In this document: positions 1 through 34,028 of the stretch, one piece after another
How positions within the stretch are numbered: the first letter of the stretch is position 1
Layout of the letters: each line of letters opens with the position of its first letter
Origin: Nanobdellota archaeon
Lineage (GTDB): Archaea; Nanobdellota; Nanobdellia; Woesearchaeales; WJIZ01
Assembly: GCA_023140175.1 (NCBI GenBank)
Contig: JAGLMD010000088.1
Span: 1 to 34,028, forward strand
DNA length: 34,028 nt
Reading direction: 5' to 3'
Program-made: the position numbers and the translations under genes
The notes under the pieces: generated by a model
Databases searched by the model: none
Seen by the model: only the letters and a program-made list of their open reading frames with translations
What the model was told of the DNA's origin: nothing

Positions 1-96
1 TATACTTTATATACAATAAAAAAGGCGATTCCTTTTCTGCTTGTGTTTTTATTCTTGCTTGCTTTGGTTTTTTCCCTTATAGTATTTAGAGATTAA
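1..96 (+). CDS. 3' end of a gene for a protein with a C-terminal membrane helix (partial)
   Basis: The first 31 codons of the window are open and end in a TAA stop at 94-96. The translated tail has a basic patch (IKKA), then about 20 hydrophobic residues (IPFLLVFLFLLALVFSLIVF), then a short RD end. This is the shape of a tail-anchored or C-terminally anchored membrane protein whose main part lies upstream of the window. The function cannot be named from this fragment. The stop is followed about 50 bases later by the next gene, which has its own promoter. Confidence 0.5.
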   Translation, partial: YTLYTIKKAIPFLLVFLFLLALVFSLIVFRD

Positions 97-112
97 TGAT
101 TTTAGTTACAAA

Positions 113-125
113 AAATATTTAAAAT
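113..125 (+). promoter_or_regulatory. TATA box for the 146 gene
   Basis: An AT-rich box (atatttaaaa, about 115-124) is centred 26 bases before ATG 146. This is the usual archaeal TATA-to-start distance, so the mRNA probably begins at the start codon itself and is leaderless. Confidence 0.45.
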
Positions 126-145
126 AGGCAGAGTTTTTTGTGTAT

Positions 146-715
146 ATGGAATCCGAAGAACAACATATAAGGATAAGGGCAATACTGGAGATATTAGGAA
201 AGCCTAAAGATTATATAGAAGGAAAAACCAAGGAATATATAGAAAAAATCAAAGAAGATGAAAATCTGATGCTTTTGAATGAAAGGATATCTGAGCCAAA
301 AGAACAGGGAAAGGTATGGAGTATATTTGCTGAGATTGAGGTTATCATAAAGGGTGTTACCAATCTTATCGGTTTTTGCATTGATTATATGCCTTCTTCT
401 ATTGAAATAATAAAGCCTGATAAATTTGGGTTTGAGAATAGAGTATTTACTAATTTTATAAATGATCTTCTTGCAAAACTGCATAGAGTAGATATGATTG
501 CAAAACAACTTGGAACTGAGAATAATTTTCTTAAAAAGAATATGAATGGCCTGATAAAGAATAATGTCCTGGTTTTAGTTAAGTTTGGTGTGAACAAATT
601 AGAGACAATTTCTAAAGCAACAGGTGTTGAACAAGAAGAAGTAAGGGGATTTGTCGATAAACTGATAGAAGAAGGAAGAATAAAAGAAGAAGAGGGAGTT
701 TATTCAATAATATAA
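146..715 (+). CDS. Conserved archaeal helical / winged-helix protein, candidate ScpB partner
   Basis: This 189-aa protein starts at ATG 146, chosen over GTG 140 because a TATA box sits 26 bases upstream of it. Residues 1-60 are helical and charged. A middle part contains the conserved-looking stretch IGFCIDYMPSSIEI, followed by a likely coiled coil (about residues 90-130). The last 50 residues look like a winged-helix domain (VNKLETISKATGVEQEEV, then a short beta wing). It ends one base before the scpB start, so the two are surely cotranscribed. In most genomes the gene next to scpB encodes the kleisin ScpA, which also has a helical N-terminus and a winged-helix C-terminus. No clear ScpA sequence signature is seen, so the kleisin role is inferred from position and shape only. 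Similar unnamed proteins seem common in DPANN genomes. Confidence 0.75.
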   Translation: MESEEQHIRIRAILEILGKPKDYIEGKTKEYIEKIKEDENLMLLNERISEPKEQGKVWSIFAEIEVIIKGVTNLIGFCIDYMPSSIEIIKPDKFGFENRVFTNFINDLLAKLHRVDMIAKQLGTENNFLKKNMNGLIKNNVLVLVKFGVNKLETISKATGVEQEEVRGFVDKLIEEGRIKEEEGVYSII

Positions 716-716
716 A

Positions 717-1751
717 ATGGATGAATTCAAGAATAAGATAGAAGCAATTTTGTTCTCGGTCGGAAAATACATCCCTATAGAGAATATTGCAAAGCTTTGT
801 AATGAAGATGTTCAGAAAGTCAAAGAATCATTAAGAGAATTGCAGGTAGATTATGAGAATAATCCTGGTTCTTTACTTGTGCTGAATGATGGTGAAATGT
901 GGAAGCTTACAACAAGAGAAGAATATGTCCAGGTTGTAAGAAAGGTTGTTTCTGAAACTGAGCTTAGTAAAACTTTACTTGAGACATTGGCTGTCATTGC
1001 TTTTAAATATCCGATAAAACAATCTGACCTTATTAAAATAAGAACCAATAAGGCTTACGACCACCTTATGGAACTAGAAAGAGATGGATTCATTACAAGA
1101 AAGAAGTATGGAAGATCCAGGCTGATAAAACTGACTGACAAATTTTTTGAGTATTTTGATTTACCAAGAGAGAAACTAAAAGATAGGTTTAAGGGATTTG
1201 AGCAGCTCGCAGATACAATAGAGGGCAAGGAAAAGGAAATTGAAATAGTTAAAGATGAGCAAAGAAAAGCTGCTGAGGAAGCAAAGAGTGAAGAAAAGAA
1301 AGTGACAGATAGTGAAATAGAGATTGACCTGGTTGATGATGAAGGCAAAAAAGAGAAATTAGAGGTATTTGAAGAACCAGGAGAAATAGGGAAAGTAGAA
1401 GAAATTAAAGAAAAGCTGGGGAAGTTAGATGTTGTCGATGAAGAACCAAGGGAAGAATCAGAAGAAATTGCTAAAGAGACTGAAGATGAAAGATGTGAAG
1501 GTGGAGATGTTGAAAAGGAGAAAGATATTGATGATATTTTGAATATTAAGAAAGAAGATGATTCTAAAATAGATGATAGTGAAGAAAAGAAAAAAGAAGA
1601 GACAGAAGAAGATGTTAATACTGAAGAGAAAGAAGAAAGTGAAGATCTAGAGAAAAGAGAGGAAGATGAAAAAGAAGAGGGAGTTGACTTATTAGAAGCA
1701 GAACAAGCTGAGGATGAGACAAATTTTGACAAAGAAGAAGGAAAGAGATGA
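717..1751 (+). CDS. scpB: Segregation and condensation protein B (ScpB) with long acidic tail
   Basis: ScpB is a dimer of tandem winged-helix domains that joins the SMC-kleisin complex in chromosome condensation and segregation. Residues 1-175 match the family: KIEAILFSVGKYIPIENIAKL opens the first winged helix, and LETLAVIAFKYPIKQSDLIKIR with the YGRSRL turn forms the second. The family is usually about 180-220 residues. Here the protein has 344, because residues 185-344 form a low-complexity tail very rich in Glu, Lys and Asp and probably disordered. It starts one base after the stop of the preceding gene and is followed by a small zinc-ribbon gene. No smc gene lies in the window. Confidence 0.9.
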   Translation: MDEFKNKIEAILFSVGKYIPIENIAKLCNEDVQKVKESLRELQVDYENNPGSLLVLNDGEMWKLTTREEYVQVVRKVVSETELSKTLLETLAVIAFKYPIKQSDLIKIRTNKAYDHLMELERDGFITRKKYGRSRLIKLTDKFFEYFDLPREKLKDRFKGFEQLADTIEGKEKEIEIVKDEQRKAAEEAKSEEKKVTDSEIEIDLVDDEGKKEKLEVFEEPGEIGKVEEIKEKLGKLDVVDEEPREESEEIAKETEDERCEGGDVEKEKDIDDILNIKKEDDSKIDDSEEKKKEETEEDVNTEEKEESEDLEKREEDEKEEGVDLLEAEQAEDETNFDKEEGKR

Positions 1752-1760
1752 GATTATAAA

Positions 1761-1907
1761 ATGATGCTCTTACTGCTATGCCCCAAATGCAAGAACAAGA
1801 TGAAATATCAGAGCAAGACTATAATTTTAACTGGAAAAAGGAAGATATGTGTATATTGTGGATTTTCTTATAAAATAAAAGATAATATAGCTGAGAGACT
1901 AAAGTAA
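1761..1907 (+). CDS. Small zinc-ribbon protein (48 aa)
   Basis: This short gene starts at ATG 1761 (or 1764), nine bases after the scpB stop. It encodes 48 residues with a CPKC knuckle at positions 7-10 and a CVYC knuckle at 30-33, separated by 19 residues, which is a classic zinc ribbon. The C-terminal part is basic (SYKIKDNIAERLK). No catalytic domain is present, so it probably binds nucleic acid or protein as an adaptor. Position suggests translation with scpB. The function is unknown. Confidence 0.75.
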   Translation: MMLLLLCPKCKNKMKYQSKTIILTGKRKICVYCGFSYKIKDNIAERLK

Positions 1908-1970
1908 CAAATCAGAAATAAATTAATGATAAATTTGCTATATTTAAGCTCTAATTCTTAATAATTTTAC

Positions 1971-1986
1971 CGAAACGCTTATAAAC
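1971..1986 (+). promoter_or_regulatory. BRE/TATA promoter of gyrA
   Basis: A purine-rich BRE-like stretch (cgaaac) leads into cttataaa near 1978-1985. A start site would fall near 2008-2012, giving a leader of about 25 bases before ATG 2035. Confidence 0.55.
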
Positions 1987-2034
1987 AGTCAGGTATTCTT
2001 TTTATTGAAATAGAGCACTATTTCTCGACGAAAA

Positions 2035-4515
2035 ATGGCAGAAGAACAAGACAAGACAGAGAGAGAAGAACAGGCAAAAAAAGAAAGAATTATACCTAGA
2101 GAAATAGAAACAGAAATGAAGGAGAGTTACTTAAATTATACTATGTCTGTTATTGTTGGACGGGCTCTGCCTGATGTGAGAGATGGTTTAAAGCCCGTAC
2201 ACAGAAGGATTCTTTATTCTATGTATGAAGAAGGGATGTTCCATAATAAGCCATATAAGAAATCTGCAAGGGTTGTAGGTAATGTTTTAGGAAGATATCA
2301 CCCGCATGGGGATAGCGCTGTTTATGATTCTATGGTCAGGATGGCGCAGGATTTTTCTTTGCGCTATATACTTGTTAATGGCCAGGGTAATTTCGGTTCA
2401 GTAGATGGTGACCCGCCGGCAGCTATGAGATATACAGAAGTAAGGCTTAATAAGCTGGCTGAAGAGATGCTTGAGGATATAAATAAAGACACTGTGAATT
2501 TTGTTGATAATTTTGATGGCAGCTTGAAGGAGCCATCTGTTTTGCCTTCTAAGATTCCTAATCTCCTGATTAATGGTTCAAGCGGAATAGCAGTAGGAAT
2601 GGCCACAAATATTCCGCCCCACAATATAGGAGAGACTATTGGAGCAGCAATAAGTATCATAGATAATCCTGATATAAGTATAGATCACATTATGCACTAC
2701 ATTACTGGCCCTGATTTTCCTACGGGTGGAATAATCTGTGGAAGGAATGGAATTATCAATGCTTATATGACTGGGAGAGGCAAGGTTATTGTAAAGGCAA
2801 AATATGGTATAGAAGAGAAGAAAGGAAAGAAAAGCATCATAGTTAATGAAATACCATATGCGGTTAATAAGGCAGAGATGATAAAAAATATTGCCAATCT
2901 TATAAGAGATAAGAAGATTCATGGGATAGCAGATTTAAGAGATGAATCTGACAGAGACGGAATGAGGATAGTAATCCAATTGAAGAGTGATGTAAATGAA
3001 GATGTTGTTATGAATCATCTTTTCAAGCATTCGAGAATGCAGATTACATTCGGAATAAATATGCTGGCTTTAGTTGACAATAAGCCCAGGATACTGAATA
3101 TAAAGGAGATGCTTGAGAACTATATTGACCATAGAAAAGAGGTTGTGATAAGAAGAACACAATTTGAACTTAAGAAATCTGAGGAAAGGGCGCATATTCT
3201 TGAGGGGATAATAAAAGCATTGGATAATGTTGACCTTGTAATTAGGCTGATCAGGAAAGCAGATACAATAGGAAATGCAAGAGCTGCCTTAATGCAGAAT
3301 TTTGAAATAACAGAAATACAGGTCAATGCAATTCTTGATTTAAAATTACAGAAATTGGCAGGCATGGAACAGGAGAAAATAAAGAAAGAGCATAAAGAGC
3401 TTTTAGAATTAATAGAGAAATTAAAAGCCAGATTAGCAAGCGAAAAAGAGATTTATGCTATAATCAGGAAAGAGCTGGTTGAACTAAAAGAAAAATATAA
3501 TGATGACAGAAGAACAAAAATCAGCAGCGAAGAAGTTACTGAACTGGATATGGAAGACCTGGTTGAAACGGAAGATATGGTAATAACAGTTACTGCACAA
3601 GGATACATAAAGAGACAAAGCATAGATTTGTATAAACAGCAGAAAAGAGGGGGGATAGGCATAATTGCCGCAAACACCAGAGAAGAGGATTTTATAAAAG
3701 ACATTTTCATAGCCAATACCCATTCTTATCTTTTGTTTTTTACTGATAAAGGAAAGGTCTATTGGCTCAAGACTTATTATGTGCCTGAGGGAAGCAGACA
3801 ATCAAGAGGGAAAGCGATTGTGAATCTTCTTAATCTTGAAAAAGGAGAAAAGATAACTACATATATCCCTATAAGAAAATTCTCTAAAGGAGATTACTTA
3901 ATTATGGCTACGCGTAAAGGGATAATAAAGAAAACCAGCCTGGAATCATATTCTAATCCAAGAAGAGGCGGTATAATTGCTGTGAATCTTCGTGATAATG
4001 ATAAGCTGGTAGATGTGGTTCTTACTGATGGAAACCAAAAGATATTATTGGCTACAAAGAAAGGGATGGCTGTGAAGTTTGATGAAAAAGATGTGAGGGC
4101 AGTTGGAAGAAATGCAAGCGGAGTGAGAGGGATAAGATTAAGAGGAGAAGATGAAGTTATAGGGATGATTATCGCTGAAGATAGTAAGACATTATTTACT
4201 ATAACCAAAAAGGGTTATGGAAAGAGAACAAAGATAGGAGAATACAGAATAATAAACAGGGGCGGAACTGGTGTCATTAATATAATAACCAATGACAGAA
4301 ATGGAGAAGTTGTTTTTGTTTTAAGCCTTGATGAAGAAGAGGAGCTCATGACAATAACAAAGAGGGGAATAGCGATAAGATTGGTTTCATCCGGTATTTC
4401 TGTTATAGGAAGAAATACCCAGGGAGCACGGATAATGAAGTTAAGAGAAGGAGATGCTGTTGTAGGAGCTACGAAAATAAAGAAAGAAGATGAAGAATCT
4501 GAAGAGGAAGTATAG
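2035..4515 (+). CDS. gyrA: DNA gyrase subunit A
   Basis: GyrA is the breakage-reunion subunit of gyrase (A2B2), which introduces negative supercoils using ATP hydrolysed by GyrB. The 826-aa product is near the usual length. The winged-helix/tower region carries the catalytic tyrosine in AAMRYTE (Tyr133). The quinolone-pocket sequence [10 protein letters not shown] (about 89-98) keeps the Ser and Asp typical of sensitive enzymes. The GyrA box in the C-terminal beta-pinwheel is QKRGGIG (536-542), a mild variant of QRRGGKG, so wrapping and true gyrase activity are likely rather than topo IV-like activity. Repeats of the pinwheel follow to about residue 805, then an acidic tail. Gyrase in archaea is considered an acquisition from bacteria. 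gyrB is not adjacent in this window. Confidence 0.95.
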
Positions 4516-4525
4516 ATTTTTATAG
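4516..4525 (+). promoter_or_regulatory. TATA box for the 4547 gene
   Basis: atttttatag directly follows the gyrA stop and is centred about 26 bases before ATG 4547. This suggests a separate leaderless transcript. Confidence 0.45.
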
Positions 4526-4546
4526 TAAAGATAATTCTTTTTAAAT

Positions 4547-5662
4547 ATGGAAGGACTGGTATTTTGCAATAAGGGAATAGAGGATATAGTTGTTCTTGAT
4601 GTTAATGATATAATCGGAAAGAAAGGTAAGATTTTTGATGGTTTTGTTGTCTTTGATTTTGAGAAAAAGGAAGAGTTATGTAAATTAGCTTATCTTTCCC
4701 AATCTATAAGAAAAGCAGTTTTAATTTTAGATTCTTTTAGCTTTAAAACAGAAGAAGAGATTATTGACAGGGCAGGAAAACTTGATTTAAAAGGATGGTT
4801 AAATGAAGATAATAGTTTTAAGGTAGATGTACTAATTGAGAAATGTGAGATTGATCAAGAAGAGTTGAAAGGCGAAATTGGGGAGTCAGTTATTAGAAGT
4901 ATAAAGAAATATAGGCAAAGAGTTGATTTAGAAGAGCCCGATATTGTTTTGTATGTTTTTGTTCATATGAATAAGGCATATTATTGCATTGATTTTTCTG
5001 GAAAGAATTTGAGCAAAAGAGAATATAGGATTTTTTCCAGCCCCAAAAATATAAAATCTACTTTGGCATATGCTATGGTAAGGTTATCCGGCTATAAGAA
5101 GGGAGACTTTCTGGTTGATCCTTTTTGCTTGTCTGGCAGCATTCCCATAGAAGCTGCGCTTTTTGAAAATGATTTTCCTGTTCGGTATTTTGATAAGGAT
5201 GATTTTCTTTTTAGTAAATTTATTGAGTTTGATTTTGAAAAAGTGGATAAAAAAGCAACCAAAGATAAAGGAAATATATTTGCTTTTGATTCACATTTTA
5301 AAAATGTTGATGCTGCCAAAAAGAATGCTAAGATAGCGGGAATAAATAAATCAATAAATTTTTCCAGATTGGAAATAAACTGGTTAGATACAAAACTCGA
5401 AAGAGAGAGTATTGACAGAGTAGTTAGTTGTCTGCCTGATATTACAAGGTTTTCAAATAAGAAAGAAATTATGAAGCTTTATAAGGAATTTTTTCATCAG
5501 GTTGAGTTTGTGCTGAAGAAAATGGGAAAGGTTGTTGTATGTACTAAGAATCCTTCAGAGGTGGAGAAAGAGGCCAAGGAGAAGGGGTTTAAGGCTGGTG
5601 ATGAAAGAGAAGTTTGGCAGGGACAGGAGATGCTTTGTATTATAAAATTTGAAAAGGATTGA
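4547..5662 (+). CDS. THUMP-domain RNA methyltransferase-like protein with altered active-site motifs
   Basis: The 371-aa protein has the layout of Trm14/RlmL-type N2-guanine RNA methyltransferases. An N-terminal ferredoxin-like part comes first, then a THUMP region (about 65-155, ending in SKREYRIF), then a Rossmann methyltransferase domain. Motif I reads DPFCLSGSIPIEAA (191-204) where the family normally has DPxCGSGTxxIEAA. Motif II has an acidic Asp (AFDSHFKNVDAAKKNAKIAG). The expected catalytic motif IV (N/D-P-P-Y/F) is replaced by SCLPDI (294-299). By fold it should bind tRNA or rRNA and S-adenosylmethionine. The missing NPPY means guanine methylation is doubtful. It may be inactive, or belong to a divergent branch with another target. 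Confidence 0.8.
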   Translation: MEGLVFCNKGIEDIVVLDVNDIIGKKGKIFDGFVVFDFEKKEELCKLAYLSQSIRKAVLILDSFSFKTEEEIIDRAGKLDLKGWLNEDNSFKVDVLIEKCEIDQEELKGEIGESVIRSIKKYRQRVDLEEPDIVLYVFVHMNKAYYCIDFSGKNLSKREYRIFSSPKNIKSTLAYAMVRLSGYKKGDFLVDPFCLSGSIPIEAALFENDFPVRYFDKDDFLFSKFIEFDFEKVDKKATKDKGNIFAFDSHFKNVDAAKKNAKIAGINKSINFSRLEINWLDTKLERESIDRVVSCLPDITRFSNKKEIMKLYKEFFHQVEFVLKKMGKVVVCTKNPSEVEKEAKEKGFKAGDEREVWQGQEMLCIIKFEKD

Positions 5663-5680
5663 ATTCTTAGATTTAGTAAA

Positions 5681-5690
5681 TTATATAAGG
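5681..5690 (+). promoter_or_regulatory. TATA box for the transporter gene
   Basis: ttatataagg lies about 27 bases before ATG 5712. This supports that ATG as the leaderless start instead of the earlier in-frame TTG at 5649. Confidence 0.5.
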
Positions 5691-5711
5691 AAATATAAGT
5701 TAGGCATTTTT

Positions 5712-6614
5712 ATGAAACATGACTTTATTTTTCCATTCATTGCTCCTGTGCTGGGCGCATTATATTTCATTGGCTCTGAAGCTTTTATAAGATATTTCGG
5801 TGATTATTCATTATTTATGGCAGTAATAATCACATTAAGCGGGGGAATTTTCTTACTGTTATTTGTAAAGGACAGAAAAGCGAGTTTAAGGAATATTTCG
5901 AATAAAGATATGTTTCTTTTATTTGTTGCCAGTATTTTTTCATGCGGCATATCTTATTTATTTTTATATAGATCAATAAATTTGATTGGATCAAGCAAAT
6001 GTTCTTTCCTATCTCAAATTGAGCCTGTGTTTATATTTATTTTATCAATTTTATTTCTTAAAGAAAGGTTTAATTTAAAAGAAGTTGTTGGTTTATTCAC
6101 TATCCTAGGGGGAGTCCTATTATTGAATTTTGATATTTCTTTAATCTATCTTTCAATTGGCGCCGGAGATATATATGCTGTTCTTTCTGCTTTGATGTTT
6201 GCAATAGGAATTATAATAATTTCAAAATTACTTCGAAAATACAATGCCTTATTAATTACCAGCCTTGAAATGATAATTGGCGGGTTGGTATTGTCTCCTT
6301 TCCTATTAATCAGTCAATTAAATTTCGAGATTATTTTAATTTTCTCCCTGATAATTATAGGATGTATCTTATCATTAACCTGGCTGACATATAATCTCGG
6401 ACTGAAGAAATTTGGTACATCAAAAACTGCAATAATATATTCTACAAAATCTTTTTTCGTATTATTGATTTCTTATTTACTGGTTAAATATGTGCCTTTA
6501 TCAGATATGAAAATACCAATAAATCTGGCTTCACTGATAGTTGGAGGTATTATTATAACTGCAGGTATGATAATTTTACAGATGAATAAACCAAGGAGTA
6601 ATGTCCTGAAATAA
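5712..6614 (+). CDS. DMT superfamily (EamA) transporter
   Basis: The 300-aa protein is almost entirely hydrophobic and fits ten membrane helices arranged as two EamA repeats. The end of the first repeat has the typical SFLSQIEPVFIFILSILFLKE pattern, followed by LLGGVLLL-type glycine-rich helices. The second repeat is matched by GTSKTAIIYSTKSFFVLLIS. Members export or import small metabolites such as amino acids or nucleotide sugars, but the substrate cannot be read from sequence. ATG 5712 is preferred because it gives normal family length and lies 27 bases after a TATA box. An upstream TTG would add 21 non-hydrophobic residues overlapping the previous gene. Confidence 0.85.
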   Translation: MKHDFIFPFIAPVLGALYFIGSEAFIRYFGDYSLFMAVIITLSGGIFLLLFVKDRKASLRNISNKDMFLLFVASIFSCGISYLFLYRSINLIGSSKCSFLSQIEPVFIFILSILFLKERFNLKEVVGLFTILGGVLLLNFDISLIYLSIGAGDIYAVLSALMFAIGIIIISKLLRKYNALLITSLEMIIGGLVLSPFLLISQLNFEIILIFSLIIIGCILSLTWLTYNLGLKKFGTSKTAIIYSTKSFFVLLISYLLVKYVPLSDMKIPINLASLIVGGIIITAGMIILQMNKPRSNVLK

Positions 6615-6625
6615 GAAATAACAAA

Positions 6626-6637
6626 GCTTTTTATACC
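6626..6637 (+). promoter_or_regulatory. TATA box of RNase P RNA
   Basis: ctttttatac is centred 25-26 bases before the predicted RNA 5' end at 6656-6657. Confidence 0.6.
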
Positions 6638-6655
6638 CTTTTTCACTTCTATATA

Positions 6656-6992
6656 CTGCAGGATAGGTACTTAGCTATCGGTTTTTCGTAAACTGAGGAA
6701 AGTCCGCCCTCCCTCTCGTTTGAGAGAAGTATTTGCCTTGTAATGAGGATTCAGTAATGGATGGCAACCACGCAGAAACGAAACCACCTATATTTAGGAT
6801 GATGTTTTGCGAAGCTCTTGGTGACAAGAGTAAGATAACCAACTGACTTTGATATAGGAAAGGGTGAAACGGTGAGATCCCATCTGGAGCAAGTCTTTTG
6901 ACGCTTAGTTAAATGCTAAGAGGGCCATCAAAGTTTGCATCGCAAACACATTAATGGGCCCTTACAAAAGGCGGCTTATTCCTGTCCTGCAA
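6656..6992 (+). ncRNA. rnpB: RNase P RNA (archaeal)
   Basis: This is the catalytic RNA that trims tRNA 5' ends. Helix P1 is seen as tgcagga (6657-6663) pairing with tcctgca (6985-6991). The universal core motif GAGGAAAGTCC sits at 6695-6705, and its P4 partner GGCGGCTT is near 6970-6977. The conserved ggtgaaacggtgag region is at about 6865-6878. Internal hairpins such as gtttgc/gcaaac also appear. The length of about 335 nt is normal for archaea. It is flanked by a clear TATA box and an AT-rich, T-rich tail (7014-7023). Confidence 0.93.
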
Positions 6993-7050
6993 TCTTTTAA
7001 ATTAAATTTCCCGATAATTTTTTAAAGTAAATACTATTAGTGATAAATCT

Positions 7051-7224
7051 ATGGGAAGAGATAAAATGCAAATGCCTTCGGGCATGGGCGGATTAGTAAG
7101 ATATTTTGATGAATATAAGAGCAAGATAGAGTTTAAGCCGGGCCATATCATAATTCTATGTGTTGTTGTTATTGCAATTATGGTATTTCTTTATACCTAT
7201 GGTGGAAAACTTCTAGGATTTTAG
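7051..7224 (+). CDS. secG: Preprotein translocase Sec61-beta subunit
   Basis: This 57-aa single-pass protein has the Sec61-beta signature. A short polar N-terminus with PSGMGGLVRYFDEY (9-22) is followed by EFKPGHIIILCVVVIAIMVFL, which is one membrane helix, and a short GGKLLGF end. Sec61-beta is the peripheral small subunit of the SecYE-beta protein-conducting channel. A TATA-like ttttttaaag at about 7016-7026 suggests a leaderless or near-leaderless message. The NAC gene follows after four bases, so two proteins acting at the nascent-chain exit share one operon. Confidence 0.9.
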   Translation: MGRDKMQMPSGMGGLVRYFDEYKSKIEFKPGHIIILCVVVIAIMVFLYTYGGKLLGF

Positions 7225-7228
7225 GAAA

Positions 7229-7570
7229 ATGATGCCAGGAATGAACCCAAGGATGATGAAACAGGCTATGAAGCGAATGGGCATCAAGCAGGAAGAAATA
7301 GAAGCTACCGAAGTTATCATAAAAACACCTGAAAAAGAGATAATTATTTCTGAGCCATCTGTGAGTAAGGTGAATATGATGGGCCAGGAGACCTGGCAAG
7401 TGGCAGGAGAGGCTGTAGAAAGGGATATTAACAGCGAACCCGAAATAAATGAAGAAGACATAAATACTGTTGTTGAACAGACTGGAGTAAGCGAGGATAA
7501 AGCAAGAGAAGTTATTGAGAAACATAAAGGAGATTTGGCTGCTGCTATAATGGAGCTGCAGAATAGTTAG
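7229..7570 (+). CDS. nac: Nascent polypeptide-associated complex protein (archaeal alpha-NAC)
   Basis: The 113-aa protein matches archaeal NAC, a ribosome-bound homodimer that contacts emerging chains. A methionine-rich start (MMPGMNPRMMKQAMKRMGIKQ) precedes the NAC beta-barrel domain (about 22-72, EIIISEPSVSKVNMMGQETWQV). A UBA domain covers about 76-113 (INTVVEQTGVSEDKAREVIEKHKGDLAAAIMEL). The length is typical. It follows the Sec61-beta gene by four bases. Confidence 0.93.
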   Translation: MMPGMNPRMMKQAMKRMGIKQEEIEATEVIIKTPEKEIIISEPSVSKVNMMGQETWQVAGEAVERDINSEPEINEEDINTVVEQTGVSEDKAREVIEKHKGDLAAAIMELQNS

Positions 7571-7577
7571 TTCTTAT

Positions 7578-7603
7578 AGTTTTAAGCTTTGTTTTTTGTA
7601 TTT
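7578..7603 (+). terminator. T-rich termination region after NAC
   Basis: A run containing gttttttg and further T-rich sequence follows the NAC stop and precedes the promoter of the next operon. Archaeal termination needs only such oligo-T tracts. No hairpin is seen. Confidence 0.3.
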
Positions 7604-7648
7604 ATATGAAAGATTATAGAAACATTTATATATTATAATACGTTTTTT

Positions 7649-7685
7649 AGGTATTGACAATACCTTTATAAGGTATTATAATACC
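7649..7685 (+). promoter_or_regulatory. Palindromic operator surrounding a TATA box
   Basis: Two perfect inverted repeats stand in tandem: aggtatt-gac-aatacct (7649-7665) and ggtatt-at-aatacc (7672-7685). Between them is the TATA element tttata (7665-7670), 21 bases before ATG 7689. The half-site ggtatt/aatacc thus occurs four times with regular spacing. Protein bound here would block TBP, so autorepression of the downstream operon is likely. Confidence 0.7.
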
Positions 7686-7688
7686 AAA

Positions 7689-7823
7689 ATGAAGATAGAA
7701 ATTGATAATGTTGATGAAGTGATTGAAGGAAAGATTGAATCTTATAGTACAAGCACCAGGATTGCTATTCCGAAGAAATATGCAAAAAGGAAGGTAAAAA
7801 TAATTATACTGATGGAGAAATGA
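7689..7823 (+). CDS. Small AbrB/DUF2080-like DNA-binding protein (44 aa)
   Basis: ATG 7689 opens a 44-codon gene directly behind the palindromic promoter. The product starts MKIEIDNVDEVIEGKIESY, continues STSTRIAIPKKYAKRKVKIII, and ends LMEK. The alternating pattern and the xxRIAIPKKYxxRKVKIII core resemble the swapped-hairpin half-barrel of AbrB/SpoVT transcription factors and the DUF2080 small proteins of archaeal mobile elements. Such proteins bind palindromic DNA as dimers, so it is a natural candidate to bind the operator next to its own gene. Its TGA stop overlaps the next ATG, indicating translational coupling. Family assignment is tentative because the protein is so short. Confidence 0.6.
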   Translation: MKIEIDNVDEVIEGKIESYSTSTRIAIPKKYAKRKVKIIILMEK

Positions 7824-8311
7824 TGGAGAAATTCCAAGAGCTTAGGATGGGCGCAAAGAAAAAAATAGGGATTGCAGACCATATCCTGACCCAGACTTAT
7901 CCTTTGGTACAGGATTCAAAATTATTGCTGGCTGTTATTGAAAATGTCTTTTTGGCATTGACAAATTCAATGGGATCGATACTTTATTATGAAAGGCTAT
8001 TCAAAAGAATTCCTCCTTTTCAGGATACTTTTGATTCAAAGTTTAATATGTTTCAAGCAAGAATTGTAGATAGGAACAAGATAGATAGAAAGCATATAGA
8101 TATGATAAGAGAAGTCAAAGATATAATCATACAGCACAGAAAAAGCCCTATTGAGTTCAGAAGAAAGGATAAATTCATCATATGTAATGAGGATTATAAG
8201 ATGAGAACAATCTCTTTCAATGATATAAAAGAGTACATAAAGAGAACCAAGGAGTTTATTAATATTTCAGAGAGTATAACTATTAAAAATGAGGAGATAT
8301 TCAACAAATGA
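7820..8311 (+). CDS. Unknown helical protein, first of the cassette pair
   Basis: The 163-aa protein starts at ATG 7820 (or 7823), overlapping the preceding stop as ATGA. It appears all-alpha. A central stretch (LLLAVIENVFLALTNSMGSILYYERLFKRIPPF, about 35-68) is amphipathic, and a conserved-looking basic segment reads SPIEFRRKDKFIICNEDYKMRTIS (about 112-135). There is no signal peptide and no catalytic motif that I recognise. The helical pattern is reminiscent of HEPN-type folds, but the HEPN RxxxxH signature is not seen. It is coexpressed with the MinD-like ATPase two genes downstream and may act with it. Confidence 0.75.
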   Translation: MMEKFQELRMGAKKKIGIADHILTQTYPLVQDSKLLLAVIENVFLALTNSMGSILYYERLFKRIPPFQDTFDSKFNMFQARIVDRNKIDRKHIDMIREVKDIIIQHRKSPIEFRRKDKFIICNEDYKMRTISFNDIKEYIKRTKEFINISESITIKNEEIFNK

Positions 8312-8327
8312 TAGGGGGAATAATAAA

Positions 8328-8792
8328 ATGATTGAAAGTTATAAAGAATCCATAGAAGAATTCAAGAGGGTGGACCACCTTTTTTATGTGAGTCTTAAGT
8401 ATACAAGAACAGTAGATGTAATAAGAAGTGTTGTAGGAAGAATTATTTCAACATTTGAATATTCTATTGATGCACTGCTTAAATGTATGAAAGAAGAAAA
8501 AATAATAGAAGACCTGCCCAATAATCCTGTTGAGAAGGCTTTGCTTGCAAAAGAAAAATGTGGAAATGAGGAAATGCACGAGTACTTTGATAATTATCTT
8601 AATCTTAGAAAATTGATGAAGGCGGAATATACAAAAAGAGAAGAGTATAGAAGACATGTTACTATGATCGTGAATATGGAAGGAAAAACAACTGATATTG
8701 ACATAGACCTACTAAAAGAATATTATGAACAAGTAAGGAAATTTCTTGCTTATATAAAAGGAAGGGTTGAGAAATATAAAGAAGAAGAATAG
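8328..8792 (+). CDS. Unknown helical protein, second of the cassette pair
   Basis: The 154-aa protein is placed at ATG 8328, which has a purine-rich ribosome site (agggggaa, 8312-8320). An upstream in-frame ATG at 8289 lies inside the preceding gene. The sequence is largely helical and charged (DHLFYVSLKYTRTVDVIRSVVGRIISTFEYSIDALLKCM), ending in a Lys/Glu-rich helix. It shares general size and helicity with its upstream neighbour but no clear sequence identity. No known domain is recognised. It ends four bases before the ATPase gene. Confidence 0.72.
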   Translation: MIESYKESIEEFKRVDHLFYVSLKYTRTVDVIRSVVGRIISTFEYSIDALLKCMKEEKIIEDLPNNPVEKALLAKEKCGNEEMHEYFDNYLNLRKLMKAEYTKREEYRRHVTMIVNMEGKTTDIDIDLLKEYYEQVRKFLAYIKGRVEKYKEEE

Positions 8793-8796
8793 AAAG

Positions 8797-9489
8797 ATGA
8801 CCAGGATAATACATATCTCAGGCAATAGTGGAAGTGGAAAAAGTGTCTTAGCACTTAATCTGGGGATTGCACTAAGCCAAAAAGGGAGAGAAGTAATATT
8901 AGTTGATGGGAATATCTATTCAGCAGATATTGCAAATTATTCTGATATCTCCCCGGAAGTATTTCTGAACGAATTTCTGGATGGCGAAAAAGATATTGAG
9001 GAAACAATTGTCTTTCATCCTTCTGGGATGAAAATGATATTAAGTATGGCCGAGAAAGCATATACTCCAGAAAAGCACGAAAAACTAAACAAAGCATTAC
9101 TTTCTCTGACCGGAAAAACAGAATTTGTTTTGGTTGATTCTTTTTCACATAGTCCTGCGTTGTTTTCAGTTATTGATAATGCAGATGAGATGATATTTGT
9201 AACAAATGATGATTTTCCAAGCATACTAAAAAGCAAGGAATTCATAAAGAAGATAGAAAGCAAAGGCACAAATATAGTGGGAGTTGTATTAAATAAGAAA
9301 AGAAAGAACAGCAATAAGAAACATATAGAGGCCATACTTGAGAAGCGTGTTCTTGTAGAAATACCATATGATAAAAACCTGATTGACACTGTTAATATGA
9401 AACAACCCATTTCTCTAGTCTATCCTAAGTCAGAAACAAGCAAAGCTATAACAGAACTGGCTAAAATTATTGATATCTGGGAAAGATGA
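8797..9489 (+). CDS. MinD/ParA-like P-loop ATPase without the signature lysine
   Basis: The 230-aa protein begins at ATG 8797 and matches the MinD/ParA/Mrp class. Walker A is GNSGSGKS (9-16), followed by VLALNLGIALSQKGREVILVDGNIYSADIANY, which is the switch region. Walker B is FVLVDSF, and the guanine-site-like VVLNK is at about 167-171. The deviant Walker A of the class is GKGGxGKT. Here the signature lysine position is Asn10, so intersubunit ATP activation must differ or be lost. Such ATPases position proteins on membranes or DNA. The downstream gene, overlapping by four bases, encodes a membrane protein that is a plausible anchor. It is too short for full-length MinD and has no obvious amphipathic C-terminal helix. 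Confidence 0.8.
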   Translation: MTRIIHISGNSGSGKSVLALNLGIALSQKGREVILVDGNIYSADIANYSDISPEVFLNEFLDGEKDIEETIVFHPSGMKMILSMAEKAYTPEKHEKLNKALLSLTGKTEFVLVDSFSHSPALFSVIDNADEMIFVTNDDFPSILKSKEFIKKIESKGTNIVGVVLNKKRKNSNKKHIEAILEKRVLVEIPYDKNLIDTVNMKQPISLVYPKSETSKAITELAKIIDIWER

Positions 9490-10016
9490 AAAAAGGAATA
9501 AGAAAACAAGAGAGAGTAAATATTCCCGGAGAAGACATAATTGAAAAAGAAAGGTGGGATGAAGACGAGATAAAGAAAGCAGCAAAAATATTCTCAAAGG
9601 CAGAAAATAAAAAGAAGTTGATGATAAAAATACTAGATGAGATAGTCCATTGGGCACTTCTTTTAATTATTATTTGCGGAAATGTCCTGATTGCGGGATT
9701 TATTGTATTTTTATCTGGACTATTGGAAAGGGCATATTTCTATATTCTGGTTATTTTGTTTGCTGTTTTATTTGGGTATATGGTAGAAATTCCATTGAGA
9801 GACATCGAAAAGTTAAGCAAGCACAAACATTTTCTTTCCAGAATCCTGCTGCCGTTCCTGGCATTAGTTAATATATATATCTTGATAGGAATAAAACATG
9901 TAATTGAACATTTTTCCGAAATTGAATTTGAATTTAATGCTGCTATAGCAGGAGCAGTTTACGGAATGTTTTTCTTACTGCCTCATTTCTTAGGATGGAT
10001 ATTGAAGAGAAAGTGA
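9486..10016 (+). CDS. Four-helix membrane protein of the MinD-like cassette
   Basis: The 176-aa protein starts at ATG 9486, overlapping the ATPase stop (ATGA). Residues 1-50 form a charged cytoplasmic domain (ERWDEDEIKKAAKIFSKAEN). Four membrane spans follow: about 55-80 (WALLLIIICGNVLIAGFIVFL), 84-102, 118-140 and 149-173. Positive ends (KHKH, KRK) suggest both termini are inside. No transporter or enzyme family is recognised. It is the last gene of the cassette and may provide the membrane platform for the ATPase. Confidence 0.75.
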   Translation: MKKGIRKQERVNIPGEDIIEKERWDEDEIKKAAKIFSKAENKKKLMIKILDEIVHWALLLIIICGNVLIAGFIVFLSGLLERAYFYILVILFAVLFGYMVEIPLRDIEKLSKHKHFLSRILLPFLALVNIYILIGIKHVIEHFSEIEFEFNAAIAGAVYGMFFLLPHFLGWILKRK

Positions 10017-10060
10017 AATCATAGAAATAAGACAGAAATCTATTGTCTTTGACAAAATAA

Positions 10061-10151
10061 TGGGGTGGCTGCCGAGATTTGAACTCGGGCTATAAGATTT
10101 CTGCATATTGTGCCACAGTCTTATGTGCTGCCAAGCTACACCACAGCCACC
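10061..10151 (-). tRNA. tRNA-His (GTG) with a 14-nt intron
   Basis: Read on the minus strand, the acceptor stem GTGGCTG pairs with CAGCCAC. The T arm is GCCCGAGTTCAAATCTCGG-like, and the anticodon stem TAAGA/TCTTA encloses C-T-GTG-G. The anticodon GTG is at 10114-10116. The loop is 14 nt too long, which places an intron at about 10099-10112, after position 37, the standard archaeal site. The extra 5' G (10151) that marks tRNA-His and pairs with discriminator C73 is encoded, and so is the 3' CCA (10061-10063). It lies convergent to the MinD-like cassette and divergent from the ribosomal operon. Confidence 0.88.
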
Positions 10152-10175
10152 ATGTATCTTAGAACTTTTATTGTG

Positions 10176-10190
10176 CTTATAAAAGTTACT
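10176..10190 (-). promoter_or_regulatory. TATA box of tRNA-His
   Basis: On the minus strand the sequence reads acttttataagcac, about 30 bases before the tRNA 5' end. Confidence 0.5.
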
Positions 10191-10207
10191 GAATAAAGAT
10201 AAAACCG

Positions 10208-10222
10208 TTACCTTTATAAATA
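10208..10222 (+). promoter_or_regulatory. TATA box of the ribosomal protein operon
   Basis: cctttataaata predicts a start near 10243 and a leader of about 100 bases before the uS13 gene. The leader holds short inverted repeats (tacat/atgta near 10255-10270; ttctt/aagaa near 10282-10295). A second box (gttttaaaaata, 10322-10333) lies only about 20 bases before ATG 10346 and is less likely. Confidence 0.5.
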
Positions 10223-10345
10223 AAAATCCAATCCTGAAAAAGAATAGCCCGAGTTTACATCAATATGTAGGCGCGACTAGGGTTCTTAAAAAGAATTCTA
10301 TTTGTGTTATATGTGTTATGGGTTTTAAAAATAAGGTAGATAATT

Positions 10346-10813
10346 ATGAGTGAAAATAAAGAATTCAAACAGCTTGTAAGGATAGGGGGAGCCGATTTTG
10401 GCGGCGACAAACCTATTTATCACCAGCTTACAAAAATAAGAGGAGTAGGGACAAGCTATTCAAATATGATATGCAATCTGGTCGGTATATCAAAATTAAA
10501 AAAAGCAGGAGAATTAAGCGATAAAGAGATACAGAGAATTGAGGAAGCAATAGTAAATCCTGAAAAATTTGGCGCGCCGGTCTGGATGGTCAACAGAAGA
10601 AAAGACCCTGAAACAGGAAAGGACCAGCACCTTACAGGAAGTGAATTAAAATTCAACCAAGATAATGATATCAAGATCATGAGAAAGATAAGGTCCTATA
10701 AAGGAACAAGGCATTCTCAGGGGCTGCCTGCAAGAGGACAAAGAACAAAATCAAATTTCAGAAGAAATAAAGGAAAAGTTACTGGAGTAAAGAAAAAAAG
10801 GGGCGGAAAGTAA
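10346..10813 (+). CDS. rps13: 30S ribosomal protein S13 (uS13)
   Basis: uS13 binds the head of the small subunit and contacts the P-site tRNA and the large subunit. The 155-aa protein shows the archaeal/eukaryal pattern: FKQLVRIGGADFGGDKPIYHQLTKIRGVG at the start, the helix-two-turn region NMICNLVGISKLKKAGELS, and the basic C-terminal end RGQRTKSNFRRNKGKVTGVKKKRGGK. The length is as usual for archaea. It opens the operon uS13-uS4-uS11-rpoD. Confidence 0.97.
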   Translation: MSENKEFKQLVRIGGADFGGDKPIYHQLTKIRGVGTSYSNMICNLVGISKLKKAGELSDKEIQRIEEAIVNPEKFGAPVWMVNRRKDPETGKDQHLTGSELKFNQDNDIKIMRKIRSYKGTRHSQGLPARGQRTKSNFRRNKGKVTGVKKKRGGK

Positions 10814-10824
10814 AGGTGGATTAG

Positions 10825-11421
10825 ATGGGAGACCCAAGAAAAATAAGAAAATCATATTCAACACCAAGCCATCCATGGCAGAAAACCAGAATTGAAGAAG
10901 AATCTGTACTAACTAAGAAATATGCCCTTAAAAATAAGAAAGAGATATGGAAGATGAGCTCTATTCTTAAAGATTTCAAAAATCAGGCAAAGAAATTAGG
11001 CTCTGTCGTAAGTAAGCAAGGTGAGAAGGAAAAAGAACTGCTTCTGAAAAGGCTTATTTCAACCAGCCTGCTAAAAGAAGGAGATAAAACAGATTCTATA
11101 TTGATATTAAAAATAGAGAGCATAATGGAAAGGAGATTACAGGCTATTGTATATAATAAAGGCATGGCAAGAAGTATGAAACAGGCAAGGCAGTTCATAA
11201 CCCATAGGCATATAAAGGTAAACAATAAAGTAATTAGTTCGCCTTCTTATCTTGTATCTATTAGTGAAGAAGATAAAATCAAATTTAAGGATAAATCTTC
11301 ATTGGCTGACCCCGAAAATCCGGAAAGGAAGATATTGAAAGTAGTAGAGAGTAAAAAAGAGAAAAAGGAAGAAACCAAGAAAACAAAAAAGAAAAGTATG
11401 AGTAAAAATGGCAAGAGATAA
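10825..11421 (+). CDS. rps4: 30S ribosomal protein S4 (uS4)
   Basis: uS4 is a primary 16S rRNA binder and early assembly factor. The 198-aa protein opens with [19 protein letters not shown], typical of archaea. The S4 RNA-binding domain covers about 105-170 ([33 protein letters not shown]). The C-terminal 25 residues are a Lys/Glu-rich extension. A purine-rich aaggtgg ribosome site precedes ATG 10825. The gene's last 14 bases overlap the uS11 start. Confidence 0.97.
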
Positions 11422-11806
11422 TATAATCTGGGGAATAGTGCACATTTATTCTTCTTATAATAACACTATCATACATATTACAGACATTACAGGAACAGAG
11501 AGCATTGCAGTAACAAGTGGAGGACAAGTAGTAAAATCCGATAGAATGGAAAGTTCACCGACTGCTGCAATGGTAGCTGCAAAAAAAGCTGCAGAGATAG
11601 CATATGATAAAGGGATAAATGCAATTCATGTAAAAATTAAAGCACCTGGCGGTCACAATGGTCCTAATAATCCCGGATCTGGAGCTCAGGCTGCTATAAG
11701 GGCCCTGTCTAGAATGGGCCTTAGAATAGGGATTATAGAAGATGTTACACCTATGCCGCATGATGGATGTAGAAAGAAAGGTGGTAAGAGAGGTAGAAGA
11801 GTATAA
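11408..11806 (+). CDS. rps11: 30S ribosomal protein S11 (uS11)
   Basis: uS11 lies on the platform of the small subunit near the mRNA exit. The 132-aa product matches closely: [66 protein letters not shown] and the closing [20 protein letters not shown]. It overlaps uS4 by 14 bases, so translation is coupled. Confidence 0.97.
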
Positions 11807-11820
11807 ATCGGGTGAAATTT

Positions 11821-12603
11821 ATGGAAATAAGATTCCTTGAAAAAAGTAAAAACGGAATGAAGATTTCTTTTCTTGTTAGAGGGATAACCCCTTATTTTGC
11901 AAATACCATAAGAAGAGCAGTTATAGAAGAAGTTCCTACTATGGCAATAGAAGACATCGAGCTAAGGAAGAATAGCTCGATATTATATGATGAGATAGTT
12001 GCCCATAGGCTTGGGTTAATTCCCTTAAAGACAGATCTCAAATCATACAACCTGCCAGAAGAATGCAAGTGTAAAGGAGAGGGATGTGCAAGATGCCAGG
12101 CAACTATAACGATTAAGGCAAAAGGAGAGGGCAATGTAAATGCGTCAGAGATTAAGTGTGATGATAGTTCAATAAAGCCAATCCATCCTGATATGCCAAT
12201 AACAAAATTACTAAAAGGACAAAGCTTAGAGCTGGAAGCTAAAGCAGTCCTGGGAAAAGGAAAAACCCATAGTAAGTGGGCTCCGGGCCATATTTATTAT
12301 TATAATGAGGTAAAGATAACTGTAAATAATGACGATAAACTATTGGAGAAATTTAGAGATAAATACCCTGGCAAGATTTTCGAGAAATCAGGGAAGATAG
12401 ATCGTAACTTAATAAATGCCCCTGAATTGATAGATGCTTGTGAGGGAATCTCAAAGCTTGTTGAGATTGAAAGAAGAGAAGACAGCTTTGTGTTTGTGCT
12501 TGAGTCATGGGGGCAACTGGCACCAAAAACAATAATTCAGGAAGCTGTTAAGTATATCAATAAGCAGCTTGATGAGCTTGCTGTGCTTATTAAAAAGTCA
12601 TAA
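11821..12603 (+). CDS. rpoD: DNA-directed RNA polymerase subunit D (Rpo3)
   Basis: Rpo3 dimerises with Rpo11 to form the assembly platform of archaeal RNA polymerase, like bacterial alpha. ATG 11821 is chosen over GTG 11812 because ggtga at 11811-11815 then serves as ribosome site. The 260-aa protein has the alpha-type dimerisation motif FANTIRRAVIEEVPTMAIEDIE and the HRLGLIPL motif. A cysteine cluster, CKCKGEGCARC (about 82-92), matches the Fe-S/zinc domain found in many archaeal Rpo3 proteins. The C-terminal part (SWGQLAPKTIIQEAVKYINKQL) is the second dimerisation segment. A tRNA-Leu gene follows. Confidence 0.96.
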   Translation: MEIRFLEKSKNGMKISFLVRGITPYFANTIRRAVIEEVPTMAIEDIELRKNSSILYDEIVAHRLGLIPLKTDLKSYNLPEECKCKGEGCARCQATITIKAKGEGNVNASEIKCDDSSIKPIHPDMPITKLLKGQSLELEAKAVLGKGKTHSKWAPGHIYYYNEVKITVNNDDKLLEKFRDKYPGKIFEKSGKIDRNLINAPELIDACEGISKLVEIERREDSFVFVLESWGQLAPKTIIQEAVKYINKQLDELAVLIKKS

Positions 12604-12623
12604 TTAATCTGTTGCTCCTTTAT

Positions 12624-12747
12624 GCGGGGGTGGCAGAGTCTGGTCAAATGTGCAAGGTTGAGGCAGCGGAAATTTCATGCTATGAAATCTAAGCTTTAAA
12701 CGCCTTGTCCCTTAGTGGGTGCGCGCGTTCGAATCGCGTCCCCCGCA
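12624..12747 (+). tRNA. tRNA-Leu (GAG) with an intron of about 38 nt
   Basis: The acceptor stem GCGGGGG (12624-12630) pairs with CCCCCGC (12740-12746), with discriminator A73 and no encoded CCA. The anticodon stem CAAGG/CCTTG (12653-12657, 12703-12707) encloses TT-GAG-G, with anticodon GAG at 12660-12662. An extra segment, about 12664-12701, follows position 37 and can fold around atttcat/atgaaat, as expected for a bulge-helix-bulge intron. The exact ends could shift by a base. A long variable arm (TCCC/GGG) and T arm GCGCG-TTCGAAT-CGCGT confirm a class II tRNA. It is embedded in the ribosomal operon. Confidence 0.9.
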
Positions 12748-12768
12748 TGTTTAAATAAAAATAGAAAA

Positions 12769-13128
12769 ATGAAAACACCAAATACAAAAAATCAGTCGTT
12801 TCAGGAACTGATTTTAAAATTAACGAAGAAATCAGAAGAAGGGTCTAAGCTAATTAGTAGAGTGGCTCAAGATATTAATAGGTCAAGAAGGATTGCAAGA
12901 GAAGTCAATCTTTCAAGAATAAACAGGTATACAAAAGAAGGTGAGACCATCATTGTGCCTGGGAAGGTTTTGGGTGGAGGAGAGCTTGACCACAAAATAA
13001 CTATCTCAGCACTTAAATTTTCAGAATCTGCACTATCTAAACTTAAGAAGAATGGTTCAACAATCATCCCGCTTAATGATATTATAAAAGATCCCCTTAC
13101 AGGAAAAAGAGTGAGGATTATTGGGTAA
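12769..13128 (+). CDS. rpl18e: 50S ribosomal protein L18e (eL18)
   Basis: eL18 is an archaeal/eukaryal large-subunit protein related to bacterial L15. ATG 12769 is 21 bases after the tRNA-Leu end. Reading further upstream in frame would run into the tRNA, so the earlier start is rejected. The 119-aa protein shows the family features RRIAREVNLSRINRYTKEGETIIVPGKVLGGGELDHKITISALKFS and ends KDPLTGKRVRIIG. It leads the eL18-uL13-uS9-Rpo10 half of the operon. Confidence 0.95.
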   Translation: MKTPNTKNQSFQELILKLTKKSEEGSKLISRVAQDINRSRRIAREVNLSRINRYTKEGETIIVPGKVLGGGELDHKITISALKFSESALSKLKKNGSTIIPLNDIIKDPLTGKRVRIIG

Positions 13129-13134
13129 TTTAAA

Positions 13135-13563
13135 ATGATAATTGATGCTAAAGAGATGATTATTGGAAGAATTGCAACTGTTGCTGCAAAGAAAGCCCTG
13201 TTAGGAGAAAAAGTAGATATTATTAATTGTGAAAGTGCTGTTATATCAGGGAAGAAGAAATTTACAATTGACGATATTAAAAGAAGAAAAGATATGGGAA
13301 CATATAAAGGGCCTTTCTTATCAAGAATGCCTGATAGATTTGTAAGAAGAATAATCAGAGGAATGCTTCCATATAAACAAGATAAAGGGAAAAATGCATA
13401 TAAAAGGGTAAAATGCTATATAGGGCTGCCTAAAGAATTTGAAGGAAAAAATATGGTAAAAATCGAGAATGCACATGTTTCAAAAGTAAAGGATTTAAAT
13501 TACATTACAATCGAAGATATAAGCAAAAAGTTAAGTGATAAGAAGAGGTACAAAGATGAGTAA
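13135..13563 (+). CDS. rpl13: 50S ribosomal protein L13 (uL13)
   Basis: uL13 is an early assembly protein of the large subunit. The 142-aa protein has the archaeal pattern: MIIDAKEMIIGRIATVAAKKALLGE, then VDIINCESAVISGKK, RRIIRGMLPYK and AYKRVKCYIGLPKEFEG. Its last eight bases overlap the uS9 start (ATGAGTAA). It begins six bases after the eL18 stop. Confidence 0.96.
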   Translation: MIIDAKEMIIGRIATVAAKKALLGEKVDIINCESAVISGKKKFTIDDIKRRKDMGTYKGPFLSRMPDRFVRRIIRGMLPYKQDKGKNAYKRVKCYIGLPKEFEGKNMVKIENAHVSKVKDLNYITIEDISKKLSDKKRYKDE

Positions 13564-13957
13564 GGTCATACATACTTCAGGCAAAAGAAAAAAAGCTATT
13601 GCAAGAGCTACATTAAAGGAAGGAAAAGGAAAAGTCAGGATAAATAATGTTAATTTAGATGATTTTCAGCCAAAAATGCTAAGGATGAAATTAAGAGAAC
13701 CTTTGTTGTTGGCAGGAGATATTATGAATAAAGTAGATATAGATGTTACAGTTAGAGGTGGGGGTATTTCTGGTCAGGTTGATGCAACAAGGCTGGCCAT
13801 CGCAAGATCCATCATAGAATATTCCAGAGGAGAAAAATTAAGAAATAGTTTTCTAAAATATGATAGGCATTTGCTTGTGGCAGATGTCAGAATGAATGAA
13901 ACCTCGAAACCGAACGATTCTAAGCCGAGGGCGAAAAGACAAAAGAGTTATAGGTGA
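13556..13957 (+). CDS. rps9: 30S ribosomal protein S9 (uS9)
   Basis: uS9 contacts the P-site tRNA through its C-terminal tail. ATG 13556 is chosen because GAGGT at 13545-13549 is a good ribosome site and the protein then starts MSKVIHTSGKRKKAIARAT, the family start. It has 133 residues. The GGGISGQVDATRLAIARSIIEY core and the KPRAKRQKSYR tail are diagnostic. It overlaps uL13 by eight bases. Confidence 0.96.
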   Translation: MSKVIHTSGKRKKAIARATLKEGKGKVRINNVNLDDFQPKMLRMKLREPLLLAGDIMNKVDIDVTVRGGGISGQVDATRLAIARSIIEYSRGEKLRNSFLKYDRHLLVADVRMNETSKPNDSKPRAKRQKSYR

Positions 13958-13964
13958 TTGTATT

Positions 13965-14162
13965 ATGATAATACCAATAAGGTGCTGGAGTTGCGGAAAA
14001 CCGATAGGACATCTATGGGAAGAATTCAAAGAAAGGTCTGCCAAGGGAGAAGACAAAAAGAAAGTGCTTAATGAATTGGGATTAGAAAGATATTGCTGCA
14101 GAGCTGTTTTCCTTGGACATATTGATTTAACAGATGTTGCTGCTGAATTTAAGAAGTTCTGA
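13965..14162 (+). CDS. rpoN: RNA polymerase subunit N (Rpo10)
   Basis: Rpo10 is the small zinc-bundle subunit that seats the Rpo3/Rpo11 dimer. ATG 13965 is preceded by ggtgatt (13953-13959) as ribosome site. The 65-aa protein keeps the zinc ligands CWSCGKPIGHLW (Cys7, Cys10) and RYCCR (about 44-48). The usual neighbour Rpo6 (rpoK) does not follow; a broken gene does. Confidence 0.95.
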   Translation: MIIPIRCWSCGKPIGHLWEEFKERSAKGEDKKKVLNELGLERYCCRAVFLGHIDLTDVAAEFKKF

Positions 14163-14168
14163 TTTAGT

Positions 14169-14752
14169 ATGATAGATTCTAGAAATTATATGTCCCATAT
14201 TACTGAAATAATAAGACAAAAATTCAGTTATACGATAAAAATGAAGGATCTCTTTTTTTTACTCATCTTAAGACATTTTGTGGTTATGAAGAGAAGTCAG
14301 AGATTCCAGTAAAGGAATATTCAGAAATAAGAGATTTTTATCAAATGCTCGAGATTGAATTGGTTCTTGGACAACATAGGAAACATACATTGGACAGTAA
14401 CTCCTGGATTAGATATGGATTACAGCAGGATATTTTTCTTCCCCATAATATTTCAGAACCAAGAAATTTTGCAACGGCGGCAGATCCATTTCAGTATGGA
14501 GATTCAAAAGGTTATATAAAAGTTGAAATAGAACCTGGCCTCATTCCGGGAGTAGAACATACTATAGCTGAGTATATGACCCCTGATTTTAAATCATTTG
14601 AAGGACCATGGGAAAGAGATGTTTTGATGGAAGATGAAGAGAATATTGCTTTTCTTCGTATGAAGAATTTGAGTTTAGAAGAAGCAATTGATAAGATTAC
14701 TTCTTTTGCTTTAGAAGTAGGTATAAAAGTATGTGAAAAACCAGAACCTTAA
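14169..14752 (+). pseudogene. Frameshifted gene of unknown function after Rpo10
   Basis: An ATG at 14169, seven bases after the Rpo10 stop, opens a frame that stops at 14312. A second frame is open from 14207 to the stop at 14752 but has no ATG before 14345. Joining the first frame to the second at the A-run 14237-14241 gives one continuous product of about 195 residues (…FSYTIK then NEGSLFFTHLKTFCGYEEK…). Loss of one A would explain the break. The second part contains FLPHNISEPRNFATAADPFQYGD and IEPGLIPGVEHTIAEYMTPDF, and I recognise no family. It may be a true pseudogene, a sequencing or assembly error, or a gene starting at ATG 14345 (135 aa). Confidence 0.55.
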
Positions 14753-14776
14753 GGATAACCAATCTAAAAACATAAA

Positions 14777-14786
14777 TCTTTTTAAC
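14777..14786 (+). promoter_or_regulatory. TATA box of leuS
   Basis: tctttttaac lies about 31 bases before ATG 14812. It predicts a leader of about five bases. Confidence 0.45.
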
Positions 14787-14811
14787 TTCTTCTTATTTTC
14801 AATAAATTACT

Positions 14812-17460
14812 ATGATGGACTTAAAGAAAATATCAGAGAGATGGCAGAAAAAATGGGAAGATTCCAGCATATTTAAAGTTAAAGAGGATCCCAAGAAGAA
14901 AAAGTTTTATGTGCTAGAAATGTATCCTTATCCTTCTGGTTCTGGCTTGCATATGGGTCATGCAAGAAATTATTGTATTGGTGATGCCTTTGCAAGATAT
15001 AAGAGGATGAATGGATTTAATGTTCTTTATCCGATGGGTTATGACAGCTTTGGATTGCCGGCTGAGAATGCTGCTATAAAAGCCAGGAGCCATCCTAAGA
15101 TTTTTACTGAAAAGGCAATATCTAATTTTATAAAACAACAGAAAGCATTAGGATTAAGCTACGATTGGGATAGGATGATTGCTTCCCATACCCCAGAATA
15201 TTATAGGTGGGACCAGTGGATTTTCTTAAAGATGTATGAAAAAGGATTGGTTTATAAGAAAAAATCATCTGTTAACTGGTGTCCTGAATGTAATACTGTT
15301 CTGGCAAATGAACAGGTGCATAATGGAAAATGCTGGAGGCACGAAGATACAAATGTTGAAGTGAAGGATTTAGAGCAATGGTTCTTCAAAATTACTGATT
15401 ATGCAGAAGAGCTTTTGAGAGATATTGACAAACTAAAAGGATGGGCAGAAGATGTCAAATTAATGCAAAAAAATTGGATTGGAAAAAGCAAGGGAACTTT
15501 AATTGAATTTCAGGTGGAGGATTCTGATAAAAAGTTGGCAGTATTCACAACAAGGCCGGATACTTTTTTTGGAATTACTTTTCTGGTTTATGCTCCCGAA
15601 CATCCGGATGTTATGGAATTAGTTAAAGGTACAAAGTATGAGGAAAAAGTTAAGAAATTTGTCAGTAAGGTTGTCTTAGAAGACAGATTTGCCAGAACAG
15701 CCGAGGATAAGGAGAAAGAAGGAATGTTTATTGGGAAATATGCAATAAATCCAATAACTAAGGAAAAGATTCCCATATATATAGCTAATTTTGTTCTTTA
15801 TGAATATGGAACTGGTGCAATAATTGCTGTACCAGCACATGATCAACGGGATTTTGAATTTGCTAAAAAATATGATATTCCCATTAAGGTCGTGATAAAT
15901 CCCCCAGACTATGAATTGAATCCTGAGAAGATGTCAAGAGCATATATGGGAGATGGCAGCATAGTAAATTCTGGAGATTTTGATGGTATGAACAATAGAG
16001 ATGCCATACCTAAATTTACAAGATTCTTTGAGAAGAATAATTGTGGTAAAGGAACAATACAATATAAGCTTAGAGACTGGTTAATCTCCAGGCAAAGGTT
16101 TTGGGGTTGCCCCATTCCTATGGTTTATTGCGATAAATGCGGCACAGTTCCTGTTTCTTATAAAGACTTACCGATAAAGCTTCCTGAGGATTATAAGTTT
16201 ACAATAGGGAAAGGAAACCCATTAGAACATTGTGAAAAGTTTGTTAATACTAAATGCCCCAAATGTAAAGGGAATGCTAAGCGAGAGACAGATACAATGG
16301 ATACTTTTGTTGATTCTTCATGGTATTTTTTAAGATATTGTGATGCTAAGAATGATAAATTGCCTTTTGATGCTAAGAAAGCCGGTTATTGGATGCCCGT
16401 TGATATGTATATTGGCGGCAAAGAACATGCCACAATGCATTTGATTTACTTCAGGTTTTTTACTAAGTTTCTTAGGGATATTGGAATGATAAAGACCGAT
16501 GAGCCAACTTTGAACTTATTTAACCAGGGAATGCTTCATAAAGGCAATTTCGTTATGAGTAAAAGCAGAGGAAATGTAGTTACACAGGAGGAAATTTCTG
16601 AAAAATATGGCATTGATACTGCAAGATTCTTTTTATTGTTTATTGCTTCTCCTGACAAAGACATGGAATGGGATGAAAAGGGAGTAGAAGGTAGTTTTAG
16701 ATTTTTAAGTAAATTGTACAGTATGGTAATTAACAAGAAAATCGTTGATAAGGCCATAAAGAACCAGGAAAGCAAGATTCAAAAAATAATAAAGGAAGTG
16801 ACTAACAATATAGAGAATTTCAAATATAACCTGGCGCTGATTTCTATAATGGAATTGACCAATTATCTAAATGTTCAGGAAGAAGTGAGTAGGAATGTGG
16901 TTGAGAGATTGCTGGTATTGACAGCCCCCTTTACTCCTCACTTAGCTGAAGAGCTTTGGGAAAAAATAGGAAATAAACCATTTATCTCTATGGAGAGATG
17001 GCCAAAATATGATGAGAAGAAGATTGATGTTAAGATAGAAGTACAGGAAGAAGTAATTGAAAAGACAATATCCGATATCAGAGCTGTGCTGCAATTAATT
17101 AAGGTTGAGAAGCCCAAGAAGATTAGTTTAATTGTTTCTGAGGCTTGGAAATATGATGCATTAAAGAAGATCAAAGAAAAAATGAGTAAGACAAGAAATA
17201 TTGGAGAGATAATTAGGGCAGTTATAAATAAGGAGCACGGTAAAGGAATTTCTGAATTGGTTGCTAAGATTATGAAGAATCCTTCAAAGATGCCTTTAGA
17301 AATACTAGACCAGGGAATAGAATATGAGGGATTAGACAAAGGCAAAGAAGCAATGGTTGATGTATTTAAATGTGAAATCGAGATTATTAAAGCAGAAAAC
17401 AGTAAAGAAGCAAAAGCAAAACAAGCAATTCCTTCAAAACCAGCTATTTTAGTTTCTTAG
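14812..17460 (+). CDS. leuS: Leucyl-tRNA synthetase, bacterial-type core with archaeal-like C-terminus
   Basis: LeuRS charges tRNA-Leu with leucine. The 882-aa protein has HMGH (47-50) in YPSGSGLHMGHARNY and a variant KMSKS loop VMSKS (581-585). A zinc knuckle (CPECNTVL…CWRH) precedes the CP1 editing domain, inserted after NWIGKSKGT as in bacterial enzymes. The editing pocket shows TTRPDTFFG and AHDQRDFEFA. The leucine-specific insertion found before KMSKS in many bacterial enzymes is reduced to a few residues (GMLHKGNF). Motifs around the active site (EMYPYPSGS, MGYDSFGLPAENAAI) are bacterial. The last 130 residues (ISLIVSEAWKYDALKKIKE…AKQAIPSKPAILV) look instead like the archaeal/eukaryal LeuRS tail. 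It is convergent with the FKBP gene, and the stops overlap. Confidence 0.93.
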   Translation: MMDLKKISERWQKKWEDSSIFKVKEDPKKKKFYVLEMYPYPSGSGLHMGHARNYCIGDAFARYKRMNGFNVLYPMGYDSFGLPAENAAIKARSHPKIFTEKAISNFIKQQKALGLSYDWDRMIASHTPEYYRWDQWIFLKMYEKGLVYKKKSSVNWCPECNTVLANEQVHNGKCWRHEDTNVEVKDLEQWFFKITDYAEELLRDIDKLKGWAEDVKLMQKNWIGKSKGTLIEFQVEDSDKKLAVFTTRPDTFFGITFLVYAPEHPDVMELVKGTKYEEKVKKFVSKVVLEDRFARTAEDKEKEGMFIGKYAINPITKEKIPIYIANFVLYEYGTGAIIAVPAHDQRDFEFAKKYDIPIKVVINPPDYELNPEKMSRAYMGDGSIVNSGDFDGMNNRDAIPKFTRFFEKNNCGKGTIQYKLRDWLISRQRFWGCPIPMVYCDKCGTVPVSYKDLPIKLPEDYKFTIGKGNPLEHCEKFVNTKCPKCKGNAKRETDTMDTFVDSSWYFLRYCDAKNDKLPFDAKKAGYWMPVDMYIGGKEHATMHLIYFRFFTKFLRDIGMIKTDEPTLNLFNQGMLHKGNFVMSKSRGNVVTQEEISEKYGIDTARFFLLFIASPDKDMEWDEKGVEGSFRFLSKLYSMVINKKIVDKAIKNQESKIQKIIKEVTNNIENFKYNLALISIMELTNYLNVQEEVSRNVVERLLVLTAPFTPHLAEELWEKIGNKPFISMERWPKYDEKKIDVKIEVQEEVIEKTISDIRAVLQLIKVEKPKKISLIVSEAWKYDALKKIKEKMSKTRNIGEIIRAVINKEHGKGISELVAKIMKNPSKMPLEILDQGIEYEGLDKGKEAMVDVFKCEIEIIKAENSKEAKAKQAIPSKPAILVS

Positions 17461-17885
17461 GAAGAAATATCCACTATTTCTAGTTTGAAATGAATTGTCT
17501 TTCCAGCTAGGGGATGATTTAAATCTATAGTAACTTCTTTATCTGTCACTTCGATTATTGTTGCTGGAAATTGATGTCCTGAGTGTGATTTTAGGAGAAG
17601 CACCATTCCTGGTTTTAATTCTGTATCTTTAGGTAATTGTTCTCTTGGAACTTTTTTTATCAGTTCCATGTTTGGATTTCCATAGGCTTCTTCTGGTTTT
17701 ACAGTAATTTCTTTCTTTTCTCCTTTCTTCATACCAACAACTGCTTCATCAAATCCCTTTATTATCTGGGCAGAGCCTACTTCAAACTCTAAAGGTTTTT
17801 TTCCTTCTGATGTGTCGAAAACTTTACCATCATCTAATGTGCCAGTATATTCAACCTTTATTTTATCTCCTTTTTTGATAGACAT
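17457..17885 (-). CDS. FKBP-type peptidyl-prolyl isomerase (SlyD-like)
   Basis: This 142-aa minus-strand protein catalyses proline cis-trans isomerisation and acts as a folding chaperone. The FKBP part is split by an insert-in-flap domain. The N-terminal half reads VEYTGTLDDGKVFDTSEG and IIKGFDEAVVGMKKGEKKEITVKPEEAYG (to about residue 70). The flap domain (about 75-125) is followed by the returning strand LNHPLAGKTIHFKLEIVDI. A ribosome site (aaggag) sits eight bases before the ATG. There is no signal peptide, so it is cytoplasmic. Its stop codon overlaps the leuS stop. Confidence 0.93.
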   Translation of the reverse strand: MSIKKGDKIKVEYTGTLDDGKVFDTSEGKKPLEFEVGSAQIIKGFDEAVVGMKKGEKKEITVKPEEAYGNPNMELIKKVPREQLPKDTELKPGMVLLLKSHSGHQFPATIIEVTDKEVTIDLNHPLAGKTIHFKLEIVDISS

Positions 17886-17927
17886 TTCAGTAACTCCTTC
17901 TTGATTTAATTAGAGTAACCCCTAATA

Positions 17928-17938
17928 TTCTTTAAATG
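17928..17938 (-). promoter_or_regulatory. TATA box of the FKBP gene
   Basis: On the minus strand the sequence reads catttaaagaa, giving a start near 17907 and a leader of about 22 bases that includes the aaggag site. It is divergent from the promoter of the 18001 gene. Confidence 0.45.
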
Positions 17939-18000
17939 TTTTGGTTTTGAAAAAAAGTATTTGGAAAGTTTTAAATAAAATGGACCTTAGCTTATTGAAT

Positions 18001-18408
18001 ATGGACAGGAAAGGGATTGTGGTTTTGGTTGTAGTTGTATTGATGGGATTGATGATTTATGGCCTTATTGAAGGCACTATAACAGGCAATCTTGTAAAGG
18101 ATGAAGAGGAAAAACCGGAAAGTGAAACAAAAGAGTATACAGGAATAAAAGTAAGCGGACCAGAATTAAATGAAGAGAAAGAAGTTATTCATAATATATT
18201 CAATTTCGATGAAATTGAAAGAAAGGTTATAGTTACAACTTTGTGTTATGATATAAGCAGGAATTTGATAGATGATAGTGACACATATGTTATGACGCTT
18301 GCTCCCGAAAGTGTTTCCGGCTGGAAGCCAGACTGCCCACCAAATACAGATGATTACAGGATAGATATAGGGGGGGCTAGTGAAACAGATAAGGATATTA
18401 AGACTTAA
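18001..18408 (+). CDS. Small membrane-anchored protein of unknown function
   Basis: ATG 18001 is chosen because a TATA element (gttttaaata, about 17968-17977) lies 28 bases before it. Earlier in-frame starts (TTG 17941, ATG 17980) would precede or overlap the promoter. The 135-aa product has a five-residue basic start, one membrane helix (IVVLVVVVLMGLMIYGLIEG, 6-25) and an acidic linker (KDEEEKPESETKEYTG). A small, probably external domain follows, with two cysteines (TLCYDI and KPDCPP) that could form a disulfide. No family is recognised. It ends close to the convergent flavodoxin gene. Confidence 0.6.
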   Translation: MDRKGIVVLVVVVLMGLMIYGLIEGTITGNLVKDEEEKPESETKEYTGIKVSGPELNEEKEVIHNIFNFDEIERKVIVTTLCYDISRNLIDDSDTYVMTLAPESVSGWKPDCPPNTDDYRIDIGGASETDKDIKT

Positions 18409-18475
18409 GTTATAATAAAATTAACGATAATCTCTTTCTACTCCATCTATATTTTTACTCATATAAATAAATTAG

Positions 18476-18491
18476 TTTATAAGCTTATAAA
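18476..18491. repeat. 16-bp perfect palindrome between convergent genes
   Basis: tttataagcttataaa reads the same on both strands and sits just after the flavodoxin stop side and 68 bases after the 18001 gene. It could be a weak bidirectional terminator, but an AT-rich palindrome may also be chance. Confidence 0.4.
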
Positions 18492-18492
18492 T

Positions 18493-18927
18493 TTATTGAG
18501 AATTATTATCTATTTTTCTATTCGATACCTGTTCTTTCATGCTCTCAGCAAATATCCTTGCGCCATGGATGTCCGGTTTTGGCCCTAAGAGACCAAACAT
18601 CTTCCCTTTACAACCCCATTTCCTAATAATTTTAGCTCCTTTTTCTTTCAGTTTCGATTCCATCAAATCGATTGCTGCTTCATTTAAAGAGTATGTTCCA
18701 AAAACAGCTGCTTTTTTACCACTAATATCAATATTTTCCAGAAAAGCAATCATCTCTTTTCCCGGCTTATTGGCATAACATCCTGAACCGAACAAAATCA
18801 AATCACTGTCTGAAATGTCCGCTTTATCCTTAACAGATTGTGCTTCTATACCAAAAACAGAAGCTATGGTTTCTGCTATCTTTTTTGTGGAGCCGGTCAG
18901 GGAATAATAAATAACTGCTGGTTTCAT
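18493..18927 (-). CDS. Flavodoxin-like protein
   Basis: The 144-aa minus-strand protein has the flavodoxin fold pattern: beta strand PAVIYYS, then the FMN phosphate loop SLTGSTKKIAE (9-19). SDSDLILFGSGCYANKPGKEM resembles the 60s loop, and GKKAAVFGTYSLN the 90s loop. It should carry FMN and transfer electrons, or act as a flavodoxin-type quinone or protoporphyrinogen reductase relative. The partner is unknown. A TATA box (gtttaaataa on the minus strand, 18949-18958) is 26 bases before the ATG, so the transcript is probably leaderless. Confidence 0.87.
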   Translation of the reverse strand: MKPAVIYYSLTGSTKKIAETIASVFGIEAQSVKDKADISDSDLILFGSGCYANKPGKEMIAFLENIDISGKKAAVFGTYSLNEAAIDLMESKLKEKGAKIIRKWGCKGKMFGLLGPKPDIHGARIFAESMKEQVSNRKIDNNSQ

Positions 18928-18972
18928 ATTAAGGAGTATTATAGTGGATTATTTAAACTTTTTTACCAAAAG

Positions 18973-18985
18973 ATTTTTATATTGA
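18973..18985 (+). promoter_or_regulatory. TATA box upstream of the leu/ilv leader
   Basis: atttttatattg is centred about 27 bases before ATG 19005. Transcription should begin at that ATG and run through the leader into leuA, about 176 bases downstream. Confidence 0.5.
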
Positions 18986-19004
18986 TTATTTATTTCTATC
19001 TAAT

Positions 19005-19076
19005 ATGGAATCAGCCAGCAAGATAGGATTATTGAATGTTTTGTTAGTTCTAGTTGTATTGCTGGTGCTGGTATAG
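19005..19076 (+). CDS. Possible Leu/Val-rich leader peptide (23 aa)
   Basis: A leaderless-type ATG opens a 23-codon frame, MESASKIGLLN followed by VLLVLVVLLVLV and TAG. Residues 9-23 hold eight Leu, six Val and one Asn. It lies just upstream of leuA, whose operon makes leucine and valine precursors, and the stop is followed at once by a short hairpin. This is the layout of attenuation leader peptides in bacteria, but such control is not established in archaea. The alternative is a short membrane peptide or the remnant of a membrane-anchored protein gene. The same frame continues after the TAG to about 19175, but without strong coding character. Confidence 0.35.
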   Translation: MESASKIGLLNVLLVLVVLLVLV

Positions 19077-19098
19077 GCCTGGTTTGTGCTTACTAGGC
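19077..19098 (+). promoter_or_regulatory. Hairpin after the leader peptide
   Basis: gcctgg pairs with ctaggc (one G-U pair) around a ten-base loop, starting immediately after the leader stop codon. It has no T-run behind it, so it is not a classical terminator. Confidence 0.3.
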
Positions 19099-19180
19099 TG
19101 GAAATGTCATTCTTAAAACACGATATCAAATTAGTTTTAACCATAATAGTTAAAAATCATGATTTAATAAGGAGGTAAAA

Positions 19181-20722
19181 ATGCCGAAAAAAGTAATAAT
19201 CTTCGATACTACATTAAGGGATGGAGAACAGAGTCCTGGAGCTTCATTAACAGTTCAGGAAAAATTAATCATAGCAAAGCAGTTAGCAAGATTAAATGTG
19301 GACATCATTGAAGCAGGTTTTCCTATAAGCTCTGATGGAGATTTTGAAGCTGTGAAATTAATTGCACAGAAAGTAGAAGGGCCTGTAATATGTGGCTTAG
19401 CTAGAGCTATGAAGGAAGATATAAAGAGGGCATGGGATGCTGTAAAATACTCAAAAAAGCCAAGGATACATACTTTTATTGCAACTTCCCAAATTCATAT
19501 GGAGAAGAAGCTAAGAAAGTCAAAGGAAGAAATCATAGAAATGGTAATTGAAGCTGTTAGATACGCTAAATCATTATGTGATGATGTAGAGTTCACTCCA
19601 GAGGATGCATCGAGAACAGATATTGATTATATGTGTGATGTAATGAGAGCAGCAATAAAATCAGGAGCTACAACAATAAATATTCCTGATACAGTAGGAT
19701 ATGCACAGCCAGGGGAATTTGGAAATAGAATAAGGGCTGTATTTGAAAAAGTAAAAGAGGCTAAAAATGTAATAATAAGCATACACTGTCATGATGATTT
19801 AGGATTGGCTGTTGCAAACAGCTTGACAGCATTAAAGCAGGGAGCATTACAAATAGAATGTACTGTAAATGGTATTGGGGAGAGAGCAGGCAATTGCTCA
19901 TTAGAAGAGGTTATAATGAACATAAAAACAAGGAGAAATTTTTTCAAGGATTTTTATACTGAGATAGACACTAAAGAAATATATCCTACATCACAATTAG
20001 TCTCAAACCTTACTGGATTAATGGTGCAAAGAAATAAGGCGATAGTAGGGCAGAATGCTTTTGCCCATGAAGCAGGTATTCATCAGCATGGTATATTGAG
20101 TGCAAAAGAAACATATGAGATAATGAATCCTGAAGATATCGGATGGAGAGGAACTAACTTAGTAATAGGAAAGCATTCTGGAAAGCATGCTGTTGAGGCG
20201 ATTTTAAAGGAATCCGGATATGAGCTTGAAGATGAACAGGTAGAAAAGATAATAACTAAAGTAAAGAATTTGGCTGATAAACAAAAGAATGTAGAAAGAG
20301 ACGATATTATAGCTATAGCAGCTTCTGTAGCTGGGGCTCTATCGAAAGAAGATGTGATTGTAGAGCTGGATGAGGTGAAAATTATAACAGGCAACAAAAC
20401 AAAGCCAAAGGCGACAGTAAGTGTGATAATAGAAGGAGATAAAAAGATAGGAAAAGGAGAAGGTGTGGGGCCTGTTGATGCTGTAAGCCATGCTATCAAA
20501 AATATTGTTGGTGGAGAAATTGAATTGAAGGAATATAATCTGAAAGCAATTACTGGGGGAACAGATGCTTTGGCGGATGTAACAATAGCTATCGAAGACA
20601 AAAAAGGCAATATTTTTAGAGCACAGGGAATAAATGAAGATGTAATAATTGCTTCTGCAATAGCATTAGTAAAAGGTTTGAATAAAGCATTGATATTTAA
20701 GAAAAAAATACATGGTGAATAA
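19181..20722 (+). CDS. leuA: 2-isopropylmalate synthase
   Basis: LeuA condenses acetyl-CoA with 2-oxoisovalerate, the first committed step to leucine. The 513-aa protein has the HMGL-like TIM barrel with DTTLRDGEQSPGA (9-21), the metal-binding HCHDDLGLAVAN (about 205-216) and NGIGERAGNCSLEE. Next come the linker subdomains and the C-terminal LeuA dimer domain for leucine feedback (about 390-505, including GPVDAVSHAIKNI and TGGTDALADVTIAI). The length and the LTGLMVQRNKAIVGQNAFAHEAGIHQHG motif favour true LeuA over citramalate or homocitrate synthase, though substrate choice is not certain from sequence. A strong ggaggt ribosome site is at 19171-19176. Confidence 0.93.
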   Translation: MPKKVIIFDTTLRDGEQSPGASLTVQEKLIIAKQLARLNVDIIEAGFPISSDGDFEAVKLIAQKVEGPVICGLARAMKEDIKRAWDAVKYSKKPRIHTFIATSQIHMEKKLRKSKEEIIEMVIEAVRYAKSLCDDVEFTPEDASRTDIDYMCDVMRAAIKSGATTINIPDTVGYAQPGEFGNRIRAVFEKVKEAKNVIISIHCHDDLGLAVANSLTALKQGALQIECTVNGIGERAGNCSLEEVIMNIKTRRNFFKDFYTEIDTKEIYPTSQLVSNLTGLMVQRNKAIVGQNAFAHEAGIHQHGILSAKETYEIMNPEDIGWRGTNLVIGKHSGKHAVEAILKESGYELEDEQVEKIITKVKNLADKQKNVERDDIIAIAASVAGALSKEDVIVELDEVKIITGNKTKPKATVSVIIEGDKKIGKGEGVGPVDAVSHAIKNIVGGEIELKEYNLKAITGGTDALADVTIAIEDKKGNIFRAQGINEDVIIASAIALVKGLNKALIFKKKIHGE

Positions 20723-20723
20723 A

Positions 20724-22439
20724 ATGAATGGAGCACATGCAATTGTTGAGACTTTGTTAAAACATGGAACAGATGTTACTTTTGGTTTTCCTGGCGGAGC
20801 AGTCATACCTTTATTTGATGCTTATCTTGATTATAAAGATAAGATAAGGAATGTTTTAGTGAGGCATGAGCAGGGGGCAGCCCATGCTGCTGAAGGATAT
20901 GCAAGAGCATCTGGGAAAATAGGAGTATGCATAGCTACTTCCGGACCCGGTGCATGCAACTTAGTTACCGGGATAGCTGATGCATATATGGATTCAATCC
21001 CTATAATAGGATTTGGCGGACAGGTTCCAACTAGCCTGATAGGCAATGATGCTTTTCAGGAAACAGATATGATAGGTATAACATTGCCAATCACTAAGCA
21101 CAACTACCAGATCAGAGATCCTAATGGGATAGCTCCTACTATTATGAAAGCATATAAGCTTGCTCTGGAGGGAAGGCCTGGTCCAATCTATATAGACCTT
21201 CCAAAAGACATACAAAGCAAGGAAGTTACAGAAGCATTTCCAAATGAAGTCAAGATAGTGGGTTTCCAGCCTACAATAAAGCCCAATCCACTTCAGATAA
21301 ACAAGGCTGCTGAAGCTATGCTGCATGCTGAAATGCCTTTATTTTTGATAGGACAAGGAGTGATGATATCTAATGCGCATAGAGAATTACAGGAACTAGT
21401 AAATTTGACAGGGATTCCCGTAACAACAACATTTATGGGAAAGGGTGCGTTCGATGAAAGGCACCCCTTAAGCTTAGGTATTGTAGGGATGCATGGAAGA
21501 AAAATAGCTAATTATGCAACTTTGCAGACAGATTTATTGATTACTATTGGATGCAGATTCTCTGATAGGATAACCGGCAATCTAAAGACATATGCAGAGA
21601 ATGCAAAAATCATACATGCTGATATTGACCCTGCCGAAATAGGGAAGAATGTTAAGGTAGATATACCCATTGTAGGAGATGCCAAAGAAATCTTAAAAGA
21701 ATTGATAGTCATGGTGAAGAAACTAGCAGTAAAAGAAAAGACAAAGTGGGTTAGTAAGATAAAGCAAAATAAAAAAACATGTGATGATTGTGTTCCTGTT
21801 AAGGAAACAAAGAGAATACATCCGAAGCATGTAATGCTGGAATTAAATAAGATAATGAAGCCAAAAGACATAGTTGTTACAGGAGTAGGGCAGCATCAGA
21901 TGTTTGCAGGACATTTTATCAGGAGAAGCAAACCAAGGACATTTATTAGTTCTGGGGGGGCAGGCACCATGGGTTTTGGGTTTCCTGCTGCGATAGGCGC
22001 TAAAGTAGCTAAGCCAGACTCCAATGTATTCCTGATAGATGGTGATGGCTCATTCCAGATGACAATTCAGGAGTTAGGAACAGTAAAAGAAGGCAACATT
22101 AAAGTCATACCTATTATTATGAATAATTCATACCTTGGAATGGTTAGGCAATGGTTAGAACTTTTCTCAGATAAAAGATATTCAGAAGTTTATTTAGGCA
22201 GGACCCCTGATTTTGTTAAAGTAGCTGAGGCTTATGGTCTAGAAGGAATCAGGGTTGAGAAGAAATCAGAATTTTTACCTGCCATTGAACAAGCAATAAA
22301 GAATGATGTTACAACTATTGTTGATGTTGTAACAGAAGAAGAATCAAATATACTGCCAATGTTATTGCCGGGGGGGCATTTGAAAGATGCTTTTGGCGGA
22401 TGCATGGCTGCCCCGGGAAAATATTTCAGGGGTGATTGA
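20724..22439 (+). CDS. ilvB: Acetolactate synthase large subunit
   Basis: IlvB is the thiamin diphosphate (ThDP) and FAD enzyme that forms acetolactate or acetohydroxybutyrate for valine, leucine and isoleucine. ATG 20724 is chosen over 20712 because ggtga (20714-20718) then acts as ribosome site and MNGAHAIVETLLKHG matches the family start. The 571-aa product has the cofactor-activating Glu49 (RHEQGAAHAAEGYARAS) and the FGGQVP and FQETD segments. The ThDP motif GDGSF…MNNSYLGMVRQW (from about 438) and a C-terminal GGCMAAPGKY complete the match. It follows leuA with one base between. Confidence 0.96.
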   Translation: MNGAHAIVETLLKHGTDVTFGFPGGAVIPLFDAYLDYKDKIRNVLVRHEQGAAHAAEGYARASGKIGVCIATSGPGACNLVTGIADAYMDSIPIIGFGGQVPTSLIGNDAFQETDMIGITLPITKHNYQIRDPNGIAPTIMKAYKLALEGRPGPIYIDLPKDIQSKEVTEAFPNEVKIVGFQPTIKPNPLQINKAAEAMLHAEMPLFLIGQGVMISNAHRELQELVNLTGIPVTTTFMGKGAFDERHPLSLGIVGMHGRKIANYATLQTDLLITIGCRFSDRITGNLKTYAENAKIIHADIDPAEIGKNVKVDIPIVGDAKEILKELIVMVKKLAVKEKTKWVSKIKQNKKTCDDCVPVKETKRIHPKHVMLELNKIMKPKDIVVTGVGQHQMFAGHFIRRSKPRTFISSGGAGTMGFGFPAAIGAKVAKPDSNVFLIDGDGSFQMTIQELGTVKEGNIKVIPIIMNNSYLGMVRQWLELFSDKRYSEVYLGRTPDFVKVAEAYGLEGIRVEKKSEFLPAIEQAIKNDVTTIVDVVTEEESNILPMLLPGGHLKDAFGGCMAAPGKYFRGD

Positions 22440-22440
22440 A

Positions 22441-22926
22441 ATGGAAAGAAGACATGTTATTGCTATGCTTGTTGAGGATCAACCAGGAGTTTTGACAAGG
22501 ATTGCCGGAATGTTTGCCAGAAGAGGTTTTAATATAGAGACAATCACAGTCGGAAAAACCACCAAAAAGGGAGAAAGCAAAATGGTTATTACTGTGATAG
22601 GTGATGATGATATGTTAGAACAGGTTGAAAAGCAGGTAAATAAGTTAATCGATACCATAAAGGTAACAGAAATGCCCGATGAAAGATCTGTAATTAAGGA
22701 GCTCTGTCTAATTAAAGTTAATATCGCTAATCAAAAAGTGAAAGATGAGATATTAAAATATACTGATATTTATAAGACTAAGATAGTTGATATTACGACG
22801 AAAGAAGCGACTATGGAGATTATTGGTGATCCGGGAAAGGTAGACTCATTTATTGATTTGATGAAACAATTCGGGATAAAAGAGGTTTCGAGAACAGGTG
22901 TAACTGCTATCTCGAGGAGTCGATAA
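22441..22926 (+). CDS. ilvN: Acetolactate synthase small (regulatory) subunit
   Basis: IlvN stimulates IlvB and confers valine feedback inhibition. ATG 22441 follows the ilvB stop by one base. The 161-aa protein begins [38 protein letters not shown], an ACT domain (1-80). The C-terminal ACT-like half is also present ([12 protein letters not shown]…[20 protein letters not shown]). The length is normal. Confidence 0.95.
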
Positions 22927-22927
22927 T

Positions 22928-24199
22928 ATGTCCGGGATGACTATAACTGAGAAAATATTGGCAAGGCATTGTGGAAAAGAGAAGATAGTGCCGGGAGAAT
23001 TAATTAATGCTAAGATAGACATAATTATGTGCCATGATATCACAACAACTCCTGCAATTGATATGTTAGAGAAAGCTGGAATAGATAGGGTTTTTGATCC
23101 TTCAAAGATTGTTGTTATACCAGACCACTTTGTTCCTAATAAAGATATACAAAGTGCTGAGATGGTCAATAGAATTAGAAAATGGGCAAAGAAACATGGA
23201 ATAAATAATTTTTATGATATTGGCAGGCATGGTGTATGCCACGCTATCTTACCAGAGCAGGGCCATATTGTTCCGGGAATGACCATAATTGCGGGAGATT
23301 CCCATACTTGTACACATGGTGCATTGGGAGCATTTGCAACAGGAGTAGGAAGTACTGATATTGCAGCTGCTTTAGCTGCTGGAGAATTATGGTTTAAGGT
23401 TCCGGAAACAATAAAGTTTCAGGTTGATGGAAAATTAGCTTCTGGAGTTTATTCAAAAGATATAATATTGGCTATAATAAGAGATACAGGAGTAGACGGT
23501 GCTTTGTATAAGGCAATGGAATTTACTGGCTCGACAATTTCTGACTTAAGTGTGGAAGCAAGAATGACTATAACAAATATGGCTATCGAAGCCGGAGGAA
23601 AAAGTGGAATTATTGAGCCTGATAAAAAAACAGAAGAGTATGTTAAGGCAAGAACCGATAAGGAATATTCTGTTGTCAGGTCTGATAAAGATGCAGGATA
23701 TTTAGATATAAAGAAATATGATGCTTCTAAATTTGAGCCTATTGTTGCATTTCCCAATCTGCCGTCTAATGGAAAGAATATTAATGAGATAAAAGAGGAC
23801 ATTAGGATTGATCAAGCTTATTTAGGAAGCTGCACAAATGGAAGGATAGAAGATTTAAGAATTGCTGCTTTGATAATGAAAGGCAACAAAGTTAAGAAAG
23901 GAACAAGAATGATTGTTGTGCCTGCTACAACAGATATATGGAAACAGGCAAATAAAGAAGGTTTATTGGATATATTCATGGAAGCAGAAGCAACTGTCTC
24001 TACACCGACATGCGGAGCATGCCTGGGCGGACATATGGGCATACTTGCTAAAGGTGAGAGATGTATATCATCCACTAACAGAAATTTTGTTGGAAGGATG
24101 GGACATCCTGAAAGTGAGGTTTACTTAGCTTCCCCTGCTACAGTCGCTGCATCAGCTATTGAAGGAAAGATTGCAGATCCAAGGGGGTACTTAAAATGA
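22928..24199 (+). CDS. leuC: 3-isopropylmalate dehydratase large subunit
   Basis: LeuC with LeuD isomerises 2- to 3-isopropylmalate. The 423-aa protein is of the shorter archaeal/HACN type. It has the 4Fe-4S ligands Cys302 (GSCTNGR), Cys362 and Cys365 ([10 protein letters not shown]), and the active-site [16 protein letters not shown] region (121-136). gaggag at 22914-22919 is the ribosome site. Homoaconitase-type specificity cannot be excluded by sequence, but neighbours favour leucine synthesis. It overlaps leuD by four bases. Confidence 0.94.
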
Positions 24200-24684
24200 A
24201 GATAAAGGGATTTGCCCATGTATACCAGAGAGATGATATCAATACTGATGAAATTATTCCCGCTAGGTATCTCAATATGGATAAAGAAAAGGATTTAGCT
24301 TTGCATGCAATGGAAGATTTAGATAAAGAGTTTCTTAAAAGAGTTAAGAGAGGAGATTTTGTTATTGCTAAGGATAATTTTGGGTGCGGGAGTTCGAGAG
24401 AGCATGCAATATGGGCTCTTCGGGGAAGTGGAATTAGAGCTGTGATTGCAAATAGCTTTGCCAGAATTTTCTATAGGAATGCTATTAATAATGGTTTTTT
24501 AGCAATTGAATGCAAAGATATTGCAGACAAAGTTTCAAAGGGAGATGAATTAGAGATTGATGTATCTAATGGCATGATTAAAAATCTAAGCAAAAATGAA
24601 GAATATAGTTTTACTCCCTTGCCTGAATTTGCAATAGAGTTGATGGATGCTGGCGGGCTGATTAATTATATAAAGAAGAAATGA
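24196..24684 (+). CDS. leuD: 3-isopropylmalate dehydratase small subunit
   Basis: LeuD is the swivelling small subunit that completes the isopropylmalate isomerase site. The 162-aa product has [14 protein letters not shown] near the start, [10 protein letters not shown] (about 62-71) as substrate loop, and [18 protein letters not shown]. It overlaps leuC as ATGA, so synthesis is coupled. It is the last gene of the operon; leuB, ilvC and ilvD are not in the window. The convergent ASCH gene follows 18 bases later. Confidence 0.95.
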
Positions 24685-24701
24685 TATTTGATTGAAGTGA
24701 A

Positions 24702-25154
24702 TCAAACCCCTGTATATGCAAACTGATCCAATTGCTTCTGAGGAATAACCCCCCTAAACAATTCCATTAATAAATTATTTAGATTGCAGTATGATTGGGG
24801 TGGCCTAAAATTCACTTTTCTCCGTAAATCCTCCAAACTCAAGGTTATTACAAACTTTTGTATTTTTTTAAATACAATCGCCGTACCTAATTCACATTCT
24901 TTAAAATACTCTTTAAATTCTTTATATGAAATCCCTGCGATATCCTTTGTCAATTCCCATAATTTTTTTATAGATGTTCTAATTTTTTCTTTTACAATAA
25001 AATAACCTGTTATTTTTTTAACAGGTGAGCTAGTATATATCAAGCAAAATTCATCTTTATCTACGTTTACATTTTGCCTCCTAAATTCAACTAGTTTTTT
25101 TTTGGAATAGATTTTATTAGAATATTTTTCCTTTATAGAGAATAATTTAGCCAT
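24702..25154 (-). CDS. ASCH-domain protein
   Basis: The 150-aa minus-strand protein has the PUA-like ASCH pattern: LFSIKEKYSNKIYSKKKLVEFRR (4-26), then FCLIYTSSPVKKITGYFIV, then ISYKEFKEYF and LGTAIVFKKI. PPQSY comes near the end of the fold. ASCH domains bind RNA or modified nucleotides and act as regulators or nucleases. It has its own AT-rich promoter region (25160-25180) but lies 57 bases downstream of the PIN-GNAT fusion gene on the same strand. A functional pairing with it, for example as antitoxin or co-effector, is possible but unproven. Confidence 0.8.
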   Translation of the reverse strand: MAKLFSIKEKYSNKIYSKKKLVEFRRQNVNVDKDEFCLIYTSSPVKKITGYFIVKEKIRTSIKKLWELTKDIAGISYKEFKEYFKECELGTAIVFKKIQKFVITLSLEDLRRKVNFRPPQSYCNLNNLLMELFRGVIPQKQLDQFAYTGV

Positions 25155-25211
25155 AATAAACCACTTATAATTTTTTATATTTCTTATTTAATAATGTTTC
25201 GTTTAATTCTA

Positions 25212-26738
25212 TTAATCTGCTATTATACCAGAATCAGTATTAGTCTCTTTCAATATTTTTTCAAAATCGCTTTTTGATATTTTTTCAAAACCTCTTGGAG
25301 CACTTAAGACATTAGGGATTATTTCTAATTCTATCAATTTCTGTAAATTTGTTCTATGGGGAAAAGTATATGTATAAAGAAAATTCACAATAAAGGGCCT
25401 ACTATATTTATTATAATTCCAATGTTTTTTTAACTCATCATCAGGAAAAACACTCCTTTTTCTACATTTCATAATAAAATCATCTTCATCTTTGATGTCA
25501 ATAATAACATCATCCACGATACCTATACTAGTTATAACACTGGAGTATATCGCACTCTTCCCTGGTTCCTTTGTTCTATAAAAAATTATGATATCGCCCC
25601 TTTTCAGGTTCTTTTCCAAGGAACGTGAAATATAAACTTTGCTGATTGCATTTCTGTGTGGCTCATTATCAACAAATTCTTCAGGAGATTCGGTGTTCAA
25701 AATTGAGTCTGGGAGAAGCTCTGTATGATATGCTGGATATATAGGTACTAAGAAGACACCTGATTTTAAAGAAAAGTATGGAAAAGTAGATTTTGGTTTG
25801 GAAACATCAAATGACTTGCCAAAATCTCTCACATAAACCTGCTCTTCTCCTGAAGATGAAGTTTTGGTACCCCAATATTTAAAACCCCAATCAAGTAATG
25901 AGTTAATTAGTCTTTCCTCTTCGGGACGTTTATTAAATATTGTAACATAGATTTCATCAACTTTCTGTTTTAAGGCATTATCAAAAATAATTTTAAGAAA
26001 CCTTTCTCCAAGCCTATAACCGTTTAAATTTACTTTTAATGTTCCAATTTTAAGTCGTTTCTTCTTCGGAAAAACTGGATGTATATCAGCATAGTTCTCA
26101 TCTTCACTTTCTTTTTTTATATACAGAAAAGCTAAGGTTTGGTCAGAATCCATACAAACATAAGCAGGTTCATTTGATTTTCTATTAAACCACCCATCAA
26201 AACCCTTATAATCATTTCGAAAAGTATCAAAAAATGTATCGCCTAAGTTAATATTTCCGAAATACTCCTTTTTTACTGATAGTGTCTTATAGTCTACTAA
26301 ATTGGGATTTTCTGAAATTACTTTCTCAATAAATGATTCAATTGTGAATACTTGATTGTCAACACCCAATAAACGCGCTTTTTCATGGATTCTCTTGTCT
26401 TCGGTAATTAAGAAATCTACCCTATGATTTACGAGCTCATTGATTAATCGAGTATCATTAATATCATTTGGAGAAATATCTATCTTCTTGCTTAAATCAG
26501 ATACTAATGGCGACAATGGTGCTTCAGTTTTTAATAATACATAATTATCTAATTTTATTTTAAAAGTGGTGATTACCTTATGATCTTTATGTTTTTCAAT
26601 CTCTTCTAGAGTCAAAGGATGAATACATTTTTCATAGTGTAGTTTATCAAACCAGGCGAATAAGGAGCCAATTTCTTTATTAAGAACTGTGTTAGCTTCT
26701 CTATGTATAACAATATTTGTGTCTAATAGTACTTTCAT
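25212..26738 (-). CDS. PIN-GNAT-PUA-like multidomain protein (toxin/effector-like)
   Basis: The 508-aa minus-strand protein is read from ATG 26738; an upstream TTG adds only three residues. A TATA-like stretch (26761-26775) lies about 27 bases before it. Residues 1-150 are a PIN RNase domain: LLDTNIVIH with Asp6, then acidic residues near Glu45, Asp95 (NDINDTRLINEL) and Asp114 (FLITEDKRIHEKA). About 190-305 fit a GNAT acetyltransferase, including LKVNLNGYRLGERFLKIIFDNAL and the alternating strand EIYVTIF. About 360-500 form a PUA/ASCH-like domain (GDIIIFYRTKEPG…RPFIVNFLYTY). Such fusions are described in toxin-antitoxin and defence contexts. All four likely PIN acidic positions are present, so nuclease activity is plausible. 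The target is unknown. Confidence 0.78.
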   Translation of the reverse strand: MKVLLDTNIVIHREANTVLNKEIGSLFAWFDKLHYEKCIHPLTLEEIEKHKDHKVITTFKIKLDNYVLLKTEAPLSPLVSDLSKKIDISPNDINDTRLINELVNHRVDFLITEDKRIHEKARLLGVDNQVFTIESFIEKVISENPNLVDYKTLSVKKEYFGNINLGDTFFDTFRNDYKGFDGWFNRKSNEPAYVCMDSDQTLAFLYIKKESEDENYADIHPVFPKKKRLKIGTLKVNLNGYRLGERFLKIIFDNALKQKVDEIYVTIFNKRPEEERLINSLLDWGFKYWGTKTSSSGEEQVYVRDFGKSFDVSKPKSTFPYFSLKSGVFLVPIYPAYHTELLPDSILNTESPEEFVDNEPHRNAISKVYISRSLEKNLKRGDIIIFYRTKEPGKSAIYSSVITSIGIVDDVIIDIKDEDDFIMKCRKRSVFPDDELKKHWNYNKYSRPFIVNFLYTYTFPHRTNLQKLIELEIIPNVLSAPRGFEKISKSDFEKILKETNTDSGIIAD

Positions 26739-26858
26739 TTTTATCAATATGAAACTAGGGAATAATATATATAATAATTATTTTATAGATAATAAAAGAA
26801 AAAATCCAAATATTAAACTCTCAATATATTCTATATAGATCTACTTTAAATTAAATAA

Positions 26859-27044
26859 TCAATTTTTCGTAGATTCAAGTAGCTCTATAAATTTAATTAG
26901 CATATAAATACCAATTATTCCATTCCATGTCAAGTCTGGACTTGATAGGGTTTCGGTTACTGCTTTCACCAGTAAGAAAATTAAAACTGAAACTGAAAAT
27001 TTCGCAGCTTCTTTTTTAGTACCTTCAAATAATTTTTTTGCCAT
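26859..27044 (-). CDS. Small two-helix membrane protein (61 aa)
   Basis: The minus-strand gene encodes 61 residues with a Lys-rich start (MAKKLFEGTKKEAAK). Two hydrophobic segments follow, about 16-31 (FSVSVLIFLLVKAVTE) and 41-56 (NGIIGIYMLIKFIELL). A gaggggg ribosome site lies a few bases before the ATG. No family is recognised. It sits between radA and the PIN-GNAT gene, all on the minus strand, and could be a membrane partner of the latter, though the 120-base gap with its own promoter argues for separate control. Confidence 0.55.
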   Translation of the reverse strand: MAKKLFEGTKKEAAKFSVSVLIFLLVKAVTETLSSPDLTWNGIIGIYMLIKFIELLESTKN

Positions 27045-27094
27045 TTTAATTCCCCCTCATAATTATCAAAATTTAAAATAAAAATTAAAAAAAT

Positions 27095-28183
27095 CTATAT
27101 ATCCTCAATCCCTCCAGTTGTAATCACAAACCCTGCTTCTCCATCAGGCAAATAAGGTGAATCGACTAATTTAGCTACTCTTGTTCCTTTCTTTCCTTTT
27201 CTCAGATAGATTCTTGTCTGGGAATTATGTCCCACAATATGGCCCCCTATTGCTTCGGTTGGATCTCCAAAGAACTGGTCTGGCTTTGCCATAACCTGGT
27301 TAGTCACATATACGCAGAGATTTTGTGTGTCTGCTAGTTTTGCCAATACATGCATATGCTTATTCAGCTTTTGCTGCCTGTCTGCTAAGGTGCCTCTCCC
27401 AACAAATTCTGCCCTAAAGTGTGCTGTTAAGGAGTCAACTATTACAAGCCTTACATTGAGATTTTCTTTTTTTATAAGATCCTCCACTTTTTCTGCCAAT
27501 AGCATCTGGTGGTCTGAGTTATAAGCTCTGGCCACTTTTATATTCTTTAAGACAACCTCTGGGTCTAGATTAAGGCTTTTTGATATATCTATGATCCTTT
27601 CGGGCCTGAATGTTGATTCTGTATCTATAAAAACTACCTGTCCGCCCGTGCCGCCGGCTCCTAAAGGGAGTTGTGCCCTTACAGCAAGGATATGCGCAAT
27701 TTGCGATTTTCCAGAGCCATACTGGCCGTATGTTTCTGTGATGCCATTAGTCTCCATCCCGCCGCCAAGAAGAGTATCCAGCTCTTTACTGCCAGTAGTA
27801 ATCTTAAGAACATTTTTTCTTTTTTCAAGTAAATCCAAACCAGAGGAAAACCCCATATCAAGCATTGTTCTTGAAGATGCAATCATTCTTTTTGCAACTG
27901 CCTCTCCAACTCCTGTAGCTTCTATTAATTCGCCGGGTGTTGCGACAGCCACAGCCATTAGATCCGGAAAGCCGCCGTTTTCTAGTTTTTCTATTGTTGC
28001 TGCTCCTACTCCAGGAAGATCTGCCAGTGTTTTCTCTTCCTTTACTTGTTCCTTTTTTGGTTTTTCTATTTGGGTTTGAGATTTGAGTTCTTGTTTTAGG
28101 GAATTCTTTGAATTCTCCAAACCTTTTTCATTATTATCTGAAATTTTCATTTTATCATCCTCTTCTGATTTTTCTTTTTTCAT
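27095..28183 (-). CDS. radA: DNA repair and recombination protein RadA
   Basis: RadA is the archaeal Rad51/RecA-family recombinase that forms filaments on ssDNA and catalyses strand exchange. The 362-aa minus-strand protein has a helix-hairpin-helix domain (about 52-100, [20 protein letters not shown]) and Walker A GQYGSGKS (153-160). Walker B (RLVIVDSL) is followed by the loop-2 region with [22 protein letters not shown] and the typical end [24 protein letters not shown]. Residues 1-50 are an unusual Lys/Glu-rich, probably disordered extension. Aligned with the common GEFGSGKT, Walker A has Gln and Tyr changes. ggtga precedes the ATG by about eight bases. The upstream 103-aa gene is 34 bases away and probably shares its transcript. 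Confidence 0.96.
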
Positions 28184-28217
28184 TATTCTTTCACCTTAAA
28201 ATTAAAAATAAAGAGAT

Positions 28218-28529
28218 TTACATTACAATCTCTTCAAAGACCTCTTCTTCTACAGAAGAAGGTGTTGAAGAAGTATCTCGTAGAACGAGATACTCATATG
28301 CCTTGTTTAGTACTAAAGCTGCCTTTGGCAAATCATTTACACGTAAAGAATTAGTGCTCTGCCACTGGTCATTCTTGTCCTTGTATCTTCTCTGTAGAGA
28401 TATTGTGTTGAACTCTACTTCCTGGCCATTTTTACTTGTGCCGGTGTTTTTCCATATTGTGGCGTTTATTGCGCCAGTACTAAACTTTTTTTCCGGTGTA
28501 TTGCCGGAACTATTTGTGTTGTTTTCCAT
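28218..28529 (-). CDS. Conserved small protein upstream of radA, possible ssDNA-binding role
   Basis: ATG 28529 is preferred over ATG 28541 because tgagg then lies at ribosome-site distance. The 103-aa protein has a Ser/Asn-rich start and a compact beta-rich core (FSTGAINATIWKNTG, then EVEFNTISLQRRYKDKND, then WQSTNSLRVNDLPKAALVLNKAYEYL, about 16-86). An acidic end reads SSVEEEVFEEIVM. The core pattern recurs in unnamed archaeal and bacterial proteins that I recall only as hypothetical. Its acidic tip and position beside radA and near RPA recall ssDNA-binding proteins with a partner-binding tail, but that is inference. Confidence 0.7.
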   Translation of the reverse strand: MENNTNSSGNTPEKKFSTGAINATIWKNTGTSKNGQEVEFNTISLQRRYKDKNDQWQSTNSLRVNDLPKAALVLNKAYEYLVLRDTSSTPSSVEEEVFEEIVM

Positions 28530-28690
28530 TTTTTGCCTCATTGCTTTCGCGTCTTATTTCAAACTCCCCTTAATCATGGGTTAAGTAGCCGCTGATTTTT
28601 GAGAATGCGCGGCTGCTACCCCAGGAAGTGAGGTGCTGTTTTTGTAACAGCTAATACTAGTAGAGGTAGGATTGTTTATATAGGTTACGC
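28530..28690 (-). promoter_or_regulatory. Promoter and structured leader of the 28218-28529 gene
   Basis: On the minus strand a TATA box (tatataaac, 28674-28684) predicts a start near 28651 and an untranslated leader of about 120 bases. The leader folds well: ctgtt/aacag (about 28635-28650), a strong agccgc/gcggct stem extended by gta/tac (about 28585-28620), and cttaa/ttaag (about 28568-28586). Most other genes here have almost no leader, so this is unusual. A small stable RNA is an alternative reading. Confidence 0.45.
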
Positions 28691-28700
28691 GCATCTTTTG

Positions 28701-28778
28701 GTGTCCAGTGCTATGTAAATTTTAGCTCTTTATGGCTTAATATTAAAAAATATTGAAGAATTGGGTGTGTCCAGTGCT
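28701..28778. repeat. Pair of 12-bp direct repeats
   Basis: gtgtccagtgct occurs at 28701-28712 and again at 28767-28778. The second copy lies inside the 3' end of the DUF457 gene. The spacing is 66 bases. It may be a small duplication of the gene end. Confidence 0.4.
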
Positions 28779-29225
28779 TAACCTGATAATGATTAATGCT
28801 GTAATCAGGACAAATAATAGTTTTTCTAATATCCTGCCTATTTTTATTATGCCCTTTACCCTATATTTCAATGGATAGAAAGGAACGATGCCTTCTGGAG
28901 TTAGTGCATCTAATACAAGATGAGAAGAAGTACCTAACAGAAATGCTATAGCAAAAATATCATCTGAGAAAAAAGATAATGATATATAGATAGGTATTAT
29001 GAATAAGAAAGAATGAAAGAACAGCCTATGGCCGAAGATAAAATTAATCATTTTTGAAAAAAAGCCGAGCTTTTTCCCTATTTTAGATTTTGAGGAATCA
29101 ATATCCGGCAAGGAAGTAAATAGGGCAAGCAATGAAAAGAAAAGAAGCTTATTTTTTATTGGAAAAAAGTCTAATATAACCAATCCAATTAAGAATGAGA
29201 AAGCTAAGTGTGTATAGAAAAGCAT
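28743..29225 (-). CDS. Membrane-bound metal-dependent hydrolase (DUF457/YdjM-like)
   Basis: The 160-aa minus-strand protein has four or five membrane segments and the conserved metal ligands of the YdjM/DUF457 family: His6 (THLAFSF), Asp41 and Asp43 (LPDIDS), His66 and His71 (GHRLFFHS), His102 and Asp106 (SSHLVLDALTPEG). PFYPLKYRVKG is also typical. Substrates of this family are not settled; phospholipid or phosphatase-like hydrolysis has been proposed. Its ATG follows the RPA stop by one base (TAAGATG), so it is the second gene of that operon. Confidence 0.88.
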   Translation of the reverse strand: MLFYTHLAFSFLIGLVILDFFPIKNKLLFFSLLALFTSLPDIDSSKSKIGKKLGFFSKMINFIFGHRLFFHSFLFIIPIYISLSFFSDDIFAIAFLLGTSSHLVLDALTPEGIVPFYPLKYRVKGIIKIGRILEKLLFVLITALIIIRLSTGHTQFFNIF

Positions 29226-29226
29226 C

Positions 29227-30231
29227 TTATTCTATTGCTTTTGCTTCTTCCTCCAGCCTCTTAAGTTCCTGATCTGGGTCTGGGTCTGGAAAGACCAGCT
29301 GAGCAATGAATTCTAAGCGGTCAAACATCTCATTTTTTGATGTTCTGCCTACAACTTTGAGTATTGTTCCAAGTAATCCATCTTTTATTGCCTGAAAATC
29401 ACCAGGAGAATCCTTAAATTTTAATATATCCGGCTCTTCCATCTTCAGAAGATTAGCAAGCTGATTTCTAAAGAATACTGTTCTTATTGTAGAAGAGCCA
29501 TCATCAAGGATAACGTTCATAACATATGCAAATTTTGGAGTTATATTACCATGTGTATTGCATACAAAAGCAGAGTCTTTTGGCCTTACACGCTTATTAC
29601 AATCCGGGCAGACTTCATAAAATCTTGGCTCGAATGCCTGCACTATTGTTCCCAATAGTTCTACATTTGTATCTGTTTCTGCAAGTTCTTCAATCTTTTT
29701 TCTTGCTGGCTTCTGTTTTTCAGCTACTTTATCTATTTTTTCTCCTTCTGGGTTTATAATTAATTCTGAATTGCTGGTCATATGAAGTTCGGGATTTCCA
29801 AGATTATTTTCCCTGGCTAATATATCCTTAACTTTTATTATCTGATCAAGTTTAAGATTTTTTAATTCATCTGCCTGGTCATTCCACAGAACAACTCTTA
29901 CCTGGCTAGTCTCATCTGATATGACAAATGATGCTACTTTTCCGGCTGAGCCATCTTTCCTCTGGAATTCTTTTATTTCGTAAATGTTTGTTATTTTTCC
30001 CACTGTTTCTACAGAACGCATCCCTGCTCTTATGTCTTTTATTTTTAATTTACCTTCTTCAAAGAGTTTTACTCCTAGCTCATTTGCTATGATATGGGCC
30101 GCACCCTCTTGTGAGATAAGGCCGGACAGTTTGTCCATTTTTTCTTTTATCTTGGAATTTATGTCTTCAACAGAAAGGCCTGATTTTTCTGTTATCTTGG
30201 ATATTATATCTTCATAGCTTATTTTAATCAT
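29227..30231 (-). CDS. rpa: Replication protein A, archaeal single-stranded DNA-binding protein
   Basis: RPA coats ssDNA during replication, repair and RadA-driven recombination. The 334-aa minus-strand protein has a helical N-terminus (1-60). The first OB fold (about 65-155) includes SVETVGKITNIYEIKEFQRKDG and VVLWNDQADEL. The second OB fold (about 188-310) carries a zinc finger, CPDC…CNTH (Cys208, Cys211, Cys224, His227), and a DP-rich acidic end. Two OB folds plus zinc finger match euryarchaeal-type RPA. A TATA box on the minus strand (ctatataaata, about 30255-30265) predicts a leaderless start. RadA lies just downstream on the same strand. Confidence 0.92.
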   Translation of the reverse strand: MIKISYEDIISKITEKSGLSVEDINSKIKEKMDKLSGLISQEGAAHIIANELGVKLFEEGKLKIKDIRAGMRSVETVGKITNIYEIKEFQRKDGSAGKVASFVISDETSQVRVVLWNDQADELKNLKLDQIIKVKDILARENNLGNPELHMTSNSELIINPEGEKIDKVAEKQKPARKKIEELAETDTNVELLGTIVQAFEPRFYEVCPDCNKRVRPKDSAFVCNTHGNITPKFAYVMNVILDDGSSTIRTVFFRNQLANLLKMEEPDILKFKDSPGDFQAIKDGLLGTILKVVGRTSKNEMFDRLEFIAQLVFPDPDPDQELKRLEEEAKAIE

Positions 30232-30273
30232 TTTAGAGAGTTAAGAAAAAAGATGTATTTATATAGTTTGTTG

Positions 30274-31983
30274 TTAAGGAAAAGTTGATTTTTTTGGATT
30301 AGATAGCTGATGTATAATATCCTTATATTCATCATTTATTTCTAATCTGCCTTCTTCTTCCCCAGTTGCAGATATTTTCTTTAAAGGGTTGCCTGAACTA
30401 TCAATTGCTATTATTCCAATGAATGGATTTTGAGATGTGATTATTGAGATTGATGAATCGTCGGTTTCTGCTTTTAGGTTAGCAAATTGAACTATATCCT
30501 CTTCATTGTCTGCTGCAAAGATGTAGTATTTCTGTATGTCATTTGAGAATTCTGAGTTATCTATATTTGAACCTATTGAGTTGATATTTATTGTTATTAA
30601 GTTTTCTGCTTGTGCTGTTGCTGTGAAATCAACTTTTCCCAGCGCTAATTTATCTTCTTTTGTTATTTTAATTGCTTTTCCTGCTTCTGTTATTTCATTG
30701 TTTGCTTTATCTATTGCAGTTATGTATATGTATGATTTGAAATCTTTATCTGTGATATAATAGCAATATTCATCATCACAGATTAACTGGTTGTTTAGTT
30801 CTGATAACGATTTTTGCCCTGAATCCAGGTTATGAAGACAATTTTTCCCTATTTGTTTATATTTACATGATTCTGCTTCAAAGTTCTCTATTTTTGTTAT
30901 TGTTTCTGGCAATATTAGCTTTTCTGTGTTTTCGATCTCATGTTCGGTTATTGTCTTCCCGGAGAAATCTTCATCGCTTATGTAGATATTATAAGGATAA
31001 ATTGTTTTTTCTTCAAAGAAATGGTCTATATCTGATCCTTTTGCTCTTTTCCATTTTAGGATTAGGTATTTGTCCTCTCCTGAAGGAGAGATAGGAATTA
31101 TTTCTTCTATTCTTGATGAAGGAAGGTCAACTATGTAGATGGCGAATTTTACTTTTTGAGAAACTGTGATAAAACCAGATCCTGAATCAGGAAGCAGGTA
31201 TTCTTTTTCCTTGTCTGTTGCGCAGATAAAAAATGTTCTGTCATCTGAGTTATCTTTGTTATCACAATCTATTTCAAGCTGGATTCTGTTTTCCTGGTTG
31301 AAATTATCAAAAATTTCATTAATGCAGGATTCTAATCTTTGAGAATCGCAGGCTGACATTTCGCTCATTATGGCGCCAGAGCCCAGAAAAGTATTTTTCA
31401 GTTCATCATAGAAACTGAGATCATAATTAATGAATATATCGAAAGAGGGCTTGATTGAATATTTTCCTATTATTTCATCTTTGAATTTTATATCTGAGAT
31501 TAGGTTTTTTAGCGCCGTACCGACTAATCGAAATTTGTCGTCTTCAATTTTTATAAAAAATTCGTAATTTTCTTCTGGTAAATTGTTTTTTCTTAGAAAA
31601 TCATCTAAGTAGGGTTTTATTGCTGTCTGAAAATTTAGGATTATATCATCTTTACCGGGAAAACATGTTTTTTCTTTGGATTGCCACAATGAATAGCCAT
31701 TGATCTTTCCGCAAATTGGCTCTTTAAGATATATACCTTTTTCTTCAAGCTCAGCTAAAGCAAGAAAACTTGAATATTTGGCTGCCTGGTCTATATAGAA
31801 AAGTTTTTCTTGGTTAGACTGGATTGTGTCCAGTATTTTGAATTGTGTTTCACCAATCTTGGCGGAAAATACTGCCCTGTTTGAAACTATTTTAGTATAG
31901 AGGCTGGGCATAATAAAGAACAGCGAAAATATAGACAGCAGTAATATAAGCACCATTGCTTTCTTATTTCTGAAGATTTTCAT
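30274..31983 (-). CDS. Large membrane-anchored extracytoplasmic protein with KKA N-terminus
   Basis: The 569-aa minus-strand protein starts MKIFRNKKAMVLILLLSIFSLFF, a short basic end plus KKA and a single membrane helix (8-30). The rest is predicted outside the membrane. It is rich in Asp, Glu, Asn and Ile, with several Cys pairs (CDSQRLESC, CDNKD…CAT, CKYKQIGKNC, CDDEYC) and beta-rich repeats. Parts such as YIYITAIDKANNEITEAGKAIKI and FIGIIAIDSSGNPLKK look like Ig-like/fibronectin modules. Its ATG overlaps the stop of the preceding gene by four bases. The function is unknown; a surface or pilus-like role is inferred. Confidence 0.72.
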   Translation of the reverse strand: MKIFRNKKAMVLILLLSIFSLFFIMPSLYTKIVSNRAVFSAKIGETQFKILDTIQSNQEKLFYIDQAAKYSSFLALAELEEKGIYLKEPICGKINGYSLWQSKEKTCFPGKDDIILNFQTAIKPYLDDFLRKNNLPEENYEFFIKIEDDKFRLVGTALKNLISDIKFKDEIIGKYSIKPSFDIFINYDLSFYDELKNTFLGSGAIMSEMSACDSQRLESCINEIFDNFNQENRIQLEIDCDNKDNSDDRTFFICATDKEKEYLLPDSGSGFITVSQKVKFAIYIVDLPSSRIEEIIPISPSGEDKYLILKWKRAKGSDIDHFFEEKTIYPYNIYISDEDFSGKTITEHEIENTEKLILPETITKIENFEAESCKYKQIGKNCLHNLDSGQKSLSELNNQLICDDEYCYYITDKDFKSYIYITAIDKANNEITEAGKAIKITKEDKLALGKVDFTATAQAENLITININSIGSNIDNSEFSNDIQKYYIFAADNEEDIVQFANLKAETDDSSISIITSQNPFIGIIAIDSSGNPLKKISATGEEEGRLEINDEYKDIIHQLSNPKKSTFP

Positions 31984-32501
31984 TTTATATAACCTAAAAT
32001 CGCTAATCTTATTTTTATTGGCTGTCCATGGGGTAAGTAAGGTAAGGTAGTTTCTTGATCAAATAAAATCTGCTTTTTACTATTACATTCCACATTCAAC
32101 AGATTTTTCTGTGAATCTTCTTCATAGTGCCAGAGAGTCCAGCATACTTTGTTGGCCCTCCCATAAACGCTATTAAGAATTTTATCAATCTCTTCTTTGG
32201 CTTTGGTTTCCTTATTATTTATAGCTAAAATTATTTCATCTGCTATATCAGTACTTTCTGTTGCAGGTGTTTCTAGAATATTTATTAAAACAGATTTGTC
32301 TTCAATATAGCCGCCTTGATCAGATATGTCATAGACAATATTTGATGAACTAACAGTGAATGCTATAAACCAAACAAGCATGCCCAGGAAAAAAAGGAAC
32401 CAGCCCATGATATCCATAAACATTCCCATAAAGAATGCTTTTTTTTGGAATCTTCGGTTTCTAAAATATACAAAAAATTTAGATTTTTGGGGTTTATTCA
32501 T
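31980..32501 (-). CDS. Membrane-anchored protein with KKA motif, third of the surface cluster
   Basis: ATG 32501 is used; an upstream TTG adds four residues and lies in the previous gene. The 173-aa product begins with a basic segment (MNKPQKSKFFVYFRNRRFQKKA). One or two closely packed hydrophobic stretches follow (MGMFMDIMGWFLFFLGMLVWFIAFTV, about 25-50), then a soluble outer domain of 120 residues with two Cys (KVCWTLW and NVECNSKK). It overlaps the upstream gene by eight bases (ATGAATAA) and the downstream gene by four (ATGA). No family is recognised. Confidence 0.7.
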   Translation of the reverse strand: MNKPQKSKFFVYFRNRRFQKKAFFMGMFMDIMGWFLFFLGMLVWFIAFTVSSSNIVYDISDQGGYIEDKSVLINILETPATESTDIADEIILAINNKETKAKEEIDKILNSVYGRANKVCWTLWHYEEDSQKNLLNVECNSKKQILFDQETTLPYLPHGQPIKIRLAILGYIK

Positions 32502-33000
32502 TTTTACTTTCAACTGTCTTTATCAGCATCCTCCCCTTGTGTAATTGATCGCCTTTCACTAAAACATATCTCCATTTGAGGTTTCCTTCATATTTATCGA
32601 ATTTTGAGAGGGGATAATATCTTTCAAACCAGTTTTTGTTGAGGTACAATTCATTTTGAGTTTCTGTTTCTAAGTCTTCTAGAAAGATATTAGCACTAAA
32701 TCTATCTGAATCAATGTTAAATTGAGTAGAGATCGTTTTATTATTAAATCTGTCTAAGGATATTATGCCGGGATAGTTTCTAAAATTATATTCTGAAACA
32801 TAACTGATCCCCTTATCGGAATTAAGCAATCTTTGTATAAATATTGCTGCCTTTAATTCATCTGTCTTTATTTTTGTCTTTATCTGGGAAGAAACTAATA
32901 AAAATATTGTTAAGAACACTACAGCAATAAAAAATAAGCGCCAAAAAGCATAGTTCAGCATCCTGAAAGCATCTGCTTTTTTTGAATTTAGTAATTTCAT
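32494..33000 (-). CDS. Membrane-anchored protein with KKA motif, second of the surface cluster
   Basis: ATG 33000 follows the upstream stop by one base (TAAGATG) and is preferred over TTG 33012. The 168-aa product starts MKLLNSKKADAFRMLNYAFWR. A membrane helix (LFFIAVVFLTIFLLVSSQI, about 22-40) and a beta-rich outer domain follow, including ISLDRFNNKTISTQFNIDSD and NLKWRYVLVKGDQLHKGRMLI. There is no enzyme motif. Overlap with both neighbours indicates one operon and probably one complex. Confidence 0.7.
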   Translation of the reverse strand: MKLLNSKKADAFRMLNYAFWRLFFIAVVFLTIFLLVSSQIKTKIKTDELKAAIFIQRLLNSDKGISYVSEYNFRNYPGIISLDRFNNKTISTQFNIDSDRFSANIFLEDLETETQNELYLNKNWFERYYPLSKFDKYEGNLKWRYVLVKGDQLHKGRMLIKTVESKNE

Positions 33001-33001
33001 C

Positions 33002-34003
33002 TTAATCTTCAATATTTGATAGTGTTGAATATATTGATTTTCTGATTAATTGAAAATCGTCTTCAGTAAATGACTCTTTTTTGCTTAATTCCAGAATCAT
33101 GATGTTTGAATCTTTTTCTAAAGCTAGTTTATTAGTCAGGGTAATTTTGTTTTGTGGTATTGAAGCTGCTTCTGTTTCTTCTCCAAAGCCTGCAGAAAGA
33201 ATATCATTTACTATGTTGCAGGATAGAGTATGCAAGGATTTTTCTCCTGATTCTGCATCAAAATATGATTTAATATAATCATAATCTGTATTTTCTTTAA
33301 TCGAGATATAGAAAAATAGAGAGTCATCATTTAATCTTATTGAAGATAGTTCATCTTTGCTTATTATTTTACCCACTATTCCTAATATGGGTGAGGCTAA
33401 TTGGAAGAAGTTTTCGTTATTTGTATCGGTGATAAATATTATGCCAAATTTTTTATTTATGGAATTGCAATTTAAAATATTTATAATGGGTGTGGTTTTT
33501 GTATCAAGTATTTTTATTTCATTGTGGTCTTTTATGAAAGTGAGGTCTAACGTCTTATCTTCCTGGCCATGTGTTTTTCTCTTAAGTAAATAAAAAACAG
33601 GAAGATATTTTTGCACAAAGGTTTCCTTTGATTTTTGTTTTTCTGTTGGAGCAAATAATTTATGTTCAAAAACTATATGGTTGTCTTCAATAAAATTGGC
33701 AGATTCTTTTAGATTCGCTGGGTCTTTTTTGTTTTCAAATATTTCTACTTTATTTTTTGTGAAGCTTATGCCAAACCATAGTGTGTTTTGAGGATAATTG
33801 ATATAAATATTTCCCGGAGAAGCATAAAGGGTGTCTACCATCAAGGCCAGATCATTAGCCAAAAATCTTTGCTGGAATGTCTTTTGCTCTCCGATTCTGT
33901 TAATATGGCTAAATACAAGATAAATGATCATCAACAGCATGAACAAATCAATAAACCACCATAAGGATTCTCTTTCCATAGCTTTTTTATTCCTAAGAAG
34001 CAT
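33002..34003 (-). CDS. Membrane-anchored protein with KKA motif, first of the surface cluster
   Basis: The 333-aa minus-strand protein starts at ATG 34003, 25 bases from the window end, so it is complete. It opens MLLRNKKAMERESLWW, then a membrane helix (FIDLFMLLMIIYLVFSHI, about 17-34). A large outer domain follows (RFLANDLALMVDTLYASPGNIYINYP; a DNHIVFEHKLFAP strand; a Rossmann-like KFGIIFITDTNNENFF segment). The FLANDLALMVDTLYA segment is a pattern I associate with archaeal surface or pilin-like proteins, without a firm family. More genes of the cluster may lie beyond the window. Confidence 0.7.
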   Translation of the reverse strand: MLLRNKKAMERESLWWFIDLFMLLMIIYLVFSHINRIGEQKTFQQRFLANDLALMVDTLYASPGNIYINYPQNTLWFGISFTKNKVEIFENKKDPANLKESANFIEDNHIVFEHKLFAPTEKQKSKETFVQKYLPVFYLLKRKTHGQEDKTLDLTFIKDHNEIKILDTKTTPIINILNCNSINKKFGIIFITDTNNENFFQLASPILGIVGKIISKDELSSIRLNDDSLFFYISIKENTDYDYIKSYFDAESGEKSLHTLSCNIVNDILSAGFGEETEAASIPQNKITLTNKLALEKDSNIMILELSKKESFTEDDFQLIRKSIYSTLSNIED

Positions 34004-34028
34004 TTTAACAGTTAACTTTTACTTTGCC

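Follow-up and report, generated by a model that had tools for sequence, protein, structure and literature searches.

The window, that is, the whole 34,028-nucleotide stretch of DNA that was analysed, belongs to a woesearchaeal (DPANN) genome and carries five co-directional open reading frames on the plus strand, all of which were confirmed at the positions given in the initial annotation. AbrB44 (7689–7823; 44 aa), encoding a DUF2080 swapped-hairpin-type DNA-binding protein, shares an ATGA overlap with G2 (7820–8311; 163 aa), which is followed after a gap of 16 nt by G3 (8328–8792; 154 aa), a gene kept class-wide; both G2 and G3 have a HEPN-like predicted fold. Only 4 nt separate G3 from the gene for an ATPase of the MinD subfamily (8797–9489; 230 aa), in which the Walker A residues GSGKS are retained, and a second ATGA overlap joins the ATPase gene to MEM (9486–10016; 176 aa), encoding a predicted four-transmembrane protein. 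The tight packing of five genes reported earlier was borne out by these coordinates.

Directly 5' of the cassette and on the same strand lies a gene for NAC (7229–7570), with both a NAC domain (Pfam PF01849, E 6e-13) and a UBA domain (UBA_HYPK), preceded by Sec61beta (7051–7224; 57 aa; Pfam PF03911, E 9e-10) and, further upstream, by the RNase P RNA gene (6659–6989, plus strand; Rfam RF00373, 123.9 bits against a cut-off of 84). The RNase P RNA gene was likewise located upstream of Sec61beta in nine of 10 other loci of the order and was found in seven of 12 other loci of the class. Downstream, a tRNA-Ala(GGC) gene on the opposite strand (10061–10150, minus strand; ARAGORN and Rfam) forms a conserved boundary ahead of rpS13, S4, S11 and RpoD, and a tRNA occupies the corresponding gap in several relatives.

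A TATA-like element, TTTATATAT (7625–7633, plus strand), was read from the sequence, and similar A+T boxes precede AbrB44 in most members of the window's family. It is followed by a candidate operator (7650–7685) with ATACC at positions 7660 and 7681, 21 bp apart, and inverted GGTATT at 7650 and 7672. A promoter flanked by palindromes had been described here; the TATA-like box and the GGTATT/AATACC elements are indeed present, but the footprint common to the seven family members consists of ATACC repeats spaced by 10–11 or 21–22 bp, not of a palindrome, and the palindromes are the form taken by this ATACC array in the window. Such spacings correspond to one or two helical turns. In 7 × 75 nt of family promoters 19 copies of ATACC were counted, the background being 0.06 per 75 nt, and each of the seven promoters held two to four helically phased copies between the A+T box and the AbrB44 start codon, while at least two copies were found in none of 90 non-family loci. 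The AbrB44 protein scored above the cut-offs of both Pfam DUF2080 (PF09853; 23.0 bits against 21.5) and NCBIfam NF033496 (26.6 bits against 22), in agreement with the AbrB-like first gene initially proposed. Orthologs were present at the same position in all seven family genomes, and none was detected in the other profiled loci (0/90 outside the family). These sequence features support AbrB-type local control of the cassette and suggest that AbrB44 is likely an autoregulator, which would repress the five genes by binding the helically phased ATACC copies that lie downstream of the TATA box and ahead of its start codon.

Public relatives of the cassette were Woesearchaeota and Nanoarchaeia metagenome-assembled genomes plus a few evidently mislabelled bins, and 75 genomes out of 99 contained a relative of the ATPase. 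At nearly all loci surrounding the best matches to the ATPase, G3 was grouped with both ATPase and MEM, usually in the order Sec61beta-NAC-G2-G3-ATPase-MEM. Conservation of gene order, which was checked in the relatives, was far above chance; the genes do co-occur in other genomes, and a conserved set was found as predicted, in which a MinD-family ATPase is joined by a dedicated membrane protein and two uncharacterised cytoplasmic partners. The G2-G3, G3-ATPase and ATPase-MEM junctions were mostly overlapping or abutting, the NAC-G2 gap was variable and the intergenic gap to S13 was long (median 340 nt); the cassette was also kept where linkage to S13 had been lost. Profile matches to G3 were obtained in 212 of 281 genomes of the class (133 of the 158 good ones), and the 97 G3 loci surveyed, for which part of the order sample had been chosen via the ATPase, contained NAC upstream of G3 in 84, G2 in 76, Sec61beta in 74 and the ATPase in 70 cases. 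MEM was found beside G3 in 45 of 67 loci of the order and in none of 30 outside it. Among 44 loci of the order that were chosen via G3 and had enough downstream sequence, 13 carried ATPase and MEM, 10 the ATPase only, 12 MEM only and nine neither, and in three genomes (G070, G160 and G179) no ATPase of this group was detected genome-wide, with G2/G3 kept. In a single-contig nanoarchaeal genome of 605,887 bp, Sec61beta, G3 and the ATPase gene lie back to back. As Sec61beta-NAC-G2-G3 is conserved and the ATPase is often missing, the G2-G3 pair, linked to NAC/Sec61beta, forms the core, and ATPase, MEM and AbrB44 were gained or lost in successive steps. The cassette can accordingly no longer be regarded as self-contained, nor as centred on the ATPase, since G2/G3 and MEM remain where the latter is gone.

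The two partner proteins had been described as unknown and cytoplasmic, and uncharacterised they are, but not unrelated to one another: hhalign aligned G2 with G3 at probability 97 (E 5e-11), and with deeper alignments at probability 99 (E 6e-18), so that on profile comparison the two are paralogs. No credible Pfam or NCBIfam family was found for either, and a search of solved structures by sequence gave chance matches only. AlphaFold models of G2 and G3 (pLDDT 91.7 and 86.9, respectively) gave as best Foldseek matches 2hsb (AF_0298) for G2 (probability 1.00, TMt 0.79, E 0.004) and HepT 7bxo for G3 (probability 1.00, TMt 0.63), with E-values for the HEPN matches of 0.004–0.012, that is, above 0.001. 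The four-helix HEPN fold is thus seen in predicted models only; there was no match to a Pfam HEPN family, and comparison by hhalign with eight Pfam-HEPN proteins from the same order yielded probabilities of only 0.8–4. The HEPN relation of G2 and G3 is, as modelled, one of fold resemblance without sequence support. No conserved Rx4-6H pair was present in 97 G3 or 76 G2 sequences. G3 is invariant across the 97 loci at K24, Y25, T28, D30, R38 and E106 and nearly so at H17 (98%) and R108 (97%), and much of the conserved motif is lost in Nanopusillus-like G3. Several accepted HEPN families have the Rx4-6H motif only in part or not at all, and Anantharaman et al. described AF_0298-type HEPN families in which a different histidine, closer to the N terminus, is used in place of the missing motif histidine (PMC3710099); because of this precedent and of the invariant residues, an RNA-binding or catalytic surface is plausible. 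A HEPN-MNT toxin-antitoxin system was rejected, as no MNT was found in the cassette or as a conserved neighbour, Rx4-6H is missing and the genes are not mobile.

The window ATPase matched the archaeal MinD model TIGR01969 with E 9e-34 and 116.7 bits, below the curated cut-off of 201.75. Four of five same-operon orthologs tested passed it (230.7, 243.3, 247.2 and 242.2 bits), and the nanoarchaeal ATPase of locus L239 stayed below (173.3 bits). With canonical orthologs encoded in this operon scoring above the MinD cut-off, the ATPase family is placed in archaeal MinD, the window copy being a divergent member. The ATPases did not group with Mrp or with ArsA/Get3: none of 40 relatives scored above the TIGR00345 cut-off of 135 bits for Get3/ArsA/TRC40, and at 230–260 aa the ATPase is too small for the helical client-binding insert of that family; for the Mrp/NBP35/NUBPL group, MrpORP reached 30.2 bits against 450 and ApbC 24.4 against 348. 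With bacterial MinD, too, the window ATPase was far under the cut-off.

The absence of the signature lysine, noted at the outset, was verified. The P-loop reads SGNSGSGKS and, in the Walker A stretch GNSGSGKS, the lysine of the deviant KGGxGK[ST] signature, present in most orthologs, is missing. In a tree of 70 proteins, the 12 without this lysine fell into three separate, well-supported clades with long stems, made up of the window's family (7/7), three f24 loci and two f54 loci; its loss is a trait of these three clades and not of the whole system. Other altered P-loops among the orthologs were KGGVAKTT and KGGVGVTT. A C-terminal amphipathic membrane-targeting tail is a trait of bacterial MinD. 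Outside the order, where there is no MEM, all 24 adjacent ATPases had a tail of 13–30 residues, and 20 of the 24, with 15 or more residues, lay above a simple threshold of amphipathicity (e.g. GFFTRVFSRMGFK). Inside the order a tail was present in 16 of 46 ATPases and missing from 30, including all seven of the window's family, the window copy ending in a tail of three residues. The difference between outside and inside the order (Fisher p 2e-8) carries no phylogenetic correction, and the association of tail with MEM is phylogenetically confounded, the tail-less state being common within one order with or without MEM.

MEM had no credible Pfam family. Hydropathy analysis predicted three to four transmembrane segments, with four in 15 of 20 relatives, and among the loci surveyed MEM was restricted to the order. 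We infer that membrane anchoring can pass from the ATPase tail to MEM. At 12 woesearchaeal loci MEM lacks an adjacent ATPase and is found beside G3; given that MEM outlasts the ATPase there, it may work directly for G2-G3.

Our preferred reading, which we hold tentatively and give somewhat less than an even chance, is that the cassette is one family's version of a DPANN module that is found throughout the class (Nanoarchaeia) and operates alongside the handling of nascent proteins and the Sec translocon, a function suggested by genomic context. HEPN-type domains act as dimers, and on this ground G2 and G3 would form a heterodimer, whose conserved Lys/Tyr/Thr/Asp/Arg/Glu surface may bind RNA, the ribosome or a nascent chain in the vicinity of NAC and Sec61. 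As a nucleotide switch, the MinD-type ATPase would bring the G2-G3 dimer to the membrane or let it go, in most of the class by way of an amphipathic tail of its own. In Woesearchaeales, anchoring could pass to the four-transmembrane protein, after which the tail, the signature lysine or even the entire ATPase gene could be lost. The fuller proposal, that of a new complex for co-translational targeting or quality control throughout this DPANN class, in which a HEPN-fold heterodimer with NAC and Sec61 is gated by the MinD-type ATPase and anchoring is handed to a new four-transmembrane protein in Woesearchaeales, is rather doubtful.

Retention of Sec61beta-G3-ATPase even in the 605,887-bp genome speaks for a module; against it, the neighbouring RNase P RNA, ribosomal protein and RpoD genes are translation housekeeping genes, which cluster anyway, and cells might do no more than co-transcribe these genes. 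Also unfavourable to it are the purely fold-based HEPN resemblance and the erosion of the conserved G3 motif in Nanopusillus-like copies. That the members have no common function and share only their transcription, as part of an ancient housekeeping super-operon, would fit the housekeeping nature of Sec61beta, NAC, RNase P RNA, rpS13-S4-S11 and rpoD as well as the long gaps to S13 and the variable NAC-G2 gaps, but seems quite improbable given the translational-coupling overlaps within G2-G3-ATPase-MEM, the persistence of the G3-ATPase pair in the 606-kb genome and the survival of the cassette after its separation from S13.

Positioning of the MinD type, whereby the ATPase would bring G2-G3 or their cargo to a membrane position marked by MEM, perhaps for division or for the placing of appendages, draws on the archaeal MinD affiliation of the ATPase and on the amphipathic C-terminal tail outside the order, which resembles the membrane anchor of bacterial MinD. 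Haloferax MinD2 and MinD4 position the motility and chemotaxis machinery (PMC11588486, PMC11621097), and McdA, with SGGQGKT, is another ParA/MinD protein lacking the signature lysine (PMC9178275, Table 1). We nevertheless consider such positioning unlikely: many loci and some whole genomes without the ATPase retain G2-G3, the signature lysine was lost three times and the P-loop shows further changes, and the neighbours are NAC and Sec61beta with no division or motility gene nearby. A similarly low probability attaches to a housekeeping or stress RNase, in which a G2-G3 HEPN dimer, stationed at the ribosome or translocon and controlled by the ATPase and MEM, would have tRNA, rRNA or mRNA as its target. 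Although HepT and AF_0298 are the top matches to the HEPN-like fold, the invariant polar residues are of the kind found in active or binding sites, RNase P RNA adjoins, and H17 of G3, which also has E106/R108, parallels the more N-terminal histidine of AF_0298-type HEPNs (PMC3710099), the classic Rx4-6H motif and any sequence link to Pfam HEPN are missing, the near-universal vertical distribution is unlike that of toxin systems and the cassette contains no MNT antitoxin partner.

Literature searches returned no description of the operon, the fold, MEM or the function, and a search on NAC/Sec61/DPANN and on N. equitans NAC found nothing. There is a real chance that the cassette represents a protein-biogenesis module not described before. 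In a large group of reduced, mostly uncultured archaea, few uncharacterised proteins are as well conserved as G2 and G3, and the fixed link of these two to NAC and Sec61beta provides a hypothesis on membrane-protein delivery in DPANN cells. The MinD branch, having lost lysine, tail and gene stepwise, offers a natural series in which a ParA/MinD switch is dismantled with a membrane protein replacing it. A seemingly isolated cassette thus becomes a class-wide question that is approachable in co-cultured Nanoarchaeota.

With regard to known systems, Makarova et al. (2019) listed a DPANN-specific, alpha-helical cluster in a housekeeping context, cls.004340 (NEQ484 of Nanoarchaeum equitans), in 35 of 67 DPANN genomes and in none outside (PMC6393860). 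Matched by description only, namely alpha-helical character, DPANN specificity, presence in about half of DPANN genomes and housekeeping context, it may be G3 or G2, for which that study gave no fold, partners or mechanism. AbrB44 resembles the transposon-associated DUF2080/AbrB-like proteins (PF09853) in scoring above the Pfam and NCBIfam cut-offs, but differs in heading a chromosomal operon, a place fixed in one family, and in being accompanied by a phased array of ATACC. G2 and G3 share with the HEPN superfamily (HepT 7bxo, AF_0298 2hsb) the predicted four-helix core, matched at Foldseek probability 1.00, and with AF_0298-like members a conserved N-terminal histidine (PMC3710099); unlike the superfamily, they lack Rx4-6H and sequence-profile support, contain a beta-hairpin insert and stand in an operon with NAC/Sec61beta instead of MNT. 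McdA-type ATPases likewise miss the KGG lysine (SGGQGKT there; GNAGQGKS and GNSGSGKS here), but in our case there is no McdB or carboxysome context, and the loss is secondary, having occurred three times within a canonical family. The closest likeness in fold and Walker motifs is to archaeal MinD (TIGR01969; 1HYQ, 1G3Q; Haloferax MinD2/MinD4), whose cut-off canonical orthologs of the class exceed, many of them with a MinD-like C-terminal tail. From these the window copy departs by its score below the cut-off and by its lack of signature lysine and tail, and instead of standing alone or as minD2-HVO_0596 the gene here forms part of an operon with Sec61beta, NAC and the HEPN-like pair.

Sec61beta has the archaeal RNase P RNA gene (6659–6989) as its immediate upstream neighbour; the two are linked at nine of ten loci from the order and frequently elsewhere in the class. 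At the nanoarchaeal locus L239, RNase P RNA was not found within the locus stretch examined, and the upstream position is taken by 23S rRNA in its place. The stretch at 717–4515, also upstream of the cassette, codes for a ScpB-like protein as well as a DNA gyrase subunit resembling GyrA; gyrA and a THUMP methyltransferase gene are cassette neighbours kept in many relatives. The downstream boundary is marked by a tRNA-Ala(GGC) gene (10061–10150, minus strand), with a tRNA in the same place in many relatives, and its insertion 3' of the anticodon looks like a small intron. Farther along the window, genes assigned by sequence to leucine/branched-chain amino-acid synthesis, which is unusual in a DPANN archaeon, occupy 19181–24684 (2-isopropylmalate synthase-like, acetolactate synthase large and small subunits, and isopropylmalate isomerase-like).

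Lineages elsewhere in the class encode a G2-like protein and, 3' of it, another short helical protein (L242, 4733–5621, minus strand; L243, 606–5501, minus strand; L244, 4897–7548), possibly as a variant of the G2–G3 pair. A PIN-domain ATPase-like gene comes next in L243 and L244, and ribosomal S13/S4 genes also follow the pair in L243. The window's own genome has at least seven PF05168 HEPN matches, and these proteins show no sequence kinship with G2 or G3.

Among the MinD orthologs, those of L073, L132, L135, L141, L142 and L117 have P-loops altered at G or K beside the catalytic site (KGGVAKTT, KGGVSKTT and GGVGVTT across the six). These ATPases are otherwise canonical, and the changes suggest that ATP hydrolysis has been weakened repeatedly.
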